Positions 1 to 64,000 of a DNA stretch of 64,000 bases are shown one piece after another; within the stretch, counting starts at the first letter, position 1; every line of letters begins with the position of its first letter. The notes beneath the pieces were generated by a model. The model was not told the DNA's origin and did not search any database. It worked only from the letters and a program-made list of their open reading frames with translations. Origin of the DNA: Chitinophaga pollutisoli (lineage in GTDB: Bacteria > Bacteroidota > Bacteroidia > Chitinophagales > Chitinophagaceae); assembly GCF_038396755.1 (NCBI RefSeq), contig NZ_CP149822.1, positions 2,170,001 through 2,234,000 of the forward strand. The letters run 5' to 3'. The position numbers were made by a program, and so were the translations under genes.

Positions 1-145
1 TCGCGAACTTTTTGTCGGACGCGATCTCGTCGGGCGGCAAATGGTTATGGTAATCGATTACCGGCATGTCTTTCGCGTAATCGAAATACAGGCGCCGGGC
101 CGTTTCAGTCTGTAATAAAAAGTCTTCCGACAGAAATTGTTTCAT
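1..145 (-). CDS. uxaC: Glucuronate (uronate) isomerase, N-terminal fragment
   Basis: The first 48 codons of a gene that runs off the left edge of the window. The start codon is at 143-145. The visible N-terminus ([16 protein letters not shown], then [19 protein letters not shown]) matches the conserved opening of uronate isomerase, including the metal-binding H-x-H of the amidohydrolase fold (YHNHL). The enzyme interconverts D-glucuronate/D-fructuronate and D-galacturonate/D-tagaturonate in the cytoplasm. It begins 4 bases after the stop codon of uxaB on the same strand, so the two are almost certainly co-transcribed, and the pair makes a hexuronate breakdown operon. Only the fragment is visible, so nothing can be said about its C-terminus. 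Confidence 0.9.
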
Positions 146-149
146 GCGA

Positions 150-1649
150 TTATAAAACCTTGGAATGGTGGATGATATATTCCTTAACGCCGTTTTGCAT
201 CATGCCGATGAGATGGTCCGTCACGGTGTCGGCGAAACCGGGCAGCTGGTTGAGGTCGGTTTGCCAAAGGCGCCCGTCCCCGCAAATGTTCCGCACCATG
301 GCGGATATTTCGGGATACGACGGCGCCGCTGCTCCCTGCCAGTGCCCCGCGAAAACGGCCGCGTTTTCGTCGGTGATATCGTAGAACTGGTCGCCGCGCT
401 GGCCCTGGTACTTGCCGTCCTTCTCCCGGGCGGGCCGCAGGAAAAGCAGGGTGCAGGCGAAACCCAGCAGCATCATCTCCGGCAGCAGGCCTTTGCTTTC
501 GCGGTAGCGGAGGATGGTCTGCACGTTGCGCGCATTCATCTTGCTGCTCTGCTGGAAGGTGATGGAAATGAGTTTATGTTCGATGGAAGGATTGTCGAAG
601 CGGTCGAGCACGTCTGTCGCGAAGGTGGCTACCTGCGGACCAAGGTGTTCCAGTGTGGGGAGAATTTCTCCTTTCACCACGGTTTCGAAGAAACGTCGCA
701 TATAGCTGTCCTGCATGCATTCGTAAACGGTGTTAAGCCCGGAAAGGTAGCCGAGCGTCACCGCGGCGGTGTGGCTGCCGTTTAGGATGCGGAGCTTTTG
801 TTCGCGGTAGGGCGTGATGGTGGGTGCGATGAGCATCCGGTCGTCCGCCTGGTGGAATCCCAGTTTCTGCGCCACACCGGCATCGCCTTCGATGGCCCAG
901 AGGAGGAAAGGCTCAGAATCGATCCAGAGCTCGTCTTCGTACCCCGCTTCTTCCCAGCATTCCGACAGGTTCTTGGGCCTGCCGGGCACGATGCGGTCTA
1001 CCAGCGAGCTGCAAAAACGGTTGCCCTGGCTGATCCACTGGATGAAGTTTTCCGGCAATCCGTTGTAAGCCGCCAGTTTGAGCACGATGGAACGGAGCAG
1101 TTCCCCGTTGTCGACCACCAGTTCGGTGGGTATGATCACGAATCCCGGGAGTTTCCGGCGGTAGCGTTCGAAGAGGATGGCCAGGAGTTTCCCGGGGAAC
1201 GACGCAGGAACGCCGGCCGCGATATTCTCTTCCACATACTGGATGCCCACTTCCGTGGTGTTGGACACGATAATTTCCATGGTGGGCTGACAGGCCGCTT
1301 CCAACACCGCCTCCCAATCTGCATTCGATTGCAATACACGGCTAACAGAAGCGTTGACCAGGTATTGATCCACCGGTTTCCCCTGGGAAACGCCTTTAAT
1401 ATGGGTGGTGAACAGTCCGTCCTGGGCGTGGAAAGCGCCTGCGTCGCCGCCGTCGGTGCTTTTCACGATCGCGATACGGCCGTTGAAAACGCCTTGCTTG
1501 TTGGCTTTATCAACCAGGTAGTCGACCAGCCCCCGCAGCAGTACGCCGGTTCCGAACTGCAGGATTTTTTCCGGTAATTGAAAGTAATCGGATGTAACGC
1601 CCCATTGCGGGTGATTCATAACGTGTGCCTTATTCAAACGAGGTAGCAT
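150..1649 (-). CDS. uxaB: Tagaturonate reductase (altronate oxidoreductase)
   Basis: A 499-residue protein of the mannitol dehydrogenase family. It reduces D-tagaturonate to D-altronate with NADH in galacturonate catabolism. The dinucleotide-binding segment near the N-terminus reads [26 protein letters not shown], a strong UxaB-type signature (residues about 25-50), followed by [12 protein letters not shown]. The family catalytic lysine/asparagine region is present at [10 protein letters not shown] (about residue 288). Length is typical for UxaB. The start used gives a short polar lead before the nucleotide-binding strand; an internal Met at residue 11 is an alternative. It is first in the uxaB-uxaC operon. 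The 245-bp gap to the divergent mnmA gene holds its promoter, but no clean -7 box was found on this strand. Confidence 0.9.
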
Positions 1650-1866
1650 GCATTCAAAATTTATAATATGACATAGCTAATATCCGATAAATATAAAATT
1701 AGGATGCGACTTTTTTGACGATTAGTTAAAGAATTATGACAAAAATCTAATATCAATCGTTGTAAATCCCTTCATATTGAATTTTTTTCATCGGGCTTAT
1801 CACGTCCGGCTATGGGGCTATCAGCAGTATCTATGGGCCCGGCCCCCTCGTTCCGGGGATTTTCTG

Positions 1867-1874
1867 TAATTTTG
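1867..1874 (+). promoter_or_regulatory. Predicted -7 promoter box of mnmA
   Basis: TAATTTTG matches the Bacteroidota -7 consensus TAnnTTTG exactly. It lies 20 bases before the mnmA ATG at 1895. No convincing -33 TTTG is seen at the usual 19-base spacing; the upstream stretch is GC-rich. Confidence 0.6.
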
Positions 1875-1894
1875 CACGCTAAACCGATAGGAAA

Positions 1895-2986
1895 ATGAGC
1901 AAGCATGGAAAAGTGCTGGTAGCCATGAGCGGGGGTATCGACAGTACCGTTACCGCCCTTATGCTGCATGAGCAGGGTTACGAAGTGGTCGGCATTACGA
2001 TGAAGACCTGGGATTATGCGTCCGCCGGGGCCTCCAAGAAAGAGACCGGCTGCTGCAACCTGGATTCCTTCAACGATGCCCGCGCCGCCGCCGTGCATCA
2101 TGGTTTCCCGCACTTCATTCTCGATATACGCGACGAATTCGGCGATTTCGTCATCAATAACTTCGTGGACGAGTACCTCGCAGGCCGCACGCCGAACCCC
2201 TGCGTCCTTTGCAACACCCACATCAAGTGGCGCGCCCTCATGAAACGGGCGGACGCCATGGATTGCGCTTTCATCGCCACCGGCCACTACGGCCGGATCC
2301 GCGTCGAAAACGACAGGGGCATCATCAGCAAAGGGGTGGACGAAACCAAAGACCAGAGCTACGTGCTCTGGGGCCTCGATCAGGATGTCATCAAACGCAC
2401 CCTCCTCCCCCTCGGCGGCTACCGCAAAACCGAAATCCGCCAGATGGCATTCGACTTCGGTTACCCCGAGCTGGCCAAGAAAGCCGAAAGCTATGAAATC
2501 TGCTTCGTGCCCGACAACGATTACCGCGGATTCCTGAAACGCAAGGTCGACGGCCTGGAAGAACGCGTGAATGGTGGCAACTTCGTACTGGCCGACGGCA
2601 CCATCGTAGGCAAGCACAAAGGTTACCCTTTCTACACCATCGGACAGCGCAAGGGCCTCGACATCGCCCTTGGCCGGCCCATTTTCGTCACTGAAATCAT
2701 CCCGGAAACCAATACCGTGGTGCTGGGCGACGAAGTGGAACTGAACCGCAGCGAAATGAATGTGGGCGGCATCAACCTCGTGAAATACGACCATCTCCCC
2801 GAAGGCATGGAGTCGGTGGTGAAAGTGCGTTACAAAGACAAAGGCACGCTGGCTATCCTCTACAATTCGGAAGACGGCCTCGTGAAAGTGCATTTTTATG
2901 ACCAGGTGAAAGGCATCGCCCCCGGTCAGAGCGCCGTTTTTTATGAAGGCGACGACGTGCTGGGCGGCGGTATCATCCGCAGATAA
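1895..2986 (+). CDS. mnmA: tRNA-specific 2-thiouridylase MnmA
   Basis: A 363-residue enzyme that adds sulfur to C2 of the wobble uridine in tRNA-Lys, -Glu and -Gln, using ATP and a persulfide donor. The PP-loop SGGIDS sits at residues 12-17. The catalytic cysteine pair is visible: Cys106 in NPCVLCN and Cys203 in ESYEICFVPDNDY. The C-terminal half has the beta-barrel segment GQRKGLDIALGRPIFV. Length and motif order are normal for MnmA. The gene is single, divergent from uxaB, and ends in front of a strong hairpin terminator shared with the convergent methyltransferase gene. Confidence 0.95.
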   Translation: MSKHGKVLVAMSGGIDSTVTALMLHEQGYEVVGITMKTWDYASAGASKKETGCCNLDSFNDARAAAVHHGFPHFILDIRDEFGDFVINNFVDEYLAGRTPNPCVLCNTHIKWRALMKRADAMDCAFIATGHYGRIRVENDRGIISKGVDETKDQSYVLWGLDQDVIKRTLLPLGGYRKTEIRQMAFDFGYPELAKKAESYEICFVPDNDYRGFLKRKVDGLEERVNGGNFVLADGTIVGKHKGYPFYTIGQRKGLDIALGRPIFVTEIIPETNTVVLGDEVELNRSEMNVGGINLVKYDHLPEGMESVVKVRYKDKGTLAILYNSEDGLVKVHFYDQVKGIAPGQSAVFYEGDDVLGGGIIRR

Positions 2987-3007
2987 ACGAATCACGTAAT
3001 ATAGTCA

Positions 3008-3040
3008 GAGGCCCCTCCGCGCGGAGGGGCCTCGTCTTTT
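3008..3040. terminator. Bidirectional terminator between mnmA and the RNA methyltransferase
   Basis: A perfect 13-base inverted repeat (GAGGCCCCTCCGC and its complement, 3008-3020 and 3021-3033) followed by a T-rich stretch. It lies between two convergent genes and can serve both. Confidence 0.85.
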
Positions 3041-3043
3041 ATA

Positions 3044-4204
3044 TTAGTCTCTTCTCGCCACGGTCACGAACATCGAATCCGCAAACCGCCTATACCCTTC
3101 AACCACCGTACTTTCTTCGATCCGGAGGCCGCAGTCCCGCTCCAGGAATACCGCCGCGTCTTCATTCTCTTCCCGGAACACCGAGCAGGTAATATAAATC
3201 AGCGTTCCCCCGGGCGCCAGGAGCTTCGATACGTTCCCGGCGATCTTTTTCTGCAAAGCGGCATAAGCTGCGATCTTCACCGGGTCGAAATAATAAAGGT
3301 TTTCCGGCGTACGGCCCCAGGTGCCGGAACCGGTGCAGGGCGCGTCGAGGATGATGCCGTTGAAAGAAGTATGCGGCAGCTGCGTGGCGGGATGCGGGGC
3401 CGTGAGGTCCACCACACGCGAATCGTACTCCCTGACGCCCGCTTCGGCAAATCGCCGGCGGAGGTTTTCCAGGATGGAAGCCCGCACGTCGGTCACGAGC
3501 AGCCGGATATCGGGCTGGCGGTCGTGCAGCAGGATGGATTTGCCCCCGCTGGCGGCGCAGCAATCCCACCAATACTCTATCTTCCGGGGATGGAAGCGCA
3601 GCCCGGTCTCCTGTGAAGAGAGGTCCTGGATCTCGTACCAGTTTTTCTCGGGCAGGATGGCTTCGGTTTTGGTGCCGTTGGGCAAGGCGATGGCGTCTGG
3701 CCCGGCGGTGGCGTAGGTAACGCCCGCCTTTTCCAGCTGTTTGAGCAGGGCGGCTTTGCGGCCCGGACGGGCACGGATGAACAGCCGCGGCTGCTGCAGG
3801 AACGAGCGGGTGAAATCTTCTTTTTGAATGGATGGGGAAAGATGACCAATGCCGGGGAACACAGCGGCCGGATCCCAGGTCAGACCGGCTACGGCCAGCT
3901 TTTCGTCCAGTGATTCCGTCATATGGGAGGAGAATTCGGGACGGAGGGCTTCCAGCATGGCGTCCGGCGCTGTTTCGCAAAGGAAAGTGGCCAGCAGGAG
4001 TCGGTCTGCCACCTGCATATCCATTTGCCAGCGGCCCAGGCGGAAATAGCGGTAAACGAGCTGCTGTACCGTTTTACGGTCGCGGCTGCCCATTTGAGGC
4101 CTGGCTTTGAAGAATTGCTTCAGAAAATGGTGCAGCGGCACGCTGCCATCGTATTCTTCCAGCACGGCCGCGGCCGACCGGAGGTAATTTTCCCATCGCG
4201 TCAT
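3044..4204 (-). CDS. RsmB/NOL1-NOP2-Sun family RNA cytosine-C5 methyltransferase
   Basis: A 386-residue SAM-dependent RNA methyltransferase. The N-terminal part is the helical NusB-like region seen in RsmB-type proteins (DRKTVQQLVYRYFRLGRW, about residues 43-60). The methyltransferase domain shows CCAASGGKSILL (SAM-binding motif I), LDAPCTGSGTWGRTPE (motif IV with a catalytic cysteine) and YITCSVFREENE (motif VI with the second catalytic cysteine). These two cysteines are diagnostic of RNA m5C methyltransferases. Whether the target is 16S rRNA or tRNA cannot be told from sequence alone. The gene converges with mnmA, and its start abuts a 119-bp gap to the divergent serine hydrolase gene. Confidence 0.85.
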   Translation of the reverse strand: MTRWENYLRSAAAVLEEYDGSVPLHHFLKQFFKARPQMGSRDRKTVQQLVYRYFRLGRWQMDMQVADRLLLATFLCETAPDAMLEALRPEFSSHMTESLDEKLAVAGLTWDPAAVFPGIGHLSPSIQKEDFTRSFLQQPRLFIRARPGRKAALLKQLEKAGVTYATAGPDAIALPNGTKTEAILPEKNWYEIQDLSSQETGLRFHPRKIEYWWDCCAASGGKSILLHDRQPDIRLLVTDVRASILENLRRRFAEAGVREYDSRVVDLTAPHPATQLPHTSFNGIILDAPCTGSGTWGRTPENLYYFDPVKIAAYAALQKKIAGNVSKLLAPGGTLIYITCSVFREENEDAAVFLERDCGLRIEESTVVEGYRRFADSMFVTVARRD

Positions 4205-4323
4205 GGGCGCAAAGATAATCTATCCCGCGAAAGCGGATTTTCAAATCCCCGGTTATCAAGTCCGTCACACTGCGGCTATGCGTGTAGCGAAAACCGTATT
4301 TTTAAAGTAAAATCCCCCGCCAC

Positions 4324-5742
4324 ATGAAAACACTGTTTCCGCTTATCTGTCTTTTCTTTCCCCTAACGTTACTGGCCCAGTCGCCTGGCGACAACCAGCG
4401 CCGCGTCGAGAACGGCCTCATGCCCTGGGTGCAGTTCAAAGACCAGCCAGCCATGCGCTTCTCCATCGAAGAACGCCTCAAAGCACTGGAGATACCGGGC
4501 GTCACGATTGCCGTGATCCGCGATTATAAAGTGGAATGGGCTAAAGGGTACGGATGGGCTGATAAAGAAGAAAAACGCCCCGTTACCACCGAAACCCTCT
4601 TCCAGGCGGCTTCCATCAGCAAATCACTCAATGGCGTGGCGATCCTGAAACTCGTGCAGGACGGCAGGCTCAAACTCGACGAAGACATCAATACCTATCT
4701 CAAAACCTGGCATCCCGATTCCAGCAAAGGCACCATCACGCTGGCGCACCTGCTTAGCCATACCGCCGGGCTGACCATCCACGGGTTCCCCGGGTACGAA
4801 ACCACCGACAAACTTCCGACCACGGAACAAATCCTGATGGGCCAAAAGCCGGCAAATACCAGCGAGGTAAAGCCCTTTGCCGCACCGGGTGAAATGATGC
4901 AATATTCGGGCGGCGGCACCACCGTTTCCCAGCTCATCCTTACCACCATCACCGGTGAGCCCTACGAACAATACCTCCAGCGGGAAGTGCTGAACCCCAT
5001 GGGCATGACACAGAGCTTCTATAACCAGCCCCCTCCCGCCGGCAAAGCCTCCCTGCTGGCGACCGCTTACGAAAACGACGGCTCGCGCGTAAAAGGCAAC
5101 TACCACGTCTACCCCGAACAAGGCGCCGCCGGCTTGTGGACCAACCCTTCCGACCTCGCCAAATACATCATCGAAACCCAATTGTCGAAAGCCGGAAAAT
5201 CGGCAAAGGTATTGTCGCCCGAAATGACGGCAAAACGCCTCACGCCTTACCTCGACAAACAGTCCGCACTCGGCGTGTTCATCAATGCTGATGGCCGCTG
5301 GTTCAGTCATAACGGTGGAAACTGGGGCTTCGCCTGTACATATTCGGGCAGCATGGAAGGTGGCAACGGCTTCGTGGTGATGACGAATGTGAGCAATCAC
5401 CTGATCATCGACGAAATCGTGCGCGCCATCTCAACAGTTTATGGATGGAAAGATTTCCAGGATACCGAAAAGTTCCCCCTGCTGTCTTCCATCCCCGACA
5501 GCCTGATCCGCCGGTACACGGGTACTTACGTGCGCCAAAGCCCGAAAACCACGATAGAAATCCGGGCATCGGGCAAAGGGCTTAACGCCATCGTGGAAAA
5601 GGGACAGCCGTATCAAATGTATTTCACACAAGCCGATAAGTTTGTGCTCACAGAGCAGCCAGCCATGTGGACGTTGGCCGGCGACACGCTGAAGATGTTC
5701 AATGGACGGCGGGAAGCTATTTTCCTGCGGGAAAAACCTTAG
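4324..5742 (+). CDS. Exported serine hydrolase of the beta-lactamase/class C (penicillin-binding-like) family
   Basis: A 472-residue secreted protein. Residues 1-19 form a signal peptide ending LLAQ. The three family active-site motifs are in order: S97-x-x-K100 (ASISK), Y194-S-G (the YxN-type position) and H329-N-G. After the catalytic domain there is a C-terminal domain of about 100 residues (from IPDSLIRRYTGTY), the typical DUF3471-like tail of such Bacteroidota esterases/peptidases. The family includes D-amino peptidases, esterases and lactamases; the substrate here cannot be assigned. The gene appears to be transcribed alone, with TATTTTTA (one mismatch to a -7 box) shortly upstream. Confidence 0.8.
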   Translation: MKTLFPLICLFFPLTLLAQSPGDNQRRVENGLMPWVQFKDQPAMRFSIEERLKALEIPGVTIAVIRDYKVEWAKGYGWADKEEKRPVTTETLFQAASISKSLNGVAILKLVQDGRLKLDEDINTYLKTWHPDSSKGTITLAHLLSHTAGLTIHGFPGYETTDKLPTTEQILMGQKPANTSEVKPFAAPGEMMQYSGGGTTVSQLILTTITGEPYEQYLQREVLNPMGMTQSFYNQPPPAGKASLLATAYENDGSRVKGNYHVYPEQGAAGLWTNPSDLAKYIIETQLSKAGKSAKVLSPEMTAKRLTPYLDKQSALGVFINADGRWFSHNGGNWGFACTYSGSMEGGNGFVVMTNVSNHLIIDEIVRAISTVYGWKDFQDTEKFPLLSSIPDSLIRRYTGTYVRQSPKTTIEIRASGKGLNAIVEKGQPYQMYFTQADKFVLTEQPAMWTLAGDTLKMFNGRREAIFLREKP

Positions 5743-5753
5743 AAAAATAGAAA

Positions 5754-5776
5754 GGGGCAGCCCAAAAGGCCGCCCC
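5754..5776. terminator. Hairpin between serine hydrolase and TlpA-like gene
   Basis: GGGGC-A-GCC / GGC-C-GCCCC stem with one mismatch and a five-base loop, in the gap between convergent genes. T-runs on either side are modest, so termination may be partial. Confidence 0.5.
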
Positions 5777-5800
5777 ATTTCGATTTACAGTTGCGGTGAA

Positions 5801-6784
5801 CTATTGTTGTTGCAATGCTTTCAGCACCACCTGCTCCAGGTCTTTCTTCTGATCAAAATCCAGCGTGGCGGCGATATTGCCTTGTTTATCCACCACGATG
5901 ACATAGGGTATGGAAGGAATGCTCAACCGGCGCTTCGCTTCACCTTTGTAAAATCCGCCGTCGGACAATACCTGTGTCCACTCCATCGGGTGGGCTTTCA
6001 TGGCTTTCCGCCAGGCCGCGTCCGTATCATCCACAGAAATGCTGACGATCAGTACATCCAGGCCTTTGAGGTGGTTGTAATGTTCCCGCATCTGGGGAAT
6101 GTACGCAATGCAGGGGGCGCACCAGGAAGCCCAGAAGTCGAACACCACTACTTTACCGGCCATTTCCTTCTCTGTAAATGGCTGACCGTTTGGCAGGTTC
6201 ATTTTCAGCTTCGGGAAAGACTTGCCGGCGGCGCTATTGATAAACCCATCGTACTTTTTCCTGTATTCCTTTCCTTCGTAGGTATTTTTTCCCGCTTCGG
6301 TTAAGAGGGGATACAATTCCTCTACGTCTTTCCGGTCGCGGGTGTACATATTGGCCAGGAAGGGGCCGATGCCGGTTTTGATCACCGCTTTGATATCCGC
6401 CTGCATGTCGGTATGCGGCGCCTTCATAAAATCCCAGTATTGGGTATTCAGCGTTCCGCCTTCCAATTTTGACCCGTGGAGGGAATCGAGGCTGCAGTTG
6501 ATTTCGTAGTAAGCGTTTTCCAGGAATACGTTTACCATGCGGGTGCTGACTTTCAGTTTTAACAACCGCGGGCGGTCCAGCTTTCCGAAGTAGGTGAATT
6601 CACCGTTAACGATGCGCACCGGATCTGCGAGCTCCAGCTGCTCACCGGGGACCGGGTGATCGTTCACAATAGCAGCTGTACCATTTTTTACGCCCGTTAC
6701 TTTTCCCTTGATGACGAATCCTTCCATGCCCAGGCTGCATAGCGGGAGCATGAGGAGGAGGATGCATTGGAGACAGTTCTTCAT
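5801..6784 (-). CDS. TlpA-like thiol-disulfide reductase with DUF4369 N-terminal domain
   Basis: A 327-residue exported thioredoxin-fold protein. The start at 6784 is preferred over an upstream ATG at 6829 because it places a hydrophobic signal peptide (CILLLMLPLCSLG) directly at the N-terminus. Residues about 23-110 resemble the DUF4369 domain that precedes thioredoxin domains in Bacteroidota (FVIKGKVTG...). The redox motif WCAPC is at residues 221-225 within FWASWCAPCIAYIP, and the cis-proline is in IPSIPYVIVVD. Likely role: reducing or isomerising disulfides in the periplasm. It follows a second, related gene by 67 bases on the same strand, suggesting an operon of two diverged copies. Confidence 0.85.
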   Translation of the reverse strand: MKNCLQCILLLMLPLCSLGMEGFVIKGKVTGVKNGTAAIVNDHPVPGEQLELADPVRIVNGEFTYFGKLDRPRLLKLKVSTRMVNVFLENAYYEINCSLDSLHGSKLEGGTLNTQYWDFMKAPHTDMQADIKAVIKTGIGPFLANMYTRDRKDVEELYPLLTEAGKNTYEGKEYRKKYDGFINSAAGKSFPKLKMNLPNGQPFTEKEMAGKVVVFDFWASWCAPCIAYIPQMREHYNHLKGLDVLIVSISVDDTDAAWRKAMKAHPMEWTQVLSDGGFYKGEAKRRLSIPSIPYVIVVDKQGNIAATLDFDQKKDLEQVVLKALQQQ

Positions 6785-6851
6785 GGAATCAGGTTTTATG
6801 AAAAAGGCAACAGCGCAAACAAGCACCATTGCCTTCCAGGGAGGGATAGTA

Positions 6852-8045
6852 TTATTTGATAAGCTCCTTCAGTTTCGCTTTCAGCGCGTCGCCGTACAGA
6901 TCGTATGCCACGATATTGCCGGCGGGGTCGATCAGCACGTTGGAAGGAAGGTAGCGTACGCCATAGAGGCCCGCTACCGGTTCGCCCCAGCCTTTGAGGT
7001 TGGAAACGTTCAGCCAGTCAAGGCCATGTTTCTTCACAGCCTTCTCCCAGCCTTCCTGTTTGGAATCCAGGGATATTGCCATTAGCAGGAAGTTCTTATC
7101 CTTGAATTCGTTATTGATTTCCTGGAGATGCGGGATCTGCGCGATGCACGGGCTGCACCAGCTGGCCCAGAAATCGAGGAATACGTATTTGCCTTTGAAT
7201 CCGGAGAGGGAAATTTTATTGCCGTCCAGATCGGGGATGGTGAAATCAGGGGCGGCGGCACCGATTTTCACTCTTCCCATATCCGGGGCGGGCGCGCCTT
7301 CTCCCATTTTCATCTGGAGGGGCACATCGTCTACCTTGCCCGGGTTTTTGTAGCGTTGCAGGATGCGCGAAGCTTTGGCATGGTCGCCCAGGGTTTCATA
7401 CACCGAGTCGATGTATTTCTGCTCTTTGGTAAAGTACACGGTTAAAATATAGCCGCACACGCCGGAGTTGGGGTGTTTGGCCATCCAGGTTTTCAGTTTG
7501 GACTTCATGCTGTTTTCCACCGTCAACGCATCCTTGGCGGCAACGTTCATGGCATCTTCATCTCCGATGGCAACGGCTTCGTGGTATTGCTTTTCCAGCT
7601 GCGCGAAGCGGAGGCCTTCCCCGCTGAAGGGGTCGGTGATGGCCATTACTTCCTGCCATTCCTTTACCCAGGGGTTACCGGAAAACTTCGCATCGTTGAA
7701 GCCCGCGCCCTTTCCCGTGATCTGCATTTTTCCGTCTTCCAGGTACAGGACTGTTCCCATGCCGTTTTGCTCTGTAGGGTTCGAACCAATCTGGAGGATG
7801 TATACGCTGCCGCCTTTCTTCATCGGCATGCGCAGTTCAAACTGGTGATTCTTCACGTATGCGGTGGCGGTGTCGCCGGAATAGGGTTCGTACAGATTCA
7901 CCAGGCTATCGTTGGGCGCCTGGTCCAGCTTCACGGAAATAACGGCCATGGGTTCCTGCACCGTATTGCTGAAGCGGGCGCCTTTCTCCTGGGCCAGGGC
8001 GGCGAGGCTGCTTGCGCATAACATGCCTGTCAATACTTTCTTCAT
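6852..8045 (-). CDS. TlpA-like thiol-disulfide reductase (DUF4369), second copy
   Basis: A 397-residue secreted protein with a signal peptide (MKKVLTGMLCASSLAALAQ). A DUF4369-like beta domain occupies about residues 30-130, followed by a helical linker and a C-terminal thioredoxin domain with WCSPC at residues 296-300 and the cis-proline segment RYLPSNVLID. It is longer than its downstream neighbour but has the same architecture. It lies 51 bases downstream of the tail-specific protease gene on the same strand, so the three could share a transcript. Substrate unknown; such proteins usually reduce periplasmic cysteines. Confidence 0.85.
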   Translation of the reverse strand: MKKVLTGMLCASSLAALAQEKGARFSNTVQEPMAVISVKLDQAPNDSLVNLYEPYSGDTATAYVKNHQFELRMPMKKGGSVYILQIGSNPTEQNGMGTVLYLEDGKMQITGKGAGFNDAKFSGNPWVKEWQEVMAITDPFSGEGLRFAQLEKQYHEAVAIGDEDAMNVAAKDALTVENSMKSKLKTWMAKHPNSGVCGYILTVYFTKEQKYIDSVYETLGDHAKASRILQRYKNPGKVDDVPLQMKMGEGAPAPDMGRVKIGAAAPDFTIPDLDGNKISLSGFKGKYVFLDFWASWCSPCIAQIPHLQEINNEFKDKNFLLMAISLDSKQEGWEKAVKKHGLDWLNVSNLKGWGEPVAGLYGVRYLPSNVLIDPAGNIVAYDLYGDALKAKLKELIK

Positions 8046-8096
8046 AGTGAATTACTTTTTCTACAGATTTATAATACCCGCAAGGGGGATGATTGT

Positions 8097-10235
8097 CTAT
8101 TGTTTTGCCGCCGCGCCTTTCATGGGGTTGGCCAGCATATCTTCCAGGATGGAAATGGTTTCCGCGACGTACACATCGGCGGCAATGCTTTCGATCCAGT
8201 GTTTATTGATCCGGATGCGGTCGGCGTCGTTGCGCAGGGCGGGATTGATGTTGCGGTCGGTGGTGAGCGCTACTTCCAGCCGTTTGCCCTCCGGCAGTTT
8301 CCGCAGCGCCTGGATTTGCCTGACGCCGCCATACCATTGCCGGTAGTGCTTCCTGAAACCCTCCAGATCTAAAGCAGCCGGCTGTTCCAGGCTGGCTTTC
8401 ATCGTGCGGGTAGCTGCTTCCACTCCGCTAAAAACGGGGTTCGCGGCAATGCGGGCATTCGCTTTTTCGATCACCGCAGTGTAAGCAGCGGCGGGCGCAA
8501 CGCGTTGCAGCGGTGGCAGGTTGATGGTATCGCAGGGAAGAATGTTCGGATAATCGGTTTCCATGATGGACTGCAGGCTCATCCGGCTTTGGAACACAAC
8601 ATCGGCGCTCACGCCTTTCATTTGCGTGGAGGTGCCGTTGGCCCGGTAGAATTTCTCCATTGTTACGCGGAGGCTGCCGTAGCGTTCCGACTTGATGCCT
8701 TTGCTGGCATCGCCCATTTTGCCGATGTTGAGGTTCTGCTGTGCGGTGCCTTTTCCGAAGGTCGTCTTCGTTCCTACAATGAGCCCTCGCCCATAATCCT
8801 GGATCGCCGCGGCGAATATCTCCGACGCCGAAGCGCTCGATTCATCTACCAGCACGGTCAGCGGTCCGTTATAGAATGGAGTTTCCGCATTGCTGGCGTA
8901 TTGGTTCAACGTTTCCTTGCCTCTCAGGTAAGAAATGGCGCCTTTCGGGAGGAAAAAGTTGCACATGCGCACCACTTCATCCAGCGATCCCCCGCCGTTG
9001 CTGCGCAGGTCCACGATCAATCCTTCCACCTCTTCATCTTTCAACCGTGCCAGCTCGCGGCCAACATCTCCGGCAACGCCTTTATTTTTATCACCTGCGG
9101 CATCCATATAAAAATCGGTGAAACGGATATATCCGTAACGCTTGCCGTTCTTGTCGATCACGGCGCTTTTGGCTTTATTTTCCGTATCTATCACTTCATC
9201 CCGCTTCACCACTACTGTTCTCGCCTGCTCCCCGGCCTGCTGCACCTGCATCTTCACGGATGTACCCTTTTCCCCGCGGATCATGCCCACCACTTCCGTG
9301 TTGGACATGCCACTGATGTTGAGCAGTTCTCCCTTCGCGTCCGCGATGGCTACTATGCGGTCGTTTTCTTTCACCAGCCCGCTGGAATACGCGGTGCCCC
9401 CTTGCATGAGGCGCTTCACGTAATACTCACCGTCGCGATTCTCCAGCTCGATGCCCAGGCCAAAAAAGCGCTTGTTCAGCATTTCGGTGAAAGTGCGGTC
9501 TTTCGGCCCCGTGTACATGGTATGCGCGTCGAATTCCATCGCCACCACGTTCAGAAAGTTCTCAAACTTCTCTTCCCCCGACTTTTGCCTGGCTGCCTGA
9601 GTGAAGAAATCATCGTAGTACTTTTTCACTTTCGTTTCCGCCTTCGCGAGGATGGCGGGGTCGATAGGTTTGCTCACGGCGTTGCTGTCTGCCGCCACGG
9701 CCAGGTCCATATAATTCCGGATCACGTAATACTTCAGCAGCTTCCGCCACAACTCTTTCCGGTCTTTGGCGCTGGCAGGGAAGGGATCGTTCTTGCGGAT
9801 ATGCTTTACTTTTTCTTTTTTATCGAACCTGAAAGGGCCTGCCATCAGCTGCCGGTAGTCGGCCCCGGCCTCAGCGGTACGGCGGCGGTAGATCTCATAT
9901 GCGGCCTCGAAGAACGTGGGGTCCGAAGCGTTCAGTTGATCGTCGACCTGCAGGCGGTATTTCTCCAGCAGCTTTACATCAGCTTCCAGGAAAATGTAGC
10001 CGTTCGGGTCCAACGTATGCAGGAAGCGATCGAACACAGCGACGGAAAACGAATCGTTTATGGATTTGGGGTTGTAATGCTTTTTCTGGATGCGGTCGAG
10101 CATGGAATGCATGGCAGCCTTTCGGTATGCCGGTACAGCTTTCGGGTCTTCCGGGCTTTGGGCCGTAGCTGCCACCGTTGCGACCAGGGCATACGCTGTC
10201 ATTAAAAGGCGTTTACCTCTTTTAAACACTATCAT
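8097..10235 (-). CDS. prc: Carboxy-terminal (tail-specific) protease, S41 family
   Basis: A 712-residue periplasmic protease that degrades proteins marked by exposed C-termini. A signal peptide occupies about residues 1-25 (ending ATAQ). A PDZ domain spans about 250-345 (FGLGIELENRDGEYYVKRL). The Ser-Lys dyad is visible: Ser469 in DESSASASEIF and Lys495 in TFGKGTAQQ. The C-terminal 180 residues carry the DUF3340-like extension found in long Prc proteins, and length matches the E. coli-type enzyme rather than the short CtpA type. Function in Bacteroidota is probably envelope protein quality control. A 100-bp gap separates it from the upstream lipoprotein gene. Confidence 0.9.
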   Translation of the reverse strand: MIVFKRGKRLLMTAYALVATVAATAQSPEDPKAVPAYRKAAMHSMLDRIQKKHYNPKSINDSFSVAVFDRFLHTLDPNGYIFLEADVKLLEKYRLQVDDQLNASDPTFFEAAYEIYRRRTAEAGADYRQLMAGPFRFDKKEKVKHIRKNDPFPASAKDRKELWRKLLKYYVIRNYMDLAVAADSNAVSKPIDPAILAKAETKVKKYYDDFFTQAARQKSGEEKFENFLNVVAMEFDAHTMYTGPKDRTFTEMLNKRFFGLGIELENRDGEYYVKRLMQGGTAYSSGLVKENDRIVAIADAKGELLNISGMSNTEVVGMIRGEKGTSVKMQVQQAGEQARTVVVKRDEVIDTENKAKSAVIDKNGKRYGYIRFTDFYMDAAGDKNKGVAGDVGRELARLKDEEVEGLIVDLRSNGGGSLDEVVRMCNFFLPKGAISYLRGKETLNQYASNAETPFYNGPLTVLVDESSASASEIFAAAIQDYGRGLIVGTKTTFGKGTAQQNLNIGKMGDASKGIKSERYGSLRVTMEKFYRANGTSTQMKGVSADVVFQSRMSLQSIMETDYPNILPCDTINLPPLQRVAPAAAYTAVIEKANARIAANPVFSGVEAATRTMKASLEQPAALDLEGFRKHYRQWYGGVRQIQALRKLPEGKRLEVALTTDRNINPALRNDADRIRINKHWIESIAADVYVAETISILEDMLANPMKGAAAKQ

Positions 10236-10336
10236 GTATCAATATTTTAAGCCGTAATAAAAGGTCGTATCACTGTGAAGGCACACGTTCCGGTAAAAAG
10301 GGTGATCCGGATGCGTACATTTTTGACCGGCGGTTA

Positions 10337-11176
10337 TCAGAAAGCATTTCCGACTTCCTGCAGATCCACCCCGAATTCTGCCTGAAAATAGCTGATAACG
10401 GCATTGTACTTCAACCTGTAATTCCCCTTAACATCCACACCCGGACTGAAATACGTGTTTTCAATATCCGTTTTGGAGCGGGTACAGATGGCTTCGATGA
10501 ATCCCAGGAAATCGGTCCCCAATGTCAGGTAACTGTTCGCGGGTTCAATGATGCCGTATAGGTTTTTCGCTGCGGGGGTCTGTATGCCTGAGTAATCAGG
10601 GGGCGTCAATGCGACAAAATCAGCCGGCGCGTTGATGCCCCCCGCCCGGTAGGCCCTTTCCATGTAAAAACGGATCAAATTCCTGCGCAGGACGTTCTTT
10701 TGCGCGGGGGTACTTTGTTCCAGGAAAGTACTGTCTGCCCACCCGATGGTCAGCGCGGCGTAAGTGGCGCCGAAGTTGATGGTACTCCGGGTATGCTTTC
10801 CACCGATATAGGATGCCAGGAGGATCCTGTAAGGCATTGTCTTTTGCAGGAGGCGCTCCGGCAAGGCGTTGAACAGGTTCTCGTACACGAAACGCAATAC
10901 CGGGCTAATGTACGCCGGGTTGGCATTGAAGGCGCTGTCGATCTTTTTATCTATCTGGTTATAATTGTAATCGTGCTGGGTAAACCGGTACAGGATAAAG
11001 GTCGCGTACTTGTTGTAGGCGGCCATGATACTATCATCGTAGCTGTGGTTCCCCTGTGGCAGCAGCATTACGGATTCCGGTCCGGAAGGTGTGAGTTTCG
11101 CTTCTTTCCGGCAGGCCACAATTACCGTGGCTGCCAGTATCAGTATGTAATATCTCATGACATTTCTTTTTATCAT
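10337..11176 (-). CDS. SusCD-associated lipoprotein resembling the zinc metallohydrolase family but lacking HExxH
   Basis: A 279-residue lipoprotein; the lipobox is VIVAC, with Cys about residue 22. A start at 11158 (MRYYILIL) is also possible. Its position (8 bases after susD) and its C-terminus (LKYNAVISYFQAEFGVDLQ) resemble the substrate import-associated zinc metallohydrolase lipoproteins that often sit beside SusC/SusD in Bacteroidota. Those carry a HExxH zinc motif; no HExxH is present anywhere in this protein. I infer a non-catalytic relative, probably a surface glycan- or peptide-binding component of the uptake complex. The family link is by eye and moderate in strength. Confidence 0.55.
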   Translation of the reverse strand: MIKRNVMRYYILILAATVIVACRKEAKLTPSGPESVMLLPQGNHSYDDSIMAAYNKYATFILYRFTQHDYNYNQIDKKIDSAFNANPAYISPVLRFVYENLFNALPERLLQKTMPYRILLASYIGGKHTRSTINFGATYAALTIGWADSTFLEQSTPAQKNVLRRNLIRFYMERAYRAGGINAPADFVALTPPDYSGIQTPAAKNLYGIIEPANSYLTLGTDFLGFIEAICTRSKTDIENTYFSPGVDVKGNYRLKYNAVISYFQAEFGVDLQEVGNAF

Positions 11177-11184
11177 TAGCAGGC

Positions 11185-12684
11185 TTATTGCGGCAAGCGG
11201 TCGCCGGTGATTTGCGGGTTCTGTTGCAGGGCAGGGTTCCGGTTCAGCACATCCTTCGGGATGGGCAGTATGTATTGCCTGTCGCGCTTTTCCAGTTTGT
11301 AGGTTTCGGTGGTGAAGGCATCGGGCCGGTATTTATGGAAGATGGCCGGCATCCCGTACCTGCGGAGATCGAACCAGCGGTGCATTTCTTCCAGGTACAG
11401 CTCCCGGCGGCGTTCCTCCCGGCACATGCGGAGCAGTGCATCCGCGGGCTGGAGCGGCCAGTTAACGAATGCGGCCGGGTCCATGCGGGAGGCCCGCAGG
11501 GTATTGAGGTCCAGGAGCGCTTTTGCCGCGGCATTCGCATCTCCGTTCTTCTTATACAGTTGAATCTGCGCCTCTGCACGGTTGAGATACGCTTCCGCGC
11601 TTCTCCAGGAATTGAAATTGACGTAGCTATCCCCTGTTCCTGCCAACGTGTTGCTTTGCACCTTCATCTGTGAAAAATCCGCGGCAAAGTATTCCCTCGT
11701 CTCCGGAGGATTATAATAGAAACCGACCAACGCCCGTTGATCCCCCGGTTCAAAACTGTTTACCAGGTCGTGCGAGAGATCATACGCAACGCCATAAGAT
11801 ATCGGCAGCTTTTCAAGCGAAGTGCCATAGCAGAAGATGGATTCTACATTATTGGGGCCTGCCAGCGGTTTCGTTTCCGGTACCGGCATGCCGCCCCAGG
11901 TGTTGAGGTCCATCAGCCGGGGATGCCTGGCGATCACCACATCCGCATGTGCGATCGCTGCTTCCCATTTCTCCTGGTACAAACATACCCTGCTGGCCAG
12001 GTGACGTGCGGCCAGGTAGTTGATCCGGGTTACCCTGCCAATGGTCTGGTCCCTTTCCAGCAGCGCAATGGCGCTGTCCAGGTCCTTCTCAATCTGCACA
12101 TATACTTCCTTCACCGACTTCCGTTCCATATGCTGATCCGAAAGATCGGAAGTCAGGCGGAGCGGAACGCCGGGAGATCTGTCGGGCGTGGTAGTGGAAT
12201 CGTTATAAGGTGCGGCATACAGGTTTACCAGCATGAAATGGTAAAAAGCCCTGAGCGCAAAAGCCTCCCCTTTAATCCGGTCCTTATCCTTCTGCGGACC
12301 AACGGCATCGTCTATAAACTGGATCACCACATTGGCGCCAAGGATGCGCTTGTAATACAGGAACCAGGCATTGAAATAAAACGAGTTATCCTGCTGCAAA
12401 ACCTTTTCGGAAAAATCCGCCTGCCACTGAAAAACAGGCGCCGCGTAGCGGGACAAACCGGTATTGCCCAACGTGGGACCGTAATAGCATTCCACATCGT
12501 CATCCAGGAAAACGGCGAAATTATGCATGGGTTCTTCATTGCCCGGATAGGCGTCCATAAATAATATCTCTCCGAAATGCTCCGTAGTTTCAGGCGTCAC
12601 ATCGGATTGGGAATATTCGCTGAGGAACTTTTTGCAGGATGCCATGCAGCAAGCTCCCAGTACAATCAAAACCAATTTCTTCAT
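11185..12684 (-). CDS. SusD/RagB family nutrient-binding outer membrane lipoprotein
   Basis: A 499-residue surface lipoprotein counted from the ATG at 12684 (MKKLVLIVLGACCMASCKK); a further ATG 15 bases upstream would add five residues. The lipobox is MASC. The C-terminal SusD signature is clear: the YLNRAEAQIQLYKKNGD helix, LNTLRASR, and EERRRELYLEEMHRWFDLRRYG. SusD-like proteins form the lid over the SusC channel and capture the substrate. It lies 22 bases downstream of susC and directly upstream of the lipoprotein gene, all in one operon. The substrate cannot be read from sequence; no glycoside hydrolase or peptidase with a complete active site is in the locus. Confidence 0.92.
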   Translation of the reverse strand: MKKLVLIVLGACCMASCKKFLSEYSQSDVTPETTEHFGEILFMDAYPGNEEPMHNFAVFLDDDVECYYGPTLGNTGLSRYAAPVFQWQADFSEKVLQQDNSFYFNAWFLYYKRILGANVVIQFIDDAVGPQKDKDRIKGEAFALRAFYHFMLVNLYAAPYNDSTTTPDRSPGVPLRLTSDLSDQHMERKSVKEVYVQIEKDLDSAIALLERDQTIGRVTRINYLAARHLASRVCLYQEKWEAAIAHADVVIARHPRLMDLNTWGGMPVPETKPLAGPNNVESIFCYGTSLEKLPISYGVAYDLSHDLVNSFEPGDQRALVGFYYNPPETREYFAADFSQMKVQSNTLAGTGDSYVNFNSWRSAEAYLNRAEAQIQLYKKNGDANAAAKALLDLNTLRASRMDPAAFVNWPLQPADALLRMCREERRRELYLEEMHRWFDLRRYGMPAIFHKYRPDAFTTETYKLEKRDRQYILPIPKDVLNRNPALQQNPQITGDRLPQ

Positions 12685-12706
12685 ACAGAATAATTGCATT
12701 AATATT

Positions 12707-15700
12707 TTAAAATCCTGCGTTCAGGCCGAAGGCATATTGGCGGGTCAACGGCAGTGCGGTGGTGCCGGCTCCTTCCGTTTCCGGGTCCTGCCCTTTCATT
12801 TCCCTGCTGGCGATAACGAACACATTGTTCACAGTAAAGCTGACCGACAGGTTTTTCACGCCCATCTTCCGCACCATCACCTGTGGAATGCGATATCCCG
12901 CCGACACCGTTTTGCAGCGGAGATAGCTGCCGTTGCCGGTAAGCAAATCAGAAAGCTCGTAGGCATTCAGGGGCTCGATCCTGTACGCCGCATAGCCCAG
13001 GCCGGCGATTTGCTGGCCTTTGTAAGGAACGAAGTAGTAAAACCCGGTCCTGTTATCGATCAGGGAGGGAATGTCCGTCTGTGCTTCGTCGCCCGGCTGG
13101 CGCCAGCGGTTCATGTAATCACGGGGCACGTTGATAAAGGAACCGGGTACGCCGTTCTGGCCGAAGTTACGCCCGAACGGAGGGTTCAGCCGCCGTGTAT
13201 TGCCCATCGCCGCATAGAACTGCGTGCTTATGCTCAACGATTTGTATTGCAAAGTCGGGCTAACGGATAAGGTGAGCGTGGGTTCCATCTGGCCCGAATA
13301 CACGAGATACTGCCCGGGATCCGAATACTTGACGGCAGGTTCCGTAACAGTCAGATTTTTAAACATAGGTACACCGTTCACCGGGTTCAGGCCATCGAAG
13401 ATATAAGAATAGAATCCGCTGATGGGCTTGCCGGGCAAATGGCCGGTACCGTTCAGAAATGAATTGATATCGGTGCGCGCATTGCCGCGGTCTTTGCGGT
13501 TGAAGTTCCGGGAAGTGTTCATGGACAAGGTGAGCCGGGTATCCTGCTTCCTGATGAGATCTATGCTCAGCGCCAGTTCCATCCCCTTATTGAACAATTC
13601 ACTGCCATTCCGGTACATGTATTCCATCCCATATTCATAGTCGATATCCACCTTGTCGATCACATCCACGGAATGCTTGTAGTAATAATTAAATCCTCCG
13701 CGCAGCCGGTTGTTCCAGAAAGCCATATCCACACCGATGTTCAGCTGCCTTGTTTTTTCCCAACGGAGATCGGGATACGGCAGGGATTTGATCCGCATAT
13801 ATGGCACCAAAGTCGCCGGATTATAACCGTTCCCTGTTTCGTAATATGCGACCAGGTTGGGCCCTACGGCGCTCACCACGTTGCCCTGGGTGCCGTAAGA
13901 GGCTGTCAGGCTGAAGCTGGATAACAAATTCCCCGCCGGGAACCACTCTTCCGCATACGTGTTCCAACGGCCCGACACACTATAATTGGGCAGGAATTTG
14001 GCGTTGGAGTATTGCCCGAAACGGTTAGAACCGTCGGTACGGATATCGCCCCGGAGAATATACTTGTTCATCAGGCTGTAGGTGAGCGTACCATAACCCG
14101 AAATGGTGTTCTTGAGTCCGTCCGACAGCGAGAACCGGGCATGCGCCTTGCGGGACATTTCCCCCGCAAAAAAAGTCTTGCCGCGATCCGGAAAATACCC
14201 GGGCTCCTTGACACTGTGCCCGTCCGACTTCTCACTGTTCAATTCGCTGCCGATCGTGAAGTTGAGCTGGTCGCGGCCATTGAATAACGGCACGGAATAG
14301 TCCAGGCTGTTGCGCATCCCCCAAACTGTACTGCTTTGCTGATTAACGTTGGCGATACCACCTGCGGGCAAGGAAGAATGGTCGAATAGTGTTTTAGGGG
14401 GCGTTTCACCCAGGTTCCAGGACCTGATCTTCGCCGCCATATACGTGTGCTCATCGAACGCCGAAAACCCGCTGGCTTCCGCTATGCTGACGCTGGACAT
14501 GTGCAGGAATTTCCAACGTTTACCGAGGGCGTAATCTACCGTCAGGTTCAGGTTCGTACTGCGGGTGCTGGTGGTATTGACGGAATGTTCCAGTTCGTTG
14601 AGCATATTAAAGTACAGCGGTTGCCCCCTGTTGCTCAGGAAATTCGGATCAGCCTTCGCCAGATTGTTATAAGAACTCATGGGGTAAAACAAATCCGGCC
14701 GCAACGAACGGCTCGTTTGCAGGGCGTACGTCTGCGGATTGGTCGTGGTGCCATAGTAGCCTGTTGCGTTGGAGACAGCGCTGTTCAACGTCAGGTCCAG
14801 CGACAAACGCTTGCCCAGCTCGGTATGCACCGACATCTGCGCGCCATAGCTGGTATTGCCGTCCAGCCTGGCGGCGCCGTTATTGCGGTTATAATTTACA
14901 GACGCGTAGTAGGTAGTTTTACCCGCGCCGCCGCTGAAACTGAGGCTATTCTGGCTGCCGATCGCATTGCGGTACAGCACGTCAAACCAATCCGTATTGT
15001 TCGTTTCCAGTTCCGCAACTCTCCGGTTAAACTCGGCTTGCGAAATACTCCTGTTAAACAATGCATACCGCAGCCCCTCGTACGAATACGTTTCCCGGAA
15101 GCCGGTATACGCCGGTGCGAACACGGTGCCATCCGCTTCCAGCTGCCGAGAAAGCTCCACCCGTTCCTTCGAGTTCATCATGCGCATGTTATTGTAGGAG
15201 GGCCTGGCCTGGAACGAAAAGATGGTGTTGAAATTGACCTGCATAGGACCCACCTTTCCCCGTTTGGTAGTGATCACGATTACGCCGTTAGCCGCGCGGG
15301 TGCCATAGATCGCTGTAGCGGCGGCATCGCGCAGGAAGGTCAGGCTCTCGATATCGAATACGTTGATCCCCGATATCGCGTTCCCCATCAGTTCGTAATT
15401 CGCATTGGCATCGGCCGATAGGAGATTGTTGAGCACCGAAGCCTCAATATTCACGGGGTCGGGGCGCACCATACCGTCTACTACGATCAGCGGTGATGCA
15501 TTGCCCACCAGCGTTGAAGTGCCACGGATGCGCATCTTCGGTTTCGCGTTCACGGATCCGGAATTATTGATGACCATCAGCCCCGGCACTTTTCCCTGGA
15601 GCATCTGCCCGACATTCGCCACGCCCGGCTGCAGCACTTCCGATCCCTTGAGCCGTGTGTACGATCCGGTAGCCAGTTTGGGGTCGATCTTCTGATAGCC

Positions 15701-16369
15701 GGTGATCACCACCTCCTGTATCTCGCGCACCACCGTATCCATTTTAAACGTCAGGAAGCGGTCGGTGGCGTTTGCCACTCTATAGGTAAACGATTTCATC
15801 CCCATCAGGGAAAAATTCACCGTTTCTTTATCCTGGGCAAAGAGGACGAACATGCCTTCGTCGCTGGTGGTGGTCATCTCGCGCGACGCCAGCCCCCGGA
15901 TGCTCACGCCCGGCAGCGGGGTGCCCTTGGGGTCGGTTACCTGCCCCCGCAGCAGCACGGATAACTGCTTCGGCACCTGGGGCTCCGCGGCTGTGGTACG
16001 CGCTTCTTTCTTCTCGTAAATAATTACCACACCCATTTCCTCCACAAACTGCAATCCGCAGCTGCCGAGCACCTGCTGCAGGAAGTCGCGCAACGGCACC
16101 GCCGTCACATCTACCGTTACCGGCTGCTGGCGCCCTACCAGTTCGCTGTTATAAGAAAACCGCACATTGGTTTTCTTCCGGACATCTTTCAACACTGCAC
16201 TCAGTGCGGCCTTGCTGGCTTTATAGGTTATTTTCTGACCGAGCCCGTCTTTTTGTTGCCCGAAGCCGTTCCCCGCGACCAGCAGGAGGCCCGCCAGCAG
16301 CATGGTAAACCACCGGGCATGCAACGCCCCGCCTTTCCGGAGAAAGATAAAATCCTTACGTTTCATCAT
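12707..16369 (-). CDS. SusC/RagA family TonB-linked outer membrane transporter with signalling (STN) domain
   Basis: A 1220-residue TonB-dependent transporter. After the signal peptide (to about residue 38) comes an STN domain (about 45-120, ITYKASKAALSAVLKDVRKKT...), then a carboxypeptidase-regulatory-like domain (about 137-215, RGQVTDPKGTPLPGVSI), a TonB-box/plug region (VVITGYQKID... to about 345, with the DAAATAIYGTRAANGVIVITTK signature) and a long beta-barrel ending in an aromatic residue (AFGLNAGF). The STN domain is the part that contacts a FecR-type anti-sigma factor, and a fecR/sigma pair lies immediately upstream, 65 bases away. This predicts that substrate binding induces the locus. 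Confidence 0.93.
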   Translation of the reverse strand: MMKRKDFIFLRKGGALHARWFTMLLAGLLLVAGNGFGQQKDGLGQKITYKASKAALSAVLKDVRKKTNVRFSYNSELVGRQQPVTVDVTAVPLRDFLQQVLGSCGLQFVEEMGVVIIYEKKEARTTAAEPQVPKQLSVLLRGQVTDPKGTPLPGVSIRGLASREMTTTSDEGMFVLFAQDKETVNFSLMGMKSFTYRVANATDRFLTFKMDTVVREIQEVVITGYQKIDPKLATGSYTRLKGSEVLQPGVANVGQMLQGKVPGLMVINNSGSVNAKPKMRIRGTSTLVGNASPLIVVDGMVRPDPVNIEASVLNNLLSADANANYELMGNAISGINVFDIESLTFLRDAAATAIYGTRAANGVIVITTKRGKVGPMQVNFNTIFSFQARPSYNNMRMMNSKERVELSRQLEADGTVFAPAYTGFRETYSYEGLRYALFNRSISQAEFNRRVAELETNNTDWFDVLYRNAIGSQNSLSFSGGAGKTTYYASVNYNRNNGAARLDGNTSYGAQMSVHTELGKRLSLDLTLNSAVSNATGYYGTTTNPQTYALQTSRSLRPDLFYPMSSYNNLAKADPNFLSNRGQPLYFNMLNELEHSVNTTSTRSTNLNLTVDYALGKRWKFLHMSSVSIAEASGFSAFDEHTYMAAKIRSWNLGETPPKTLFDHSSLPAGGIANVNQQSSTVWGMRNSLDYSVPLFNGRDQLNFTIGSELNSEKSDGHSVKEPGYFPDRGKTFFAGEMSRKAHARFSLSDGLKNTISGYGTLTYSLMNKYILRGDIRTDGSNRFGQYSNAKFLPNYSVSGRWNTYAEEWFPAGNLLSSFSLTASYGTQGNVVSAVGPNLVAYYETGNGYNPATLVPYMRIKSLPYPDLRWEKTRQLNIGVDMAFWNNRLRGGFNYYYKHSVDVIDKVDIDYEYGMEYMYRNGSELFNKGMELALSIDLIRKQDTRLTLSMNTSRNFNRKDRGNARTDINSFLNGTGHLPGKPISGFYSYIFDGLNPVNGVPMFKNLTVTEPAVKYSDPGQYLVYSGQMEPTLTLSVSPTLQYKSLSISTQFYAAMGNTRRLNPPFGRNFGQNGVPGSFINVPRDYMNRWRQPGDEAQTDIPSLIDNRTGFYYFVPYKGQQIAGLGYAAYRIEPLNAYELSDLLTGNGSYLRCKTVSAGYRIPQVMVRKMGVKNLSVSFTVNNVFVIASREMKGQDPETEGAGTTALPLTRQYAFGLNAGF

Positions 16370-16434
16370 ATAAGAATGAAGATTTGTTAATAGTCCATCC
16401 CGTTCCTTTGGTTGACGGTACTTCCCCTGTTATG

Positions 16435-17556
16435 CTAAAGTTTCGCCTGTTCTTTTTTGCTTACCCGGACTGTGTTGTCCTGTACACTGAAGCTGATATC
16501 CAGGCCTTTGCCGATCACATCCAGCGCCACCTGCAGGCTTGCGGGCCGGGGCATATCGAGCGTAAAGCGCAGTTTTTCCAGTGATGTATCGTTAAACTCA
16601 AAATCGTAATCATAATTGCGCGCCAGGTACCGCGTGATTTCCGCCAGCGAAGCATCGTAAAACAGCAGGTCGCCGTCCTTCCATGCGGTGAAGGGTTGGG
16701 TGTCGACCGTTTGCTTGTCGAGCGTTCCGTTCCTGTACACCGTTTGTTCCCCCGGCTCGAGCTGCCGCTGCTGCCCGCCTGCTGCTACCAAAAGGCGGCC
16801 GGAAGTGAGTGTGGTGGTGGTAACGTCAAAAGTATTGACGTTGAAAGCCGTTCCCAGCACTTTCAGCTGGTTGTCGCCGGCGTGCACGATAAAAGGCTGC
16901 GCTGCATTGGCTTTCACTTCAAAATACGCTTCCCCTTCCACATAAACGTCCCGCGTGGCGCCGTTGAATACGGCAGGGTAACGGAGCGTGGTCATGGAGT
17001 TGGCCCATACTTTCGTACCGTCGGAGAGCTGCAGGGTGAACTGAAGGCCCCTTGGGATCACCAGCGTATCCATTTTCACGGTTGCGCCTTTCGCGGCACC
17101 GCTGGTGTAGGCCAGCGTTGTGCCGCCTGCGGTGATCTGTACATCTGAGCCCTGCCGGATCGTCTGTTTTGCTTCGCCCAGCTCCACGGAGCGGCCGTCG
17201 CCCATTTTCAATTGCACCTTGCCCGAGGGCTTTGCGTTGGCCAACTGTTCTGACTGTGGTGGGGTTGGACGGTTGCGTTGCATCATCCAGACGCCCGTTG
17301 CGAATGCGAGCACTACCGCCGCGGCCGCGGCGAGCCGCATAATACGGAAGATGCGGTGCTTATTGCGAACGGCGCCGAATTGCCGCCATCCGTCCTGCAC
17401 CGGGAAGTCGGGATGCGCCAGGCGCACTTTCATTTCCCGTTCCGCGGCCAGCAGGCGCAATTCCTCCGGCGTAAAATCCCGGTTGGTCAGGTCCCCGTCC
17501 AGCCTGGACGCTACCTTATCCCAGTCAATATTTTTATCGTCGATGTTATCCAACAT
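16435..17556 (-). CDS. FecR family anti-sigma factor
   Basis: A 373-residue inner-membrane regulator. Residues 1-70 are the cytoplasmic part that binds the sigma factor, residues about 73-92 form the single membrane helix (MRLAAAAAVVLAFATGVWMM), and the periplasmic FecR domain follows (LPDGTKVWANS-like segment QLSDGTKVWANSMTTLRYPAVF, then VYVEGEAYFEV). The C-terminal DUF4974-like domain is at about 285-373. Its start overlaps the end of the sigma gene by 11 bases, which suggests translational coupling. It should relay substrate sensing from the STN domain of the neighbouring SusC to the sigma factor. Confidence 0.93.
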   Translation of the reverse strand: MLDNIDDKNIDWDKVASRLDGDLTNRDFTPEELRLLAAEREMKVRLAHPDFPVQDGWRQFGAVRNKHRIFRIMRLAAAAAVVLAFATGVWMMQRNRPTPPQSEQLANAKPSGKVQLKMGDGRSVELGEAKQTIRQGSDVQITAGGTTLAYTSGAAKGATVKMDTLVIPRGLQFTLQLSDGTKVWANSMTTLRYPAVFNGATRDVYVEGEAYFEVKANAAQPFIVHAGDNQLKVLGTAFNVNTFDVTTTTLTSGRLLVAAGGQQRQLEPGEQTVYRNGTLDKQTVDTQPFTAWKDGDLLFYDASLAEITRYLARNYDYDFEFNDTSLEKLRFTLDMPRPASLQVALDVIGKGLDISFSVQDNTVRVSKKEQAKL

Positions 17557-18100
17557 AGATCCAACTGATTAAAGGGGTTAACAATTTCATCATCCAGCCA
17601 CATTCCTTCCGTAAAAACTGTAAAGCTTGTTTGATTTGTGTTTTTACGGTGTTGATGGATATACCCATCGTTTCCGCGATATCCTTGTATTTAAGCCCTT
17701 CCTGGTTGCTCATGAGGAACACTTTCCGGCGCTGTTCCGGCATGCGCGATACGGCTGCCCAAAGCGCGGCATTCCGGGAATCGTCTTCTCCCCTTTCTTC
17801 TTCCGGGAAATATTCGCTCATCGCTTCGATCACCTGGATTTCCGCCAGCTGTACTTTACCGGATTTTTCCAGGTACCGGAGCGAAGCATTTTTGACGGAT
17901 CGCAGGGCATAGCTTTTAAAATCGCGGGTGATCTGGATGTCGTGGCGTTTGTTCCAGCAATACAGGAAAAAGTCCTGCACGATATCCCGCGCCGCATCCT
18001 GGTCCAATACGATGTAATAAGCCGCCCGGCACAGTAAAACATAGTGAATCCTGAACTGTTCCTCGAATGCAACAGTATCTCCTGATCGCGATGGATGCAT
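17546..18100 (-). CDS. ECF RNA polymerase sigma-70 factor of the Bacteroidota FecI-like group
   Basis: A 184-residue sigma factor counted from the ATG at 18100 (MHPSRSGDTVAFEEQF). An ATG at 18166 would add 22 residues not typical of the family and would place a perfect inverted repeat inside the coding region, so the shorter start is preferred. Region 2 reads DAARDIVQDFFLYCWNKRHD; region 4 is a helix-turn-helix (GLKYKDIAETMGISINTVKTQIKQALQFLRKE). It starts a sigma-fecR-susC-susD-lipoprotein operon, with the sigma factor presumably held by FecR until substrate arrives. A 10-base inverted repeat with a 10-base spacer lies 6 bases upstream of the chosen start. Confidence 0.9.
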   Translation of the reverse strand: MHPSRSGDTVAFEEQFRIHYVLLCRAAYYIVLDQDAARDIVQDFFLYCWNKRHDIQITRDFKSYALRSVKNASLRYLEKSGKVQLAEIQVIEAMSEYFPEEERGEDDSRNAALWAAVSRMPEQRRKVFLMSNQEGLKYKDIAETMGISINTVKTQIKQALQFLRKECGWMMKLLTPLISWIYVG

Positions 18101-18106
18101 AAGTAG

Positions 18107-18136
18107 CTTTGTACGGTCTTTCTCAGCCGTACAAAG
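18107..18136. repeat. Perfect 10-bp inverted repeat upstream of the ECF sigma gene
   Basis: CTTTGTACGG (18107-18116) and CCGTACAAAG (18127-18136) separated by 10 bases, immediately before the preferred sigma start codon. It could be an operator or an mRNA leader hairpin. Confidence 0.7.
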
Positions 18137-18338
18137 TATAAAATAATCCGGATTTACTACATTCATCGGCTGTTGGATGCTATGCGCACGAGTGCTGGTA
18201 ATCGCCCTAGATTTTTTATTTAGTTGATCTCACGTCGTTCCCGTGGTATTCCACGCTGTTATGTTACTGGTACGTGAAGTGTGAAACAGGGTGATCCTGA
18301 AGGTGAATTTTTTTTTAAATTTTCCGGGGAAATGCATG

Positions 18339-18372
18339 AAAAAAGGGGCAAACCCTTTACGGGTGCCCCTTT
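18339..18372 (-). terminator. Terminator after the 2-oxoglutarate dehydrogenase operon
   Basis: On the minus strand AAGGGGCA ... TGCCCCTT form a stem with an inner CCC/GGG pairing, followed by six T residues. It lies just past the stop of the E2 gene at 18394. Confidence 0.8.
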
Positions 18373-18393
18373 GCGATATACTATTACGGTAAA

Positions 18394-19962
18394 TTATACT
18401 TTCAGCAGTGCTTTCACGGGATCCTTGCCGAACAGGAGTTGTTCGGGGTTTTCCAGCATGTCTTTCACGCGAACGAGGAAGCTTACGGATTCGCGGCCGT
18501 CGATGATGCGGTGGTCGTAGCTGAGGGCTACGTACATCATGGGGCGGATCACTACCTGTCCGTTTACGGCCATGGGGCGGTCCTGGATCTTGTGCATGCC
18601 AAGGATGGCGGATTGCGGGATGTTGATGATGGGCGTGCTCATGAGGGAGCCGAAAACGCCGCCGTTGGTGATGGTGAAGGTACCGCCGGTCATCTCGTCC
18701 ATGGTGAGTTTGCTGTCACGGGCTTTGGTAGCCAGTTCCACCACTTTCTTCTCGATGTCGGCCATACCGAGGCTTTCGGCGTTGCGGATCACCGGTACCA
18801 CGAGCCCTTTGGGGGCGGATACGGCGATAGAAACGTCGCAATAGTCGTGGTAAATGATTTCTTCCCCGTCGATGTATGCATTCACGGCAGGGAACTCCTG
18901 CAGGGCGAAGCAAACGGCTTTGGTGAAGAAGCTCATGAAACCGAGGTTCACACCGTGTGCGTTCTTGAAGGTTTCTTTGTATTTGGCGCGGATGGCCATG
19001 ATGTTGGTCATGTCCACTTCGTTGAACGTGGTGAGCATGGCCGTGGTGTTCTTGGCTTCCACGAGGCGGCGTGATACGGTTTTGCGGAGGTTGCTCATTT
19101 TCTCGCGACGGTCTGTGCGGGAGAACAGCTCCTTGCCGAGAGCCACACCAGGATTTTCGAGGGCGGCGAGCACGTCGTCTTTCATGATCTTGCCATGGGC
19201 GCCGGAGCCTTTGATGCTGGCGGGGTCCACTTTCTTGTCAGCGATCACGGCGGCGGCAACGGGGCTGGCCTTTACATCCGGGGGGATGGAGGTCACGGGC
19301 GCCTGTTGCGCGGCGGGAGCGGCTTTGGCAGCAGGCGCTGCGGCCTGTGCGGCAGGCTGGGCTTTACCGGCGGGGCGCGCGGCGGATGTATCGATCTGGC
19401 AGGCAACATCGCCGATGTTGAGCGTATCGCCTTCTTTGGCAACGGTTTTCAGCACACCGGCTTCCTCGGCGTTCAGCTCGAAGGTGGCTTTTTCGGATTC
19501 GAGCTCGCAGAGCACTTCATCCCTTTCCACGTAATCGCCGGTTTGTTTCAGCCATTTGATGAGGGTTACTTCACTGATAGATTCTCCCACCGTAGGAACT
19601 TTAATATCAATCGTGCCTTTGTTGGAGGCAGGTGCGGCCGGAGCTGCTTCAGGAGCCGGCGCCGGAGTAGCGGCAGGCGCTTCGGCAGCTGCAGGGGCGG
19701 CTGGCTGTGGGGCGGCATCACCCGCGGCATCGGTATCGATGGTGGCGGCGACGTCGCCGATCTTAACGGTCTCGCCTTCTGCGGCTACGATCTTCAGCAC
19801 GCCGGATTTTTCGGCGGTCAGTTCCAGCGTGGCCTTTTCAGACTCCATTTCACAAAGGATATCGTCCTGGTTCACAAATTCGCCGTTTTTCTTCAGCCAT
19901 TTTGCGATGGTCACTTCGCTGATTGATTCTCCTACCTGAGGTATTTTAACTTCGATGATCAT
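18394..19962 (-). CDS. odhB: 2-oxoglutarate dehydrogenase E2, dihydrolipoyllysine succinyltransferase, with two lipoyl domains
   Basis: A 522-residue E2 core of the TCA-cycle 2-oxoglutarate dehydrogenase complex. Two lipoyl domains are present, with lipoylated lysines predicted at K43 and K158 (each in ESEKAT). They are joined by Ala/Pro-rich linkers (about 80-113 and 195-225). An E3/E1-binding domain follows (about 228-270, [24 protein letters not shown]), then the catalytic acyltransferase domain with H484-x-x-x-D488-G. Two lipoyl domains are more than the single one usual in E2o of proteobacteria. It lies 94 bases downstream of the E1 gene on the same strand, confirming the E2o assignment. 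Confidence 0.93.
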
Positions 19963-20056
19963 GTGTATAACCCTCCCGTAATGAAACGTTAAAAATGTAT
20001 GGGTAAAATTAAGGGGATTCCGGTTAGCGCGGCGCCCTTTTTATTTTACTTGCTGA

Positions 20057-22803
20057 TTAAATATTAAATGCGGTCTCGATGATTTCCTGTTGCTCCTGGG
20101 CGTGTACTTTGCCATAACCCGTTGCCGTGGCGGCGCTGGGGTTGCGGGAGATGACGCCGTAGTTAAACTGTTTGAGGTTCATTTGCAGGAAACCGGCTGC
20201 GCCCATGTTCAGGGGCTCTTCCTGTACCCAGAACCAGGTGGCGCCCTTGTACTTCGCCTGGATCGCTTCCAGCTGCTGGATAGGCAGCGGGTACAGCTGT
20301 TCGAGGCGGACAACAGCCACGTCCTTGCGGTCTTCTTTCATTTGTTTCTCGCTCAGGTCGAAATACATCTTGCCGGTGCAAAGCAGCACTTTTTTCACCC
20401 GGGCCGGCTCGGTAATGAACGGATCGTCCAGCACTTCCTTGAAACCGCCCTGCGTGAAATCCGCCACGGGGCTGTAACTCCGTACGTGCCGCAGGTTGGC
20501 TTTGGGTGAGAAGTTGATCATCGGTTTACGGAACGGCAAGGCCAGCTGGCGGCGCAGCGCATGGAAGAAGCTGGCCGAAGTGGTGCAGTTGGTGATGAAG
20601 ATGTTGTATTCGGCGCATTGCTGCAGGAATCGCTCCAGGCGGGCGCTCGAGTGCTCGGGGCCCTGCCCTTCGTACCCATGCGGCAACAGCATTACCAGCC
20701 CGCTCTGCTTCTGCCATTTGGTTTCGGCGGAAGTGATGAACTGGTCGATCAGCGTTTGCGCGCCGTTCATGAAATCGCCGAACTGCGCTTCCCAGATGGT
20801 CAGGGAATCGGGGTTGGCGATGGAATATCCATATTCGAAGCCCAGCACGGCGAACTCGCTCAGCAGGGAATTGTAAATGCGGAATTTGCCCTGGTTATCG
20901 CCGATGCGGCTCAGGCGGCTGTATTCTTCGTCGGTTTCCTCGCTGCGGAGCACGGCGTGGCGGTGGGAGAAAGTTCCGCGCTTCACGTCCTGTCCGCTGA
21001 GGCGCACGTCTTTACCGGCGCTGAGGATGCTCGCATAGGCCAGCAATTCGCCCGACGACCAGTCGAGCAGCCCCTGTTCCGCGAACAGTTTCTGTTTGTC
21101 GGTCAGCAGCTTGCCGATTTTGCGGAGTTGTTTGAAGCCATCGGGGATCGCCATGATATCGGCGAAGAGTTTTTCCAGTTCGGCTTTGGTGATGGCGGTA
21201 TCCGGGGATTTGATGAAATCCTCGGGGCTGGATTTGCGCAGTTCCTGCCATTTCAGTTCCGGTTGCTGGTACTTGTAAGGCAGGGGGTGCTGTTTTACAT
21301 TATCGAGGCGCTCCTGGAGGTCTTTCCAGAATGCTTTTTCCATTTCCTGCGCGATGGCGGCGTCCACGTCGCCGTTGGCGATGAGTTCTTTGGAATAGAT
21401 TTCGCGCGGGTTGGGGTGTTTTTCGATGGCTTCGTAGAGCTTGGGCTGGGTGAACTTGGGATCGTCGCCCTCGTTGTGCCCGTGCTTACGGTAGCACACC
21501 ATATCGATATAAATGTCGGAATTGAATTCCTGGCGGTATCGGGTGGCGATTTCGGCTACTTTCACGGTGGCTTCCACATCGTCGCCGTTTACGTGGAATA
21601 CGGGGGCCTGAACGATGGAGGCTACGCTGGTGCAGTAGTCGGAAGAGCGTGCGTCTTCAAAATCGGTGGTGAAGCCGATCTGGTTGTTGATAACGAAGTG
21701 CATGGTGCCGCCGGTGTAGTACCCGCGGAGCTTGCTCATCTGCGCCACTTCGTATACCACGCCCTGTCCTGCAATGGCGGCGTCGCCATGGAGGAGGATG
21801 GGGAGGATCTGGTCGTAGTCGCTGTTATAGATGACATCGGCCTTGGAGCGGGCGAAGCCTACCACCACGGGGTCTACCACTTCGAGGTGGGAGGGGTTGG
21901 GGGTCAGCTGCACGTTCACTTCCTTGCCGGCCGGCGTTTGTATGGATGCGCGGAATCCGAGGTGGTATTTAACGTCTCCCGATCCCATGGTGGTGTCGGG
22001 TACGGCGGTGCCTTCGAATTCGGAGAATATCTGTTCGTAAGTTTTGCCGAGGATGTTGGCGAGCACGTTAAGGCGGCCGCGGTGGGCCATGCCGATCACG
22101 GCTTCCTTCACACCGTATTCCGCGGCGGTGTTGATCATGGCGTCGAGTGCGGGGATGGTGGTTTCGCCGCCTTCGAGGGAGAAGCGTTTCTGGCCGATGT
22201 ACTTGGTATGCAGGAATTGCTCGAACATCACGCCCTGGTTCAGTTTCGTGAGCACGCGCTTCTTCTGACCGGCTGCGAGGGGCTTGCGGAGGGTGGTTTC
22301 CATTTCACGCTGCAGCCATTCGATTTTCTTCAGGTCGTTGATATAGGTGAACTCGATGCCTACTTTGCCGGCATAGATTTCTTTTACATGCTGAAGGATC
22401 TTTTCGAGGGGGCTCTGCCGATGCCTACGATCTGACCGGCATAGAATTCGGATTTCAGGTCGGCGTCGGTAAGGCCGAAATGTGCGAGGTCGAGGTTGGC
22501 CTGGCGGTCTTTTCTTTCCCGGATGGGATTTGTTTTGGCGATGAGATGGCCTTTTTTACGGTAGGCCTGGATCAGGCGGTAAACGGCCAGTTCTTTGGTC
22601 AGCTGTTCGTTCGAAACTCCCAGAGCGGTGGTGCCGGTGGCTGCGGCGCCTGCTTTCCCGTTTGCGTTGCTCACTGCAAAGTCGAATCCTTCAAAAAATT
22701 TGATCCACTCCGGGTCTACCGAAGCCGGATCTTCGCGGTACGCGTTGTACAGCGATTCTATGTACGCCGGGTGCGAGTTGGTGACAAACGAAAAGTCCTT
22801 CAT
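20057..22803 (-). CDS. sucA: 2-oxoglutarate dehydrogenase E1 component, interrupted by a one-base frameshift
   Basis: Thiamine-diphosphate-dependent E1 of the 2-oxoglutarate dehydrogenase complex. As read, two frames cover it: residues 1-139 from 22803 to about 22410, and the remaining 748+ residues ending at 20057. Joined with one extra base in the run of five G at 22408-22412 (plus strand) the protein is 915 residues, the normal length, and the junction reads smoothly (IGRAPLEKILQHVKEIYAGK). The N-terminal motif ESLYNAYREDPASVDPEW, GMAHRGRLNVLANILGK and GDVKYHLGF are E1o hallmarks. Start of an operon with odhB. The frameshift could be a sequencing error, a true mutation or programmed slippage; error is the most likely because two other genes here show the same pattern. 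Confidence 0.88.
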
Positions 22804-23020
22804 TTACAACGAATTTAAGCTTGGTCTTTAATTCTGCTTTAACCTATAACAATAAAAATGAGTTACGGGATTGCAAATATCGCTAAAGATTTGGGATTTT
22901 ATGGGCTTTTTACCGGATTTACAGGGTGAAAACAGTGGATGGGATTTCACTTTTTTTAACATCTTTGCAGGACGAAGGACAAGGAAACCCGGCGTAATTT
23001 CGGAAATCCTGAGTTTTATT

Positions 23021-23051
23021 TTTGTTTATCCAAAGATAAAACATACCTTTG
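23021..23051 (+). promoter_or_regulatory. Full Bacteroidota-type promoter of rpsT
   Basis: TTTG at 23021-23024 and TACCTTTG at 23044-23051, separated by 19 bases: the canonical -33/-7 arrangement. The rpsT ATG follows 25 bases after the -7 box. This is the best complete promoter in the window. The rest of the 273-bp gap back to the sucA start shows nothing recognisable. Confidence 0.85.
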
Positions 23052-23076
23052 CCGTCCGAAACTTGAAATTTATACA

Positions 23077-23331
23077 ATGGCAAACCATAAAGCAACGAAA
23101 AAAGACGTACGTCAGAGCAGAAAGCGTAATGAGCGTAACCGTTACTACGGCAAAACGACCCGCAATGCCATACGGGATCTGAAGAAACTGACCGACAAAG
23201 CTGCTGCTTCCGAAAATCTTCCGGAAGTGATCTCCATGATCGACAAACTGGCTAAACGTAACGTTATCCACAAGAACAAAGCAGCCAACCTGAAAAGCAA
23301 GCTCGCCTCTAAGGTGAACGCGCTCGCTTAA
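23077..23331 (+). CDS. rpsT: 30S ribosomal protein S20
   Basis: An 84-residue, very basic, helical protein with the S20 opening [21 protein letters not shown] and the conserved tail [20 protein letters not shown]. It binds 16S rRNA early in 30S assembly. Length is typical. It stands alone, with a strong promoter upstream and a hairpin terminator just downstream. Confidence 0.97.
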
Positions 23332-23357
23332 TTATCAGGCCGTTACAATATTATTTC

Positions 23358-23391
23358 AGCTCTTCCCTGCAATACGGGAAGGGCTTTTTTC
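23358..23391 (+). terminator. rpsT terminator
   Basis: AGCTCTTCCC / GGGAAGGGCT stem with one G-T pair (23358-23367 and 23376-23385), an eight-base loop, and a run of six T. Confidence 0.85.
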
Positions 23392-23716
23392 ATTTCCGAT
23401 CGGCGGCACTGTGGAACAGTATCCCCCAGGCCTCCTGCCATCAGCATCCCACCTGCTATAGCATACTATGGCTAACTGAAGGGTTACTGAAGGGTTACTG
23501 TAGGATAATCCTATATCAAATGTATATCCTGACCAGTAGAACCCGCTCAGCAATCCTGCATTTTCCCTTCTTTATCAATACTTTATGTAAGCTTTAACCA
23601 AGCTTTACCCTTACATTTACCCTACTATCACCTTATCCACGACCGAATTGCAGCTACCTCCCATCGCCCTATTCCCGTATATTTACACCACCTTTCAACA
23701 ACCAAACGCTTAACCA
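23392..23716. other. Intergenic region between rpsT and the M14 peptidase gene
   Basis: 325 bases without an open frame that looks coding. It holds a tandem pair of the 11-mer TGAAGGGTTAC at 23477-23498 and an AT-rich stretch before the next gene (TATATTTA at about 23679, one mismatch to a -7 box). No RNA gene recognised. Confidence 0.5.
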
Positions 23717-25473
23717 TTGATTCTCAACAAACTAAACCGGATCTGGCGCCCCCTCGCGCTGGCGGCCCTCTTGTCAGCCACCACCCAAACAGCTGAGGCC
23801 CAGGATCTTACCACGAAGTACGAACGCACCGGGGCACGCGAAACCGTCACCTACGCCGAATGCATCCGCTACTGGAAGATGCTCGTCCACCGGTTCCCGC
23901 AACTCCATATCCGGGAAATCGGAGCCACCGATGCAGGGTTCCCCCTCCACCTCGTCACCCTTTCCCCCGACCGCGACTTCGATTATGCCAGCCTCCGCCG
24001 CAAAAACCGCCGGATCATCCTCATCAACAACGGCATTCACCCCGGCGAGCCCGACGGCATAGACGCCACTATGATGCTCGTCCGCGACCTCTGCCTGGGC
24101 AAAAAGAAGCTCCCGGCCAACGTTACCCTCGCCATCATCCCCATTTACAACATCGGCGGCGCACTCAACCGCACGGAATATTACCGGGTCGACCAGAACG
24201 GCCCCGATGCCTTCGGCTCCCGCGGCAACGCCCAAAACCTGGACCTGAACCGCGATTTCATCAAAGCGGATTCCCGCAACGCCCGGACTTTCCATCAAAT
24301 CTACCACCTCACCGACCCCGATGTATTTGTGGACAACCATGTGAGCAACGGCGCTGATTATCAACACATCATGACCTTGCTCTCCACCCAGTACGGCAAG
24401 CTCGGCGGCCCCATGGGCGCCTACCTGCACGATACTTTCGAACCGGCGCTGTATAAGATGATGCAGGAGAAAGGGTACGACCTGCTCCCCTACGTCAACC
24501 ACTTCGGGCCGACGCCTGACAGCGGGTGGACCGCCTTCGCCGACGGTCCCCGGTATTCCAGCGGGTATACAACGCTTTTCCACACCTTCGGCTTCGTACC
24601 CGAGACACACATGTTGAAGCCCTACAAACAACGCGTGGAGGCCACGTATGCCCTCATGGAATGTTTCATCCGGTTCACGTCGGACAACAGCGCCCGTATC
24701 CGGGACCTGCGGGAGGCGACTAAAGTGGCGGTCAAAACGCAGGAGCGGTTCCCCCTGAGCTGGGAACCCGATACGAATAAGCCGCAATGGTATACTTTCA
24801 AGGGGTTCGAAGCGGGTTACAAGCCCAGCGAAGTGTCGGGTTTGCCGAGGCTTTTTTACGACAGGACGAAGCCTTATGAGAAAAAGATCCGGATATTCAA
24901 TCACTTTGAGCCGGGTAATTTTGTGACGAAGCCGGAGGCCTATGTCATTCCGCAGGGTTGGTGGGCAGTAATTGAGTTGCTGCAGGGCAACAAAGTGCAC
25001 ATGCGGCGGCTGGAGCGGGATACCACGATCGAAGTGGAGACGTATACGATCCGGGATTTCAGGACATCGCCCACGCCTTACGAGAAACATTACCTGCATT
25101 CCGGGGTGAAGACGAGCGTTTCGATGCAAAAAATCGCGTTCCGTAAAGGGGATTATTATATTCCTATGAACCAGGCGGCCAACCGGTATTTGGTAGAGAC
25201 GCTGGAACCGGGGGCGCGGATTCTTTCCTCGCCTGGAATTTCTTTGACGCGGTGCTGGGTCAGAAAGAAGGGTATTCATCTTATGTTTTCGAAGATACGG
25301 CGGGGGAATTCCTGCGCGCGCATCCCGAGGTGCGGGAGGCATTGGAGGCTCGTCGCGCCAGCGATACCACCTTTGCCAAGAGTGGCTCCGCACAGTTGAA
25401 TTTCGTCTACCGCCAATCGCCGTGGAACGAACCGGGATATATGCGGTACCCGGTTTTCAGAGTGATGAAGTGA
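23717..25473 (+). CDS. M14 family zinc carboxypeptidase, exported; C-terminus displaced by a one-base frameshift
   Basis: An exported metallo-carboxypeptidase. The first zinc-site motif HPGEPDG is in NNGIHPGEPDGIDATMM (about residues 109-125) and the third ligand is in FVDNHVSNGADY; the catalytic glutamate is probably in GFVPETHML. The best start is TTG at 23717, giving a signal peptide that ends ALAALLSATTQTAEAQ; no in-frame ATG precedes the mature domain. The frame breaks near 25210-25214. Adding one G to that run of five restores LEPGGADSFLAWNFFDAVL and continues to the stop at 25473 (585 residues). Without it the last 60 residues are nonsense. Substrate specificity cannot be assigned. Confidence 0.82.
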
Positions 25474-25500
25474 TCGAATAATTAATTGTTTCTTGTTTGC

Positions 25501-25531
25501 AGCGCCTCTTCACAGGGGCGCTGTTCTATTT
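25501..25531 (+). terminator. Terminator after the M14 peptidase gene
   Basis: AGCGCC(TCT) / (AGG)GGCGCT stem of nine pairs with one G-T, four-base loop, followed by a T-rich tail. Confidence 0.6.
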
Positions 25532-25654
25532 TGTCGCATAGTGAGAATCGTAGAAAATAATTTCCAGGAAAAATGATGAAAGTATGTGCGGAAAAATTTT
25601 TCAATTCAGAAAAAAAATATAATTGCCGTATTGATAACAACAAAAAATTGATGA

Positions 25655-26530
25655 ATGACAGAGCAACAAACACAAACTGTGTTAGCAACGATCACATCGC
25701 TGGAACAACAATCACAGGCAATCCTTACTGCCGTTTCAGTACAGGGACAACTTCTGATAAAGGTTGCTGACGAGGTAACTTCACAAGGAAAACAATTGAA
25801 GATAGTTTCCGAAAAGGTTACTTCACAGGGCAAGCAATTGCAGAAGCTTACTGACGAAGTAACTTCACAGGGCAAGCAATTGCAGAAGGTTTCTGACGAA
25901 GTAACTTCACAGGGCAAGCAATTGCAGAAGGTTACCGACGAAGTAACTTCACAGGGCAAGCAATTGCAGAAGGTTACCGACGAAGTAACTTCACAGGGCA
26001 AGCAATTGCAGAAGGTTTCTGACGAAGTAACTTCACAGGGCAAGCAACTGCAGAAGGTTTCTGACGAAGTAACTTCACAGGGCAAGCAACTGCAGAAGGT
26101 TTCTGACGAAGTAACTTCACAGGGCAAGCAACTGCAGAAGGTTTCTGACGAAGTAACTTCACAGGGCAAGCAACTGCAGAAGGTTTCTGACGAAGTAACT
26201 TCACAGGGCAAGCAACTGCAGAAGGTTTCTGACGAAGTAACTTCACAGGGCAAGCAACTGCAGAAGGTTTCTATCGAAGTAACCGCGCAAGGGATGCAAT
26301 TACATAACCTTACTTCAGTGGTTAAGATTTTGGGAGCTCAAACCGCGGATAAACTCGATTATCTGGACAATCGCATCGATGCATTGGAAAAAAGGGTTGA
26401 CAAAAAGTTTGACAAAATCGATGCGAATTTCGTACAGTTGAATCAGCGATTCGACTCCATCGATTCACGGTTCAACCAACAAAACGCTGAAATCGAATCA
26501 CATCTCGGAATCAAATTAGGTACGCTTTAA
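25655..26530 (+). CDS. Tandem-repeat coiled-coil protein of unknown function
   Basis: A 291-residue protein made mostly of a 14-residue repeat (consensus DEVTSQGKQLQKVS), 13 copies over residues 39-220. Val3, Leu10 and Val13 of each repeat fall at coiled-coil a/d positions over two heptads, with a polar Gln at every other d position, so a long rod is likely. The C-terminal 71 residues (DKLDYLDNRIDALEKRVDKKFDKID...) are also heptad-like and strongly charged. No signal peptide or membrane segment, so it is probably cytoplasmic. The gene and its flanks are visibly more AT-rich than neighbours, a possible sign of transfer. It is monocistronic, bounded by terminators. I do not recognise a family and assign no function. 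Confidence 0.75.
   Translation: MTEQQTQTVLATITSLEQQSQAILTAVSVQGQLLIKVADEVTSQGKQLKIVSEKVTSQGKQLQKLTDEVTSQGKQLQKVSDEVTSQGKQLQKVTDEVTSQGKQLQKVTDEVTSQGKQLQKVSDEVTSQGKQLQKVSDEVTSQGKQLQKVSDEVTSQGKQLQKVSDEVTSQGKQLQKVSDEVTSQGKQLQKVSDEVTSQGKQLQKVSIEVTAQGMQLHNLTSVVKILGAQTADKLDYLDNRIDALEKRVDKKFDKIDANFVQLNQRFDSIDSRFNQQNAEIESHLGIKLGTL
25769..26314 (+). repeat. 42-bp in-frame minisatellite, 13 copies
   Basis: Thirteen 42-base units; units 3-12 are almost identical at the nucleotide level, including silent positions, with changes mostly KVS/KVT and CAATTG/CAACTG. The first two and the last unit are diverged. This indicates recent expansion and probable copy-number variation between strains. The period is a multiple of three, so copy changes keep the frame. 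Confidence 0.95.
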
Positions 26531-26589
26531 ATATCCCTGCCTATACCCCAGTTTGTTTGCTGCATGTTCATATACACCATATTGTAAAG

Positions 26590-26619
26590 AAAGCCGCTCC
26601 TTCACGGATGCGGCTTTTT
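26590..26619 (+). terminator. Terminator after the repeat protein gene
   Basis: AAAGCCGC / GCGGCTTT (26590-26597 and 26610-26617) with an inner TCC/GGA pairing and a T-run. The complement also offers a T-run from the AAA side, so it may serve the convergent biosynthetic operon as well. Confidence 0.8.
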
Positions 26620-26743
26620 CATGTAATTCTCTCAGGCTCCTGGCGGTTTACCGACATTACTCGCGGTTCCCCCCGTATTCACCGGAACAGGCATTTACTG
26701 GACCCGTTTCGGAGAACATAGCCGTAAAAAAAGAAGACAAAAA

Positions 26744-27757
26744 TTAATGCTGTTTCAGGAGGATGAACGTATGTTGTTCTCCGTAGAAATGATTGTACAG
26801 GAGGGCTGTTTTGTGGCGCCCGGAAAGTAATTCCTGCGTGGCGGTCCACATCCCGAATGCCGCTGCGGTATCGTATTCCCCGCAAAATTGCTTGAAGTGT
26901 ACCTTCGCAATGGAAGCCGGCAGTGATCCTTCGGCGATATCATAAAAATGATCGAATCGCACATCACCGCTGCGGCCGCTTACGAACAAATCTATGGCTT
27001 CGCTTTCAACACCATGCTTTACGAGGAATTGTGTGAGGCTCTCCGTTACCTGCGCTGCATCCGGCTTATAAAGCATCTGCATCCCTTTCAGCTCAACTGC
27101 CGCCGGGTTTGTTCCGATCAGGAAGAACGTTGCGCCCTCCCCGGCAATGGCGCCCGGCGTACCGGACGCGAGCATCTCCGCTGGCTGGGTGAGCACGGAC
27201 TTCCAGTAACCGATGCGGCTTTTGATGAAGAAATGCTCGATGGTCATTTCATCGAAACCACCCGTCAGCACGCTTTCCGCACCTTCCTGAATTTGCAGCA
27301 GCGAGTCGAGCAGGGCGTGTTCGAAGGAGAAGCCGCGGTGTACAAAAGTATTGTTGTAATCTGTGCATTGCTGTTGCAGGGCAATCAGTCCGTTCACGGA
27401 ATTGTAGGTCGACTGGATAAACGGCGTGGGGTTGAGGGCCGTTTCTTCATACGTGCGGATATCGTGAAGGAACTTCTCTGTGTCTTGCAGGCTGCCGCGA
27501 CCCGTACCGGTGATGATGGCGCCGGGAACAGGGGAATTGGCATTGCGCAGGCACTGAAGTGCTGTGGTGAGCCCCATTTTCAGCAAGCGGCTCATACGGC
27601 GCAGGCTGTTAGGCGGAATGAATCCGGCATATCCCGGCTCCTGCACGCGCAGGAGGTTGCGCTCGGTGAGCGGCAGGAATTGCGGCTCATAACTTCCTTC
27701 AAAGCTCTGTTGCGGGGATATCGCCGCGCTGGCCTGTATGTAGCACTTAATTTCCAT
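26744..27757 (-). CDS. Ketosynthase-like chain length factor lacking the active-site cysteine
   Basis: A 337-residue protein with the thiolase-fold features of beta-ketoacyl synthases (AIITGTGRGSLQDTEKFL, LTGGFDEMT, FGMWTATQELLSG). At the position of the catalytic cysteine it has STYNSVNG (about residues 116-123), so it cannot carry out the standard condensation. It fits the chain-length-factor type (Ketoacyl-synt_2) that pairs with an active ketosynthase. Its start overlaps the stop of the complete ketosynthase gene by 11 bases, which supports a heterodimer. Last gene of the dar-type cluster. The pair probably builds or extends the acyl chain on the neighbouring acyl carrier protein. Confidence 0.78.
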   Translation of the reverse strand: MEIKCYIQASAAISPQQSFEGSYEPQFLPLTERNLLRVQEPGYAGFIPPNSLRRMSRLLKMGLTTALQCLRNANSPVPGAIITGTGRGSLQDTEKFLHDIRTYEETALNPTPFIQSTYNSVNGLIALQQQCTDYNNTFVHRGFSFEHALLDSLLQIQEGAESVLTGGFDEMTIEHFFIKSRIGYWKSVLTQPAEMLASGTPGAIAGEGATFFLIGTNPAAVELKGMQMLYKPDAAQVTESLTQFLVKHGVESEAIDLFVSGRSGDVRFDHFYDIAEGSLPASIAKVHFKQFCGEYDTAAAFGMWTATQELLSGRHKTALLYNHFYGEQHTFILLKQH

Positions 27758-28961
27758 ACTTACTGATCACGAGTGATGCATTGTTGCCGCCAAACCCGAA
27801 GGAGTTGGACACCACGTTTTGCACGGGCGACGCTTCCAGCAGGCGTGTTTCCGGCGAGATGCGCAGCTCTTCCATGCGCCCGGTAAAATTAAGGTTCGGC
27901 CATATCATCTGCCGGTTGATCGACAACACGGAATAGATGGCCTCTATGGCTCCGGCTGCCGCGAGGGTATGACCGGTAAAAGGTTTGGTGGAACTGAACG
28001 AAGGAACGTCGTCTCCGAAGAGCCGCTCCAAAGCCCGGCCTTCCGACACGTCGTTATTCAACGTTGCCGTACCATGAACGTTGATGTACTGCACATCCGC
28101 CACCGTGCGCCCGCTCATGGCCAGCGCTTTCCGCATGGCCTCAAACGCGCCGTCGCCCTCGGGGGAGGGAGATGTGGGGTGGAAGGCCTCGTTGGTATTG
28201 CACCACCCGCTCAGTTCGGCCATGGGCCTTGCCTTGCGGCGCTGCGCGAAACTTTCCGATTCCAGCACCAGGTATGCCGCGCCTTCTCCGAGGTTCAGGC
28301 CATTGCGGTCTTTATCGAAAGGCATGCAGTGTCGCTTGTCGATATTCTTCAGTGAGTTGAATCCGTTGATGGTAAAACGCGTAAGGGCCTCCGTTCCGCC
28401 GCATACCGCCCTTTCCACGAGCCCCGCGCGGATAAGCCGCGCGCCGTACATCAGCGCATTGGCGGAAGAAGAACATGCGGTGCTGATCGTGGTAACGTAT
28501 GTAGTGAAGCCCACCCGGTCGGCGATGCGCTGGGTGCAATCCGCGCAGTCCAGCGTATCGATGAGCTGCAGGAAGGTTCCTTCTTTTTCGGGGTCGAGGA
28601 TATCGAAGTAAATTTTCTCGGTATCGCACATGCCGCCTACCGTAGAGGCGTTGATGAATGCGGTGGGAGTGTCGCGGGCATCGTTGATGCCCGCGGAAAA
28701 CAAAGCTTCCTGCATGGCCACCAGCCCGAGGAGCGTGGTTCGGGTGAAGCCGGTGGCGTCGGTCAGACCGGCCATTTCCGCTAATTCCTCCGAGCTGCAC
28801 TTTACCTCGCCTACCGGTAACTTGCCCGCATGAATGGTATCCACATATTGCGCATACCCGATGCCGGTCCGTTGCGCCCGGAGGCTGCGGAAATTCTCCT
28901 CCACGTTATTCCCGATGGCGGAGACCATACCCATCCCTGTTATCAGCACACGTTCTGCCAT
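27747..28961 (-). CDS. Beta-ketoacyl-ACP synthase (FabF-like), catalytically complete
   Basis: A 404-residue ketosynthase that extends acyl-ACP by two carbons. The Cys-His-His triad is present: C163 in STACSSSAN, H296 in INVHGTATLNND and H331 in KPFTGHTLAAAG. Starts MAERVLITGMGMVSAIG, the usual FabF-type N-terminus. The gene begins 13 bases after the ACP stop and overlaps the chain length factor. In aryl polyene, flexirubin and resorcinol clusters of Bacteroidota such KS/CLF pairs make the polyene or alkyl chain. The product here is not known. Confidence 0.88.
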   Translation of the reverse strand: MAERVLITGMGMVSAIGNNVEENFRSLRAQRTGIGYAQYVDTIHAGKLPVGEVKCSSEELAEMAGLTDATGFTRTTLLGLVAMQEALFSAGINDARDTPTAFINASTVGGMCDTEKIYFDILDPEKEGTFLQLIDTLDCADCTQRIADRVGFTTYVTTISTACSSSANALMYGARLIRAGLVERAVCGGTEALTRFTINGFNSLKNIDKRHCMPFDKDRNGLNLGEGAAYLVLESESFAQRRKARPMAELSGWCNTNEAFHPTSPSPEGDGAFEAMRKALAMSGRTVADVQYINVHGTATLNNDVSEGRALERLFGDDVPSFSSTKPFTGHTLAAAGAIEAIYSVLSINRQMIWPNLNFTGRMEELRISPETRLLEASPVQNVVSNSFGFGGNNASLVISKYGN

Positions 28962-28974
28962 ACGGTTCCGCGGA

Positions 28975-29232
28975 TCAGGCCGCCTGTTTGCTCATGATGA
29001 ATTCCGCCATGGATTGTACGCTCTGAAGGATTTTACGGCCTTCACGCGGGTCTTCCACTTTGATCTTGTAGTTTCTTTCCAGCAGCACCATCAGTTCCAG
29101 CGAGTCGATGCTGTCGAGGCCGAGGCCTTCGCCGAACAGGGGGGCATTGTCGTCAATGTCTTCCGGTTTGGTATCCTGAAGGTTCAGCGCTTCGATAATC
29201 TGCTGTTTGAGTTTCAGTTTTAATGCTTCCAT
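28975..29232 (-). CDS. Acyl carrier protein
   Basis: An 85-residue, acidic, four-helix protein. The phosphopantetheine attachment site is Ser41 in LGLDSIDSLELMVLLE. It should carry the growing acyl chain for the KS/CLF and ketosynthase III enzymes in this cluster. It lies between the ABC permease (78 bases away) and the ketosynthase gene, in the same orientation. Confidence 0.92.
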   Translation of the reverse strand: MEALKLKLKQQIIEALNLQDTKPEDIDDNAPLFGEGLGLDSIDSLELMVLLERNYKIKVEDPREGRKILQSVQSMAEFIMSKQAA

Positions 29233-29310
29233 GTTGTTGTAGGTTTTACGCCTGTGGCGTATTCCAGCGGGTAAAATTAGTTGTTTTACCGCTGTTATGA
29301 AAATTGTTAT

Positions 29311-30603
29311 TTATCCGATCCTGCGTTGCTCTACCACAGCGGCCACCAGCAGCATGGCCCCGCCGCATCCCAGCAGCTTCGCCAGATCTGGGAGCACATA
29401 CCGGATATGGCCGTTACGCAAGTAAATGTCGTTGATGGCATCCAGGCCCCAGCTGAGGGGCGACAACCGGCCGATCAGCTGCATCGATTCCGGCATGATC
29501 TCCAACGGAATCCAGATGCCGCCGATAGCGCTCAGGATCACAATGCTCACCGCACCGAAATTGAGCGCCTGGTTAGGGGTCTTGAAAATCGTGCCGATCA
29601 GTATCCCGTATGCCGTGGCCGTTACACCGATGCTGGCGGCCACCAGAAATCCTGCGGCATGGTCCACACCTACCTGCAATTTGGGCAATCCCAGCTGCGG
29701 CAGCAGGTACAATCCCACAAGGATCATCAGGTAAAACTGTACGGTACAAATGCCGACGAAAAACAACAGTTTGCCCGTCAGCACCGACAGGAAATTGCCG
29801 GGGATGAGTTTCATCCGCACAAGGCTCCCGTCTTCCCGCTCCCGGATCATATTCCCCGCAATAGGGATCACGATGAAGAACATCGCAAAAATGCTCCAGG
29901 CCGGAACGTTGTGTTGTACAGAATTGGAAATCACATCAATTTGCTTTCCCTCTCCCAGGCTTGTTTCCCGGAGCGCCACGGCTTTGAGGCGGATGGCGGG
30001 GAAAGTATCCTGGTTAAGGCTGTCGCGGCTGCGGAGTTGCAGCTGGATTCGCTCCAGCAGCAGATCGGTTTCCACCTGCGTGAGAAAATTATCCAACGCC
30101 TGGTGGATCGCGCTTTTGAATGCTTTCTTGGCGGCGGGGTCGAAATACAACTGTACGGCCAGGGAATCGTTGGACAGGGCCTTCACAGGCAATTGCGACG
30201 GCAGGCCCATTCTTTTCGAAATATCGTTTACAATTTTATTGGCATTACTGACGATCTCTGCCGTTGCGCCTTTGGGGATGGTGATGCTGATCTTATACTT
30301 TCCTTCCGCCACCATTTCCTTCGCCTGTTCTTCCGACAATGGCTGCCCGTCAATGGAATCGATGACGTGGAATTGCCCGCCCTGCTGCAATCCCTCGCGG
30401 ACGTACCGCGCCAGCCGGCCATGGTCGTTATCAACGGTAAGGATATCGAACTGCACTTCCTGGTAATCTTTGAAAGGCGCGTCCTGGATGAGGGCCATCA
30501 CGGTGATGAGCACGAGCGGCATGGCGAACAGCAGCGCCAGCCCCGCTTTGTCGCGGCGCAGCAGTAACCATTCTTTGCGTATCGTGGCGATGATCCTTAA
30601 CAT
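29311..30603 (-). CDS. ABC-2 type transporter permease
   Basis: A 430-residue membrane protein counted from the ATG at 30603 (MLRIIATIRKEWLLLRRDKAG); a longer frame to 30675 would overlap the ATPase gene and lacks homology-like sequence. One N-terminal membrane helix (LALLFAMPLVLITVMALI), a large extracytoplasmic domain (about 55-235) and five further helices near the C-terminus (from WSIFAMFFIVIPIAGNMIRERED) match the ABC-2/NodJ-like exporter type. With the ATPase 14 bases upstream it probably exports the lipid product of the cluster or moves it to the outer membrane. Confidence 0.88.
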   Translation of the reverse strand: MLRIIATIRKEWLLLRRDKAGLALLFAMPLVLITVMALIQDAPFKDYQEVQFDILTVDNDHGRLARYVREGLQQGGQFHVIDSIDGQPLSEEQAKEMVAEGKYKISITIPKGATAEIVSNANKIVNDISKRMGLPSQLPVKALSNDSLAVQLYFDPAAKKAFKSAIHQALDNFLTQVETDLLLERIQLQLRSRDSLNQDTFPAIRLKAVALRETSLGEGKQIDVISNSVQHNVPAWSIFAMFFIVIPIAGNMIREREDGSLVRMKLIPGNFLSVLTGKLLFFVGICTVQFYLMILVGLYLLPQLGLPKLQVGVDHAAGFLVAASIGVTATAYGILIGTIFKTPNQALNFGAVSIVILSAIGGIWIPLEIMPESMQLIGRLSPLSWGLDAINDIYLRNGHIRYVLPDLAKLLGCGGAMLLVAAVVEQRRIG

Positions 30604-30617
30604 GTTTGCTATACTTT

Positions 30618-31364
30618 TTAATCCCGCACGGCATGGCCGGTGTAATGGAGGAACACGTCTTCCAGGTTGCGGCAATGGCCGTGGCGGCCGATCAGGCCGG
30701 AGGGCGTACCCTGGGTCACCAGTTTCCCTTCGTCGATGATGGCCACTTCGTCACATATCTGTTCTGCTTCTTCGAGCAGGTGTGATGTATAAATTACACT
30801 GTTTCCTTTCGCGTTGTAATCCCGCAGGAACTGCAGGATCATGCTGCGCGACTGCACATCTACCCCGGCCGTGGGCTCGTCGAGCACCAGGAGCCTGGGC
30901 TCATGGAGGATCGACGCGATGATGTTGGCGCGCCGTTTCATCCCGCCAGAAAACTTCCCGGTTTCCTTATGCGCCGCTTTCTCCAGCCCGAACGCTTCGA
31001 GATGGTGCATGATTTTATCTTTTAGCGGGCGGCCGCTGAAGCCGTACAGATTCCCAAAGTAGCGGAGGTTTTCGAAAGCCGTGAGCTGCGGGTAAAGCGC
31101 GATCCGCTGGGGCACCACACCGATAACCCTTTTGATGGCTTCCCGGTTGGCGGGTGTTTGCGCCATGCCAAGGATTTCGACGGAACCGCCGGTAGGTTCC
31201 ACCAGTCCGCAAAGGATGGAGATCGTCGTGGTTTTACCGGCGCCGTTTGGCCCCAGGAGGCCGGCGATCTTCCCTTCCGCGAATGCGCACGAAAGCCCGG
31301 AGAGACTGGGGACCAGTGCTCCTGCGTAGGTTTTCTGCAGATCCTTCACGGCAATGCTGTTCAT
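30618..31364 (-). CDS. ABC transporter ATP-binding protein
   Basis: A 248-residue ATPase with Walker A (LLGPNGAGKTTT, about 36-47), the signature FSGGMKRRANI (about 141) and Walker B (LLVLDEPTAGVD, about 163), then the H-loop TSHLLEEAEQIC. It belongs to the drug/lipid exporter subfamily partnered with ABC-2 permeases. It sits 11 bases after the BtrH-like gene and directly before its permease. Confidence 0.93.
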   Translation of the reverse strand: MNSIAVKDLQKTYAGALVPSLSGLSCAFAEGKIAGLLGPNGAGKTTTISILCGLVEPTGGSVEILGMAQTPANREAIKRVIGVVPQRIALYPQLTAFENLRYFGNLYGFSGRPLKDKIMHHLEAFGLEKAAHKETGKFSGGMKRRANIIASILHEPRLLVLDEPTAGVDVQSRSMILQFLRDYNAKGNSVIYTSHLLEEAEQICDEVAIIDEGKLVTQGTPSGLIGRHGHCRNLEDVFLHYTGHAVRD

Positions 31365-31375
31365 GTCGGCTATCT

Positions 31376-32374
31376 TCAGAGTTTAACGGTGGACAAGCGG
31401 CGGAATACATTTTCTTCCTGGCCGGCGATTTGAACAAGCATTTTGCTCAGTTCGCCGTACGAAACGTTGTCAGCTGAGCGGGCTTTGCAGACGCGCCCGG
31501 CATTTGCGGCGAAGTTACGCCAGCTGTCGCCAACGATGGTGAGCTCGCGGCCGATATCGTTCAGTTCGGGTTTATCAAGGAGAGATCCGGCTTCCTGGAG
31601 GAATGCGGCGTACATGAAGCGGAACCCTGCGCCGCCGGTCCCGATTTCTTCCTGCATGCGGATGATATTGCCCAGGTAGAGCGCCGCGCGGCGGTCGCCC
31701 ACTTTAGCGGGGTAGTCTTTCACCCGGTTGGCGAGGAAGCGGATGCCTTTCACGCCGAACATGGGCACGGGGATTTTGAGCATGTAATGGCATGCCTGCG
31801 CGATGCCGGCCTTGATGGGTTCATTGAAGTCCACTTCCTGCGGAACGTTCAAGGGGTAATACATCTTCCCTTTGGGGGCAGGAAACCCTTTTGCGAAGCG
31901 GGCGCGGATGAGGCTTTCGGTATCGATCCGGGTAACGGTGTCCATGATCGGATCGGAAACGAGGTAGTCGTCTCCGTCTTTTCCATATACTACGAGGTTA
32001 TGGGCGTTGAAATGGAAACGGTAGGATTCGGGGAAGTAGGGAAGATAGTACACGCTGGACTGCATGCCCACCGGAACGCCCTTGTCGATCATCTGGTCGA
32101 GGGCTTTCATGGCTTTATCGACACTGCCGAACTTGTGCGATTCCATTTCCACGCCGAGCCTTTTACAGGCGCGGGCGAAGATGGCGCCGGGCCAGATGCG
32201 GTAGGTGGAGCCGGGCACCCCGTTCACTTTCACGAAAGGCAGGTGGCCGAAAAAAATACCCGCCCCGATACCAAAGGCCATGGGCTCGCTGATGTGGAGA
32301 CCATGATGGCCGAAGAGGTTGGATATTACGCCGCTTTCACAGTGGGCGGTTTGCGTGTGGCTGAATTGTGTCAT
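31376..32374 (-). CDS. BtrH N-terminal domain protein, probable ACP-dependent acyltransferase
   Basis: A 332-residue protein. The N-terminal half resembles the BtrH domain (cysteine-peptidase-like fold) with a likely nucleophile Cys12 in the segment AHCESGVISN and the later conserved segments FHFNAHNLVVYGKD and DYLVSDPIMDT, which probably supply His and Asp. The C-terminal half resembles DUF4872. BtrH itself moves an acyl group from an acyl carrier protein to an aminoglycoside amine. By analogy this enzyme may move an acyl or aryl chain from the cluster ACP, or from DarB/DarA products, to an acceptor such as a hydroxyl. The reaction is inference; the domain call is fairly firm. Confidence 0.75.
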   Translation of the reverse strand: MTQFSHTQTAHCESGVISNLFGHHGLHISEPMAFGIGAGIFFGHLPFVKVNGVPGSTYRIWPGAIFARACKRLGVEMESHKFGSVDKAMKALDQMIDKGVPVGMQSSVYYLPYFPESYRFHFNAHNLVVYGKDGDDYLVSDPIMDTVTRIDTESLIRARFAKGFPAPKGKMYYPLNVPQEVDFNEPIKAGIAQACHYMLKIPVPMFGVKGIRFLANRVKDYPAKVGDRRAALYLGNIIRMQEEIGTGGAGFRFMYAAFLQEAGSLLDKPELNDIGRELTIVGDSWRNFAANAGRVCKARSADNVSYGELSKMLVQIAGQEENVFRRLSTVKL

Positions 32375-32383
32375 GTCTGTTGA

Positions 32384-32806
32384 TTATGCTGGGCGCTTGA
32401 AAGGAAGCAGTTCGCCGCTGCGGAGGGTACTGGCGGGGATGCCGAAGATTTCGGCATAGCGTTCGGTCATCTTATCGCTTAACCCTTTAAAAACCGACGG
32501 CTTCATATGCCGCTTCACCTGCCACTGGAACTTCCCGGCCTTGAGGGCCAGCAATGGCAGGTCGAGGAGTGTGCGCTCCATATAATAAGCAATGGGGCTG
32601 AGGGCGCCGGCTTCCACTTTGGCTTTGGTGTCGGCCACGCGCTGTTCGACTTCATCCCAGGCCTGGCTGAGCGCTACGTTTTCCGGTTCCCAGCCGATGC
32701 TGGTGGCCGTGGTGTAATCGCCCTGATGGTCCACTGCGTAGAAAAGTTGCTTGAACGTACCGTGGTGCAGGTTGTCGCCGTCCTGCGGAACTTCATCTTT
32801 TTTCAT
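32384..32806 (-). CDS. Small conserved protein of dar/flexirubin-type clusters, function unknown
   Basis: A 140-residue soluble protein without signal peptide or membrane segment, helical by eye, with a His/Asp-rich N-terminus (DGDNLHHGTFKQLFYAVDHQGDY). I know of no assigned function. It is tightly linked to the BtrH-like gene (9 bases) and sits below darB, separated from it by 120 bases that contain a strong stem-loop. The conserved placement in the operon suggests a role with the neighbouring acyl-transfer or cyclisation enzymes. Confidence 0.6.
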   Translation of the reverse strand: MKKDEVPQDGDNLHHGTFKQLFYAVDHQGDYTTATSIGWEPENVALSQAWDEVEQRVADTKAKVEAGALSPIAYYMERTLLDLPLLALKAGKFQWQVKRHMKPSVFKGLSDKMTERYAEIFGIPASTLRSGELLPFKRPA

Positions 32807-32854
32807 GTTGTTGCAGTTTTTTGATGAGGGATCAGCCCCCTGATATTATTTGAA

Positions 32855-32892
32855 ATGCAGCAGGCACCGGTATTATCCGGCGGCTGCTGCAT
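32855..32892. other. Intra-operon stem-loop between darB and the next gene
   Basis: ATGCAGCAG (32855-32863) pairs with CTGCTGCAT (32884-32892), with an inner CCGG/CCGG pairing around a six-base loop. No T-run follows, so it looks more like an RNA processing or stability element than a terminator. Confidence 0.6.
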
Positions 32893-32926
32893 GGAAATTC
32901 GCTTGTGTATCGTCAGACCGCGGCGG

Positions 32927-34063
32927 TTAAACGACGGTGATGCCTGCGTATGCGTAAGAGAAACGCGCGCTTTCGGGCACCATCATCACGATCGTATCAC
33001 CTTTTTTCAGTTTGCCCTGGTTCAGCAGTTCCTCCAGCATGAAATACGGGGAAGCCGTGCCTACGTTGCCCACGCGGGTGAGGTTGGTAAACCATTTCTC
33101 CTGCGGGATATACGCTCCCACGCGATTAATCTCCTCATCGATCTTCGAACGGAAGAATTCGGAAGAGAGGTGCGGCAGGAACCAGGTGAGCTTGTCGATG
33201 TCGATGTTGTATTTCTCCACCAGCTGTTTCCACATTTTAGCACCGGAAGGCACGATGTTCTTGCCGAGCAGGCGGGTATCCTGTTTGAAGGAGAACACGC
33301 TGTTGGCGGACCACTCTTCCGGCGTCATGTCGGTCCAGCCTTTGGTGGAACCGTCTTCATTTTTCACCGCGCCGGCATACATGCAGGTTTCCAGTTCATG
33401 GGCGTAGGAAGCGATTTCCACCCAATCTACCCGCAGGCTGAGCCCTTCTTCGTTGGGTGTGTCCTGGAACAGGGCGGCGCTGGCGCCATCGGAGAGCATC
33501 CAGCGGAGGAAGTCTTTTTCGAAGGCGATGATGGGATTTTCGGTGAGATTTTTCAGGTTTTCCGTTTCCGGTTCGAAGTTGCGGGAGAGCAGCCAGGCGG
33601 AGAATTTCTCGGAGCCGGTGCTCACAGCGTTGGCCGTATTGCCGCATTTCACGGACATCCAGGCGTATTTGAAGGCTTGCATGCCGGCGGCGCAAGCACC
33701 GGTGGCGGCGATGAGCTCCACGGGCTGGCATTTCAGGATGCCGTGCACCATGGCGGCGTGGTTGGGCAGCATCTGGTCGGGGCTGGTTGTGCCGCAGGCC
33801 AGGAGCTGCATTTCGGTGATCGGAAATTTATCGTCGAAAAGTGACTGTACGGCATTGGCGGTCATCTCCGCGTTGGTGTGCGTGCTGTTGCCTGCTTTGT
33901 CCTGTGCGTAATAACGCGTCTTGATCTTGTTGTTTCCCAGGATGATATTTCTCGCCCGGGAAGGTTTACCATCCACCATACCGAGGATGCTTTCCATTTC
34001 TTCATTCGCTACCGGCTCGTTCGGCAAAAATTTGGAGAGCCTCGTTATATATACTTCTTTCAT
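32927..34063 (-). CDS. darB: Ketosynthase III DarB, dialkylresorcinol-type condensing enzyme
   Basis: A 378-residue FabH-like enzyme. The catalytic triad is Cys124 (ATGACAAGMQ), His298 (FLPHLSSEFF) and Asn333 (RVGNVGTAS). DarB-type enzymes condense two acyl chains to a diketone-type intermediate that DarA helps turn into a cyclohexanedione/dialkylresorcinol. The N-terminus MKEVYITRLSKFLPNEPVANEEME and overall length match DarB. It follows darA by 105 bases in the same direction, which supports the assignment of both. Confidence 0.87.
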   Translation of the reverse strand: MKEVYITRLSKFLPNEPVANEEMESILGMVDGKPSRARNIILGNNKIKTRYYAQDKAGNSTHTNAEMTANAVQSLFDDKFPITEMQLLACGTTSPDQMLPNHAAMVHGILKCQPVELIAATGACAAGMQAFKYAWMSVKCGNTANAVSTGSEKFSAWLLSRNFEPETENLKNLTENPIIAFEKDFLRWMLSDGASAALFQDTPNEEGLSLRVDWVEIASYAHELETCMYAGAVKNEDGSTKGWTDMTPEEWSANSVFSFKQDTRLLGKNIVPSGAKMWKQLVEKYNIDIDKLTWFLPHLSSEFFRSKIDEEINRVGAYIPQEKWFTNLTRVGNVGTASPYFMLEELLNQGKLKKGDTIVMMVPESARFSYAYAGITVV

Positions 34064-34168
34064 CGCAGTGAGTTGTCCTTTTTTGTCGATCTGAAGAGAC
34101 GGCGCCGGGGCGCCGGAATCATTTCAGGGTTGTTAAATTGTTTAAGCGGCCGTAAATATAGAATTTTA

Positions 34169-35094
34169 TCAGTTTTCGCGCAGCTGTATTCCTTTGTAAT
34201 ATGTTACATCGCGGTTAAGCTTCTTCTTTCCAAACGTGAGCTGCAACCATCCTGCGATGGTGGTAAACGGGCTCAGGATCGGGATGGCGGCGAGGAGGAT
34301 CACGCGGTACATGGTAACGCGGGCCTGGCGGGCTGGATGCCCCGGTTCGCCGGCTTTGCTGATATAATTGGCCCAGAACCGGAAAGGTTTCACACCGCGC
34401 ATTTCGAGCACGATGAGGCCCGGGTCCACTTCCACGCTGTTCAGCGCGAGGAGGTCCTGGTGCAGGTTTCCGTAGTTCCCCGTGCCGAGGGCATTACCGA
34501 TTGGCTCCGCAAACCTGGCCGATTCCACGATTTCCTTCTCCTGCACACCGGCAGGCGGGAAGATGAAAAACGCATCTTTTTTGCCTTTGGTGGCCCAGCG
34601 GAGGATCGTGATGAGGGAAACGAGGTTGGGATGCTTGTCGACCAGCGCTATATGCCCCGCCAAATGCGCGCCGGCGGCGTGGAGATAGCGTTTCACCTTC
34701 TCCTGCGCGTTGATCCACATATTGCGGCAGCCGAGCAGGGTGACCACGGGTTTCCCTTTCAGCAGGCGCTTCCCTTCCTCGCTTTGCAGGAAAGCGGCGA
34801 CGGGTTGCGAAGGCGACAGGAACCAGGGCTGATAAGCCAGTAAAACCAGGTCGAAATGCTCGTCCGGATTAACTTTCAGGGGTTGGATGGCCCGGGGTTT
34901 GGCCAGCACGGTTTCCGGCATGGTATCGAAAAAACCTGTTTGGGCCAGGGAAAAGGAAAATCCTTTACCGGCGCGATTTCCTCGAACTGTATCTCCGCCT
35001 TGCCCTGCAATGGCGCTAACACATGATCAATGATTCTCTTCAGCTGGCCCGTTTGGGTGTAGTACACCACTAATATCTTCGGAAGTTGACTCAT
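34169..35094 (-). CDS. darA: Dialkylresorcinol condensing enzyme DarA, interrupted by a one-base frameshift
   Basis: DarA works with DarB to form the resorcinol/cyclohexanedione ring. The true start is the ATG at 35094 (MSQLPKILVVYYTQTGQ, a flavodoxin-like first strand and loop). The frame breaks at the run of six A (plus strand) 34929-34934. With one more base the junction reads PWPKQVFFDTMPETVLAKP and the protein is 308 residues with the DarA segments LVLLAYQPWFLSPSQPVAAF, LLGCRNMWINAQEKVKRYL and a C-terminal membrane-like stretch (VILLAAIPILSPFTTIAGWL) before NRDVTYYKGIQL. First gene of the cluster. A homopolymer sequencing error is the likeliest cause of the break. Confidence 0.85.
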
Positions 35095-35125
35095 ATACGG
35101 CAGTCGTATGTTCCAATAAAATCTG

Positions 35126-35133
35126 CAAACATA
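35126..35133 (-). promoter_or_regulatory. Predicted -7 box for the dar operon
   Basis: On the minus strand TATGTTTG matches TAnnTTTG, 31 bases before the darA ATG and within the 57-base gap after the GIN-domain gene. This would allow the dar operon to be transcribed separately from its upstream neighbour. Confidence 0.6.
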
Positions 35134-35151
35134 CAAAAGTTTTTCAATTCG

Positions 35152-35865
35152 TTATTGCTTGTGGACGCCGCCCGATCCCATCTTGTTGAGATTGACGGAC
35201 GGTTCTCCTTTATAATATATATCGCCCGAGCCCATGATCGAGGCTTTAATGGCGCGGCTGGCATGGAGTTTTACGTTACCGCTGCCGGCGATGTTCACGT
35301 CGGCAGTTTCGGACAGCAGTTCGGAGGCGTCGCAATTGCCGCTGCCGGCAATGTCCACACTCAGGTCGCGGGTTTCGCCTTTTACTTCCACATCACCCGC
35401 ACCGGCGATATTCACCCGGACTTCAGGAGCGCTGAAGCCGCCTTCCAGGTCGCCGCTACCAGCGATGCTGAGTTTCACAGGCACATCGTTGGTGAAATGG
35501 CCTTCTATTTTAATATCACCCGATCCGGCGGCCTCCACCATGCTCAGGCGCTCGGTAGCGAGGTAAACCTTGACGTCTTTATTGGTACGGATGCTGACAT
35601 TGTTGCGGAATCGAACCCGGAGCTTGTCGCCTTCTTCTATTAACTCAATGAACTGAAGAATATTGTCTTCTGCTTCGAGCTGGGCGGTTCCGCCGCGGCC
35701 CTGGGTAATATATACATCCATGCTGCCCGCAACTTCCAATTGGGCGAAGGGGCGTATAGAACGGTTTTCGGTGGCTATGCGGCCGCTTCCGCTAACCGAG
35801 TCACATGCCGTCATAAATGGCATTGCGCACAGGAGAAGGGCCATCAGCGTGAGTTGCATTTTCAT
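35152..35865 (-). CDS. GIN-domain (DUF2807) lipoprotein or exported protein
   Basis: A 237-residue exported protein with a lipoprotein-type signal (LLLCAMPFMTACDS, Cys about 21). The rest is a right-handed beta-helix-like repeat of about 20-residue units with a recurring SGSGD/AGSGN turn (VEAAGSGDIKIEG, SIAGSGDLEGG, NIAGAGDVEVKG, DIAGSGNCDA, NIAGSGNVKLHA, SIMGSGDIYYKG), which is the hallmark of the head-GIN/DUF2807 family. These are surface or periplasmic proteins of Bacteroidota of unclear role. It stands between guaA (divergent) and the dar operon (same strand, 57 bases downstream). Confidence 0.85.
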   Translation of the reverse strand: MKMQLTLMALLLCAMPFMTACDSVSGSGRIATENRSIRPFAQLEVAGSMDVYITQGRGGTAQLEAEDNILQFIELIEEGDKLRVRFRNNVSIRTNKDVKVYLATERLSMVEAAGSGDIKIEGHFTNDVPVKLSIAGSGDLEGGFSAPEVRVNIAGAGDVEVKGETRDLSVDIAGSGNCDASELLSETADVNIAGSGNVKLHASRAIKASIMGSGDIYYKGEPSVNLNKMGSGGVHKQ

Positions 35866-35985
35866 ACAGCAGTTGATTTAGAACGAGGGTATGGGCGAAA
35901 AATACGATAAAATCTCCAGATAGGGTACTTCCGGCAATTTCGCGCGAATCTGTGGGAAAGCAAAATCCGAAGTCCGAAATTCCTT

Positions 35986-35993
35986 TATCTTTG
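35986..35993 (+). promoter_or_regulatory. -7 box of guaA, giving a nearly leaderless mRNA
   Basis: TATCTTTG matches TAnnTTTG exactly and ends only 7 bases before the guaA ATG at 36001. Transcription would then start at or within a few bases of the start codon. Confidence 0.7.
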
Positions 35994-36000
35994 CACCACC

Positions 36001-37539
36001 ATGACAGAAAAGATCCTGATCCTCGATTTCGGATCCCAGTATACGCAACTGATTGCACGTTGCATCCGGGAACTGAATACTTATTGTGAAATACAGCCAT
36101 GTAACAAGCCCATCGAATGGGAAGACAGTATTAAAGGCATTATTCTTTCCGGTTCACCTTTCTCCGTTAACGACCCGATGGCCCCGGTGGTAGACATCGC
36201 CGCCATGGCGGAGCGCGTTCCGGTACTCGGCGTTTGCTACGGCGCGCAGCTGATGGCCAAGGTTTTCGGCGGCGAAGTGGCCAAGAGCAGCACCCGTGAA
36301 TACGGCCGCGCTTTCCTGGAACACTCCGACAAGGAAGAGCCCCTCTTCTACGACGTAAACCTGAAAAGCCAGGTGTGGATGAGCCATGCGGACACGATCG
36401 TTCGCCTGCCCGAAGTTTTCACCCCCATCGCTCATACCGATAACATTCCCGTGGCGGCCTTCAAAAGCCTCACGCTCGCCAAAAACCCCATCCATGCCGT
36501 GCAGTTCCACCCCGAGGTAACGCACTCCATCGAAGGGAAACAAATCATCCGCAACTTCCTCGTTCATATCTGCGGCATGCACCAGGAGTGGACGCCCGCG
36601 GCGTTCGTCCAGGAGACCGTGGCCCGTATCAAGGAACAGGTGGGCGACAGCAAGGTGGTAATGGCCCTCAGCGGCGGGGTAGACTCCACCGTTGCGGCGG
36701 AACTGATCCATAAAGCCATCGGCCAGAACCTGTACTGCGTGTTCGTCGACAACGGCCTGCTGCGCAAAGATGAGTTCGAAACCGTGCTCGACTCGTATAA
36801 ACATATGGGTCTCAATGTGAAAGGCGTAAATGCAAAAGATCTTTTCTACGGGGAGCTGAAAGGCGTTTCCGATCCGGAAACCAAGCGCAAGATCATCGGC
36901 CGCCTCTTCATCGAGGTGTTCCAGCAGGAATCTAAAGAATTGAAAGACATTAAGTTCCTCGGCCAGGGTACCATTTACCCCGACGTGATCGAGTCCGTTT
37001 CCGTTAATGGCCCTTCGGCCACGATCAAATCGCACCACAACGTGGGCGGTTTGCCGGAAAAGATGAACATGGGACTGGTGGAACCGCTTCGCTTCCTCTT
37101 TAAAGATGAGGTTCGCCGCGTTGGCAAGGAGATCGGCATCAGCGACATCTTTTTGGCCCGCCACCCCTTCCCAGGCCCCGGCCTGGCGATCCGCATCCTC
37201 GGCGAGATCACCCCTGAAAAGGTGCACATGCTCCAGGAAGCAGATGCCATCTATATCGAACTGCTCCGCGAAATGGGCCTGTACAACCAGGTTTGGCAGG
37301 CGGGCACCATCCTCCTCCCCGTTCAGAGCGTGGGTGTGATGGGCGACGAACGTACCTACGAGTTCACCGTAGCGCTCCGCGCCGTAACGTCGACCGACGG
37401 GATGACGGCAGACTGGGCGCACCTCCCCTACGAGTTCCTCGCCAAGGTTTCGAACGACATTATCAATAAAGTAAAAGGTATCAACCGCGTGGTGTACGAC
37501 ATCAGCTCCAAACCGCCGGCAACGATAGAATGGGAATAA
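36001..37539 (+). CDS. guaA: GMP synthase (glutamine-hydrolysing)
   Basis: A 512-residue enzyme that converts XMP to GMP with glutamine and ATP. The N-terminal class I glutamine amidotransferase domain has Cys79 in GVCYGAQ and the His-x-Glu of [11 protein letters not shown]. The ATP pyrophosphatase domain begins with the PP-loop ALSGGVDST (about residue 221). The C-terminal dimerisation domain ends KPPATIEWE, the normal GuaA terminus. The start codon sits just behind a -7 box. A terminator-like hairpin separates it from the next gene on the same strand. Confidence 0.97.
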
Positions 37540-37561
37540 TATTCCCGCAATAATGAGCAGT

Positions 37562-37613
37562 TACGAATTACGGATGAACAATTTTATTCATTTGTAATTC
37601 GTATCTGTTTTTA
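37562..37613 (+). terminator. Hairpin after guaA
   Basis: TACGAATTAC (37562-37571) pairs with GTAATTCGTA (37594-37603); an inner ATGAA/TTCAT extends the stem. A loose T-run (GTTTTTA) follows. Probable terminator or mRNA 3' stabiliser. Confidence 0.65.
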
Positions 37614-37644
37614 TCCATGGAATGATTTTTGCAAATTTGGCCTC

Positions 37645-38970
37645 ATGAACCGAACGAATCTTTTGAGCAGGCTGATGGTCCCGATGACGCTCATGCTCCT
37701 GCTTTCTGCCTGCGGAATTTTCCGCCAGGCGCCTCAGAAAACGGACGGCCCTCCTCCTTCGCTGAGCAAGCCTGAAAAGGAAGAACCCAAAAAACCCGTT
37801 GAAGAGCAACCCGTTGCGCGGGTCCCCTTCAATGTTCCCGCATTTTCCCGAGATGTGAAAAAAGACGTGTACAACATCGCGCTCTTCGCGCCGCTTTACC
37901 TCGATTCCGTTTTCGCCACTTCCCTGGAGATCCCCGGCCGCACTATGCCCCGCTACGTACTCCCCGGCCTCGAATTCTACGAAGGCGCACAGCTCGCCCT
38001 CGATTCCCTGGCCCGCCTCGGCGCTAAATTCAATGTGCAGGTGTACGACAGCAAAGCCCGCCAGAACGACCCGGCCACGCTCATCCGCAACGGCCGCCTC
38101 AATAATACCGACCTCATCATCGGATCGGTGACGGCACCTGAAATCAAAGCCCTGAGCGATTTCGCGAAACAAAAAGAGATCAACTTCGTATCAGCCACCT
38201 ATCCCAACGACGGCGGCATCAACGGCAACCCCTTCTTCCTCATCACCAACAGCACCCTCCGCTCCCACGTGGAAGCCGTGCAAGATTACGTACAGAAAGG
38301 ATTCGCCAATAAAAACATCCTCGTCCTCCGCCGCAACACGCCCTTTGAAGCTGGGATCTACGGCCATATCAAGTCCGCATTCGAAAAGATGGATTACGAC
38401 AAGAAATCCCGTATCCGCGAAGTGATCTGGAGCGACGCGACCACTGAATCGCAGCTCTCCCAATACCTGCTCACCGACCGGCCCAACGTACTGATCGTGA
38501 CCGCGCTTGACGAAGCAGGCGCCAAAGGCATCCTCCGCAAACTGGCCACCCAGCGCGCCACTTACCCGATGCACATCTTCGGCATGCCCACCTGGGACGT
38601 GATGAAGTTCAAAGAACCCGAATTCGAAGGCATCACGCTGTATTATACCTCGCCTTACTACAACGACAAGTCTGACGTATACAGCAAATACCTGACGGAC
38701 GCTTTCCGCCATAAGTATAAATCCCGCCCATCGGACATGGCGTTCAAAGGATTCGAAGCAGTTTGGTATTTCGCGAATGCCATCACGCAAGATGGGCTGT
38801 ATTTCAACAAAGACCTCAACAAACCGGGCAATCGCGTCTTCACCACCTTCAATTACCAACCGGTGTATTTGCAGGAAAACGCTGAAACGCCCGATTACTT
38901 CGAGAACAAAAACATATATATCATTCAGAAAGGCGATAGCGCGGACTTCAAGATGAACGCTATTAATTAA
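37645..38970 (+). CDS. Periplasmic-binding-protein-like (type 1) lipoprotein
   Basis: A 441-residue lipoprotein; the lipobox is LLLSAC with Cys about residue 23, followed by a Pro/Lys/Glu-rich linker (about 28-58). The main domain has the type 1 periplasmic-binding (LivJ-like) fold: VYNIALFAPLYLDS, GLEFYEGAQLALDSLARLG, LIIGSVTAPEIKALSDFA, then NPFFLITNSTLRSHVEAV. Such proteins in Bacteroidota often lie next to guaA and are not accompanied by permease genes; none is seen here. It may bind a small ligand at the inner face of the outer membrane, but the ligand is unknown. GATTTTTG 13 bases upstream is one mismatch from a -7 box. Confidence 0.75.
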   Translation: MNRTNLLSRLMVPMTLMLLLSACGIFRQAPQKTDGPPPSLSKPEKEEPKKPVEEQPVARVPFNVPAFSRDVKKDVYNIALFAPLYLDSVFATSLEIPGRTMPRYVLPGLEFYEGAQLALDSLARLGAKFNVQVYDSKARQNDPATLIRNGRLNNTDLIIGSVTAPEIKALSDFAKQKEINFVSATYPNDGGINGNPFFLITNSTLRSHVEAVQDYVQKGFANKNILVLRRNTPFEAGIYGHIKSAFEKMDYDKKSRIREVIWSDATTESQLSQYLLTDRPNVLIVTALDEAGAKGILRKLATQRATYPMHIFGMPTWDVMKFKEPEFEGITLYYTSPYYNDKSDVYSKYLTDAFRHKYKSRPSDMAFKGFEAVWYFANAITQDGLYFNKDLNKPGNRVFTTFNYQPVYLQENAETPDYFENKNIYIIQKGDSADFKMNAIN

Positions 38971-38990
38971 CTGAAAGACAATTTTTTATA

Positions 38991-39019
38991 AAAAAGGCCG
39001 GCACTCCCGGTCTTTTTTT
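38991..39019 (+). terminator. Terminator after the binding-protein lipoprotein
   Basis: AGGCCGG / CCGGTCT stem (one G-T) with a five-base loop, extended by flanking A/T pairing and followed by seven T. Confidence 0.8.
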
Positions 39020-39061
39020 GTGCCCGCCGCAGCCAACCCGGCGGACCGGTTTTTGTTGTAG

Positions 39062-40087
39062 ATGGAAGTATCCATGCAGCAACCCGTACTTACATTTACC
39101 GAAGGCGGTATTTATTGTCCGGCGGGCGGTTTTTACATCGACCCCTGGAAGCCGGCCGACCGCGCCGTGATTACCCACGCCCATTCCGACCATGCCCGTT
39201 GGGGCAGCCGGCATTACCTCTGCACGAGGGATTCCGTGCCGCTGCTGCAATTGCGGTTAGGGAAGGAAATTTCCGTGCAGGGCGCGGGTTGGGGGGAGAC
39301 GGTGAAGATCGGCGGTGCGGAGTTATCGTTTCATCCCGCGGGGCACATGATCGGGTCGGCGCAGGTGAAGGTGACGGTGGGCGGGCAAACCTGGGTGGCC
39401 AGCGGCGATTACAAAACGGAAAACGATGGTATTTCCGGCGCTTTCGAGCCTTTGCGCTGCCATACTTTCATCACGGAAAGCACTTTCGGGCTTCCGATCT
39501 ATCGCTGGCGGCCGCAAACGGCCATTTTCAACGATATCGAAGCCTGGATGCGGGAAAACGAAGCGGCGGGGAAGCAAAGTATCCTCGTTGCGTACAGCCT
39601 GGGGAAGGCGCAACGGCTGCTTTACAACCTGGCGCATACGGGAAAGCGGTTCTTCGTCCACGGTGCGATCTACAATGCGCATGAAGTGTTGCTGGGGGCG
39701 GGATGGCCCCTCCCGCCAGTGGAGCTTATCACTCCGGATACGCCTAAAAACGACATGAAAAACCATCTCATTATTTCTCCGCCATCAGCGTCCGATTCCG
39801 CCTGGATGAAAAAATTCGCACCCTACTCACTGGGCGTTTGCAGCGGCTGGATGCAGGTCCGCGGGAATACACGAAGAATGAATGCGGACGCGGGCTTCGC
39901 CATTTCGGACCATGCCGACTGGACGGGATTGCTGCAAACCATCCGCGCGACCGGCGCCGAAAAAGTTTTTGCAACGCACGGTTTCACCAGCGTGCTGGCG
40001 CGGTACCTGGAAGAAAACGACATCCCCGCCGAAGTGGTGCGCACGGCTTACGGCGGCGAGGAGGAAACCACTGAAACCAACGCCTGA
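39062..40087 (+). CDS. Ligase-associated DNA exonuclease (metallo-beta-lactamase fold)
   Basis: A 341-residue nuclease. The metal site H39-x-H41-x-D43-H44 is in THAHSDHARWG; further ligands are in FHPAGHMIGSAQ and SGDYKTEND, and the beta-CASP-like region follows (TFITESTFGLPIYRW). This matches the ligase-associated exonuclease family found with ATP-dependent ligase, Lhr-like helicase and PdeM in many bacteria. Its stop overlaps the ligase start by one base (TGATG), so the two are translationally coupled. Likely role: processing DNA ends before ligation in repair. Met5 is an alternative start. Confidence 0.9.
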   Translation: MEVSMQQPVLTFTEGGIYCPAGGFYIDPWKPADRAVITHAHSDHARWGSRHYLCTRDSVPLLQLRLGKEISVQGAGWGETVKIGGAELSFHPAGHMIGSAQVKVTVGGQTWVASGDYKTENDGISGAFEPLRCHTFITESTFGLPIYRWRPQTAIFNDIEAWMRENEAAGKQSILVAYSLGKAQRLLYNLAHTGKRFFVHGAIYNAHEVLLGAGWPLPPVELITPDTPKNDMKNHLIISPPSASDSAWMKKFAPYSLGVCSGWMQVRGNTRRMNADAGFAISDHADWTGLLQTIRATGAEKVFATHGFTSVLARYLEENDIPAEVVRTAYGGEEETTETNA

Positions 40088-41685
40088 TGCATCAATTCTC
40101 GCAGCTTATATCAGACCTTTCGCACAGCACCAAGACCAACGAAAAGCTGGAGCTGCTCAGCCGCTATTTCTCCACGGCCGACGAGCGCGACAAAGCCTGG
40201 GTACTGGCCCTGTTCACCGGGCGGCGGCCCCGGCGCGCGGTGAACTCCGCGCAGATGCGGCTATGGTGCCGGGAGGTGACAGGGTTGCCGGAATGGCTGT
40301 TTAACGAGTGTTACCATACTGTGGGTGATTTGGGCGAAACCATCGCGTTGCTGTTACCGCCGCCGGAACAGCGCGACGCGGGGAAACCGCTGCATTATTG
40401 GATGGAGGCGCTCATCGCGCTGGAAAAGGCGCCGGAAGCGGAGAAATCGGCTTTTATACGCAGTGCCTGGGAGCAATTGCAGCCGGGCGAGCGGTTTGTA
40501 TTCAACAAGCTGATCACGGGCGGGTTCAGGATCGGCGTGTCCCAGGGCACGATCGTCAATGCCATTGCGAAGGCTTTTTCGATGGAAAGCGCCGTGGTGA
40601 GCCATATGATCAGCGGCACCTGGAACCCGCGGGAAACCACGCTGCCGCAGCTGCTCCATAATCATCACAGCAATCCGGATGATTCACGGCCGTACCCATT
40701 CTTTTTGGCGCATGCGCTGGAAGGAGGGCCCGCAGTGCTGGGAGCGCCGGAAAATTGGCAGGCGGAATGGAAATGGGACGGCATCCGGGGGCAGCTGATC
40801 CGGCGGAATGGACAGGTTTTTCTTTGGTCGAGGGGCGAGGAGCTGATCACGGAGAAATTCCCGGAAATCGCTTCCCTGCTCGCTAAACTGCCCGACGGCA
40901 CGGTGATCGACGGAGAAATCCTCGCCTGGGACGAAGCCCTTCGCCGGCCATTGCCGTTTCAAAACCTGCAAACCCGCATCGGCCGGAAAAATCTCACTAA
41001 AAAACAACTGCAGGAATCGCCGGTGGTGCTGCTGGCGTATGACCTGATGGAATGGCTGGGGCAGGATATCCGCCCCTCCCCGCTCCGCGAGCGCCGGCAA
41101 TTGCTGGAAAGCCTCGTGGCAGAGGTTGACCAACCGGCACTGAAGCTTTCTCCCGTCATCGCGTTCAGCGATTGGGAAACATTGGCGGCGCTGCGCGAAC
41201 AAAGCCGCGACAACAACAGCGAAGGCATTATGTTGAAAAATGCGGCATCCGCCTACCAAGTGGGCCGCCGGCGAGGGGATTGGTGGAAATGGAAGATCGA
41301 TCCGTTTACGGTGGATGCGGTGATGGTGTATGCGCAAAAAGGACATGGACGGCGATCCAATCTATATACAGACTACACATTCGCGGTGCGCAACGGCGAT
41401 CAGCTGGTTCCCTTTGCCAAGGCGTATTCCGGCCTCACCGATGCGGAGATCGCCGAGGTGGATAACTGGGTAAAAAGACATTCCGTGGAGAAGTTCGGGC
41501 CTGTGCGCACGGTGACGCCAGAACTGGTATTCGAGATCGCGTTCGAAGGCATTGCGGCGAGCAACCGGCACAAATCAGGCATCGCGCTCCGCTTCCCCCG
41601 CATCCACCGCTGGCGGAAAGACAAACCCGTTTCCGAGATCAATACACTTGACGACCTCAAACAGCTGTTGGCGCAACAATCCTGA
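40087..41685 (+). CDS. ATP-dependent DNA ligase (repair-type, ligase-associated cluster)
   Basis: A 532-residue ligase. An N-terminal helical DNA-binding domain (about 1-200) precedes the adenylation domain, whose nucleophile is K229 in the motif K-W-D-G-I-R. Motif III is VIDGEILAWD and motif V is WWKWKIDPFTVDAVMVYAQKG; the OB-fold domain closes the protein (TPELVFEIAFEGIAASNRHKSGIALRFPRI). It uses ATP rather than NAD, so it is not the replicative LigA. It is coupled to the exonuclease gene upstream. The helicase and PdeM partners lie 2.5 kb downstream beyond two transporter genes. Confidence 0.93.
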   Translation: MHQFSQLISDLSHSTKTNEKLELLSRYFSTADERDKAWVLALFTGRRPRRAVNSAQMRLWCREVTGLPEWLFNECYHTVGDLGETIALLLPPPEQRDAGKPLHYWMEALIALEKAPEAEKSAFIRSAWEQLQPGERFVFNKLITGGFRIGVSQGTIVNAIAKAFSMESAVVSHMISGTWNPRETTLPQLLHNHHSNPDDSRPYPFFLAHALEGGPAVLGAPENWQAEWKWDGIRGQLIRRNGQVFLWSRGEELITEKFPEIASLLAKLPDGTVIDGEILAWDEALRRPLPFQNLQTRIGRKNLTKKQLQESPVVLLAYDLMEWLGQDIRPSPLRERRQLLESLVAEVDQPALKLSPVIAFSDWETLAALREQSRDNNSEGIMLKNAASAYQVGRRRGDWWKWKIDPFTVDAVMVYAQKGHGRRSNLYTDYTFAVRNGDQLVPFAKAYSGLTDAEIAEVDNWVKRHSVEKFGPVRTVTPELVFEIAFEGIAASNRHKSGIALRFPRIHRWRKDKPVSEINTLDDLKQLLAQQS

Positions 41686-41935
41686 CCCTTTCCTTTACCC
41701 TTTTAGTCTACAGAATATGTGTTGAAGTCATGTACTACCTTTGGTTTGCGGGAGCTTGAACCTGCCGCCAAAACATCCCTGAACCGTAGTAAAAACGGAA
41801 GGAGAAAGAACCAATCATTCGATGACCACAAATTTGAATATGCAATTGTACCAACCATTGCCGGATTATTGGCTTTCCACCGTTTGCGGGACGGATAGGA
41901 GTTTCTATTCACACGTGATAAATATTTAAGAACAG
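41686..41935. other. Gap after the ligase gene with an unassigned open stretch
   Basis: 250 bases that are more AT-rich than the neighbours. An open plus-strand stretch without ATG runs 41707-41898 (63 codons, ending FEYAIVPTIAGLLAFHRLRDG then stop); it may be a remnant of a lost gene, but I do not recognise it. TACCTTTG at 41736-41743 is a perfect -7 match about 190 bases before the TauE start. Confidence 0.35.
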
Positions 41936-42751
41936 ATGGACCTGCAGGCCGCATTGTTGCTCGTATTAATCGGATTTGGAATCGGAACCTTCGGCACCTT
42001 GATCGGGGCCGGCGGCGGCTTTATTTTGATGCCTTTGCTGTTGCTCATGTACCCGGACATGGCGCCTGACGTGCTCACGAGCATTTCGCTGGCCGTTGTT
42101 TGCCTGAACGCCACTTCCGGATCTGTGGCCTACGCCCGTAAAAAGCGGATCGATTACCGGTCGGCCGCCATCTTCGCCGTGGCTACTTTGCCCGGCGCGA
42201 TTCTCGGCGCCATGGCCACCAGCGTCATCTCCCGGCACACTTTCAACCTGATTCTTGGGGGTTTGCTCATCGTAATCGCCGTATTCCTCTTCCTGAAACC
42301 CGGGCAGGGCGCCTATGCCAAAGGAACCCTCAAAGGCAAATGCGTTGACCGCGACCTTACGGAGCGCAGCGGGGAACAGCATCAGTACCGTTTCAACATC
42401 TGGTACGGCATCCTCATCAGCTTCGCCGTAGGCTTCATCAGCAGCCTGCTCGGCATTGGCGGCGGCATTATACACGTGCCCGCGCTGATCAGCGTGCTCA
42501 ACTTCCCGATCCACATCGCCACAGCCACGAGCCATTTCATTCTCGCGATCATGTCGCTGGCGGGTACCGTAGTGCACATGATCCAGGGGAGCTTCTGGGA
42601 AGGCTGGCAAACTGCCCTCGCCATCGGCATCGGCGTGGTAGCGGGCGCCCAACTGGGCGCGGGGCTTTCCAGCAAAGTAAAACCCAAAGGCATCATGATC
42701 GCCCTGGCCGGCGCATTGCTCATCGTAGGCGTACGGCTGCTTTTTACCTGA
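41936..42751 (+). CDS. TauE/SafE (DUF81) family membrane exporter
   Basis: A 271-residue membrane protein with about eight hydrophobic helices and the two TauE/SafE signature glycine-rich segments (IGTFGTLIGAGGGFILMPLLL near residue 15 and ISSLLGIGGGIIHVPALI near 170). The family exports sulfite, sulfoacetate or similar organosulfur anions; the real substrate is unknown here. It lies within the otherwise linked DNA-repair gene set, in the same direction as the ligase but 250 bases away, and ends at a bidirectional terminator. Confidence 0.88.
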   Translation: MDLQAALLLVLIGFGIGTFGTLIGAGGGFILMPLLLLMYPDMAPDVLTSISLAVVCLNATSGSVAYARKKRIDYRSAAIFAVATLPGAILGAMATSVISRHTFNLILGGLLIVIAVFLFLKPGQGAYAKGTLKGKCVDRDLTERSGEQHQYRFNIWYGILISFAVGFISSLLGIGGGIIHVPALISVLNFPIHIATATSHFILAIMSLAGTVVHMIQGSFWEGWQTALAIGIGVVAGAQLGAGLSSKVKPKGIMIALAGALLIVGVRLLFT

Positions 42752-42774
42752 TTTCACCTCAACGGATAATACGC

Positions 42775-42805
42775 AAAAAGCCGGTTGATGATCAACCGGC
42801 TTTTT
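42775..42805. terminator. Bidirectional terminator between tauE-like and NCS2 genes
   Basis: A perfect 14-base inverted repeat (AAAAAGCCGGTTGA and complement) with a three-base loop, giving a T-run on both strands between convergent genes. Confidence 0.92.
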
Positions 42806-42828
42806 ATTTCCATGCAGTTTTCGACATA

Positions 42829-44148
42829 TCACTGCAACATAAAACTCAACACGAACAGTACCGACAGCACGTACATGACCGGGCTGATCTCGCGGTATTT
42901 CCCGGTAAAAACTTTCAGCAGTACGTAAGACAGCATCCCGAAAACGATCCCCTCGGCGATGCTGTAGGTATAGGGCATCATGACGATCGCCAGGAAGGCG
43001 GGGATCGCCTCCGTCACATCATCAAAGTTGATCTTCACCACCGCTCCCATCATCAGCATCCCCACAATAATGAGTGCGGGCGCTGTTGCCGCGACGGGGA
43101 TCATAGCGAAAAGCGGGGCGAAGAACAACGCCAGCAGGAACATCACCGCCACCGTTACTGCCGTTAACCCGGTCCTCCCGCCAGAAGCGATGCCGCTCGC
43201 GCTTTCCACATAAGCCGTTACCACGCTGGTGCCCAGCAGCGCCCCGGCCGTTGTGCCCACCGCATCCGCGAACAAGGCTTGCTTGGCCCGGGGAATGCGG
43301 CCCTGCGCGTCGAGCAGGCCGGCTTTATTGCATAAGCCGATGAGCGTGCCTACCGTATCGAACAAATTGACCATCAGCAACGTAAACAGGATCACGACCA
43401 TATCCATCGTAAAAATCTTATCGAACTCCAGCTGAAAAGCAATGGGTGAAATACTCGGCGGCAGGCTTACAATGCCGTGGTCGGGCCATATGGTAAGGCC
43501 TAACGGAATGCCAGCCAGCGTAGCGAAGAGGATCCCCAGCAGAAGCGCCGCATTCACTTTTTTGTACATCAATACGGCGCTGACAATGAGGCCCACCAAT
43601 GCAATGAGCGGTCCTGCGCTGGTGATCTGCCCGATTTTGAGGATCACACCGTCGAGCTTACCGTCGCCCACATGCCGCATACCCGTTTCGATGATCCCCG
43701 CGTTGGCCATGCCTATCAGCGCGATGAGGAGGCCGATGCCGACGGAAATGGCGTGTTTGAGGTTTTCAGGGATGGAATGAATGATCGCTTCGCGGATATG
43801 AAAGAGGGAAAGAAAGATGAAGATGATCCCTTCCAGGAAAACAGCCGTAAGCGCAAACTGCCAGCTGTAACCCATACCGAGCACGATGGTATAGGCGAAA
43901 AAGGCGTTGAGGCCCATGCCCGGAGCGAGGCCCACGGGGAGTTTCGCGTAGAGCCCCATCACCAGGGTGCCGATGGCGGCGGCCAGGGCGGTAGCCGTGA
44001 TCAGGGCGTTGAAATCCATACCCGTTTTGGAAAGAATCATGGGGTTGACCGCCAGGATATACGCCATGGTCGAAAAAGTGGTAAGTCCCGCCAGCAGCTC
44101 CTGCTTTACGGTGGTACCGTTCTCGTGTAAACGAAAGAAATCGCGCAT
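42829..44148 (-). CDS. NCS2 (AzgA-like) purine permease
   Basis: A 439-residue nucleobase transporter, counted from the ATG at 44148 (MRDFFRLHENGTTVKQELLAGLTTF, the typical AzgA-type N-terminus); the frame is open further upstream but that part runs into the divergent helicase gene. About 12-14 membrane helices, with TMAYILAVNP near the start, LAPGMGLNAFFAYT and VGTTAGALLGTSVVTAYVESASGIASGGRTGLTA, the NCS2 transport motif. Probable substrates are adenine, guanine or hypoxanthine. It has its own promoter 4 bases before the start codon. Confidence 0.9.
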   Translation of the reverse strand: MRDFFRLHENGTTVKQELLAGLTTFSTMAYILAVNPMILSKTGMDFNALITATALAAAIGTLVMGLYAKLPVGLAPGMGLNAFFAYTIVLGMGYSWQFALTAVFLEGIIFIFLSLFHIREAIIHSIPENLKHAISVGIGLLIALIGMANAGIIETGMRHVGDGKLDGVILKIGQITSAGPLIALVGLIVSAVLMYKKVNAALLLGILFATLAGIPLGLTIWPDHGIVSLPPSISPIAFQLEFDKIFTMDMVVILFTLLMVNLFDTVGTLIGLCNKAGLLDAQGRIPRAKQALFADAVGTTAGALLGTSVVTAYVESASGIASGGRTGLTAVTVAVMFLLALFFAPLFAMIPVAATAPALIIVGMLMMGAVVKINFDDVTEAIPAFLAIVMMPYTYSIAEGIVFGMLSYVLLKVFTGKYREISPVMYVLSVLFVLSFMLQ

Positions 44149-44152
44149 ATGA

Positions 44153-44160
44153 CAAAGGTA
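44153..44160 (-). promoter_or_regulatory. -7 box of the NCS2 permease gene, leaderless arrangement
   Basis: Minus-strand TACCTTTG matches TAnnTTTG, only 4 bases before the ATG at 44148. The mRNA should begin at or next to the start codon. This also supports the 44148 start. Confidence 0.7.
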
Positions 44161-44195
44161 GGCCATGCTGGAATTTTTCCTAATTTCATTGTCTG

Positions 44196-46640
44196 ATGAA
44201 ACAAACACCCGGCTGGCAAGCGATCGAACAGTGGCTGGGAGCGAAAGGACTGGCTCCCTTCGCCTTCCAGGAAGAAGCATGGGAACATTACCTCCAGGGC
44301 CGCTCCGGCCTGGTGAATGCCCCCACGGGCTTCGGCAAGACCTTTTCCTTATTCCTCGGGACGGTGATCCGCTGGATCAACGAAAACCCGGAAGACTACC
44401 GCAGGCGGACGGGCAATGGCCTCCGCCTCATGTGGATCACGCCGTTGCGGGCACTCGCCAAAGACATCGGCCGCGCCATGGAAGAAGCGCTCCGCGAGCT
44501 GAGCGTGCCCTGGGCAGTAGGGATCCGCAGCGGTGACACGCCCGTTTCCGTCCGCGAGAAACAGAAGCGCAACATGCCCGAGGTGCTCATCATCACCCCC
44601 GAATCCCTTCACATCCTGCTCGCGCAGAAAGAATATCCCAAACGCTTCGAACACCTCGAAACCATCGTGGCCGACGAATGGCATGAACTGCTCGGGAGCA
44701 AGCGTGGGGTGATGACCGAACTGGGCATCAGCCGGCTCCGCGGCCTCCGCCCGGAGCTCCGTATCTGGGGCATCTCCGCCACCATCGGCAACCTCGACGA
44801 AGCGCTCGACGTGCTGCTGGGCAACCAGCCTGGCGAACGGGTAATCGTTCGCGCAGATGTCCGCAAGGCTATCGAAGTAGAAAGCATCCTCCCCGACGAG
44901 ATCGAAAAATATCCCTGGGCGGGCCATATGGGGCTGCGGCTCCTCCATAAAGTGATCCCCGTGATCATGGAAAGCAACACTACTCTGCTTTTCACCAACA
45001 CACGCGGACAATCGGAAATCTGGTACCACCAAATCCTGAAAGAATGTCCGGAACTGGCGGGCGCTATCGCGCTGCACCACGGTTCCATCGACGCCGAGCT
45101 GCGCATCTGGGTGGAAGAAGCACTGCATACCGGTGTGCTCAAACTGGTGGTATGCACCTCCAGCCTCGACCTCGGCGTGGATTTCAGGCCGGTGGACACG
45201 GTGATCCAGGTGGGCAGTCCCAAAGGCGTGGCGCGGTTCCTGCAGCGCGCCGGGCGTAGCGGCCACCGTCCTGACGCTGTCAGCAGGATCTGGTTCCTCC
45301 CCACCCACTCTCTCGAGCTCGTAGAAGCCGCGGCGCTGAAAGACGCCATGGCGGAGAACCTCATCGAAAGCCGCATGCCTGTCATCCTTGCGTTCGACGT
45401 ACTGTTGCAATATCTCATGACGCTCGGCGTGTCCGAAGGTTTTAACCCGGAGGAAATCAAAAAGGAGGTGCAGTCGACTTTCTGTTTCCGGGAGATGACG
45501 GATGAAGAATGGACCTGGTGCCTGGCGTTCCTCGTTTCCGGCGGCGAAGCGCTGCAGGTGTACGACGAGTACCACAAGCTTCATCTCGTGGGCGACCGCT
45601 ATTACTGCACCAGCAAGCAACAGGCCATGCGCCACCGGTTGCATATCGGCACCATCGTGAGCGACGCCATGTTGAAAGTGCGGTACCTGGCGGGCGGGTA
45701 CGTCGGCGTCATCGAAGAATATTTCATTTCGCGCCTCACGCCCGGCGACAGCTTCCGGCTGAGCGGGCATAACCTGGAGTTCGTCATGATCAAGGATATG
45801 ACGGTGCTGGTGCGCAAATCCAAATCGAAAAAAAGCATCGTGCCCAGCTGGAACGGGGGTAGGATGCCATTGTCCGCCAATCTCGGGAAAATGCTCCGCC
45901 GGAAGTTCCACGAAGCGATGTCAGGGCAGGCCCGCGAACCGGAAATCGCTATCTTGCAGCCGCTCTTCGAACTGCAGCAGCTGCTTTCGCACATTCCGGC
46001 GGAAAACGAATTGCTGATGGAGCAGATACAGACGGAAGACGGATATCATCTTTTTGTGTATCCATTCGAAGGGCGGCTGGTGCATGAGGTGATGGCCATG
46101 TTGCTTGCCTGGCGGATCAGCCGGCGGCATCCCATCACGTTTTCGATCGCCATGAACGATTACGGGTTCGAGCTGCTGAGCGACCAGCCCATCCCGGTGG
46201 ACGACACCAATGCAGACGAACTTTTCTCCCTCGAAAACCTGACGGCCGATTTGCAAAGCAGTGTAAACGCCACGGAGATGGCACGGCGCAAGTTCCGGGA
46301 CATATCCGTGATAGCGGGGCTCGTGTTCCAGGGGTATCCGGGAAAATCGAAGGCCAACCGGCATTTGCAGTCGTCGGCCTCGTTGTTGTTCAAAGTGTTT
46401 GAGGATTATGATGCCCAGAACATGCTCGTTCGGCAGGCTTATAACGAAGCGTTTTTTTACCAGATGGAAGAGGTGCGGTTGCGGGATATGCTAGAAAGAA
46501 TTGGCAACAGCAAGATCGTCATCACATTCCCGCAGCGGCTGACACCATTCTGTTTCCCGATCAAAGTGGATAGTTTGCGGGAAGAACTGACGAGCGAGAA
46601 ACTCGAAGACAGGATTAAAAAGATGACGTTGTGGCAATAG
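44196..46640 (+). CDS. Ligase-associated DEXH-box DNA helicase (Lhr-like)
   Basis: An 814-residue superfamily 2 helicase. Walker A is APTGFGKT with K48; the DExH box is D160-E-W-H163; motif III is ISATIG; motif VI is QRAGRSGHR. After the two RecA domains comes the long Lhr-type C-terminal region (from about residue 400). The length and lack of a very large extension match the ligase-associated helicase rather than full-length Lhr. It is divergent from the NCS2 gene with 47 bases between start codons, and is followed by pdeM after 77 bases. It probably acts with the exonuclease, ligase and PdeM in DNA repair. Confidence 0.92.
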   Translation: MKQTPGWQAIEQWLGAKGLAPFAFQEEAWEHYLQGRSGLVNAPTGFGKTFSLFLGTVIRWINENPEDYRRRTGNGLRLMWITPLRALAKDIGRAMEEALRELSVPWAVGIRSGDTPVSVREKQKRNMPEVLIITPESLHILLAQKEYPKRFEHLETIVADEWHELLGSKRGVMTELGISRLRGLRPELRIWGISATIGNLDEALDVLLGNQPGERVIVRADVRKAIEVESILPDEIEKYPWAGHMGLRLLHKVIPVIMESNTTLLFTNTRGQSEIWYHQILKECPELAGAIALHHGSIDAELRIWVEEALHTGVLKLVVCTSSLDLGVDFRPVDTVIQVGSPKGVARFLQRAGRSGHRPDAVSRIWFLPTHSLELVEAAALKDAMAENLIESRMPVILAFDVLLQYLMTLGVSEGFNPEEIKKEVQSTFCFREMTDEEWTWCLAFLVSGGEALQVYDEYHKLHLVGDRYYCTSKQQAMRHRLHIGTIVSDAMLKVRYLAGGYVGVIEEYFISRLTPGDSFRLSGHNLEFVMIKDMTVLVRKSKSKKSIVPSWNGGRMPLSANLGKMLRRKFHEAMSGQAREPEIAILQPLFELQQLLSHIPAENELLMEQIQTEDGYHLFVYPFEGRLVHEVMAMLLAWRISRRHPITFSIAMNDYGFELLSDQPIPVDDTNADELFSLENLTADLQSSVNATEMARRKFRDISVIAGLVFQGYPGKSKANRHLQSSASLLFKVFEDYDAQNMLVRQAYNEAFFYQMEEVRLRDMLERIGNSKIVITFPQRLTPFCFPIKVDSLREELTSEKLEDRIKKMTLWQ

Positions 46641-46717
46641 CGCTGCTGCTTAGAAGGCAGCAGGCCGTTGTTTCGATAATAATAATTCCCGGCGCAGACC
46701 GGTAAATCATTGGAAAA

Positions 46718-47368
46718 TTGGAAGATGTAAGATTTGAATGCAAAGGCCATCACTGGCGGCTTTCCGCCGGGAAGGCGGCATTTTGGGAAGAAGAGCGAGC
46801 GCTCATTGTGGCGGACCTGCATGTGGGGAAGGCGGCGCATTTCCGGAAAGCGGGGATCGGGGTGCCGGCGAACATTGTGCAGGATGATCTTTACCGGTTA
46901 CAACAGCTAATCACGAAATACAACCCGGAAAGGTTGATCGTGGTGGGCGATATGTTTCATAGTTCGGAGAACATTGAAGTGCAGTATTTCCGGATCTGGC
47001 GGAACCAGTTTCCGCATATCCGGTTCGAGCTGGTGACAGGGAACCACGACATCATGGATCCGGCGGTGTATGCTTCGCTGGACGTTGCATTGATGGAATC
47101 ACTGACACTGGGCGGCATGTATTTCGTGCACGACCCGAAGGACAGATTGTCGGATGGCGGAGAATTGTACGCCGTGTCAGGGCACATTCATCCCGGAGTT
47201 TGGATGGTGGGGAATGGCAGGCAGCGGTTGCGGCTTCCCTGTTTTTATTTCGGGCCGGAGGGTGCGATATTGCCGGCGTTCAGTGCGTTTACGGGCACTT
47301 ACTGCGTGGAGCCGGATCCTTCTTCGGAGGTATTTGTGATCGGGGGGACCGGCGTTTACAGGGTGTGA
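46718..47368 (+). CDS. pdeM: Ligase-associated DNA damage response endonuclease PdeM
   Basis: A 216-residue calcineurin-like phosphoesterase. Metal-binding motifs are in order: D33-L-H35 (ADLHVGKAAH), G-D78 (VGDMFHS), GNHD (N109-H110) and SGHIHPG. The only plausible start is TTG at 46718 (MEDVRFECKGHHW); there is no in-frame ATG upstream or close downstream. The family is the fourth member of the exonuclease-ligase-helicase set. Its 3' end overlaps the convergent VOC gene by 13 bases. Confidence 0.9.
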   Translation: MEDVRFECKGHHWRLSAGKAAFWEEERALIVADLHVGKAAHFRKAGIGVPANIVQDDLYRLQQLITKYNPERLIVVGDMFHSSENIEVQYFRIWRNQFPHIRFELVTGNHDIMDPAVYASLDVALMESLTLGGMYFVHDPKDRLSDGGELYAVSGHIHPGVWMVGNGRQRLRLPCFYFGPEGAILPAFSAFTGTYCVEPDPSSEVFVIGGTGVYRV

Positions 47369-47742
47369 TGGGACGCATCGGACCTGGGGTGCGTACTTTT
47401 CCCGAATGCAAGGATATTTCCGTCCGCGTCTTTTACGGCGAAATCCCTGACGCCATAGGGTCTGTCGCCCGGGGGGATGAATACACCGGCGCCTTTCGCG
47501 ATAATTTCGTTATAATAATCATCTACTTCGTCGCAAAAAATATATACGTGTCCTTCACCGATGGCTTTCTTATTGCCTGAGGATGCGGACCCAGACAGAT
47601 GGATTTGGATTTCCCCCATGCTGATACCAACCACGCTACCGAATTCAAAATCCACGGAAAATCCCAGAACGTTCGTATAGAAAGCAATGGCGGCCGGGAG
47701 GTCGCTTACCTGGAAAATGGGGACGATGCATTCGGGTGTCAT
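47356..47742 (-). CDS. VOC (glyoxalase/bleomycin-resistance fold) protein
   Basis: A 128-residue single-domain VOC protein: IVPIFQVSDLPAAIAFYTNVLGFSVDFEFG, then the second half GHVYIFCDEVDDYYNEIIAKG and the ending YGVRDFAVKDADGNILAFG. VOC proteins bind a metal or small molecule and include dioxygenases, isomerases and resistance proteins; function cannot be narrowed. It converges with pdeM and overlaps its last 13 bases. Confidence 0.85.
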   Translation of the reverse strand: MTPECIVPIFQVSDLPAAIAFYTNVLGFSVDFEFGSVVGISMGEIQIHLSGSASSGNKKAIGEGHVYIFCDEVDDYYNEIIAKGAGVFIPPGDRPYGVRDFAVKDADGNILAFGKSTHPRSDASHHTL

Positions 47743-48425
47743 GGTATGGATTTGAATGAATAATAAATATACGAAGAGATTACAATGCCATTACCCAAGT
47801 GGAAGGTATAGTGAAATCTTTTGGCGTCGCTCCGCTCATTCGGCCCTATTCTAACACTATATTCTATCCTTATATCGTAGATTACATTTGCCTGCGTGCG
47901 TTTTGGCAATCGATAATCAAGTCAGGAAAACCGATCTATGGCCATTATTGGCCATTCTATTGTCGTTTTCGTTATAGGGTTGCTAAGGAATAAATCTTAG
48001 CTATCCAATAAACTTTAAAAAATACAATTGTTTGTCCCACAATAAATGCATCGCGATATCTTCTATGTAATTAGAGCTAATTCCGGAATGGCGTGAGGAG
48101 TTATTAAAACTTTATGCGATATCGCCCGGCATGCTATTCAGGTAAATTGTTCTCCGGATTCTAAAATGGCAGCAACGGGGGAAATCAATATAAAGCAGGC
48201 AAGACTTGGGTATCACTGAAAACACCGGCAAACAATTGAGTGATTAGCCATGCACATTAGCGCAAAAAAGCCGGAGTTACCTCCGGCATTGTCAATGGTT
48301 AACTTGGGGTTGGAACAATGATGAGTTCCCTTGCATATGACATATGGCATTCTTCTATGTCAAAGACTTAGTGGACGCGTTCATTGTAATATTGTATTAG
48401 CCTGGAAAACGACTTAACCTCGCAG
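47743..48425. other. AT-rich non-coding region
   Basis: About 680 bases without a convincing gene on either strand. The only frame with an ATG-like start (about 64 codons at 47799-47993) lacks coding character. It contains one strong minus-strand terminator (48264-48287). No tRNA-like fold, insertion-sequence end or known riboswitch was recognised. Confidence 0.5.
48264..48287 (-). terminator. Minus-strand terminator beyond the 32-bp array
   Basis: On the minus strand GCCGGAG-GTAA-CTCCGGC followed by TTTTTT. It is placed to stop transcripts that enter from the XRE-S24 gene and pass through the repeat array, which would make the array part of a long 3' untranslated RNA. Confidence 0.8.
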
Positions 48426-49151
48426 TAATATTCGGTCAACCGGCTAAGGTAGCCTAACTGAATTCGGTTTACCGGCATGGGCTACGTAACTGAATGTGGC
48501 TACATCTATTTGCGACGTAACTGAATACGGCTTACCGGCATATGCGACGTAACTGAGTACGCAATACCGGTATAGGTTGCCTAACTGATTACGGACTACC
48601 GGGATACACAACGTAACTGAATACGCAATACCGGTATAAGTTGCCTAACTGATTGCAGACTCCCGAGATACACGACGTAACTGAATACGCAATGCCGGTA
48701 TAGGCTGCCTAACGGAATGCGGACTACCGGTTGCACAACGTGACTGAATACGCAATACCGGCATAGCTGCCTAACGGAACGCGGACTACCGGGATACACG
48801 GCCTTACTGAATACGCAATACTGGTATAGGCTGCCTAACTGAATATGGTTTACCGGCATAGGCTGCCTAACGGACTGCGGACTACCGGTATATACGACGT
48901 AATTGAATACGCAATACCGGTATAAGCGACCTAACTAAATATGACCGGCATAGGCTACCTAACTGAATGCGGACTACCGGCATATACAGCGTAATTGAAT
49001 ACGCAATACCGGTGTAGTCTGCCTAACTGATTGCGGATTACCGGCAAATACGACGTAATTGAATATGACATTCCAGCATATGCCGCGTAATCAAGTACGA
49101 CAAACCAGGATATCCTGCGTAACTGAATACGACTCACCAGCATAGCCCTCG
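48426..49151. repeat. Array of about 22 tandem 32-bp units with 64-bp dimer structure
   Basis: Units begin with TAACTGA or close variants at 48455, 48487, 48518, 48550, 48582, 48614, 48646, 48678, 48710, 48741, 48772, 48804, 48836, 48868, 48900, 48932, 48960, 48992, 49025, 49056, 49088 and 49120; a degenerate one precedes at 48426. Spacing is 31-33 except one 28-base unit. From 48550 on, two kinds mostly alternate: one with AATACCGGTATA then a GGNTGCC end, and one with CGGACTACCGG then an ACNACG end. Nearly every unit has a CCGG-centred palindrome. Period 32 is not a multiple of three and there are no unique spacers, so it is neither coding nor CRISPR. Outer units are the most diverged. Confidence 0.93.
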
Positions 49152-49199
49152 CAGCGTTAAGCGACAGCCCGGCGATGCGATAAACAACAAATGCGAATG

Positions 49200-49955
49200 C
49201 TAGTTCTTCATCTGCTTCTTTAGCATGCTCACCTGCTCCTGCAGCTGATTCACCATGCCGGCGAGATGGTTCACGCTCATTTTGTGTTGCTGCCCCATCT
49301 TCTGGATGACCGCATCGGCCTGCCAGATCTCCAGTACTTCCTCCATATTCACAGAATAGGGATCGTACATAGGATTATCGGAAGCCAGGGTTACTTTCGC
49401 TTTTGAACGATTGCTCTTGAGCACCCGTTTGTACACGATACCCTCGCGGTTCGTCACCACAATGTAGGCCTCGTTGTTCCGGATATCTTCCCAACCGTCT
49501 ACCTTATGGCAAACCACCACTGACCCCGAAGGCGTCGGCAACATCGAATCCCCCGCGATTTCGAAAGCGCGGTAATGACCCGCACCCAGCATCGGCAACG
49601 TAAATGTATTCAGCTCCTCGATGAATTCCTCATCATTGAAGCCCGCCAGGTAACCCGCAGCAGCCTTCACTGGAACAAATACCACATTCTGACGGTTCGT
49701 ACCGCCCAATTTCTGCTGGCGCCTCCGCTCCAGGAAAGTTTCCTTCTGGGAACTGAGATCGCGCCGCAACAAGTCGTCAATCGAAACACGGAACATATCA
49801 CTCACCTGCTCCAACACCTCCGTCCGTGGCTCTGCACGCTCCTCCTCATACGCACCCAGCAACGAACGCTTGATGTTGAGGCGGTCAGCAAATTCCTGCT
49901 GCGTCCAGCCCTTTTGCTTGCGCAGATATTTAAGATTTCGGCAAACAGTAGACAT
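49200..49955 (-). CDS. LexA-like XRE-S24 transcriptional repressor with self-cleavage motifs
   Basis: A 251-residue regulator counted from the ATG at 49955 (MSTVCRNLKYLRKQKGWTQQ). A longer frame to 50033 would translate through the operators, so it is rejected. The N-terminal XRE helix-turn-helix covers about 5-62. A predicted Ala-Gly cleavage site is A100-G101. The S24 peptidase domain has Ser137 (GDSM) and Lys176 (VYKRV), 39 residues apart as in LexA-type proteins. A C-terminal coiled coil (about 224-250) is an addition not present in LexA. Two CTAA-N5-TTAG palindromes lie directly upstream, and two more at dinB. I infer a repressor inactivated on DNA damage that controls itself and dinB-dnaE. 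Confidence 0.88.
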   Translation of the reverse strand: MSTVCRNLKYLRKQKGWTQQEFADRLNIKRSLLGAYEEERAEPRTEVLEQVSDMFRVSIDDLLRRDLSSQKETFLERRRQQKLGGTNRQNVVFVPVKAAAGYLAGFNDEEFIEELNTFTLPMLGAGHYRAFEIAGDSMLPTPSGSVVVCHKVDGWEDIRNNEAYIVVTNREGIVYKRVLKSNRSKAKVTLASDNPMYDPYSVNMEEVLEIWQADAVIQKMGQQHKMSVNHLAGMVNQLQEQVSMLKKQMKN

Positions 49956-49995
49956 CCCTAAATTATTTAGTACAACAATGCTAACAAAATTAGCA
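49956..49995 (-). promoter_or_regulatory. Promoter and twin operators of the XRE-S24 gene
   Basis: Operator 1 is TGCTAA-CAAAA-TTAGCA at 49979-49995 (perfect arms). Operator 2 is CCCTAA-ATTAT-TTAGTA at 49956-49972, touching the start codon. On the minus strand operator 1 contains TAATTTTG (49985-49992), an exact -7 box. Binding would therefore block transcription directly: autoregulation. Confidence 0.75.
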
Positions 49996-50037
49996 AACAT
50001 TTTTTGTAATAAAAAATTTAATCTGTGAGGCAACGCT

Positions 50038-50045
50038 TATTTTTG
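50038..50045 (+). promoter_or_regulatory. Predicted -7 box of the 4-helix membrane protein gene
   Basis: TATTTTTG matches TAnnTTTG, 21 bases before the ATG at 50067. Confidence 0.55.
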
Positions 50046-50066
50046 CCCCGGACAAACTCAAACAAT

Positions 50067-50531
50067 ATGCAAGCTTTGTTAGACATTCACTCGTACGTGC
50101 GTTGGCTGATCCTCGCATTCGGCATTATCGCCGTTTTCCGCGCCATTGCAGGCGTGGCCGGTAAAAAGCCCTATGGCCCAGGCGATGCCAAGGCAGGCCT
50201 CTTCTTCATGATCTTCCTGGACATCCAGCTGCTGATAGGCCTCGTTCTTATGTTCACCAGCTCCCTCACCCAAACCGCTTTCGGGGACATGGGCGCCGCC
50301 ATGGGCAACAAAGCCCTCCGGTTTTTCACCGTAGAACACACCCTGCTGGCACTCGTTGCCATCACACTCGTGCACATCGGCCGTTCCAAAATCAAGAAAG
50401 CTGACGGCGACGCCAAAAAGCAAAAGTTCGCCCTCATCTTCTTCGGCATCGCCTTCCTCTTCCTCCTCGCCCTCATCCCCTGGCCCGGCCGCGAAGAGAT
50501 CGGCAGAGCGCTGCTCCCGTCCCTCCGTTAA
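50067..50531 (+). CDS. Small four-helix integral membrane protein (often labelled cytochrome b-like)
   Basis: A 154-residue membrane protein counted from the ATG at 50067 (MQALLDIHSYVRWLILAFG); the frame is open 42 bases further but that part lacks coding character and contains the promoter. Four hydrophobic helices are visible (about 10-28, 45-68, 82-103, 118-137). Histidines at HSYVRW, VEHTLLAL and VHIGRSK could bind a metal or haem, which is presumably why relatives are called cytochrome b-like; this is not proven. Convergent with the SdpI-family gene. Confidence 0.7.
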   Translation: MQALLDIHSYVRWLILAFGIIAVFRAIAGVAGKKPYGPGDAKAGLFFMIFLDIQLLIGLVLMFTSSLTQTAFGDMGAAMGNKALRFFTVEHTLLALVAITLVHIGRSKIKKADGDAKKQKFALIFFGIAFLFLLALIPWPGREEIGRALLPSLR

Positions 50532-50550
50532 TGGTCTATACACCATAATA

Positions 50551-50586
50551 AAAAAGTAAGAACAGGTTTCCCCGTTCTTACTTTTT
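50551..50586. terminator. Bidirectional terminator
   Basis: AAAAAGTAAGAAC / GTTCTTACTTTTT perfect 13-base stem with a ten-base loop, between convergent genes, with T-runs on both strands. Confidence 0.9.
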
Positions 50587-50632
50587 TTATGCCCGGGATT
50601 TGCTTGCCATTATTCCCGTGCCATCCGACGGT

Positions 50633-51307
50633 TCAACCCTGCGTCTTATAAAATAACCGGTAAGAATAAATGTAAGGCAACGCCGCCAGCGCCATCCCCG
50701 CGAAAATAAACAGGAACACCCCGCTGATCACCGGTAAAAACATACCCGCCACCATAATCACAATGCCCGCATACAGCCAGAGCCGCCCCGCCATATGGTG
50801 CGTTTCCGTCCAGATCACATCGCTCGCCAGCGTCCACGGCGTCCGCACCCCAACGAAATAATTCGGCTTCAGGTGGCGGAGGAATACGCCCAGCGACGTA
50901 ATCAACAAACCCACGCCCACAAATACCCACTTCTCCACGAAAATCTCCTTGCTGCGGCTGATCAGGAATATCACAACAGCCGTAAACACCGCCAGGTATA
51001 TGTGTATCCGGAAACGGATACGATAATATTCACGCATATACATCCTGAAATCCGCCGGCGCCTCGTCCCAGGTTTCCCGCTTCGGTATATACCGGAACAA
51101 CGCGTACAGCATGCCATTCGTAAAAAAGAGGAATATCATCAGCAGGAGAAACTCCCGTTTGTTCACCACCCCGTCGGCCACTCCGTTGATATTGAAATTG
51201 GTGGGAATCTCAGCAGGAAGCCCGTTCCAAATCAATGCCAGGTACACCATCGGGCCGAACAACAGTACCAGCAGCAGGAACTCTTTCACATAATCCGTGT
51301 GCTTCAT
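50633..51307 (-). CDS. SdpI/DUF1648 family membrane protein
   Basis: A 224-residue protein with about six membrane helices. The N-terminal DUF1648 part has LALIWNGLPAEIPTNFNINGVADG; the C-terminal SdpI part has YFVGVRTPWTLASDVIWTETHHMAGRLWLYAG. SdpI is the immunity protein and signal-sensing partner of a B. subtilis killing factor, but most family members have no known role. Its start faces dinB across the operator region: the first operator there also contains a minus-strand -7 box (TAATTTTG, 51376-51383) about 69 bases upstream, so it may belong to the same regulon. Confidence 0.8.
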   Translation of the reverse strand: MKHTDYVKEFLLLVLLFGPMVYLALIWNGLPAEIPTNFNINGVADGVVNKREFLLLMIFLFFTNGMLYALFRYIPKRETWDEAPADFRMYMREYYRIRFRIHIYLAVFTAVVIFLISRSKEIFVEKWVFVGVGLLITSLGVFLRHLKPNYFVGVRTPWTLASDVIWTETHHMAGRLWLYAGIVIMVAGMFLPVISGVFLFIFAGMALAALPYIYSYRLFYKTQG

Positions 51308-51369
51308 AACGAAATGGATTAGTTCATCTATTAAAACAAACGCCGGATCTGTTTAGTTTATTTTTATTC

Positions 51370-51410
51370 TGCTAACAAAATTAGTTTTGCTAATATTTTT
51401 AGTAGTTTTG
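51370..51410 (+). promoter_or_regulatory. Promoter and twin operators of dinB-dnaE
   Basis: Operator 3 is TGCTAA-CAAAA-TTAGTT at 51370-51386 and operator 4 is TGCTAA-TATTT-TTAGTA at 51388-51404. The -7 box TAGTTTTG (51403-51410) overlaps the end of operator 4, and dinB starts 16 bases later. The first 15 bases of operator 3 are identical to operator 1 at the XRE-S24 gene. Confidence 0.78.
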
Positions 51411-51426
51411 GATAAAGACCCATCTT

Positions 51427-52650
51427 ATGCTGTTAGACGGCCAACGCACGATCGCTCATTTCGACCTGGACTGTTTCTTCGTTTCGGTCGAATGCCTGAA
51501 GGACCGCTCGCTGAAAGGCAAACCGCTGCTTGTAGGCGGGAAGAGTGACCGTGCCGTGGTAGCGGCCTGCAGCTACGAAGCCCGAACTTTCGGCATCCAC
51601 TCCGCCATGCCCATGAAAATGGCGCTGCGGCTTTGCCCGCACGCCATCATCCGCGGCGGAGATTTCGAGGAATACAGCCATTTTTCGCGGGAAGTGACCG
51701 ACATCATCGCCGGCTCCGCGCCTTTGTATGAAAAATCTTCCATTGATGAATTTTACCTGGATCTGACAGGCATGGACAAATATTTCGGCTCCCTCAAATG
51801 GACCAGCGAGCTCCGCCGGAAAATCATGCAGCAAACGCAGCTCCCCATTTCCCTCGGCCTCGCGTCCAACAAACTGATTTCCAAAGTCGCCACCAACGAA
51901 GCCAAGCCCAACGGCCAGCTTTCCATCCCGTTCGGTCACGAAAAAAGCTTCCTGGCACCCATGCCCGTCGAAAAGATTCCCATGGTAGGCAAGGAAACCG
52001 CCGCGCAACTCCGCCGCCGCGGTGTGGAAACGGTCAAGACCCTCAGCGAGATTCCCGTAGGCCTCCTGGAAGCCTGGATGGGCAAAAACGGCATTGCCTT
52101 ATGGAACAAGGCCAACGGGATCGACGAATCGCCGGTGGTACCTTTCCACGAACAGAAATCCATCTCCACGGAATCCACCTTTCCGCAAGACACCATCGAC
52201 CTGGGCTATATGCATAGCGAACTGGTCAGGATGACGGAAAAGATCGGTTTCGAGCTTCGACAGCAAAACCGCCTCACGGGCTGCGTCACCGTCAAGATCC
52301 GGTACTCAGATTTCGAAACGGTGACCAAACAACTGAATATCAACTATTCATCCAGTGACCATGTTTTGCTGAACCACGTTAAACAACTATTTACCAAACT
52401 ATATGACCGCCGCCTGCTGGTGCGCCTCATCGGCGTTCGTTTCAGCCATCTTGTTTCGGGTAATTACCAGATCAGCCTGTTCGACGATACGGAAGACATG
52501 ATTTCGCTTTACCAGGCCATCGACAGCATCAAATCACAGTTCGGCTGGCAGTACCTGATGCGCGGCAGCAGCAGCGGTGGCAATTTCGAGCAGCCGATGC
52601 AGCCATTCCGGAAAGCAACTTTTGTTATGAAACACAGATATCCGCATTAA
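51427..52650 (+). CDS. dinB: Y-family DNA polymerase (DinB / Pol IV type)
   Basis: A 407-residue translesion polymerase. Catalytic acidic residues are D13 (AHFDLDCFFVSVE) and D107-E108 (SSIDEFYLD). The palm, thumb and little-finger order is normal, and a beta-clamp-binding motif QISLFD is at 348-353. It starts behind a promoter carrying two copies of the XRE-S24 operator. The stop codon is one base before the dnaE start, so the two polymerases are co-expressed, a mutagenesis cassette comparable in role to imuB-dnaE2. Confidence 0.93.
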   Translation: MLLDGQRTIAHFDLDCFFVSVECLKDRSLKGKPLLVGGKSDRAVVAACSYEARTFGIHSAMPMKMALRLCPHAIIRGGDFEEYSHFSREVTDIIAGSAPLYEKSSIDEFYLDLTGMDKYFGSLKWTSELRRKIMQQTQLPISLGLASNKLISKVATNEAKPNGQLSIPFGHEKSFLAPMPVEKIPMVGKETAAQLRRRGVETVKTLSEIPVGLLEAWMGKNGIALWNKANGIDESPVVPFHEQKSISTESTFPQDTIDLGYMHSELVRMTEKIGFELRQQNRLTGCVTVKIRYSDFETVTKQLNINYSSSDHVLLNHVKQLFTKLYDRRLLVRLIGVRFSHLVSGNYQISLFDDTEDMISLYQAIDSIKSQFGWQYLMRGSSSGGNFEQPMQPFRKATFVMKHRYPH

Positions 52651-52651
52651 C

Positions 52652-55627
52652 ATGTACCTGAATTGCAAATCCTGGTTCAGCCTGCGGCACGGCACCATTC
52701 GTACCGACGAGCTCGTGGCCGTCGCGAAGGCGCACGGCATTACGTCGTTGGCGCTCACCAACATCAACGCCACAACAGACGCGTGGATGTTCGTGCAGGA
52801 ATGCATGCAGCACGACATCAAGCCCATCCTCGGGCTGGAATGCCGCAACGGCGCCGTGTTCCGGTACATCTTGCTGGCCAGGAGCACGGATGGCTGGCGG
52901 GAAATCAACCGTTTTCTGTCATGCCACCTGCGATCGGGCGAACCCTTTCCGGCGGAGGCTCCTTATCTCCCCGATACATTCGTTATTTACAATTGGGGCG
53001 CAAAGCCCCTCCCTTCGATGGCCGCACATGAACTCGCAGGCGTACGGCCCCGCGAGCTGAACAAACTTTTCCGCACCGACACGCGCCGGTATGCCGACAA
53101 GCTGGTCGTTCTACAGCCATTGAGTTTCCAGAACGAAGCATCGCAACAGCTGCACCGGGTGCTCCGGGCGGTTGACAACAACCTGCTGATCAGCCAGCTG
53201 CCCCCGGAGGAGGTTGCCGGAACAGACGAATGTTTCCTGCCGCCTAATCAACTGCTGGAGCAGTTTAAAGCGTTCCCGCATATTGTCCGCAACACCCTGC
53301 GGGTGATGGAGGAATGCAATATTCATTTCACATTTGGCGGGCATCTCAATAAAAAACGCTTTACTCATAGCCGCGAAAACGACCGCCAGCTCCTGCGCGA
53401 CCTCGCTTACGAAGGCATGGAATACCGCTATGGGATGGAAAATACGGAAGCGCGGCAGCGGATCGAAAAAGAGCTGGCGATTGTTGACCAGCAGGATTTC
53501 AACGCGTATTTTCTCATCACCTGGGACATTGTGCGGTACGCGCGGCACCGGGATTTTTTCCATGTGGGCCGGGGCAGCGGCGCCAATTCCATCGTCGCGT
53601 ATTGCCTGGGGATTACGAACGTGGACCCCATCGCGCTGGATTTGTATTTCGAGCGGTTCCTCAACCCGCACCGCACATCGCCGCCGGATTTCGATATCGA
53701 TTTTTCGTGGCGCGACCGCGACGAGATATTCGATTATATCTTTCAGAAGTACACCTCCGAACATACGGCACTGTTGGGAACGGTAGCCACTTTTCAGACG
53801 AACGCCATCGTCCGCGAGCTGGGAAAAATATACGGTTTGCCGAAAGGGGAAATCGACAAAATCCTCGAAAACCCTTACCAGGTGAAGCTCGGGGAAGACA
53901 ATGTGCACCAGCGCATCATCCGCTACGGGCGCATGCTCGACCGCTTTCCTAATCACCTGAGCATCCATGCCGGCGGGGTGCTCATCAGCGAAGCGCCCAT
54001 TCATCAATACTGCGCCACGCATATGCCACCAAAAGGGCTGAGCACCGCGCAGCTCGACATGCACCTGGCAGAGGCGATCGGCCTGCACAAGTTCGACATC
54101 CTCAGCCAGCGCGGCCTTGGGCATATCCGCGATTCGCTGGATATCATCAAGGAAAACCGCGGCGTGGATATCGACATTCACGATGTGAAGTCATTTATGA
54201 AAGACGTCCGCGTTCGCGACGCTCTTCGAAACGTGCAGACGATCGGCTGCTTTTACATCGAATCTCCCGCAATGCGGCAGCTGTTGCGCAAGCTGCGCTG
54301 CGACGATTACATCACGCTGGTGGCCGCGAGCTCGATTATTCGTCCGGGTGTGGCGCAGGCTGGCATGATGCGGCAATACGTGCTGAACTTCCATCAGCCG
54401 GATAAGGTCGAATACCTGCATCCTGTCATGAAAACGTTGCTGGGAGAAACTTACGGGGTGATGGTTTACCAGGAAGACGTGATCAAGGTCGCGCATCATT
54501 ACGCTAATCTCGACCTGGCGGATGCCGATACCTTGCGGCGGGCGATGGCGGGAAAGTACCGCGGGCAGCAAAATTTCGAGAAGATCAGAAATCTTTTTTT
54601 CGACAACTGCGAAAAGCTGGGGCGGCCGCGGGCGGTGAGTGAAGAAGTGTGGCGGCAGATCGCGAGCTTCGCCAACTTTTCATTTTCGAAAGCGCACTCC
54701 GCGAGTTTCGCCGTGGAAAGTTACCAGAGCCTGTACCTGAAAACGTATTTCCCGGCGGAGTTTATGGTGGCGGTGATCAATAATTTCGGTGGTTTTTACA
54801 ACCGGGAATTGTATTTCCGGGAGTTGAAGAAAACGGGCGCGCGCATCCACCCGCCCTGCGTCAACCGAAGTGATTATTACACCAATATCAAAGGAAACGA
54901 AGTGCATGTGGGGTTCATCCATGTGGAGAAGCTGGAGCAGGCCTGGATTGCATCTGTACTGGAAGAACGGGCGGCGAACGGGCGGTTCCTGGGGATGGAG
55001 GATTTCGTGAACCGTACGCAGCCTGCCCCCGCGCAGATGGAATTGCTCATCCGGGTGGGGGCGTTTCATTTCACGAAGGAGACAAAGAAAAACCTGTTGT
55101 GGAAGAGCGCGGCGTTGTTGCGGAAAGAGACAAAAGATCCTGCGAAACCGGGGCTTTTCCATGAGCCATCCCGCGACTGGACGCTGCCAGCGCTGGCTTA
55201 CCATGAGCACGAAGATGCCTTCGACGAGATCGAGTTGCTGGGTTTTCCGTTATCATCGCCGTTTGAAGTGTTACACCACGACCAACGTGCTTACCATTCT
55301 GTTTCTGACATGGAGAAAAATCTCGGACGGCAGGTAACGATGCTGGGATATCTCGTCACACTCAAGCATGTGTATACCATCAAGCAGGAGGCAATGTGCT
55401 TCGGCACTTTCCTGGACCGTGACGGCAATTTCCTGGACACGGTGCATTTTCCGGACAGCCTGCGCCGTTTTCCGTTTATGAAAAGCGGTTTCTACATCCT
55501 GGAAGGCACGGTTATCGAGGAGTTCGGGGTGTATTCACTGGATGTATACCGGATGCGGAAAATCGGTTATTTCGAAGATAAAGCGAAAGAAACCGGGACC
55601 GTCCGCGCCACACTCAATCCTGTTTAG
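52652..55627 (+). CDS. DNA polymerase III alpha subunit, error-prone DnaE2-like
   Basis: A 991-residue C-family polymerase, shorter than the replicative DnaE. The polymerase aspartates are in PDFDIDFSW (D348 and D350). A helix-hairpin-helix and OB-fold region follow toward the C-terminus. The N-terminal PHP domain is degenerate: the usual H-x-H start is YLNCKSWFSL and the usual LTDH is LALTNINAT, so metal-dependent proofreading should be absent. That, with the dinB partner and the operators upstream, marks it as the damage-induced mutagenic copy rather than the main replicase. Confidence 0.9.
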   Translation: MYLNCKSWFSLRHGTIRTDELVAVAKAHGITSLALTNINATTDAWMFVQECMQHDIKPILGLECRNGAVFRYILLARSTDGWREINRFLSCHLRSGEPFPAEAPYLPDTFVIYNWGAKPLPSMAAHELAGVRPRELNKLFRTDTRRYADKLVVLQPLSFQNEASQQLHRVLRAVDNNLLISQLPPEEVAGTDECFLPPNQLLEQFKAFPHIVRNTLRVMEECNIHFTFGGHLNKKRFTHSRENDRQLLRDLAYEGMEYRYGMENTEARQRIEKELAIVDQQDFNAYFLITWDIVRYARHRDFFHVGRGSGANSIVAYCLGITNVDPIALDLYFERFLNPHRTSPPDFDIDFSWRDRDEIFDYIFQKYTSEHTALLGTVATFQTNAIVRELGKIYGLPKGEIDKILENPYQVKLGEDNVHQRIIRYGRMLDRFPNHLSIHAGGVLISEAPIHQYCATHMPPKGLSTAQLDMHLAEAIGLHKFDILSQRGLGHIRDSLDIIKENRGVDIDIHDVKSFMKDVRVRDALRNVQTIGCFYIESPAMRQLLRKLRCDDYITLVAASSIIRPGVAQAGMMRQYVLNFHQPDKVEYLHPVMKTLLGETYGVMVYQEDVIKVAHHYANLDLADADTLRRAMAGKYRGQQNFEKIRNLFFDNCEKLGRPRAVSEEVWRQIASFANFSFSKAHSASFAVESYQSLYLKTYFPAEFMVAVINNFGGFYNRELYFRELKKTGARIHPPCVNRSDYYTNIKGNEVHVGFIHVEKLEQAWIASVLEERAANGRFLGMEDFVNRTQPAPAQMELLIRVGAFHFTKETKKNLLWKSAALLRKETKDPAKPGLFHEPSRDWTLPALAYHEHEDAFDEIELLGFPLSSPFEVLHHDQRAYHSVSDMEKNLGRQVTMLGYLVTLKHVYTIKQEAMCFGTFLDRDGNFLDTVHFPDSLRRFPFMKSGFYILEGTVIEEFGVYSLDVYRMRKIGYFEDKAKETGTVRATLNPV

Positions 55628-55661
55628 ATCGTCTTCTTCCGCTATTTGCTTCAATAAAAAA

Positions 55662-55687
55662 AGGCTGAAGCAATGATGCTTCAGCCT
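55662..55687 (-). terminator. Terminator of the aspartate kinase operon
   Basis: AGGCTGAAGCA-ATGA-TGCTTCAGCCT perfect 11-base stem; on the minus strand it is followed by seven T. It may also stop dnaE transcripts from the other side. Confidence 0.85.
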
Positions 55688-55710
55688 GTATGTTTTTGCG
55701 GTTACCGCAA

Positions 55711-57033
55711 CTATTCCAGGTCGAAAAGGCCTTTGTTCAGCAGCTGGAGGGTTTTCTCCTTGTACTGACCACCAACGAGGATGGAAATGTTGTGCCTGCT
55801 GCCGCCGTAAGAAATCATGCGGAGGGGCACTTCGTTGAGGGAATCGAACAGTTTCTTGAGGATAGACGGGGTAGCAGCTACTTCGTTGCCCACTATGGAA
55901 ACGATGGCCTGATGGTGATCCAGTTCCACGGTACCGAAGGGCTGCAGTTCCTTCAGAATCTGGTCGAGGTGGCGCTGATCGTCGATGGTGATGGAAACCG
56001 CCACTTCAGAAGTGGTGATCATATCGATCGGCGTGCGGTATTTTTCGAAGATTTCGAAGATTTTGCGGAGAAAGCCGTAAGCCAGAAGCATGCGGCTGGA
56101 TTTGATTTTGATGGCGATGATGCCGTCTTTCGCCGCGATTGCCTTCACGCCGTTGCCGTTGGGCATTTCGGTGATGATGGTGCCTTTTGCTTCGGGCTGC
56201 ATGGTGTTCAGCAGTTTCACGGGAATATTGAAATGCTGTGCAGGCCAGATGGATGCGGGATGGAGGATCTTCGCGCCGAAGTACGCCAGCTCGGCGGCTT
56301 CGTCAAACGAAAGTTGCTCGATCGGGAAAGTTTTCTTCACAACGCGGGGATCGTTGTTGTGCATACCGTCGATATCGGTCCAGATTTGCACTTCTTTCGC
56401 CTGGATGGCTGCGCCGATGAGGGAAGCGGAATAGTCGCTGCCGCCACGTTTCAGGTTGTCCACTTCTCCGCGTGCGTTGCGGCAGATGTACCCTTGCGTG
56501 ATGAAAAGGGTGTCACCTTTATGCTGTTCGAGGAGGTGATTGAGTTTTACTTTGATGCGCGGGATTTCAGGCTCTTCGAATTCGTCGATGCTCATGAACT
56601 CCAGCGCGGGGAGGAGTACGGATTTGAATCCGGCTTCCCCGAGGTATGCGCTGAAAAGTTTGGTAGACAGCAGTTCGCCCTGGGCGAGGATGTCTTTGTT
56701 CAGCGCTTCGTTGAAGGAAATACGGAGGATGATATTGAGAAACTCAAAATGCTCGTCTACGATGGCTTTGGCGTTGGCCCGTCCGGCTTCCGTTTTCACC
56801 AGTTCCTCACAAAAGGAACGGTAGTGGCTTTCCAGCTTGTCGATCTGCTGCTTCGCCTCGGCCTTCTTCCCTTCGGACAGCGAGGTTCCGATTTCGACAA
56901 GTGCATTGGTAGTTCCGGAGAGTGCGGACAGTACCACGATTTTGGCATCAGCGTCTGCTGTGATCAACTGCGCCACGGAATGCATACGCTCCGGTTTGCC
57001 AACCGAGGTTCCGCCAAATTTTAAGACTTTCAT
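55711..57033 (-). CDS. lysC: Aspartate kinase
   Basis: A 440-residue monofunctional aspartokinase, first step to lysine, methionine and threonine. The N-terminal motif MKVLKFGGTSVGKPERM binds ATP, and LKRGGSDYSASLIGAA and WTDIDGMHNNDPR are the family substrate and nucleotide signatures. Two ACT domains at the C-terminus (about 300-440) suggest feedback control by an amino acid. It is the last gene of a three-gene operon, 20 bases after the Ldh-family gene. No homoserine dehydrogenase domain is fused. Confidence 0.93.
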   Translation of the reverse strand: MKVLKFGGTSVGKPERMHSVAQLITADADAKIVVLSALSGTTNALVEIGTSLSEGKKAEAKQQIDKLESHYRSFCEELVKTEAGRANAKAIVDEHFEFLNIILRISFNEALNKDILAQGELLSTKLFSAYLGEAGFKSVLLPALEFMSIDEFEEPEIPRIKVKLNHLLEQHKGDTLFITQGYICRNARGEVDNLKRGGSDYSASLIGAAIQAKEVQIWTDIDGMHNNDPRVVKKTFPIEQLSFDEAAELAYFGAKILHPASIWPAQHFNIPVKLLNTMQPEAKGTIITEMPNGNGVKAIAAKDGIIAIKIKSSRMLLAYGFLRKIFEIFEKYRTPIDMITTSEVAVSITIDDQRHLDQILKELQPFGTVELDHHQAIVSIVGNEVAATPSILKKLFDSLNEVPLRMISYGGSRHNISILVGGQYKEKTLQLLNKGLFDLE

Positions 57034-57053
57034 TTTGTTGTGATATATATTAC

Positions 57054-58130
57054 TTAAAAATTGATTTCAAATTTTTTCGCTACTTCGCCGAGGTCTTTCA
57101 TCACGGGACCGAGGAGCGGGATGCCTGCATCCATTCTGTAGGCCTGCATTTCGCGTTCGGGATCTCCGGGAATGAGGACTTTTTCCTTTCCTTCCACGGT
57201 TTTGGCATTACGGAAGCGGTTGATCCAGGTATCCATATGCGACTTAAAATCGTCGGCCGGCCGGAAAGCGTCGACGCGCATGGCGCCGAAGAAGTGGCCG
57301 AGCCCTTTGCCCACAGGATCTGGCGGCAAAGGGAGGAAGCTGACGAACGGAGGCGCCCAGGGGCCGTAGTTGGCGCCGGAGAGCACTGCCGAAAAAATAT
57401 CTACCACCGATCCCAGGCAATAGCCTTTGTGGCTTCCGTGCTCGCGGTCGCCGCCGAGGGGCAGCAACGCGCCGCCGCTCTTCAGCTCGTTGGGATTGGT
57501 GCTCGCGTTTCCATCTTTGTCCTGAACCCACCCGGTCGGCGCTTCCAGCTCCTTGCGCTGGAGGATCTCCAATTTTCCATTAGCCGCCGTCGTAGTCGCG
57601 AAATCGGCCACGAAAGGCGGCTGCTCCCCTGCCGGAATGGCTACAGCGATAGGATTGGTACCCAGCATGCGCTCCGTTGCGAAAGTAGGTGCTACCAGTG
57701 GGCTGGCATTGGTCATCGCCATGCCGATCATATCCTGTTCCAACGCCATCATGGCGTGATACCCCGCAATTCCGAAGTGATTGGAATGGCGGACGCTCAC
57801 CCATCCGGTGCCGGCGATCTTCGCTTTATCGATAGCCACCTGCATAGCAAAAGGCGCCACCACCAGGCCAAGCCCTCCGTCTCCGTCCACCACCGCAGTC
57901 GACGGCGTTTCGTGCACGATCCGGATATCCGGTGTTGGATTGATGCGGCCGGCTTCCCAAAGGCGCACATAGCCACTTAGCCGCGCAACCCCATGAGAAT
58001 CAATTCCCCTAAGGTCGGCAGACAATAATACTACGGCCGCCAGTTCCGCATGTCCGGCAGAACAGCCCATTTTCAGGAAAACATCGCGGGTAAACGTTTT
58101 TAGTTGCCCATACGGTAAAATCTGCTCCAT
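57054..58130 (-). CDS. Ldh-family (malate/L-sulfolactate/ureidoglycolate type) NAD(P)-dependent dehydrogenase
   Basis: A 358-residue oxidoreductase counted from the ATG at 58130 (MEQILPYGQLKTFTRDVF); an upstream ATG at 58169 would overlap the DUF3467 gene. Family marks are the catalytic DSHGVARL region (GIDSHG, about 45-50), VRHSNHFGIAGYHA and TNASPLVAPTFATERMLGTNPIA. The family includes malate, L-lactate, sulfolactate and 2,3-diketogulonate dehydrogenases, so the substrate is open. It is the middle gene of the DUF3467-ldh-lysC operon. Confidence 0.88.
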   Translation of the reverse strand: MEQILPYGQLKTFTRDVFLKMGCSAGHAELAAVVLLSADLRGIDSHGVARLSGYVRLWEAGRINPTPDIRIVHETPSTAVVDGDGGLGLVVAPFAMQVAIDKAKIAGTGWVSVRHSNHFGIAGYHAMMALEQDMIGMAMTNASPLVAPTFATERMLGTNPIAVAIPAGEQPPFVADFATTTAANGKLEILQRKELEAPTGWVQDKDGNASTNPNELKSGGALLPLGGDREHGSHKGYCLGSVVDIFSAVLSGANYGPWAPPFVSFLPLPPDPVGKGLGHFFGAMRVDAFRPADDFKSHMDTWINRFRNAKTVEGKEKVLIPGDPEREMQAYRMDAGIPLLGPVMKDLGEVAKKFEINF

Positions 58131-58143
58131 CCTGTTGATTCGG

Positions 58144-58455
58144 TTATGCCTGAGCGGAAGGACCGCCAAAGTTCATCGGTAAGGAAACCGGTTCCTGGTC
58201 CTGAATGGTGCCATGAGCGGATTCATATTTTTTCACATTATCCACCAGCGCTTTCATGAGGCGCTTGGCGTGTTGCGGAGTCAAAATGATTCTCGACTTT
58301 ACCTTCGCCTTTGGCAGGCCCGGCATCACATTAATAAAATCCACCACAAACTCTGACGGAGAATGCGTGATAATCGCCAGGTTGGCATACGTTCCGTCTG
58401 CTATTTCCTCGCTCAGTTCAATATTCAGCTGTTGCTGCTCATCTTGATTTTCCAT
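58144..58455 (-). CDS. DUF3467 family protein
   Basis: A 103-residue soluble protein of the DUF3467 family: AIITHSPSEFVVDFINVMPGLPKAKVKSRIILTPQHAKRLMKAL is the conserved core. No function is known. It has a clear -7 box 20 bases upstream and heads the operon with the dehydrogenase (13 bases) and aspartate kinase genes. Confidence 0.85.
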   Translation of the reverse strand: MENQDEQQQLNIELSEEIADGTYANLAIITHSPSEFVVDFINVMPGLPKAKVKSRIILTPQHAKRLMKALVDNVKKYESAHGTIQDQEPVSLPMNFGGPSAQA

Positions 58456-58475
58456 TATATGTGAATTTGGAAGTA

Positions 58476-58483
58476 CAAAAATA
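58476..58483 (-). promoter_or_regulatory. -7 box of the DUF3467-ldh-lysC operon
   Basis: Minus-strand TATTTTTG matches TAnnTTTG, 20 bases before the ATG at 58455. It lies right after the terminator of the upstream SusCD operon. Confidence 0.65.
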
Positions 58484-58484
58484 G

Positions 58485-58519
58485 AAAAAGAGGTGCCAAT
58501 TCCAGCACCTCTTTTTTTA
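58485..58519 (-). terminator. Terminator of the second SusCD operon
   Basis: AGAGGTGC / GCACCTCT stem extended by A/T pairs with an eight-base loop; on the minus strand it is followed by TTTTT, only bases before the next promoter box. Confidence 0.85.
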
Positions 58520-58543
58520 TTATATGTACTACATCACCAGATG

Positions 58544-59389
58544 TTACCGCGAAGAGAAGGTTAATACTTCGTCCACAATGCGCGGTGCGGCCACGTTATA
58601 GGAGTAATTCAGGTGGAATTCCTTCTTAACGGGATCGTAGAAATTAGGCCCCCAGCTCTGGTCCACATTGGGTGTTACGCCCGCCGGAGTGATTGTTACC
58701 GAATTGTCCGCATTGATGGTCATAATCATATAATAATTTGCCCCTCCCAGGTCGCCCAGTGGCGCCATTACAGAACGCGGACCAGTGGTAATCAGCTCTT
58801 TGTCTTCGCTGATGGCCCGGGGGCCGGCGCTCGGGTGCAGGAAAGTACCCACCGCACGGTAAGTGCCATGCCAGTCGTTTTTGATCACAACTTCGATGAA
58901 AATCTTCCCGAAATTGGCCGGCACAACAGCCCCGCTTCCATCCGCCAGCTGGAAACCGATCATCCATTTCTTGGCCAGATCGATTTTATCGGACTGAATT
59001 TTCACCTGGAAATTCACCGACGTTTGCCCTGCGGGAATAGACACCGTATGCTGCGGTATGGAATACGTGTTAGCCGGAAGTTGTTCATATTCGGTGCCAT
59101 GCGCCGTATTATACTGTTCCGCCGCATTGGCGATGAGGTTCACTTTAGCTGAAGCCGCCCCGCTCAAAGGCCCGTTAGACGCCAGCGAAACGTTGAGGTT
59201 CATCGTTTGCGGTTCCGCCGCCAGGTCAAATGCCTCGATAACGCGGGTACCGTCGTGCTTGGCATAAAGAAATTGAACGGCGGGAGGCGCTTCGGTATAA
59301 TCGATGTAATTATCATCGTCCTTGAGGCAACCGGCCAGGAACGTACCTGCCACGGTGGCTACTATTATAAAAGAAAAGGTCTTTTTCAT
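58544..59389 (-). CDS. DUF1735-domain surface lipoprotein of a SusCD locus
   Basis: A 281-residue lipoprotein (lipobox TFLAGC, Cys21). Residues about 40-165 match the DUF1735 (BT_3987-like N-terminal) domain, with NGPLSGAASAKVNLIANAAEQYNTAHGTEYEQLPANTYS and the ending VSIPAGQTSVNFQVKI. The C-terminal part (about 170-281, NDWHGTYRAVGTFLHPSAG... to FSSR) resembles DUF4361. Such proteins sit at the cell surface beside SusD and probably bind the carbohydrate. It is 12 bases downstream of the susD-like gene. Substrate unknown. Confidence 0.82.
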   Translation of the reverse strand: MKKTFSFIIVATVAGTFLAGCLKDDDNYIDYTEAPPAVQFLYAKHDGTRVIEAFDLAAEPQTMNLNVSLASNGPLSGAASAKVNLIANAAEQYNTAHGTEYEQLPANTYSIPQHTVSIPAGQTSVNFQVKIQSDKIDLAKKWMIGFQLADGSGAVVPANFGKIFIEVVIKNDWHGTYRAVGTFLHPSAGPRAISEDKELITTGPRSVMAPLGDLGGANYYMIMTINADNSVTITPAGVTPNVDQSWGPNFYDPVKKEFHLNYSYNVAAPRIVDEVLTFSSR

Positions 59390-59400
59390 GTTCGGCAGTT

Positions 59401-60918
59401 TTAGTTTACGTCCCAGAAAAGTTTACTGGTGAATTGATCGATCTTACCCTGTTTGGAAACATTTGCGCCATTGTAGGCTTCTTCGGTTTGCGGATAAAGC
59501 AGTCTCACCGGCAAAATGCCTGGACGAACCGCTTCCAGCGACACGGGAATTACCGGAAATCCCGTGCGGCGGACCTCGTTCCAGGCTTCGAGGGAATTGA
59601 TGAGATACATGGAAATCCACTTTTGGGTATGAATAGCGCGTAGCTTGTTCGGCGAATCATCCCAATCAATATCCACTTCCTCGCTTTCCAGGTAGGGAAC
59701 TACCAGTTCCTTTTCCACATTCGCGCGCGTAGGATCCACCCCATACGTTCCGGCAAACCAGTCTGCCGTGATATCGGAAGACAACATCATGAAATAGAAA
59801 CTTTCAGCGACACCTTCTTCATACAGCATCCGCGCATCTCCGAAATTCACGCCCAGCACTTCCACGGCTTCGGCCTGCAGAAATTTCACTTCCGACAGCT
59901 GGAACAGGATCGCGTCCTGGTTATGGCTTTTGAAGATGGTAGCCTGCCCGAAAGGCGTATGGTTCGGCGGATTCAGGTCACCCAGGTCGATGCCGGCCGG
60001 GGAAGCCGTTCCGAAGATCGCAACGCCTCTTTCGTGATCCACTTTGGAGATGCCGTATTTGGTAGGGCCGACGTATTTGTGTTCCGTGGCTTCACCATCG
60101 GCCGCGTCGAGATAATACCGGTTCCAGAAAGGATTTTGTTTGCCTTCAGTTTTCAGGTAGCCGGGATTCACTGCGGCATCTTCCCCGATAAACCCATCGG
60201 TATTGGCGGAAAGCGCGGTGAGCAGCGGCATGACGTAGGCTTTGCGGTCGGGAACGGAAGACTGCCGCATGAGGATGCGGAGTTTCACCGTGTTGGCGAA
60301 CTGCCGCCATTTCATGAGATCGCCATGGAACATGATATCTTCTTCACCTACATGAATGGTATTGTCCGGATTGGTTTCTATCAACAGTTTCCGCGCTTCA
60401 TCGAGTTGCTTGACCAGGTCCTCATAGATCACTTTGGCGTCGTCGTACGTGGGCGTGAGGTTGGATTTTCCTTTGAGCGCCTGGGCGTATGGGATGTTTC
60501 CATACTGGTCGACTACTTGCTGGAAAACGTAGGCCTTCATGATTTTAGCCATCGCGATGTAATACTCATGGTTCTTCAGCTCGAGAGCTTTCTTCTCCAC
60601 AAATTCATAATCCATGAGGTTGTTGTACGACTGATTCCAGATGCCCTGTTCGGTAGCGCTGGTATAGTTGTAGGTGCGGTAAGTGTTGTAACCGCTTACC
60701 ACATTGGTTTTGGCCCAATAACCTACTGTCCAGGCGCCGTAGGTTTGGTAGGTATTCACAACGAGGTTGCCGGTGCCGGAGAGCGCCGTGGAAAGGACGG
60801 CCTGGGGCGTGGCGTCGCGGGCGTCGTTAGGAGTGGTGTTGACATCCAGCCAGTCTTTTTTGCAACCGACAGCCAGGAATACCACACTCAACAATATCTG
60901 GAAAGTTATTTTCTTCAT
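59401..60918 (-). CDS. SusD-like (RagB, SusD-like_2 type) lipoprotein
   Basis: A 505-residue lipoprotein (lipobox AVGC) with DWLDVNTTPNDARDATPQAVLSTAL at the N-terminus, typical of the SusD-like_2 group, and LSEVKFLQAEAVEVLG as the TPR-helix segment. It should form the lid of the neighbouring SusC. 12 bases separate it from the SusC stop. It is a different SusD subgroup from the one at 11-12.7 kb. Confidence 0.92.
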   Translation of the reverse strand: MKKITFQILLSVVFLAVGCKKDWLDVNTTPNDARDATPQAVLSTALSGTGNLVVNTYQTYGAWTVGYWAKTNVVSGYNTYRTYNYTSATEQGIWNQSYNNLMDYEFVEKKALELKNHEYYIAMAKIMKAYVFQQVVDQYGNIPYAQALKGKSNLTPTYDDAKVIYEDLVKQLDEARKLLIETNPDNTIHVGEEDIMFHGDLMKWRQFANTVKLRILMRQSSVPDRKAYVMPLLTALSANTDGFIGEDAAVNPGYLKTEGKQNPFWNRYYLDAADGEATEHKYVGPTKYGISKVDHERGVAIFGTASPAGIDLGDLNPPNHTPFGQATIFKSHNQDAILFQLSEVKFLQAEAVEVLGVNFGDARMLYEEGVAESFYFMMLSSDITADWFAGTYGVDPTRANVEKELVVPYLESEEVDIDWDDSPNKLRAIHTQKWISMYLINSLEAWNEVRRTGFPVIPVSLEAVRPGILPVRLLYPQTEEAYNGANVSKQGKIDQFTSKLFWDVN

Positions 60919-60930
60919 GATCGGATCGGA

Positions 60931-63900
60931 TTAAAAATTAACAGAAACGTTGAAACCGTACATGCGGGTAGGCGGCGTCTGACGGTAGTCGTTCATCCCC
61001 ACCGCGTTGCCGGCGGTGAAGTTGAATTCCGGGTCGGTGTATTGGTTCGACCTGGGAAGCCAGGTTACGAGATTTCGCCCGGTGAGCCCCACGGATACCC
61101 GTTTGATGAATTTGATTCTGGCCAGCAAGTTTTCCGGCAAGTCGTAGGAAAGGCTTACTTCGCGTAGTTTCCAGAAGGCGCCGGATGTTACGTAGTTTTC
61201 GCCGATGGAAGTACGGTAGGCGCTTTCGGGCCAGAAATCATAGTTCCCGTCCATCACCAGTACATTGTTGTTATCCACATATTTCCCTGATCCGGCGGGA
61301 GATTCGTAAACGGAATTGGGGAAGATGAACCGTTCGCGGTTATAGGAAGCGCTGACGGCCGAGGCGCCTGTAAAATCAAGGTCCGAACCGATATCGTGGT
61401 AAACGGAGTAACCGCTCCGGTGTTCGGCCAGCGCGGTGAAACGCAGGCTCTTCCACTGGAAGTTGGTATTAATACCTACGATGTGCCGGGGATTGGTATT
61501 CCCGACCAGGAAATAACCACTGGCGCGGCTTGGCATGCCGGTTTCCGCGTCAACGATGATTTTACCGTTATGCTTTTCGTAAACGGTCGACTTCAGCATG
61601 GGGTAAGGCTGGCCAGGGATTGCGGCCACATAAGCGTTGCCGGCGGCGGTGGTAAGTGCAAGCTCCGTAAGGTCGGCGCTGATTTCTATCACTTTATTAT
61701 CACGGTTGGCATAATTCAGCCCGATTTCCCAACGGAAATCCGCGGAACGGAGCGGCAATAATTTCAGATCGATTTCATAGCCTTTGTTGGAAACCTTGCC
61801 CGAATTGATGAGGTAGCCACTGTATCCCGTGGAGTTCGACAGGCCCGCCGTGATCGTTTGGTCCAGTGAAAGCTGGTCGTAGTACGTGAACTGCAGGCTG
61901 ATCCTTCCATCTATAAATCCCATTTCCACACCGGCTTCCTTGGATTTCACGCGCTCCGGGCGCAGGTCGTCGCTTACGGCTGTGTTACCCAATGTGAAGC
62001 CCACGGTAGATCCGAAGGGAAATCCGTCGCCACGGACATAGATCTCATCCAACATGTGCGGCCCGATGTTGGCCTGGCCCACTTCGGAATAACCGGCAAA
62101 AAGTTTCAGGTAATTGATGGTCCTGTTGCCTTTCAGGAAAGGCAATGCTTCAGACGCCACGAACGACACATCCACGCCGGGGTATCCGAAATTGCGGTTC
62201 TTTTTGGAAAGCCGCGAAATGTGGTCGCGGCGGTAGCTACCGTGGATAAAGGCGAAATCCTTGTATCCCAGCGAAGCGTCGATATACTGCGAATGTTCGC
62301 GTATGATGGTTTTCTCGTTTTCGCCTTCCAGTTCGCCCACCCGGTTGTCGACGTTGAAGAAACCGGGGTTCACCAGTGCGTTGGCGCGGATGAAGTTCAT
62401 GCCGCCCCGTTCCTGCCGGATGTTGTTCCCCAGCACCACGCGCAAGTCGAAATCGTTGAAATTCTTCTGCGCGGTGGCCATGAAATCGTATTGATTGAGC
62501 ACGTAATTGGCGGTGTTATCCTGGAAAAAGCCGTTGGTGATTTCCGCTTTCACCTTACTCGAAGAAATTTCGGTGGTGTAAGGCGTGTAGGTGAATTTAT
62601 CCGCACGGTCCTGCCAGAAGGAATTTTGGGTGGATGTGGACACACGGCCCATGAGGGACAGCCATTCCGCCGGTTTGTAGGACAGCGTGAAATTCCCGAT
62701 GAGGTTGTCTGTTTTGGAATCGGTACGGAACTGGTCGATGATGAAATACGGGTTGTAATAGTATTCGTTGTAGTACCCGTTGGGATTGGAGAACTTGTCC
62801 GTTTTCCAGTTTTTATAGCGGGTGAGCGGGATGTGCGCGGCGGTATTCATCACCATCCAGTACACGGATTCCTCCAGGCCGCCGCCGTTGGTGTGAATAT
62901 CGGCGGTGTTTTGGGTGTAGCTGATGTTGGTGCTGGCGGTCACTTTGCCGAATGTCCGGCTGGCATTGACGCGCAGGCCGTTTCTGCCGAATTTGTCTTT
63001 GGGTACGACGCCGTTCACTTTCTGGTTTTGGATGGATGCGTAGAAGGTGGATTTGTCGTCGGCGGTGGAAACGGAAAGGTTGTTTTGCAGCGTGAGGCCG
63101 GTGTTCCAGAAGTTGTAGCGGTCGCGGTTGGGGGAGTATTTCACTTTCTGGACGGATCCGTCTTCGAGGGGTTTCCCGATTTCCACTTCCGAACCATCGT
63201 AGGCGGGGCCATACTGTTGGTTTTCGAACGCGTTGTACACGGGGATGGGTGATTTGGTGGAGCCGGTGCCGAATTTATCCTGCAGCGAAGGGAAGAAGCT
63301 GATTTCTTCGAACTGCGTGGAGTTGGAGAGCGACACTACGGGTTTTCCTTTCTGGGCGCGTTTGGTGGTGATGACGATGGCGCCGTTAGAGGCGCGGGAT
63401 CCGTAGAGGGCGGAAGCGTTTGCGCCTTTGAGGACGTTGACGTCTTCCACGTCTTCGGGGTTGATAGAGTTGAACTGGCTGTTAGGGATTTCCACGCCAT
63501 CGAGAACGATGAGGGCCTGGTTTTGTCCGGTCAGCGAGCGGTTGCCGCGGAGGATGATACGGGTTTGGGGGTTGGCGGAGTTGTTGATGGTGTTGACCTG
63601 CAAGCCGGACACTTTGGCCACGAGGGACGAGGCTACGGTGGTGGCTTTGGCGGTTACGAGGTCGGCGCTTTTCACCTTCCCGACGGAGTAGCCAACGGAT
63701 TTCGCCTGTCGTTGGATGCCCATGGCAGTGGTAATCACGACTTCCTGGAGGCTCCGTGAGTCGAGGATGAGGATAACGGGCAAGTTGGTTGCGGCACCCA
63801 CTGCTTTTTCGAGGGTGTTATACCCTACGCTGCGGATGAGGAGCACATCTTTTTCCGAGACCTGAATTTTGTAATTCCCAAATTGATCAGCGGTGGTACC

Positions 63901-64000
63901 TTTTGTGGTGCCTTTGATCTGGATGGAGGCGTATGGTATGGGTGAACCGTCTTCACCTGTTACCCTACCGGTAATCTGGCGTTGTTGGGCATAAGCCAGG
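60931..64000 (-). CDS. SusC/RagA TonB-linked outer membrane protein, 5' end outside the window
   Basis: At least 1022 residues are visible; the frame is open to the window edge. The visible N-terminal part reads LAYAQQRQITGRVTGEDG, a signal-peptide end followed directly by the carboxypeptidase-regulatory-like domain, so there is no STN domain, unlike the SusC at 12.7-16.4 kb. The plug follows (EVVITTAMGIQRQAKSVGYS..., LKGANASALYGSRASNGAIVITTK), then the barrel ending TRMYGFNVSVNF. Regulation by a FecR/sigma pair is therefore not expected; the regulator must lie upstream of the window or elsewhere. Confidence 0.92.
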   Translation of the reverse strand, partial: LAYAQQRQITGRVTGEDGSPIPYASIQIKGTTKGTTADQFGNYKIQVSEKDVLLIRSVGYNTLEKAVGAATNLPVILILDSRSLQEVVITTAMGIQRQAKSVGYSVGKVKSADLVTAKATTVASSLVAKVSGLQVNTINNSANPQTRIILRGNRSLTGQNQALIVLDGVEIPNSQFNSINPEDVEDVNVLKGANASALYGSRASNGAIVITTKRAQKGKPVVSLSNSTQFEEISFFPSLQDKFGTGSTKSPIPVYNAFENQQYGPAYDGSEVEIGKPLEDGSVQKVKYSPNRDRYNFWNTGLTLQNNLSVSTADDKSTFYASIQNQKVNGVVPKDKFGRNGLRVNASRTFGKVTASTNISYTQNTADIHTNGGGLEESVYWMVMNTAAHIPLTRYKNWKTDKFSNPNGYYNEYYYNPYFIIDQFRTDSKTDNLIGNFTLSYKPAEWLSLMGRVSTSTQNSFWQDRADKFTYTPYTTEISSSKVKAEITNGFFQDNTANYVLNQYDFMATAQKNFNDFDLRVVLGNNIRQERGGMNFIRANALVNPGFFNVDNRVGELEGENEKTIIREHSQYIDASLGYKDFAFIHGSYRRDHISRLSKKNRNFGYPGVDVSFVASEALPFLKGNRTINYLKLFAGYSEVGQANIGPHMLDEIYVRGDGFPFGSTVGFTLGNTAVSDDLRPERVKSKEAGVEMGFIDGRISLQFTYYDQLSLDQTITAGLSNSTGYSGYLINSGKVSNKGYEIDLKLLPLRSADFRWEIGLNYANRDNKVIEISADLTELALTTAAGNAYVAAIPGQPYPMLKSTVYEKHNGKIIVDAETGMPSRASGYFLVGNTNPRHIVGINTNFQWKSLRFTALAEHRSGYSVYHDIGSDLDFTGASAVSASYNRERFIFPNSVYESPAGSGKYVDNNNVLVMDGNYDFWPESAYRTSIGENYVTSGAFWKLREVSLSYDLPENLLARIKFIKRVSVGLTGRNLVTWLPRSNQYTDPEFNFTAGNAVGMNDYRQTPPTRMYGFNVSVNF

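Follow-up and report, generated by a model that had tools for sequence, protein, structure and literature searches.

The window, the whole 64-kb stretch of the Chitinophaga pollutisoli chromosome analyzed here, contains on its minus strand a gene for an XRE-S24 regulator (hereafter lexA) and on its plus strand a polymerase gene pair, with two further genes lying in between (Table 1). The first gene of the pair encodes a Y-family polymerase of the PolY2 type, which an earlier note on this DNA had called dinB, and it directly adjoins the gene for a second-type DNA polymerase III alpha subunit (DnaE2B). Directly downstream of lexA lies a degenerate tandem array, for which no match was found in 10 other genomes searched, including one (G006) with an identical regulator.

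Table 1. Genes, operators, and promoter elements at the lexA and PolY2-dnaE2B locus, together with the imu cassette of the same genome.
Feature	Position	Strand	Details
Degenerate tandem array	48453..49148		32/64-bp units (about 19 copies of 32 bp)
Non-canonical LexA gene (lexA)	49200..49955	-	251 aa; ATG at 49955; stop codon included
Operator 1 of lexA	49958..49970	.	CTAAATTATTTAG; directly upstream of start codon
Operator 2 of lexA	49981..49993	.	CTAATTTTGTTAG on coding strand; exact-site scan
-7-like element of lexA	49985..49992	-	TAATTTTG; wholly inside operator 2
Gene between lexA and PolY2	50067..50531	+	No Pfam match
SdpI-family gene between lexA and PolY2	50633..51307	-	Pfam
Operator 1 of PolY2-dnaE2B	51372..51384	.	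CTAACAAAATTAG; exact-site scan
-7-like element	51382..51389	+	TAGTTTTG; 3-bp overlap with operator 1
Operator 2 of PolY2-dnaE2B	51390..51402	.	CTAATATTTTTAG; exact-site scan
Second -7-like element	51403..51410	+	TAGTTTTG; abuts operator 2
PolY2-type Y-family polymerase	51427..52650	+	407 aa; Pfam IMS 1.1e-46
Second-type DNA polymerase III alpha subunit (DnaE2B)	52652..55627	+	991 aa; Pfam DNA_pol3_alpha 2e-65
imuA-imuB-dnaE2A cassette	L095:1483-6978 (G000:C1:1301982-1307477)		Same chromosome as PolY2-dnaE2B

Pfam searches assigned an N-terminal HTH_3 domain (PF01381, 1e-13) and a C-terminal Peptidase_S24 domain (1.3e-9) to the regulator. At an E-value threshold of 0.001, its DNA-binding part matched only HTH_3 and related XRE families in Pfam, and no match to the NCBIfam lexA model was listed. 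Judged from these searches, the regulator is outside the canonical LexA sequence family. Furthermore, a search of the genome for S24 domains returned only this regulator and a UmuD-like protein, and, therefore, no canonical LexA was detected. Counted from the ATG, the regulator carries Ala100-Gly101, Ser137, and Lys176, which were identical in 30 of 30 aligned genus regulators (including the window's protein) and represent the predicted scissile bond and the Ser/Lys dyad of a putative self-cleavage motif. A structural model (29 sequences; mean pLDDT 68, pTM 0.49) comprises five N-terminal helices, with block means of 79-93 for residues 1-70, and a C-terminal domain rich in beta structure; it is poor over the linker and the cleavage-site region. 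The solved structures that best matched the regulator by sequence covered its HTH part.

For PolY2, D13, D107, and E108, which we take to be the active-site residues, are kept in 30 of 31 aligned genus sequences, with a gap in the remaining one, and QISLF at residues 348-352 is presumably a clamp-type motif. Residues 364-379, compared by eye, appear similar to the E. coli RecA N-terminus, and the key columns of this stretch are conserved in the 31 sequences. By its sequence, PolY2 is apparently an active Y-family polymerase. Within the adjoining 991-aa polymerase, the aspartates of PDFDIDF (345-351) and KFD (480-482) are present in 31 of 31 aligned sequences. This protein is 27% identical to the imu-linked DnaE2 of its own genome, and we infer its identity as DnaE2B from its partner gene only. 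An apparently active Y-family polymerase adjoining a DnaE2-type polymerase resembles the Bacteroidetes PolY2-DnaE2 pair, which, according to PMC6511836, consists of two apparently active polymerases in Cellulophaga algicola and forms a putative mutasome, equivalent to DnaE2B-PolY-RecA in PMC12926913; the possible RecA-binding-type motif read by eye in the window's PolY2 may be a further likeness.

Operators at the lexA and PolY2-dnaE2B promoters

Exact CTAA-N5-TTAG sites occur four times in the window, in two promoters only, while 0.38 sites (sd 0.58) are expected by chance and at least four were reached in 0 of 100 shuffles. This bears out the earlier note, which had reported four palindromes with the same core in just two promoter regions; its 17-mers correspond to the 13-bp sites with 2 bases on each side. 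The cleavage residues named above were likewise found where it had placed them, and its claim that an operator overlaps the -7 box at both genes holds as well, with the box being enclosed at lexA and overlapped by 3 bp at PolY2 (the -7 assignment being by consensus only). A scan of the window allowing one mismatch gave no excess (9 sites, 12 expected), and, therefore, only the exact core carries weight. No convincing -33 box was seen at the window's regulator; in most of the genus regulator promoters inspected by eye, a TTTG precedes the -7 box by 21 bp.

The earlier note had made its reading depend on conservation of the motif upstream of orthologous gene pairs, and such conservation was indeed found. 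CTAA-N5-TTAG is present in the regulator promoters of 30 of 30 genus loci fetched (of 60), each with two operators. Among 31 genus PolY2 loci, 29 have a site in the promoter stretch, and so do the imu promoters of 27 of 30 loci. Within 1.5 kb before dnaE, a site was identified at 52 of 59 distinct loci from genus and family (53 of 60 rows, one locus occurring twice) and was missing at the other seven, some of which are cut by the flank or a contig end. Among the matches listed for regulator promoters from named contigs (80 loci, mostly Sphingobacteriaceae by title), all 79 scorable ones have a site, and at the class level, a site within 250 bp was found in 18 of 29 promoters, these being the best 29 of 141 homolog genomes. 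Each of 11 permuted palindromes with the same letters was found at 0-4 loci per set, and spacers of 3, 4, 6, or 7 in place of N5 were found at 0 loci in the promoters of relatives.

The distal regulator operator reads C-TAnnTTTG-TTAG in 30 of 30 genus loci, enclosing the -7-like box in a fixed register; the text of PMC8565304, which describes related regulators (see below), makes no mention of an operator-enclosed -7 box as judged by a term search. We dropped the enclosed -7 box as a general rule, because it is found in all 30 genus regulator promoters whereas only one of the 79 named loci has it, and strict TAnnTTTG overlap is also rare in PolY2 promoters (6 of 60 rows).

All 60 genus genomes drawn, the window's among them, encode an ortholog of the regulator with 78-100% identity. 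The window's regulator is 40-46% identical to 28 aligned relatives, which come from named contigs and are mostly from Sphingobacteriaceae, and a homolog exists in 141 of 197 class-level genomes. In 55 of the 60 genus genomes, the best match to dnaE is located on the strand opposite the regulator, at a distance of 2.6-3.5 kb; of the exceptions, four have dnaE elsewhere or on another contig (G009, G014, G031, and G045) and one has none (G050). No such PolY2-dnaE2B neighborhood of the regulator was seen in the available parts of PMC8565304. Outside the genus, a DnaE2B-type protein was identified in 37 of 117 family genomes drawn (E 1e-150), and at 13 of 27 loci from other genera, an operator is at most 175 bp away from dnaE2B, with no polymerase detected in between by a search for reading frames (L071, L074, L075, L078, L080, L081, L083-L087, L090, and L091).

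Sites across the chromosome and the proposed SOS circuit

The single 6.08-Mb contig harbors 27 exact sites compared to 86 for a backwards-pattern control. Genome-wide enrichment was therefore rejected as evidence: the count alone proves nothing, and the signal lies in placement and tandem pairs. Four tandem pairs, 18-23 bp apart, are located at lexA, PolY2, a radical SAM gene, and umuD, while 0.005 pairs within 40 bp would be expected under even and independent placement (Poisson P of about 2e-11). By our own sorting, 13 of the 27 sites belong to nine SOS-type units: lexA (2 sites), PolY2-dnaE2B (2), imuA-imuB-dnaE2A (1), umuD (2), umuC (1), recA (1), a PA0069-family radical SAM gene (2), which is perhaps the splB of PMC8565304, a gene for a topoisomerase B-type subunit (1; DNA gyrase/topoisomerase IV, type II, identified from a partial protein), and the shared radC/prs intergenic region (1). 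Since the motif falls within the longest reading frame at umuC, at the topoisomerase gene, and at the second umuD site, a later start codon was assumed for these genes. The genome scan that the earlier note had suggested places about half of the sites at SOS-type units, while 14 of the 27 have no clear SOS link, 9 of them being intergenic or near gene starts and 5 inside reading frames. The genes at these nine sites, which have no known SOS role, include queuine tRNA-ribosyltransferase, 2'-5' RNA ligase-like, ROK-family, and IS1595-like genes. The sites at L021:4280-4292 and L024:4390-4402 precede the queuine tRNA-ribosyltransferase and the 2'-5' RNA ligase-like gene, respectively, and that at L003:1501-1513 precedes a gene for a 138-aa protein without Pfam match; these three genes are possible additional regulon members.

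A regulator family with this exact motif was published in 2021 as "non-canonical LexA" of Bacteroidetes. PMC8565304 describes gel shifts for the P. actiniarum protein (WP_025606010.1) as well as mitomycin C induction, and it attributes large CTAA regulons to three families (Hymenobacteraceae, Sphingobacteriaceae, and Chitinophagaceae). Consequently, the earlier note's view of this lineage as one with little-described SOS control does not hold. A literature search on the SOS response, LexA, or ImuB of Chitinophaga found only PMC8565304. As far as described there, the window's regulator shares with its P. actiniarum counterpart the HTH_3 and S24 domains, the Ala-Gly and Ser-Lys residues, and an identical operator, which is likewise found at its own promoter and at error-prone polymerase and recA targets; binding and induction were shown for the homolog and are predicted for the window's regulator. 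The proposed circuit would also resemble that of E. coli, in which damage leads to cleavage of LexA, an S24 protein that represses recA, umuDC, and polymerase genes; the window's regulator differs from E. coli LexA in its HTH_3 DNA-binding domain, its operator, and its sequence family.

We consider it very probable (about 93%) that the XRE-S24 protein is a non-canonical LexA running the Bacteroidota SOS master circuit, including PolY2-dnaE2B. Here, this reading is based on the sites, their placement and conservation, and the regulator residues, with binding and induction shown for a homolog (PMC8565304). A dimer of the regulator would bind the paired operators over the -7 region of both promoters and keep lexA and PolY2-dnaE2B off through occlusion of the -7 box. 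Upon DNA damage, RecA filaments would trigger self-cleavage at Ala100-Gly101 by Ser137/Lys176, which would release both promoters as well as recA, umuD, umuC, imuA-imuB-dnaE2A, radC, and others; PolY2, with its putative clamp-type and RecA-binding-type motifs, and DnaE2B would then work in lesion bypass.

It could be argued that the regulator controls only itself and PolY2-dnaE2B, similar to HdiR or UmuDAb, with all other sites being due to chance, as the conserved adjacency of regulator and PolY2-dnaE2B and a genome-wide count not above the backwards control would suggest. However, tandem pairs are also found at umuD and the radical SAM gene, recA and imuA have sites, the imu operators recur in relatives, and the published regulons are broad (PMC8565304), which renders such a local switch highly unlikely. 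An activating instead of a repressing role is slightly less probable still: the same source states that activation cannot be excluded without a non-cleavable mutant, but the -7-like box (consensus-assigned) that is enclosed by an operator in 30 of 30 genus regulator promoters represents the geometry of a repressor. The least probable explanation is that the protein is the CI-type repressor of a relict prophage and that the sites near PolY2 are coincidental. While the best phage-family match of the regulator is indeed a transcriptional repressor (phrog_4, 6.6e-24), and a phage-repressor origin of the family was proposed in PMC8565304, its presence in all genus genomes drawn, the synteny in 55 of 60, and the fact that host genes such as recA, umuD, and imuA carry the motif as well largely refute this idea.

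The damage-response switch proposed in the earlier note is well supported by comparison, namely by the conserved operators, the same motif at recA, umuD, umuC, imuA, and radC, and the invariant cleavage motif. It does not stand alone, the polymerase operon being one of about nine targets. The window's system is a typical copy of the SOS circuit already described for the phylum and, as such, independently confirms it, with a set of likely targets that can be named in this genome. New are the adjacency of regulator and polymerase genes in 55 of 60 genomes, the enclosed -7-like box, and, as detailed below, the coexistence of DnaE2B and ImuB in 40 of 80 genomes and the 11 of 43 imu cassettes linked to a regulator paralog.

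Probable coexistence of two putative mutasome types

Besides PolY2-dnaE2B, the chromosome encodes an imuA-imuB-dnaE2A cassette, whose longest imuA frame is preceded at about 11 bp by a CTAA-N5-TTAG site. The imuA product (253 aa) scores 58.9 of 150 bits, which is under the NCBIfam ImuA cut-off, at an E-value of 6e-16; the imuB product (501 aa) lacks the catalytic aspartates as judged by eye; and the dnaE2A product has 1072 aa. Among 80 genomes with a DnaE2B-type protein (46 from the genus and 34 from other genera, with 15 further genus genomes left out), 40 have an ImuB match with an E-value of 1e-40 or better, although the matches in G031 and G164 are incomplete or fragmented. According to PMC12926913, genomes with DnaE2B-PolY-RecA are without ImuA and ImuB. 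If the 991-aa protein is DnaE2B, as its partner suggests, the coexistence with ImuB would conflict with this generalization. Because the gene pair itself fits, we treat the presence of ImuA/ImuB as an exception to the rule and have lowered our confidence in the formal assignment accordingly. Mutasome types that were described as mutually exclusive would thus share genomes and, moreover, the same operator motif.

imu-linked S24 paralogs and their candidate operators

In 11 of 43 distinct imu cassettes (41 from the ImuB survey plus those of G054 and G059), a regulator homolog is encoded head-to-head with imuA, and none of these 11 has a CTAA site (L160-L166, L168, L169, L289, and L291). In comparison, 30 of the 32 cassettes without a paralog neighbor in the fetched stretch have a CTAA site; for the 30 shorter imu loci, this stretch covers roughly 650-770 bp beyond imuA. 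Since eight of the 11 are close relatives, the cases are not independent. The paralog-linked imu promoters carry N7-spaced palindromes instead, namely TTGGCATTATTANTGCCAA in the eight close genus members, GTCA-N7-TGAC in G001 and G159, and GGTA-N7-TACC in G076. In a pattern search for the paralog's operator that allowed three mismatches, the matches listed were mostly noise, and only those with 0-1 mismatch were considered. The remaining two cassettes (L290 and L292), which lack both a CTAA site and an adjacent paralog, have GTCA-N7-TGAC, and L290 belongs to G159, which carries such a paralog elsewhere. Furthermore, a second PolY2-dnaE2B cassette in G041 (L305:4825-4862) has GGCA-N7-TGCC and GTCA-N7-TGAC and no CTAA site, whereas the other PolY2-dnaE2B cassettes away from the regulator have CTAA in 10 of 10 cases.

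Nine aligned genus paralogs differ from the window's regulator at residues 32, 34, 36, and 38-40, which lie in and just after the recognition helix, and keep the cleavage residues (L289 and L291 are outside this alignment and the following tree). Residues 32 and 39 are less telling, as they also vary among class-level relatives. In a midpoint-rooted tree, one branch with 100/100 support separates 19 genus paralogs from the regulator orthologs, and a recent duplication of the window's regulator as the source of the imu-linked paralog was rejected on this basis; the imu-linked paralogs in the tree do not form one single group. A further S24 paralog class (L170-L178), about 37-40% identical to the regulator, lacks a CTAA site in the stretch fetched, and we saw neither a polymerase match among its neighbors nor a common palindrome.

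From these observations, the idea that mutagenesis in the genus and family is split between two self-cleaving repressors, the main LexA and a deep S24 paralog adjacent to imuA, has about an even chance of being correct. The main LexA would control lexA, PolY2-dnaE2B, and most of the SOS regulon through CTAA-N5-TTAG, and the paralog would run the ImuA-ImuB-DnaE2A cassette in some genomes, and the second PolY2-dnaE2B in one, through GGCA-N7-TGCC, GTCA-N7-TGAC, or GGTA-N7-TACC. A precedent for a diverged operator is the regulator of E. anophelis (Weeksellaceae), which is encoded beside an error-prone polymerase and recognizes TTAC-N5-GTAA according to PMC8565304, the only paper found in a search for imu-linked S24 repressors; its operator differs from the N7-spaced palindromes of the imu-linked promoters. 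If true, an operator hand-off would be visible inside a single genus, where orthologous cassettes would be controlled by one repressor or the other and the imu cassette would seem to switch repressor and operator together. Such a co-switch would make a proposed model of SOS-motif evolution, in which duplication of a regulator is followed by the take-over of targets, testable on orthologous promoters.
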